Assembly: GCA_903891375.1 (NCBI GenBank)
Contig: CAITEL010000353.1
Coordinates: 1 to 12,163 of the forward strand
Origin: an uncultured Neisseriaceae bacterium
GTDB lineage: Bacteria; Pseudomonadota; Gammaproteobacteria; Burkholderiales; UBA11063
Direction: 5' to 3'
DNA: 12,163 bases
The translations under genes and the position numbers were made by a program. Positions 1 to 12,163 of this stretch are shown piece by piece; within the stretch, counting starts at the first letter, position 1; each line of letters starts with the position of its first letter. Below the pieces are notes generated by a model that saw only the letters and a program-made list of their open reading frames with translations, was not told the DNA's origin and made no database searches.

Positions 1-111
1 AACAATAGGCCAAGAAAGGTTCTTGGTTATTTAACTCCTAATGAGGTTATGTTTAAACATTTAAATCACGTATATCGACATAAGGGTATTAGTGTCGCAT
101 TTGAAGCTTGA
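1..111 (+). CDS. IS30-family transposase, C-terminal fragment (5' end outside window)
   Basis: Frame 1 is open from the first base to TGA at 109-111 and gives 36 residues starting NNRPRKVLGYLTPNEV. This is the hallmark C-terminal signature of IS30-family DDE transposases (the LNNRPRKxLGxxTPxEVF block just after the catalytic glutamate of the integrase core). The catalytic D, D and E residues lie upstream, outside the window, so activity cannot be judged. The product would cut and join the element's ends during transposition. The gene is complete at its 3' end and looks undamaged in the visible part. Family assignment is firm from the motif; the IS species is not identifiable. Confidence 0.85.
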   Translation, partial: NNRPRKVLGYLTPNEVMFKHLNHVYRHKGISVAFEA

Positions 112-117
112 ATGGGC
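1..117 (+). mobile_element. Right end of an IS30-family insertion sequence (left part outside window)
   Basis: The first 111 bases encode the C-terminus of an IS30-type transposase, so the 3' end of an insertion sequence enters the window here. The reading frame of a membrane acyltransferase begins immediately after it, in another frame and without its own N-terminus, which places the element's edge at roughly 112-120. The exact edge and the terminal inverted repeat cannot be fixed because the left end is not in the window. IS30 elements usually carry the transposase stop codon close to or inside the right inverted repeat, which fits an end only a few bases past the TGA at 109-111. Confidence 0.7.
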
Positions 118-893
118 GTCTGATTTATTTTTACACTCAAGGGATTACTTTTTACTGGCCAGCATTACTTTATACGCCTGTTTCATCACATTTGTGGTAT
201 CTGTATGCTATTATTGGTGTCTACTTGTTTATTCCAGTTATCAGACGTTTTGTACAAAACGCTACAACAGTTGAAATTGTGTATTTTTTACTCCTTTGGC
301 TGTGTATCTTGACTGGAATATGGGTTATTGGGTTTACTGTAGGAGACGCTGACTCAGGCATTGATTTAATTGCAGTTTATCAATTATATCCATTTTGTGG
401 TTATATTGGGTATGTGGTTTTAGGTTATTTTTTATATTATAGATGTATAAATAAGAATGTAAATAATATTAAACGTAATCGAATAATTAAAAATATATCT
501 TTACTTGTCTTTTTCTTGAGTGCTTTAGTTATTTTTACGGCAACTTTTATTGTTTCAAAGAGTGAAAGTAAACCGACGCAATTATTTATGACATATTTAA
601 CACCTGTTGTTGTAATCGGAAGTGGCACATTTTTTTACTTTATGTTACAAAGTGAAAATATTAAGGAAAAATTAAGCATTACAAATAAAATAATATCGTT
701 TATTGCTAAATATTCGTTTGGTATATATTGTGTTCATTCTTTTGTCTTAGAATACATAGTACATTTGGCAGTTATATCAAGAAGCATATTAGAATGGATA
801 TATTTGCCACTTTTAGCAATAGTGGTACTGGTCATAAGTGTTGGGATAGTGCGTATTATGGGTATGATAAAACCTTTAACCTATGTTATTTAA
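108..893 (+). pseudogene. Acyltransferase-3 family membrane protein, 5'-truncated by IS30 insertion
   Basis: The frame ending at TAA 891-893 encodes a very hydrophobic protein with about seven membrane segments. It includes an SSHLWYLYAIIGVYLFIPVIRR stretch split around residues 46-66, typical of acyltransferase-3 proteins (OatA/WecH type), which O-acetylate surface sugars. Such proteins usually have about 330-380 residues and about ten membrane helices. Only some 258 remain, and the N-terminal helices with the conserved catalytic histidine and arginine are missing. The only upstream initiation codon, TTG at 108, overlaps the transposase stop region and lies within the insertion sequence, so the N-terminus was removed by insertion. 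A chance product from that TTG is possible but should lack catalysis. The stop codon itself lies in the left arm of a palindromic repeat, so the natural 3' end may also be altered. The true left edge is about 112-120. Confidence 0.7.
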
Positions 894-1000
894 CTACTCA
901 CTTGCATCAATTGCCTCGTCATATTTTGATGACTTATGTACTATAAAAGTACACGGCGCCATCAAAATATTTAGATACAATGGCGCATGTGAGTAGTTAA
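890..1000. repeat. Palindromic repeat copy 1 (111 bp)
   Basis: The ends are a perfect 12-bp inverted repeat, TTAACTACTCAC at 890-901 and its complement at 989-1000. Inside, 921-933 pairs with 958-970 (13 bp, one A.C mismatch), and TGTACT 937-942 pairs with AGTACA 948-953 around loop ATAAA. The two inner stems are separated by an internal loop, TTA (934-936) facing CGGC (954-957). Copies 2 and 3 lie at 5455-5563 and 8566-8660. The element overlaps the stop codon of the truncated acyltransferase and sits upstream of mnmG. No T-run follows, so it is not a classical intrinsic terminator. It could be a MITE, a REP/BIME-like unit or a structured 3'-UTR element. Confidence 0.9.
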
Positions 1001-1051
1001 TGTTAATACCTGCATTAGTTCTAATTAAAATAAAATGGAAAATAAATTATT

Positions 1052-2938
1052 ATGATTTTTGATAAAAAATTTGATGTGATTGTCATTGGTGGCGGTCACG
1101 CTGGTACAGAGGCATGTCTTGCTTCAAGTAGGATGGGTTTACAAACATTACTTATAACACATAATATAGAGACCTTGGGGCAGATGTCGTGTAATCCCTC
1201 AATTGGTGGTATAGGTAAAGGACATTTGGTGAAAGAAGTTGATGCTTTAGGTGGTGTAATGGCGATTGCTACCGATCATTCAGGAATACAATTTCGTACT
1301 TTGAATGCGTCTAAAGGTCCAGCGGTGCGGGCCACACGTGCCCAAGCTGATAGAATTTTATATAAAGCATATATTAGAAACATTTTAGAAAATCAAGAAA
1401 ATTTAACGTTATTTCAACAGGCGGTTGATGATTTAATAATTGAACAAGATAAAGTTACAGGCGTTGTAACTCAATCAGGGATTATTTTTAAAGCAATTAC
1501 AGTTATTTTAACTAATGGTACGTTTTTAGGCGGTAAAATCCATATAGGGTTACAAAATTATGTTGGTGGAAGAGCAGGTGACCCAGCATCAATCAGGTTA
1601 TCTGAAAAACTGCGAGATTATAACCTACCTGTATCTCGTTTAAAAACAGGAACTCCTCCCCGAATTGATGGTCGTACAATTGATTTTAGTGTAATGCAAG
1701 AACAACCAGGAGATATACCATTACCTATATTTTCATTTCGTGGGGCTAGAGAGTATCACCCTCGGCAAGTTTCATGCTGGATAACTCATACAAATGAAAC
1801 AACGCATGATATTATTCGAGGAGGATTAGATAGATCACCAATGTATACAGGTATAATTGAAGGTGTTGGGCCAAGATATTGTCCGTCAATTGAAGATAAA
1901 ATCAATCGTTTTAGCGAAAAGACCTCACATCAAATATTTATGGAACCTGAGGGCTTAACTACAAATGAATATTATCCCAATGGTATATCAACATCTCTAC
2001 CATTTGATGTGCAATTAAATTTAGTACATTCTATGCGTGGGTTAGAAAAAGCACATATTTTACGTCCAGGCTATGCAATTGAGTATGATTATTTTGATCC
2101 AACTAGTTTGAAATCTAGTTTAGAATCTAAATTAATATCAGGATTATTTTTTGCTGGGCAAATTAATGGCACTACTGGTTATGAAGAAGCTGCGGCACAA
2201 GGAGTTTTAGCAGGTATTAATGCAGGTTTATATGTACAAAATAAAGATGCTTGGTGTCCTAAACGTAATGAGGCTTATTTGGGGGTACTTGCTGATGACC
2301 TTGTCACAAAGGGTGTTACTGAACCTTATCGTATGTTTACGTCACGAGCAGAATACCGCTTACAATTACGTGAGGATAATGCAGATTTACGTTTAACTGA
2401 AATGGGTAGAAATCTTGGTGTTGTTGGTGATTACCAATGGGGTTTATTTTGCCGTAAACGTGATGTAATATTTAACGAGATTGAACGTTTAAAATCTATA
2501 TGGGTTAATCCTAAAATAGTGGGTAGTGAATTAGCTCTTGAGGTGCTAGGTAAAGAGTTGGAGCATGAATATTCTTTACATGATTTATTAAAACGTCCAG
2601 ATGTTAGATATACTGATTTAATCAAATTGCCAAAGTTTGGTGATGATGTTATTGTTGATGATCGTACGTGTGAGCAAATAGAAGTACAAATAAAATATGC
2701 TGGTTATATTGTTAGGCAACATGAAGAGGTTGGCAAACAAGCATATCTAGAAGATATTAAAGTGCCGAATAATATTGATTATACTAAAATCAGTGGCTTA
2801 TCGGCTGAAGTTATTCAAAAACTAAATAAATTTAAGCCAGAGACGTTGGGGCAAGCTTCTAGAATCTCTGGAATTACTCCAGCGGCAATCTCGTTACTAT
2901 TAATTTACCATAAAAAAGGGTTTCCGAGAATATCATGA
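1052..2938 (+). CDS. mnmG: tRNA uridine-5-carboxymethylaminomethyl modification enzyme MnmG (GidA)
   Basis: MnmG is the FAD-dependent partner of the GTPase MnmE. Together they install aminomethyl or carboxymethylaminomethyl groups at C5 of wobble uridine 34 in certain tRNAs, in the cytoplasm, using methylene-tetrahydrofolate. The 628 residues match the family's usual length of about 620-630. Visible marks are the FAD-binding GGGHAG (residues 13-18), [12 protein letters not shown] (47-58), [11 protein letters not shown] (196-206), GPRYCPS (273-279) and [17 protein letters not shown] (368-384). The two conserved cysteines are at 47 and 277. The C-terminal helical region after about 550, which binds MnmE and tRNA, is present. 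ATG 1052 is the only sensible start: the ATG at 1034 closes after six codons. The Shine-Dalgarno is weak (GGA about 13 bases upstream). The stop overlaps the start of the GtrA-like gene, implying co-translation. The usual follower rsmG is absent. Confidence 0.97.
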
Positions 2939-3333
2939 AAGCAATAATAAAAAAAATCAAACGTCACCATATTAAGCAAGTAATTATTTTTGGTATGGTA
3001 GGTGTGGCTGCGTTATTAGTACAGGTTGTGTTATATTTTGTTTTATGTCGTTTAAGCTTAAACCCTTTATATGCTACTTTTATTGGTAATGGTATGGGCA
3101 TGATCGTTGGATATAAGGGGCATACTAAATTTACCTTTGAGCGTACACATAAATTTTCGCATAAAGAATTTATAAAATATGTGGTAACCTCATTAATTGG
3201 TTTAGCCATTAATAGTACAGGTGTTTATCTTCTGGTTACTCTTTTAAAATATCATAGTGACGTCGGTTTAATTCCTATGTTTATTACTCCTGTGGTAACT
3301 TTTCTTATTAGCAAATTTTGGGCATTTAAATAA
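2935..3333 (+). CDS. GtrA-like small membrane protein
   Basis: This 132-residue protein has a basic N-terminus (KKIKRHH) and four hydrophobic segments at about 13-38, 43-60, 78-102 and 110-129, the size and topology of the GtrA family. The end, with a ...[11 protein letters not shown] pattern, matches the family's closing K-[FY]-W-x-F motif, and the [18 protein letters not shown] stretch (51-68) matches the second-helix region followed by the aromatic 'TF.F' element. GtrA relatives are thought to move polyprenyl-linked sugars across the inner membrane for surface polysaccharide modification; the substrate here is unknown. The ATG overlaps the mnmG stop in an ATGA arrangement (2935-2938), so translation is probably coupled. 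No glycosyltransferase partner is visible nearby. The family call is fairly firm, the function is not. Confidence 0.85.
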
Positions 3334-3347
3334 AGGACAAAAAAGAT

Positions 3348-3803
3348 ATGAAGTATTGGTTAATGAAATCTGAACCGTCAGAATGTAGTATTGATAACTT
3401 AGCAAAATTGCCTAATCAATCGATAGAATGGTTTGGGGTAAGAAACTATCAAGCTCGCAATTTTATGCGTGATGAAATGAATAAGGGTGATTTGGTATTG
3501 TTTTGGCATTCTTCATGTAAAGAACCAGGGATTTATGGAATGGTCAAAGTTACTACAAAAGCGCATCCAGATAGTACGCAATTTGATATAAATAGCGAGT
3601 ATTATGATCCTAAATCAACTACTAACACACCGAGATGGTGGTGTGTTGACGTGAAGTTAGTTAAAAAAACACCCTTTGTGTCGATTGAAGAACTACGAAA
3701 ACATCCAGAGTTAGAAAACATGCAGGTGCTAAGGCGTGGTAATCGCTTATCAATAACGCAGGTAACGCCTGAAGAATGGAACTTCATTCAAAATTTAATT
3801 TAG
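3348..3803 (+). CDS. EVE domain-containing protein
   Basis: The 151 residues form a single EVE domain (PUA-like fold; thymocyte nuclear protein 1 type). Landmarks are MKYWLMKSEPSE at the N-terminus, WFGVRNYQARNFMRD (28-42), GDLVLFWHS (47-55), GIYGMVKV (61-68), RWWCVDV (95-101) and the closing MQVLRRGNRLSITQVT (124-139). EVE proteins bind nucleic acids, and several studied members recognise modified bases. The target of this stand-alone bacterial type is unknown. An AAGGAC sequence lies about 10 bases before ATG 3348 and acts as a good ribosome binding site. It follows the GtrA-like gene by 14 bp, so it is probably the last gene of the mnmG operon. Its stop is only 10 bp from the stop of the convergent gene on the other strand. 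Confidence 0.92.
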   Translation: MKYWLMKSEPSECSIDNLAKLPNQSIEWFGVRNYQARNFMRDEMNKGDLVLFWHSSCKEPGIYGMVKVTTKAHPDSTQFDINSEYYDPKSTTNTPRWWCVDVKLVKKTPFVSIEELRKHPELENMQVLRRGNRLSITQVTPEEWNFIQNLI

Positions 3804-3813
3804 GTCACAGCGG

Positions 3814-4590
3814 TTAATCACCCCCCCCACCCATCTTCACATATACTATATATCCTGCTAATTCGTGTAGTAGTTGTGAGCAATCAAGCATAGTCCCAGC
3901 ATTTGGTATAAAGCTTGCGAGAGTTGTTTTGCGGGTGTAATGCCCCATATAGTCAGTTGGAGCTGCAATAGCATCAATTCCATATCTACGAAATAAAGCT
4001 ACAGCACGAGAGACGTGGTATGCTTGACTGATTACTGCGACATCAGATATATTCAGTTTTTTAAGCATATCTGATACGTTTTTAGCATTTTCATTGGTAT
4101 TGCGCGAATGTTCTTCAATTAATATCTGGTTTTTGATGTTGTAATTATTTAACATCGAATCTTTCATTATTTGTGCTTCCGAATGATTCTTTGGTGCAGC
4201 AATACCCCCAGATAAAATTATCAATTTTGTTGGGTATTGTTTGGCTAAAAAAGATGCATATTGAATCCGCATAATCGTGTAAGAATTTAAAGAAAATTTA
4301 TCAGGGTATTCATAAGCATTAGTTTTAACTCCACCGCCTAATACAATAATAGCTTGACTTTTTTCTAATTCAGCAGTAGAGATTTGTGGCTTTTCAAAAA
4401 AACCAGAAATCGAATAAACAAAAAATGGCGTAGCCTGAATATACAGTAAAATACAGCCACTAATTATAAACCATCGTGCTATCTGACTTCTTTTATTAAG
4501 AACACTTATTCCAATTAAAATTAGAATAATAGCATTTAGTGGAGGAAGAATTAAGCTTTGTAATAAATGGTGTATAAAAATTAACGACAT
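3814..4590 (-). CDS. ElyC/SanA/YdcF family protein (DUF218)
   Basis: The protein has two N-terminal membrane helices (about residues 15-32 and 40-62) followed by a DUF218 domain: IIVLGGG (81-87), LIILSGG (127-133), the SEAQ motif, IEEHSRNTNENA, and VISQAYHVSRAVALFRRYG. With the ATG at 4590 it has 258 residues, close to E. coli ElyC (259), and its C-terminal region aligns in outline with ElyC's end. ElyC-like proteins act at the inner membrane in cell-envelope integrity and peptidoglycan or lipid-carrier metabolism; the reaction is unsettled. A longer version from TTG 4638 (274 residues) is open, but it adds no recognisable sequence and has no ribosome binding site, so ATG 4590 is preferred. 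The last codons contain eight consecutive G (C at 3821-3828 on the + strand), encoding the GGGGD tail. The gene is convergent with the EVE gene and divergent from phaB. Confidence 0.85.
   Translation of the reverse strand: MSLIFIHHLLQSLILPPLNAIILILIGISVLNKRSQIARWFIISGCILLYIQATPFFVYSISGFFEKPQISTAELEKSQAIIVLGGGVKTNAYEYPDKFSLNSYTIMRIQYASFLAKQYPTKLIILSGGIAAPKNHSEAQIMKDSMLNNYNIKNQILIEEHSRNTNENAKNVSDMLKKLNISDVAVISQAYHVSRAVALFRRYGIDAIAAPTDYMGHYTRKTTLASFIPNAGTMLDCSQLLHELAGYIVYVKMGGGGD
3821..3828. repeat. C8/G8 homopolymer at the 3' end of the DUF218 gene
   Basis: Eight consecutive C on the + strand (G in the coding direction) lie in the last codons of the DUF218 gene. In an AT-rich region this is the longest G/C run visible. 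A seven-base tract would replace the GGGGD tail with a longer one ending at a TAA overlapping the EVE stop region. A nine-base tract would end the protein right after the glycines. Such tracts can slip in replication, but they also attract sequencing errors. Confidence 0.9.
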
Positions 4591-4713
4591 ATAAAGTCCA
4601 ATAAAAATAGAACTGTGAGGTGTTATATTGTAGTACAATTACGCTTTACACAAGTAGTTATTTTATATTAAACGAGAGAAATATTTAAATATTTTTTAAT
4701 TCAGGAGTTTTTT

Positions 4714-5451
4714 ATGTCAAAAATTGCATTAGTTACAGGTGGTATGGGTGGAATAGGTACGGCAATATGCAAAACTTTATCTAACAGTGGATATCAAGTA
4801 ATTACGACTTATTTAGGTAATGAAGAAAAGGCTAAAAATTGGTTATATCAAACATCAAATGAAGGGTTTTCGTTCAAAGCTTTTAAATGTGATGTTGCTG
4901 ATTTTGATTCTTGTGGCGAGGCTGTCACTCAAATAAAAACTGAAATCGGGAATATATCGATTTTAGTAAATAACGCAGGTATTACTCGAGATGCCACTTT
5001 AAGAAAAATGACAAAAGAGTCGTGGAGCGAAGTATTGCGTACAAATTTAGATAGTTTATTTAATATGACTAAACATGTTTTAGATGAAATGTTAGAACAG
5101 TCATGGGGTAGAATAATAAATATATCATCAATTAATGGACAAAAAGGGCAGTTTGGCCAGTCTAATTATTCGGCAGCTAAAGCTGGAGTTCATGGCTTTA
5201 CCATGGCAGTTGCACAAGAAACAGCTAAAAAAGGTGTAACAGTAAATACTGTTGCACCAGGGTATATCGCAACCAATATGGTAATGGCGGTTCCTGAGGA
5301 CGTAAGAAATAAAATAATATCTGGAATTCCTGTTGGAAGGCTTGGTAGAGCTGAGGAGATTGCTGCGTTAGTTGATTTTTTAGCATCAGAGCATGCCTCT
5401 TTTATCACAGGTAGTGAGATAGCGATTAACGGTGGTCAACACATGATGTAG
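4714..5451 (+). CDS. phaB: Acetoacetyl-CoA reductase PhaB
   Basis: PhaB reduces acetoacetyl-CoA to (R)-3-hydroxybutyryl-CoA with NADPH, the second step of polyhydroxybutyrate synthesis in the cytoplasm. The 245 residues match PhaB of other bacteria (about 246). It is a classical short-chain dehydrogenase: cofactor motif TGGMGGIG (8-15), NNAG (86-89), Asn111, and the catalytic Ser139, Tyr152 and Lys156 in YSAAK. The PGYIATNMV and GRLGRAEEIA segments near the C-terminus are also typical of PhaB rather than FabG, and the neighbouring phaC and phaA support this; a FabG role alone cannot be excluded from sequence. A strong ribosome binding site (CAGGAG, about 7 bases before ATG 4714) fixes the start. 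A palindromic repeat separates it from phaC, so phaB may be transcribed partly on its own. Confidence 0.93.
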   Translation: MSKIALVTGGMGGIGTAICKTLSNSGYQVITTYLGNEEKAKNWLYQTSNEGFSFKAFKCDVADFDSCGEAVTQIKTEIGNISILVNNAGITRDATLRKMTKESWSEVLRTNLDSLFNMTKHVLDEMLEQSWGRIINISSINGQKGQFGQSNYSAAKAGVHGFTMAVAQETAKKGVTVNTVAPGYIATNMVMAVPEDVRNKIISGIPVGRLGRAEEIAALVDFLASEHASFITGSEIAINGGQHMM

Positions 5452-5454
5452 GTA

Positions 5455-5563
5455 TAACTACTCACAGGCATCAATTCTATCGTCACATTTTGATTGCTTA
5501 TGTATATTTAAATACACGGCGCAATCAAAATGCTTAGATATAATTGCGCCTGTGAGTAGTTAA
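5455..5563. repeat. Palindromic repeat copy 2 (109 bp)
   Basis: The ends form a perfect 15-bp inverted repeat (TAACTACTCACAGGC at 5455-5469 against 5548-5562). The middle stem, 5486-5497 with 5521-5532, is a perfect 12 bp. The apical stem is TGTAT 5501-5505 with ATACA 5512-5516. The internal loop TTA (5498-5500) facing CGGC (5517-5520) is the same as in copy 1, while the stem sequences differ in a paired way (GATG/CATC there, GATTG/CAATC here). It starts 3 bp after the phaB stop codon and lies between phaB and phaC. TA bases stand at both ends, as would be expected for an IS630/mariner-type TA duplication. Confidence 0.92.
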
Positions 5564-5593
5564 TTTACTGAGCATCAATTTTATCGTAATAAT
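5564..5593 (+). promoter_or_regulatory. Possible sigma-70 promoter for phaC-phaA
   Basis: TTTACT (5564-5569, four of six against TTGACA) lies 18 bp before AATAAT (5588-5593, five of six against TATAAT). Transcription would begin near 5600, just ahead of the AGGGAAG ribosome binding site, giving a very short leader. The spacer contains a stray copy of part of the palindromic repeat's left arm. AT-rich DNA yields many such matches by chance, so this is only a candidate. Confidence 0.28.
5572..5587 (+). repeat. Solitary left-arm fragment of the palindromic repeat
   Basis: GCATCAATTTTATCGT matches the left arm of the full copies: 15 of 16 identical to copy 2 (5468-5483) and also 15 of 16 to copy 3 (8573-8588). 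No matching right arm follows. It starts 9 bp after copy 2 ends, so two left arms sit in tandem in front of phaC. A weaker relic of the same segment follows copy 1 at about 1010-1024. Confidence 0.7.
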
Positions 5594-5614
5594 AAATATC
5601 AGGGAAGCAATTGT

Positions 5615-7357
5615 ATGGCTAAAACGAATACAGAATTAGATAATTTATTCTCAAATATTGCCTCAGCCAATAAAGAATGGTTTAATAATTTGGTTAAAGT
5701 TGAGAATAAAGAAGAAAACGTGTTTCTGGATATGTATAAGAATTTTTTTGATAATACTAAAGGCTATTTGGAGGCGCAACAAAATTTTTATACTGAACAA
5801 ATTAATATGTGGAAAAGATTTTTTCATGATACTGGTAAAGATGTTGATGAAGAAGCACATAAATTACCAGTAGATAAAAGATTTTCTGATTCAAATTGGG
5901 CGTCTAATCCTTTTTTTGCATATCTAAAAAATAGTTATTTAACTATGTCTGGTTACCTTGTTGATGCTGTGTCCAAATCAAATATGGATAGTGAGACCAA
6001 AGAACGCATTAGCTTTTTTATGCGTCAATATTTAGATGCAATTTCTCCAACTAACTTTGCATTGACAAACCCAGAGGTTATTAAAAGTGTGATTGAAAGT
6101 GGCGGTGCATCTTTAGTTGAGGGTATGAAAAACATGGCCGAAGATATGCGGAATGGTTATATTACTATGACGGATGAATCACAATTTTCAGTTGGAGGTA
6201 ATTTAGCTATAACCAAAGGTAAAGTAATTTTTAAAAATGAATTAATTGAAATTATTCATTATACACCACAAACAGATACTGTGTATACTATTCCATTATT
6301 GGTGGTACCACCGTGTATTAATAAGTATTATATTCTAGATTTACAAGAAAAAAGTTCATTGGTTAAATATCTTGTTGATCAAGGGTATGATGTATTTTTA
6401 GTTTCATGGAAATCAGCTGATAAATCAATGAGTCAATTCCGTTGGGAAGAATATGTCGAATTAGGTATGGTAAAAGCAATAGAAGTTGTAAGAGAATCCA
6501 CAAAAACAGATAAAATTAACACCTTGGGTTATTGTATAGGTGGCATAATACTTACAACAGCATATTTGGTGCTACAAAGCCGTGGGGTAGATTGGATTAA
6601 CTCTATGACACATATTACAACGATGTTAGATCATTCAGATCCAGGTGATATTAAATTTTTTATTGATAAAGATTTAATGGAGCTTAAAGAGGCTAAAACG
6701 CATGCTGGAGGTGTTATGTCTGGTAGGACTATCTCTCAAACATTTTCGGCATTACGGGCCAATGAATTAATTTGGAATTATTGGGTGAATAATTATCTAT
6801 TGGGTAAGACCCCCCAGCCATTTGATATTTTATTTTGGAATAATGATACAGTTGATTTACCAGTTTTAATGCATTCATTCTTATTAAAGCGTTTGTATTT
6901 ACATAATGAGTTGGTTAAGGGGAATTTACATATATGTAATGTATTAATGGATGTTTCTAAACTTAATTGTCCGTTATATTTGTTTGCGGCACAAAAAGAT
7001 CATATCGTGCCATGGCATTCCGCATATAAAACTTTAAATTATGTAAAAGAAAATGTGCGTTTTGTTTTAGGTGCGTCAGGTCACACTGCTGGAGTTATCA
7101 ATCCAGTTAGTCAAGATAAACGAAACTATTGGGTCAATGAAAATATTGCTACAACACCAGAGGATTGGTTTAAAAACGCTACTGAGATGCCTGGCAGTTG
7201 GTGGAAAGATTATAGCACGTGGTTAATTCAGTATTCTGGTGAGAGGAAAAAACCAAAGTCACAATCAGCAAAAGCAAAATATAAGCCACTTTATGATGCT
7301 CCAGGTGAGAATGTGCGAGCAAAATCATTAAATATACTTGAAGTAGAAACAATATAA
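5615..7357 (+). CDS. phaC: Class I poly(3-hydroxyalkanoate) synthase PhaC
   Basis: PhaC polymerises (R)-3-hydroxybutyryl-CoA into polyhydroxybutyrate on the surface of cytoplasmic granules. The 580 residues fit class I synthases (about 560-600). An N-terminal helical region (about 1-185, including NPFFAYLKNSYL at 98-109) is followed by an alpha/beta-hydrolase core. The lipase-box-like GYCIGG (305-310) puts the nucleophile at Cys307; Asp462 (in KDHIVPW) and His490 (in GASGH) complete the triad. The 28-residue Asp-to-His spacing equals that of the Cupriavidus enzyme (Asp480, His508). The C-terminus has the class I pattern ending in PGSWWKDYSTWL and a basic tail. ATG 5615 follows an AGGGAAG ribosome binding site about 8 bases upstream. 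phaA follows after 23 bp and is surely co-transcribed. No phasin or phaR gene lies in the window. Confidence 0.96.
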   Translation: MAKTNTELDNLFSNIASANKEWFNNLVKVENKEENVFLDMYKNFFDNTKGYLEAQQNFYTEQINMWKRFFHDTGKDVDEEAHKLPVDKRFSDSNWASNPFFAYLKNSYLTMSGYLVDAVSKSNMDSETKERISFFMRQYLDAISPTNFALTNPEVIKSVIESGGASLVEGMKNMAEDMRNGYITMTDESQFSVGGNLAITKGKVIFKNELIEIIHYTPQTDTVYTIPLLVVPPCINKYYILDLQEKSSLVKYLVDQGYDVFLVSWKSADKSMSQFRWEEYVELGMVKAIEVVRESTKTDKINTLGYCIGGIILTTAYLVLQSRGVDWINSMTHITTMLDHSDPGDIKFFIDKDLMELKEAKTHAGGVMSGRTISQTFSALRANELIWNYWVNNYLLGKTPQPFDILFWNNDTVDLPVLMHSFLLKRLYLHNELVKGNLHICNVLMDVSKLNCPLYLFAAQKDHIVPWHSAYKTLNYVKENVRFVLGASGHTAGVINPVSQDKRNYWVNENIATTPEDWFKNATEMPGSWWKDYSTWLIQYSGERKKPKSQSAKAKYKPLYDAPGENVRAKSLNILEVETI

Positions 7358-7380
7358 ATAATTTTTAAGGTTAAATTAAT

Positions 7381-8565
7381 ATGAATAAAAACATAGTAAT
7401 CGTTGCTGCTAAGCGTACGGCAGTTGGTAGCTTTGGTGGTTCTTTGGCGAAATTATCTGCGCCAGAACTAGGCAGTATCGTGATAAAAGCTCTTTTAGAT
7501 GAGACAAAAGTAAACCCAGCAGATATTTCTGAAGTCATTATGGGGCAAGTGTTAACTGCAGGTAATGGGCAAAATCCAGCTCGTCAGGCAGCATTAAAAG
7601 CAGGCTTACCTAAAGAAGTTCCAGCGTTGACTATTAACCAAGTATGTGGTTCAGGCTTAAAAGCAGTACATTTAGGAGTGCAGGCAATTAAAAGCGGAGA
7701 TGCAGAAATCGTTATAGTTGGTGGACAAGAAAATATGTCATTATCTCCACATTTATTGTATGGTATGCGTGATGGTATAAAGATGGGCAATACACCATTA
7801 GTTGATTCTATGGTATTTGATGGATTGACTGATATTTATAATAATTATCATATGGGAGTTACTGCGGAGAACATTGCAGAAAAATACAATATTTCCAGAA
7901 GTGCACAAGATGAATTTGCAGTTAAATCGCAAAATAAGGCGGAAGAATCTTCACGTAAGGGTAAATTTGATAAAGAAATAGTACCAGTTTTAATACCACA
8001 AAAAAAAGGTGAACCAATTTTATTTGCTAAAGATGAATTTATTAAATCTGGCGTTACAATGGACTCGTTAGCCAAACTACGCTCAGCATTTAAAAAAGAT
8101 GGTACAGTTACTGCAGGAAATGCCTCAGGAATCAACGATGGTGCAGCTGCTGTTATGTTAATGACGGATGAAAAAGCTAAAAGTTTAGGGTTACAACCGT
8201 TAGCTTATATTAAAGCATATGCTTCGGCAGGGTTGGAGCCTGAAATTATGGGTATGGGGCCAGTATCAGCTACTAGATTAACTCTAGCTAAAGCTGGGTG
8301 GGAAATAAAAGATTTAGATTTAATTGAGGCGAATGAAGCATTTTCAGCACAGGCTGTGGCAGTTAATAACGAACTTGGATGGGATGTTAACAAAGTAAAC
8401 GTAAATGGTGGTGCTATTGCCATTGGGCATCCAATTGGTGCTTCTGGGTGTAGAATTCTAGTATCATTGATACATGAAATGAATGAAAGAAATGCAAAAA
8501 AAGGGTTGGCTACATTGTGTATAGGTGGGGGCATGGGGGTTGCTTTAGCTCTCGAACGTCAATAA
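7381..8565 (+). CDS. phaA: Acetyl-CoA C-acetyltransferase (beta-ketothiolase) PhaA
   Basis: PhaA condenses two acetyl-CoA into acetoacetyl-CoA, the first step of polyhydroxybutyrate synthesis. The 394 residues match biosynthetic thiolases (about 393). All key groups are visible: nucleophile Cys89 in [12 protein letters not shown], the NEAF segment (318-321), His350 in [10 protein letters not shown], and the second catalytic cysteine Cys380 in LCIGGGMG. The N-terminal [16 protein letters not shown] is also typical. ATG 7381 has an AAGG ribosome binding site about 11 bases upstream. The gene lies 23 bp after phaC, and palindromic repeat copy 3 starts directly after its stop, marking the end of the pha cluster. 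Use in general acetoacetyl-CoA metabolism is possible as well, but the neighbours point to polymer synthesis. Confidence 0.95.
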
Positions 8566-8660
8566 TTCCTCTGCATTAATTTTATCGTCATATTTTTGTG
8601 GCTAATGTATATTTAATACACGGTGCCACCAAAATATTTAGTTAAAATTGTGCATAGGAG
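8566..8660. repeat. Palindromic repeat copy 3 (95 bp, lacks outer arms)
   Basis: This copy begins right after the phaA stop codon. It keeps the core: middle stem 8590-8602 with 8625-8637 (13 positions, one mismatch), apical stem TGTAT 8606-8610 with ATACA 8616-8620, and the internal loop TAA (8603-8605) facing CGGT (8621-8624). The outer TAACTACTCAC arms of copies 1 and 2 are missing; the ends pair over ten positions with two mismatches (8566-8575, 8651-8660). The middle stem reads GTGGC/GCCAC where copy 2 has GATTGC/GCAATC, again a largely paired replacement. It looks like an older or shorter member of the family. Confidence 0.85.
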
Positions 8661-8700
8661 TTATTGCTAGATTTTTTATTTTTTATAGGTTTAAATAGTA

Positions 8701-9039
8701 ATGGCATATATAATAACGGAATCGTGTATTAAGTGTAAATACACGGATTGTGTAGATGTTTGTCCTGTGGATTGTTTCCGTGAAGGGCCAAATTTCTTAG
8801 TAATTGATCCAGACGAATGTATAGATTGTACTTTGTGTGTGGCGGAGTGTCCAGTTGAGGCGATATATCCTGAAGACGAGGTTCCAGAAGAGCAAAAACA
8901 TTTTATAGAAATAAATGCTAGCTTATCTAAGCATGCAAATTGGACACCTATCACGGCAAAAAAAGATGCACCAGCAGATGCGGATGAATGGACTAAAGTT
9001 AAAGAAAAATTTCACTTGTTGGAACGTAATGGTGCGTAA
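8701..9039 (+). CDS. fdxA: 7Fe ferredoxin (FdxA, Azotobacter FdI type)
   Basis: This small cytoplasmic electron carrier of 112 residues closely resembles Azotobacter ferredoxin I (about 106 residues). By alignment, Cys9, Cys17 and Cys50 bind a [3Fe-4S] cluster and Cys21, Cys40, Cys43 and Cys46 bind a [4Fe-4S] cluster. The two extra cysteines, Cys12 and Cys25, are the non-ligand ones also found in FdI. The C-terminal half ([36 protein letters not shown]) matches the family's extension. In FdI-type bacteria the protein is linked to redox stress and NADPH:ferredoxin reductase, but the partner here is unknown. ATG 8701 has only a weak AGGT ribosome binding site. It is 8 bp ahead of rpoH, so it probably heads that operon, and repeat copy 3 ends 40 bp before it. 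Confidence 0.95.
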
Positions 9040-9047
9040 TAAATATC

Positions 9048-9920
9048 ATGGATAAATTAGTACAAACTACAGAACAATTTGTAAATGCCAATTTACCAGT
9101 AGTGTCTCATGGCAGTTTAGAAGAGTATATTAGATTTGTAAATAGTATTCCTCTTTTAACGCAAGTGGAAGAGTATGCTCTGGCTGAAAAATGGCAAAAA
9201 GATGAAGATATTGAAGCCGCTAGGTACTTGGTTTTATCTCATTTAAGACTAGTGGTATCAATTTCACGTAATTATACTGGCTATGGGTTACCATTGGCTG
9301 ATATTATTCAAGAAGGTACGATTGGTTTAATGAAAGCTGTTAAACGTTTTGATCCTACAAAAGATGTTAGGTTGGTTACTTTTGCGATGTATTGGATTCG
9401 TGCCGAAATTAATGAGTATGTAGTTAAAAATTGGCGTATTGTTAGGACTGTAACTACTAAGAGTCAACGTAAATTATTTTTTAACTTACGTTCGCATCGG
9501 CAAGATATTGGTAATCTATCTGAAGAAGAGGCTGAAAGTTTAGCTACCGAATTAGATGTCTCACGCAATGAAATTGTAGACATGAATATGCGCTTGACTG
9601 GTAGTGATGTTGGCTTGTTATCTGATGATAAGGATGGTTTCTCACCTGCCGATTGGTTAGAAGATGAAGAGCGTACACCTGAGCAATTAATTGAAAATAA
9701 AGCAATGGATAAACTACATACGGTAGGTATTGAAGAGGCTTTAGGGTTGTTAGATGATCGTAGTCGTGATATAATAAGCTCAAGATGGCTTGCAGATGAG
9801 GCAGAGCAAAAAACATTAACAGAATTAGCTACTAAATATGGAGTTTCTGCGGAACGTATTCGGCAAATTGAAGTAAAAGCAATGCAAAAAATGAAAGAAA
9901 TTTTGGAAGAGTATAATTAA
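9048..9920 (+). CDS. rpoH: RNA polymerase heat-shock sigma factor RpoH (sigma-32)
   Basis: RpoH directs RNA polymerase to heat-shock promoters (chaperones, proteases). The 290 residues are normal. Region 2 includes SHLRLVVSISRNYTGYG (64-80), DIIQEGTIGLMKAVKRFDP (85-103) and the promoter-reading YWIRAEINEYVVKNWRIVR (115-133). The RpoH box QRKLFFNLR (140-148) separates it from housekeeping and stationary-phase sigmas. Region 4 has the helix-turn-helix TLTELATKYGVSAERIRQIE (256-275). Region 2.1 residues that control degradation of E. coli sigma-32 (L47, A50, I54) correspond here to I55, A58 and V62, so conserved-type turnover is plausible. The middle (LTGSDVGLLSDDKDGFSPADWL) resembles betaproteobacterial RpoH more than enteric RpoH. 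It starts 8 bp after fdxA with no clear ribosome binding site, suggesting coupling, and its stop directly abuts the rseP start. Confidence 0.96.
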   Translation: MDKLVQTTEQFVNANLPVVSHGSLEEYIRFVNSIPLLTQVEEYALAEKWQKDEDIEAARYLVLSHLRLVVSISRNYTGYGLPLADIIQEGTIGLMKAVKRFDPTKDVRLVTFAMYWIRAEINEYVVKNWRIVRTVTTKSQRKLFFNLRSHRQDIGNLSEEEAESLATELDVSRNEIVDMNMRLTGSDVGLLSDDKDGFSPADWLEDEERTPEQLIENKAMDKLHTVGIEEALGLLDDRSRDIISSRWLADEAEQKTLTELATKYGVSAERIRQIEVKAMQKMKEILEEYN

Positions 9921-11255
9921 TTGGCAATAATAGCGTTTTTGGTTACAATTGGCGTTTTAGTCATTGTGCATGAGTTTGGTCATTATTTTGTGGCTAGATT
10001 ATTTGGGGTTAAAGTTTTAACATTTGCTATTGGCTTTGGGCCAAAATTGCTTACAGTAAAAGGTAAGCATAACGATTGGAGTATAGGTTGTATTCCATTG
10101 GGTGGTTATGTCCGTATGCTTGATGAACGTGAAAGTGATGTTCCTGTGGAGTTACAATCACAGGCATTTAATAATAAACCACCGTATCAGAAAATTCTAA
10201 TTGCGGGAGCGGGACCTTTATTTAATTTTATATTTGCTGTGTTAGTTTATTATATATTAGCTATTTATGGTGTTTCTGCGTTAAAACCAGTAATAGCTAG
10301 CGTAAATCCTAAACTAGCAGTTATAAATAAAATTGAGTTGCCTGCAAATGCAATAATTAATTCAATAAATGGTAAGAAAGTATTAACTTGGTATGATGCT
10401 GACACACTATTTAACCAAGCCATAAAAAAAAGTGGTGTAGTCAATTTAGATTATACGGAAAGTACTAATAAAACTTACAGTGTAACATTAGATATAATAA
10501 AAGCTAAACAACATTTTAATAATAATGTATATTTTGAAACTTTAGGTGTTTATCCGTTTAGTTACTTATCAAAAATAGCGTATATAGAGCCAAAGAGTAA
10601 AGCTGAACAAGCTGGTTTACGAGTTAATGATGAGATCATTGCCATTAATGGGTTAAAAACGCATAATTGGTTTATTATATCAGAAATCATCAAAAATTCA
10701 CCACAAAAAAATATTGACTTGTTAATTCTAAGAAATAATGTAGAACACTTAATTAAAGTCCGTCCAGAGTTTATAAATTACGATGGCGAGGATATAGGAA
10801 AACTAGGTATAATGCCAAGTTTAGACGAAAATCAAATAGAGAAAAATAGTTTTATTAAAAAATATGGTTACATAGATTCAATTAATTATGCATTTCAGTC
10901 ATGTTATTCAAACATTGTATTAAATTTATCTGTGTTAAAAAGCATGGTAGAAGGTAAAATGTCAGTTAAAAACCTTGGGGGGCCAATTGCCATTGCCACA
11001 GCTGGTTCAAAAGCAATGCATGATGGATTTAAAAGGTTTGTTGATTTTTTAGCGCTAATGAGTATTGGTCTAGGGGTTATGAACCTACTGCCTATTCCTG
11101 TATTAGATGGCGGTCATGTAGTTATCTATGCTGTTGAGTGGATAATTGGCCGAGAGGTTCCGCATAATGTTCAAATGTTAATATTTAAAGTAGGTTTTAT
11201 ATTGATTTTAGGGATAAGTGCGTTAGTTATTTTCAATGATATTTTGCGTTTATAA
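9921..11255 (+). CDS. rseP: RIP metalloprotease RseP (site-2 protease)
   Basis: RseP is an inner-membrane zinc protease that cuts transmembrane substrates such as anti-sigma factor RseA and leftover signal peptides. Its 444 residues fit the family (about 450). The zinc-binding HEFGH (17-21) is in the first helix and the third zinc ligand motif NLLPIPVLDGGH (388-399) is near the C-terminus. GFGP (38-41) and GGYVRM (61-66) mark the membrane-embedded hairpin. Two periplasmic PDZ domains lie at about 120-205 and 212-285, the second with AGLRVNDEIIAING. The start must be TTG 9921: the preceding codon is the rpoH stop, no ATG lies ahead of the HEFGH helix, and GGAAGAG about 10 bases upstream (inside rpoH) serves as ribosome binding site. 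bamA follows after 3 bp, the common rseP-bamA order. Upstream, rpoH stands where dxr is often found. Confidence 0.96.
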   Translation: MAIIAFLVTIGVLVIVHEFGHYFVARLFGVKVLTFAIGFGPKLLTVKGKHNDWSIGCIPLGGYVRMLDERESDVPVELQSQAFNNKPPYQKILIAGAGPLFNFIFAVLVYYILAIYGVSALKPVIASVNPKLAVINKIELPANAIINSINGKKVLTWYDADTLFNQAIKKSGVVNLDYTESTNKTYSVTLDIIKAKQHFNNNVYFETLGVYPFSYLSKIAYIEPKSKAEQAGLRVNDEIIAINGLKTHNWFIISEIIKNSPQKNIDLLILRNNVEHLIKVRPEFINYDGEDIGKLGIMPSLDENQIEKNSFIKKYGYIDSINYAFQSCYSNIVLNLSVLKSMVEGKMSVKNLGGPIAIATAGSKAMHDGFKRFVDFLALMSIGLGVMNLLPIPVLDGGHVVIYAVEWIIGREVPHNVQMLIFKVGFILILGISALVIFNDILRL

Positions 11256-11258
11256 GAG

Positions 11259-12163
11259 ATGATGAATAAAATAAAAAAAATTAAAAAAGTATTCATAGCA
11301 TTAGGTATTACTAGTGCAGTACTCCAAGCTCATGCATTTGAACCTTTTATTATTAAAAATATTCGGGTTAATGGATTACAGCGAATTGAAATTGGTTCGG
11401 TATTTAGTTATATGCCAGTTAAAGCTGGAGAAATGTTAACTGATAAAAAAGCTGATGAAATAATTCAAAAATTATATGCCACAGGTTTTTTTAATGATGT
11501 ACGCCTTGAAGAAACTGGTGATACTCTTATTGTTGATGTGATAGAGCGCCCAATAATTTCTGAACTTGGGATTACTGGGGATCATGCTTTTGACCACGAT
11601 AAACTAGTAAAAGCTTTAAATGATAATGGTTTAATGAGTGGGCGCATCTTTGATAAAAGTATTTTAGATGAGGCTATTTTAAGTTTAAAGTCAGAATATT
11701 ATAATCGAGGTTTATATTCAGTTAAGATTGACGCGCAAGTGATTCCGTTAGAGCGAAACCGTGTTGCGGTAAATATTGCGATAAGTGAAGGGGTTAATGC
11801 TAAAATAGCAAATATTGAGTTTGTTGGCAATAAATCTTTTTCACAGAGTCAATTACAAAAACTTATGTTTTTAAATACAGGTGGATTATTTAGTTGGTGG
11901 TATAAAGATAACCAATATTCAAATGATAAACTATCTGGCGATATTGAAAAAATCAAAGCTTTCTATTTAAATCAAGGCTATATTAATTTTAAAGTTGATT
12001 CAATTCAGGTGCAGTTGTCTCCAGATAAAAAATCAGTGTATATTACGATAAATATGTTAGAGGGTGAACAATATCACTTAGATTCAATCAAACTAGCAGG
12101 GGATACTAAAAGTGTGCCAATGACAGAACTTACGCCTTTAGTTACTCTAAAACCTGAGCAAAT
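11259..12163 (+). CDS. bamA: Outer membrane protein assembly factor BamA, N-terminal part (3' end outside window)
   Basis: BamA is the core of the BAM complex that folds beta-barrel proteins into the outer membrane. The frame is open from ATG 11259 to the window end (301 residues). A signal peptide with a lysine-rich start and a hydrophobic core ends at AHA, with likely cleavage after residue 26. POTRA domains follow. The first begins at FIIKNIRVNGLQRIEIGSVF and closes with LIVDVIERP near residue 95; the second covers about 96-175 (with LKSEYYNRGLYSVKI); the third starts at ANIEFVGNKSF and runs to about 265; a fourth begins at QYHLDSIKLAGD. The barrel lies beyond the window. ATG 11262 is an equally possible start, one codon shorter, with AAGAG slightly better spaced. 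It follows rseP by 3 bp. Confidence 0.95.
   Translation, partial: MMNKIKKIKKVFIALGITSAVLQAHAFEPFIIKNIRVNGLQRIEIGSVFSYMPVKAGEMLTDKKADEIIQKLYATGFFNDVRLEETGDTLIVDVIERPIISELGITGDHAFDHDKLVKALNDNGLMSGRIFDKSILDEAILSLKSEYYNRGLYSVKIDAQVIPLERNRVAVNIAISEGVNAKIANIEFVGNKSFSQSQLQKLMFLNTGGLFSWWYKDNQYSNDKLSGDIEKIKAFYLNQGYINFKVDSIQVQLSPDKKSVYITINMLEGEQYHLDSIKLAGDTKSVPMTELTPLVTLKPEQ

Follow-up and report, generated by a model that had tools for sequence, protein, structure and literature searches.

What kind of element keeps the same unpaired letters in three separate palindromes while the stems around them change? The question is raised by a window of 12,163 nucleotides, the whole stretch of DNA analysed, from an uncultured Neisseriaceae bacterium of water. 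A sequence-only reading had proposed that three copies in the window share one long hairpin, and the folds and coordinates bear this out. The copies, which we call type I, are 108-109 nt each and have in common a fold, internal loops that stay constant and stems whose changes are paired (n = 3). On the forward strand, to which all coordinates refer, palindrome 1 occupies 891..999 (fold z -6.9/-9.6), palindrome 2 occupies 5455..5562 (z -10.6/-13.9) and palindrome 3, the most diverged, occupies 8560..8667 (z -8.2/-7.1). The places proposed earlier were right, but the third hairpin extends beyond its proposed span by 6 nt on the left and 7 nt on the right. Each palindrome folds far better than its shuffles on both strands (z -6.9 to -13.9), and none of 200 shuffles folded as well in any of the six folds (three copies, two strands).

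Loop 1 sets CGTC opposite TTAG, at 917..920 and 971..974 in palindrome 1, 5481..5484 and 5534..5537 in palindrome 2, and 8586..8589 and 8638..8641 in palindrome 3; it was read from the sequence and is conserved in alignment A1. The apical loop sets TTA opposite CGGC in palindrome 1 (934..936 and 954..957; apical pattern match 934-958) and palindrome 2 (5498..5500 and 5517..5520; match 5498-5521), and TAA opposite CGGT in palindrome 3 (8603..8605 and 8621..8624, read from the sequence). Both loops are found in all three copies, and the stem pairs GATG/CATC, GATTG/CAATC, GTGGC/GCCAC, TGTACT/AGTACA and TGTAT/ATACA are all present as claimed. Palindrome 2 is followed, at 5565..5591, by a partial direct repeat of a left arm; this is repeat D15, 81% identical to 8566-8592, where palindrome 3 has its left arm. 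Behind palindrome 1, ATACCTGCATTAGTTC at 1006..1021, judged by eye, is likely a decayed, partial direct repeat of its left arm. Such repeats are more complete at other copies.

A covariance-model search of the genome and its relatives found further copies in both. Far from holding three copies only, the genome of origin has 28 distinct places at E<=0.002 (hand count), 25 of which were classed by eye as type I or its deletion products; two sister types occur beside these ~25 type-I places. Nor do stem changes break pairing as often as they keep it, for 92.9% of stem cells are paired across 12 own-genome copies. Double-sided changes occur in 18 of 41 pairs in these copies, against a mean of 5.8 in shuffles, none of which reached 18 in 500. 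Across four alignments the counts are 18/41, 29/46, 35/43 and 39/43, in each case with 0 of 500 shuffles as high; for "further pair types", by contrast, the value observed in alignment A6 was reached by 108 of 500 shuffles. The covariation in four alignments strongly supports the earlier claim that the hairpin structure itself is maintained. The best inference for the constant loops is that they are recognised by a protein or in RNA.

In long near-perfect palindromes one arm is easily copied onto the other. The arms could be kept alike in this way, by gene conversion or by template switching of DNA, with no selection for structure, a reading that we consider very unlikely. Paired change taken by itself could come from such copying too, which would account for the scarcity of G.U or A.C intermediates among both-arm changes. 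Copying would also erase internal loops, yet the loop letters and their adjoining pairs are the most conserved part: the conserved core comprises 24 columns of >=1.3 bits, 11 of them unpaired, and mean column information is 0.91 bits for unpaired against 0.73 for paired columns. Moreover, close copies (0-3 differences) show 78 one-arm against 2 both-arm changes, eight disjoint close pairs show 19 to 1, and the share of both-arm changes rises with distance to 80-89%. One-arm changes in close copies and a both-arm share that grows with distance therefore point to stepwise compensation, although mutation followed by correction could still yield the same progression.

The phaA-fdxA site that holds palindrome 3 is empty in four of the five relatives compared (L105, L106, L107 and L109), and the fifth has a different gene order; these relatives are too diverged for a target duplication to be read at the window copy. 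In one case, which involves no window copy, a sister type III palindrome with terminal inverted repeats is nested inside a type-I copy, with its TA target duplicated. Because the phaA-fdxA site is empty in relatives and the nested case duplicates TA, we regard the palindromes as insertions. Sister genome G021 carries five near-identical copies with differing flanks. A sister type III copy was also seen in frame within argS.

A TA target and terminal inverted repeats are ordinary features of miniature inverted-repeat transposable elements (MITEs). The covariation might accordingly reflect terminal inverted repeats that follow different transposases, both ends being bound by one enzyme and no hairpin being involved, and the outer stems do vary by lineage. 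We judge this quite unlikely. The inner and apical stems lie well away from the ends, yet they covary among copies from a small number of genomes in a single genus (A3, A4), all of which would be expected to depend on one enzyme, and the mismatched loop letters are conserved separately on each side.

Candidate mobilisers were sought and two were rejected. Resident IS630 elements as parents gave no type-I end at any of 25 loci scanned among the 55 matches listed; two of the 25 (L325, L335) had a weak type-II arm match. A Y1/RAYT transposase was set aside since Y1_Tnp is absent from five of the ten genus genomes with at least 14 R2 matches (R2 is defined below) and present in the other five; the domain (PF01797) occurs in 6 of 23 genus genomes and is absent from the genome of origin (94% complete). 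Plasmids were searched by BLAST for a parent transposon with two short arms as queries; one arm had three chance-level matches (E 0.2-0.6) and the other none.

Three covariance models were used to place the family. R1 is a model of the window type. R2 was built from 19 type-II copies of the genus, and R3 from 15 copies from other Burkholderiales families plus three genus copies; R2 contains no window copy and no Correia element, and R3 likewise neither. The three palindromes are the top R2 matches in the window, with E 1.3e-5, 8.8e-6 and 5.9e-7 for palindromes 1 to 3 (next other place 0.44), and they also lead under R3, with E 1.7e-5, 1.2e-5 and 5.1e-6 (next 0.27). They thus score as members of a superfamily in fold and loops under models that lack them. 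R2 finds relatives in 13 of 23 genus genomes, several of the other ten being incomplete, and in 37 of 399 order genomes, nine of these 37 belonging to the genus; R3 finds them in 120 of 369 class genomes. In 49 kb of E. coli K-12 the best E was only 0.19 (R3) and 0.55 (R2). A DNA search of 60 relatives gave no match beyond the genome of origin, and relatives were reached by the covariance models alone. Of six genomes with matches to the apical pattern, two (G002 and G018) have single matches with no fold. Scanning five PhaC loci for hairpins in general was too loose, and one element was used from that scan (L105, ~3125-3255). With class- or order-level copies as queries, BLAST found nothing in phages or E. 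coli genomes; against plasmids one copy had no match and another matched three records, among them a partial match in Ca. Fukatsuia (L379; BLAST alone). The palindromes belong to a large, class-wide family of small mobile repeats that is apparently unrecognised.

The earlier reading had known of no named family with this sequence and had held that the palindromes are not the Correia element (CREE, also NEMIS). In Rfam the window has 0 matches over the gathering cut-off, and 14 relatives at E<=0.1 yield tRNAs only. By sequence the distinction from Correia holds: the Correia repeat TATAG[CT]GGATTAA has 18 window matches at <=3 mismatches against 14.8 by chance, 0 of them at palindrome ends, and the core CCGGTACGGCGTTG has 0 at <=3 mismatches; in N. 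gonorrhoeae NZ_CP119140.1, repeat and core give 34 exact matches. By kinship, however, both statements give way. Tested on 12 CREE loci of N. gonorrhoeae, R3 scores 10 below E 0.001 (best 3.6e-9), on the same strand and end to end, and it detects a C. steedae plasmid copy at E 1.8e-13. R2 detects 4 of the 12 loci at <0.001 and 9 at <0.06. Neither model detects the 155-bp CREE (n=2; R3 E 0.078 and 0.81), and R1 reaches only E 0.056 on CREE. Because models built free of Correia elements detect both, the window copies and CREE are taken as relatives, and the models place the two as branches of one superfamily in which the loop core is kept while stems covary. Type I retains loop 1 and the apical loop of the superfamily; loop 2, GCGTT opposite GCCTTG, is absent from it, the two type-I alignment rows being gapped there, so the kinship of the window type rests on two loops and the model scores. 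In the literature searched, which lay mostly outside subscription journals, nothing linked CREE to elements beyond Neisseria or contained the class-level strings.

All three window palindromes sit at a stop codon. Palindrome 1 begins with the TAA stop of ORF 108-893 (acyltransferase domain), palindrome 2 lies 3 nt 3' of the stop codon of the phaB-like ORF 4714-5451 and 5' of phaC (5615-7357), and the thiolase gene 7381-8565 ends, with its final codon and its stop, inside the outer stem of palindrome 3. Among the matches listed, 16 of 24 type-I copies (arrays counted as one) lie -6 to +9 nt from a same-direction stop codon, as do all three window copies. Of 70 type-II copies, 32 have their left end <=5 nt from a sense stop codon, against 4.4 expected and at most 15 in 100,000 draws. 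Strict orientation, suggested by a 32:2 sense/antisense ratio at stop codons, was rejected; the claim is limited to a flush left end because a tail beyond the right end contributes to that ratio. That the right arm might be a copy of host sequence was also considered, and was given up as unproved. Neither the insertion nature nor the stop-codon placement of the three palindromes had been noticed in the sequence-only reading.

Such placement favours an RNA element that serves the host, in which each hairpin would be kept for stabilising, processing or ending the transcript of its upstream gene (REP/RNase III type) and mobility would be incidental, as does the description of CREE in mRNA as RNase III targets (PMC2649163, PMC10969869). 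We nevertheless regard this as unlikely. Ten of 23 genus genomes, several of them incomplete, have no R2 match. Among 2,526 stem cells G.U is scarce (31) and no more frequent than A.C (55), unlike a sense-strand RNA kept for pairing; by column, 9 favour G.U and 10 A.C. Folding is better on the antisense strand for 68 of 75 type-II and for 11 of 12 type-I copies. Positions 700-9000 contain two terminator-like sites, and neither is at a copy.

We consider it probable that the palindromes are non-autonomous, MITE-like insertions of a class-wide superfamily of which CREE/NEMIS is one branch, together with a proposal of loop recognition and a role in mRNA. A trans-acting factor would recognise the folded element through its unpaired loops, and a copy would spread only while its stem presents them; since the stem would be needed for this presentation, pairing would be kept and most stem letters would be free. 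After insertion 3' of a stop codon, the element would sit between operon genes, where it very probably forms a 3' hairpin in the mRNA and serves as a substrate of double-strand RNase, in line with published work on CREE. A more speculative proposal, which we hold to be possible but doubtful, is that a novel transposition system uses the invariant loops as its address. It would work on the single (antisense) strand in folded form, read unpaired bases as an integron integrase reads attC, duplicate TA at gene ends and have seeded hairpins across the class, Correia elements included. Class-wide kin with a fixed loop core offer many natural variants and make the mobiliser searchable by co-occurrence. 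The kin group also makes maintenance of hairpins at the DNA or RNA level a countable question, and covariance models could annotate unnamed intergenic hairpins across many genomes.

Several known systems invite comparison. GTAG- and CGTC-tagged REPs with their RAYTs are, according to PMC3733652, palindromic, mostly 3' of genes and, for GTAG REPs, often the supplier of the stop codon, like the window family; REPs are described there as 20-40 bp with a terminal tag, whereas the window copies are 108-109 nt with internal loops. That unit length and the absence of Y1_Tnp from the genome of origin (94% complete) set the family apart from GTAG REP/RAYT. Rickettsia palindromic elements (RPE), partly covered in PMC3733652, are tolerated in frame inside genes, as is the type III copy in argS. 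RPE are likened here by description, not by sequence. The integron attC site is an imperfect hairpin read through its unpaired bases, with stems free to vary, and lies 3' of stop codons. The window palindromes share the imperfect hairpin, the unpaired-base loops and the stop-codon position, but of the attC ends, looked for by eye in register in the three copies, only RYYYAAC was found, at 888-894, with no GTTRRRY partner; the superfamily also differs in its mostly dispersed single copies and in the TA duplication of a sister type. CREE have been known since 1988, and no mobilising enzyme is known for them (PMC10969869, PMC2649163). The window copies differ from them in their ends (TAACTACTCA), in lacking the 26-bp Correia repeat, the core and the GCGTT loop, and in lying 3' of stop codons, whereas 71 of 113 CREE in one strain lie 5' of genes (PMC2649163). 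Like the window family, CREE form a full-length hairpin, commonly of 105-107 nt, in many copies; R2 and R3 find them on one strand and end to end, their target is TA (PMC2649163) as in sister type III, and their ACGGCGTTG opposite CGCCTTGTC and CCTT..GTAC opposite GTAC..CTGCGG count as likeness to the superfamily.

The three palindromes of the window are best supported as members of a TA-inserting, non-autonomous repeat superfamily in which the loops are the constant part; these loops may be recognized by a trans-acting factor. As the sequence-only reading proposed, palindromes 1 (891-999), 2 (5455-5562) and 3 (8560-8667) all fold into long hairpins, with fold z-scores of -6.9 to -13.9 on either strand. 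Each overlaps the stop codon of a same-strand gene or starts within 6 nt of it. Flanking genes, assigned by Pfam, encode an acyltransferase, MnmG/GidA, GtrA, EVE and DUF218 proteins, a short-chain dehydrogenase (phaB-like by position), PhaC, a thiolase, a ferredoxin and a sigma-70 factor that is presumably rpoH-like. The host assembly comprises 2.08 Mb in 422 contigs, the window being one, and the nearest relatives of its PhaC (54-63% identity) occur in MAGs (loci L105-L109) classed as Neisseriaceae, Neisseriales or Burkholderiales, which makes the host an uncultured Burkholderiales lineage.

BLAST gave 24 matches in the own genome, counting fragments and one reverse-strand match; the 60 relatives covered, 22 belonging to the genus, gave no match. 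R1, a covariance model built on 12 own-genome copies (type I), gave 55 matches in the own genome at E ≤ 1 and, counted by hand, 28 distinct places at E ≤ 0.002, rather than three copies alone. By eye, 25 of the 28 belong to type I or derive from it by deletion and three (contigs C209:8061, C159 and C87) are sister types. Among the 12 copies, 18 of 41 stem pairs were altered on both sides, upholding the earlier claim that stem changes mostly keep pairing. Tandem copies occur on contigs C27 and C283 in arrays (L004 and L003) of ~102-nt units with a truncated last unit, one array having a fused internal deletion. The apical hairpin is deleted in copies on C175 (L042) and at C62:5327 (L044), as in a further copy on C77 (L066), losses that look by eye like slippage between short repeats; the C290 copy carries an additional apical insert.

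R1 also matched seven other genomes of the genus at 28-40 bits, mostly with different stems and a similar apical module (CCTT.TG.. facing ..CACGGCG or near variants). The exact module pattern was present in 6 of 23 genus genomes, two of which (G002 and G018) held single matches without the fold and were rejected; its reversed control had no match in the 23. R2, modelled on 19 copies of type II (double changes in 29 of 46 pairs), matched 13 of the 23 at 1-99 matches per genome, counts in which one palindrome can score on both strands (142 matches of one search were 76 places). At the order level, R2 was positive in 37 of 399 genomes, nine within the genus, and 20 extra-genus regions holding the 21 best matches had, by eye, the same loops on other stems, L235 and L236 being most divergent. 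A third model (R3; 15 extra-genus regions plus three genus copies, double changes in 35 of 43 pairs) was positive at the class level in 120 of 369 genomes and 100 of 272 genera, a total that takes in the own genome and one further genome of the order; 20 matches chosen among the highest-listed were alike in fold by eye. Four class loci (L356, L359, L360 and L363) have highly stable stems (-64 to -87 kcal/mol including flanks). By eye, several of them are bordered by TA on each side, and those at L359 and L363 begin behind a TAG stop codon. A MAG contig of the closest relatives (JAIEPY010000042.1) carries, by eye, a type-II element at L105 ~3125-3255, minus strand.

Thirty copies were aligned: 20 class-level, two of f44 (a family resembling the Correia elements, CREE, of Neisseria), one of Conchiformibius steedae, three CREE, P. 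veronii and Halomonas plasmid-collection records, and two type I. In this alignment, which is fitted to R3 and thus biased towards the structure, 39 of 43 pairs had double changes (389 cells vs 113 in shuffles); for the "further pair types" measure, 108 of 500 shuffles reached the observed value. GCGTT facing GCCTTG and, at the apex, CT(T/C)A..TA facing TA..C..CG were near-invariant. Mean information was 0.91 bits in unpaired vs 0.73 in paired columns, so that the constant core is the loops and the pairs adjoining them.

Mutational order was read from 75 type-II copies, a non-random sample of high-scoring listed matches on 60 fetched stretches of genomes G004, G013 and G021 (75 of 76 places, all above 67 bits; one at 35.7 bits was excluded). 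Copies 0-3 stem letters apart differed by 78 one-arm vs 2 both-arm changes, pairs of copies not being independent, and eight disjoint close pairs by 19 vs 1. The both-arm share climbed with distance to 80-89%; thus, mutations arise singly and compensation follows. Across 34 well-paired column pairs there were 2,370 Watson-Crick, 31 G.U, 55 A.C and 70 other cells, and G.U was favoured in 9 columns and A.C in 10, a balance giving no sign of wobble tolerance of a sense-strand RNA. The antisense strand folded better in 68/75 type II, 11/12 type I and 5/7 CREE. These patterns tilt slightly, and not decisively, towards recognition at the DNA level over sense RNA. Conserved columns showed 0.012 changes per site in close pairs vs 0.097 in variable columns; with constancy even there, selection on spreading and on the host are inseparable here.

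Several observations bear on insertion. The spacer between the thiolase and ferredoxin genes measures 135 nt in the window; in the relatives L105, L106, L107 and L109 it measures 9-13 nt, and in the fifth, L108, a different gene occupies this position. At C23:2469-2573 (L014), a 105-nt type III palindrome (TACTTAAC..TAAGTA) is nested in a type-I copy; when it is excised together with a single TA, a full type-I palindrome is regained, the TA being duplicated. G021 holds five near-identical copies with differing flanks and a common right border ~37 nt past the hairpin; the left end is TATACTC in four and AATGCTC in the fifth (L310). After copies with short flanks or masked bases were dropped, the left arm was partially repeated in direct orientation 3' of the hairpin in 11/73 type II and 5/13 type I, with no such repeat on the 5' side of either type or in shuffled flanks; own-arm matches were commoner than those to other copies' arms in type II (36/438) and not in type I (32/78). 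Another type III palindrome (L071 1484-1588; C159:3983-4087) lies in frame within argS, where it separates the catalytic domain from the DALR domain; against structure 6ao8 (arginine--tRNA ligase), the query carries 50 residues in place of 10. It resembles the Rickettsia palindromic elements within genes.

Placement was tested on 70 type-II copies (five within an ORF, or with a flanking gene unseen, were excluded), genes being uncurated ORFs of at least 90 codons. The left end lay within 5 nt of a same-direction gene's stop codon in 32, against 4.4 expected when copies were placed at random within the same spacers (sd 1.9, at most 15 over 100,000 draws). The mirror case occurred in 2/70, a comparison made unfair by the tail beyond the right end. 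Where the upstream gene was on the minus strand (25 copies), a further seven abutted its start codon (≤5 nt), and 16 of 24 listed type-I copies were at a stop codon.

CREE have been regarded as confined to Neisseria, and among the publications listed in our literature searches none linked them to other genera. They were tested because f44 copies resembled them, using the N. gonorrhoeae record NZ_CP119140.1, which has the size of a chromosome and is filed among the plasmids, and in which 12 of 34 exact CREE starts were made into loci. R2 matched 9/12 at E < 0.06, four below 0.001, and R3 matched 10/12 at E < 0.001 (best 3.6e-9), same strand and end to end, both missed loci being the 155-bp form (0.078 and 0.81); R1 by itself failed to recover CREE (best E 0.056) and reached 1.5e-6 and 7.2e-5 on f44 copies and 0.0015 on C. 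steedae, all E-values being rough owing to short calibrations. R2 and R3 each rank the three window copies as the top three in the window, and neither matched 49 kb of E. coli K-12 below E 0.19. The kinship is therefore more than mere hairpin likeness. The sequence-only reading had set the window palindromes apart from the Correia element; as to kinship this did not hold, since R3, built without CREE, recovers both.

The literature (PMC3733652, PMC2649163, PMC5039591, PMC10969869) describes CREE as mobile, often inserted at TA and twice at CA, and as RNase III targets in mRNA (PMC2649163, PMC10969869); the 2009 paper gives their mobilizer as not determined. The window type lacks the GCGTT loop; it keeps the apical loop and, by eye, a counterpart of type-II loop 1, CGTC..TTTG facing CAAA... 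A Correia-like element on a C. steedae plasmid (NZ_CP059562.1; L239 1502-1608) overlaps the end of an annotated thermonuclease gene in the same direction, a placement like that of the window copies.
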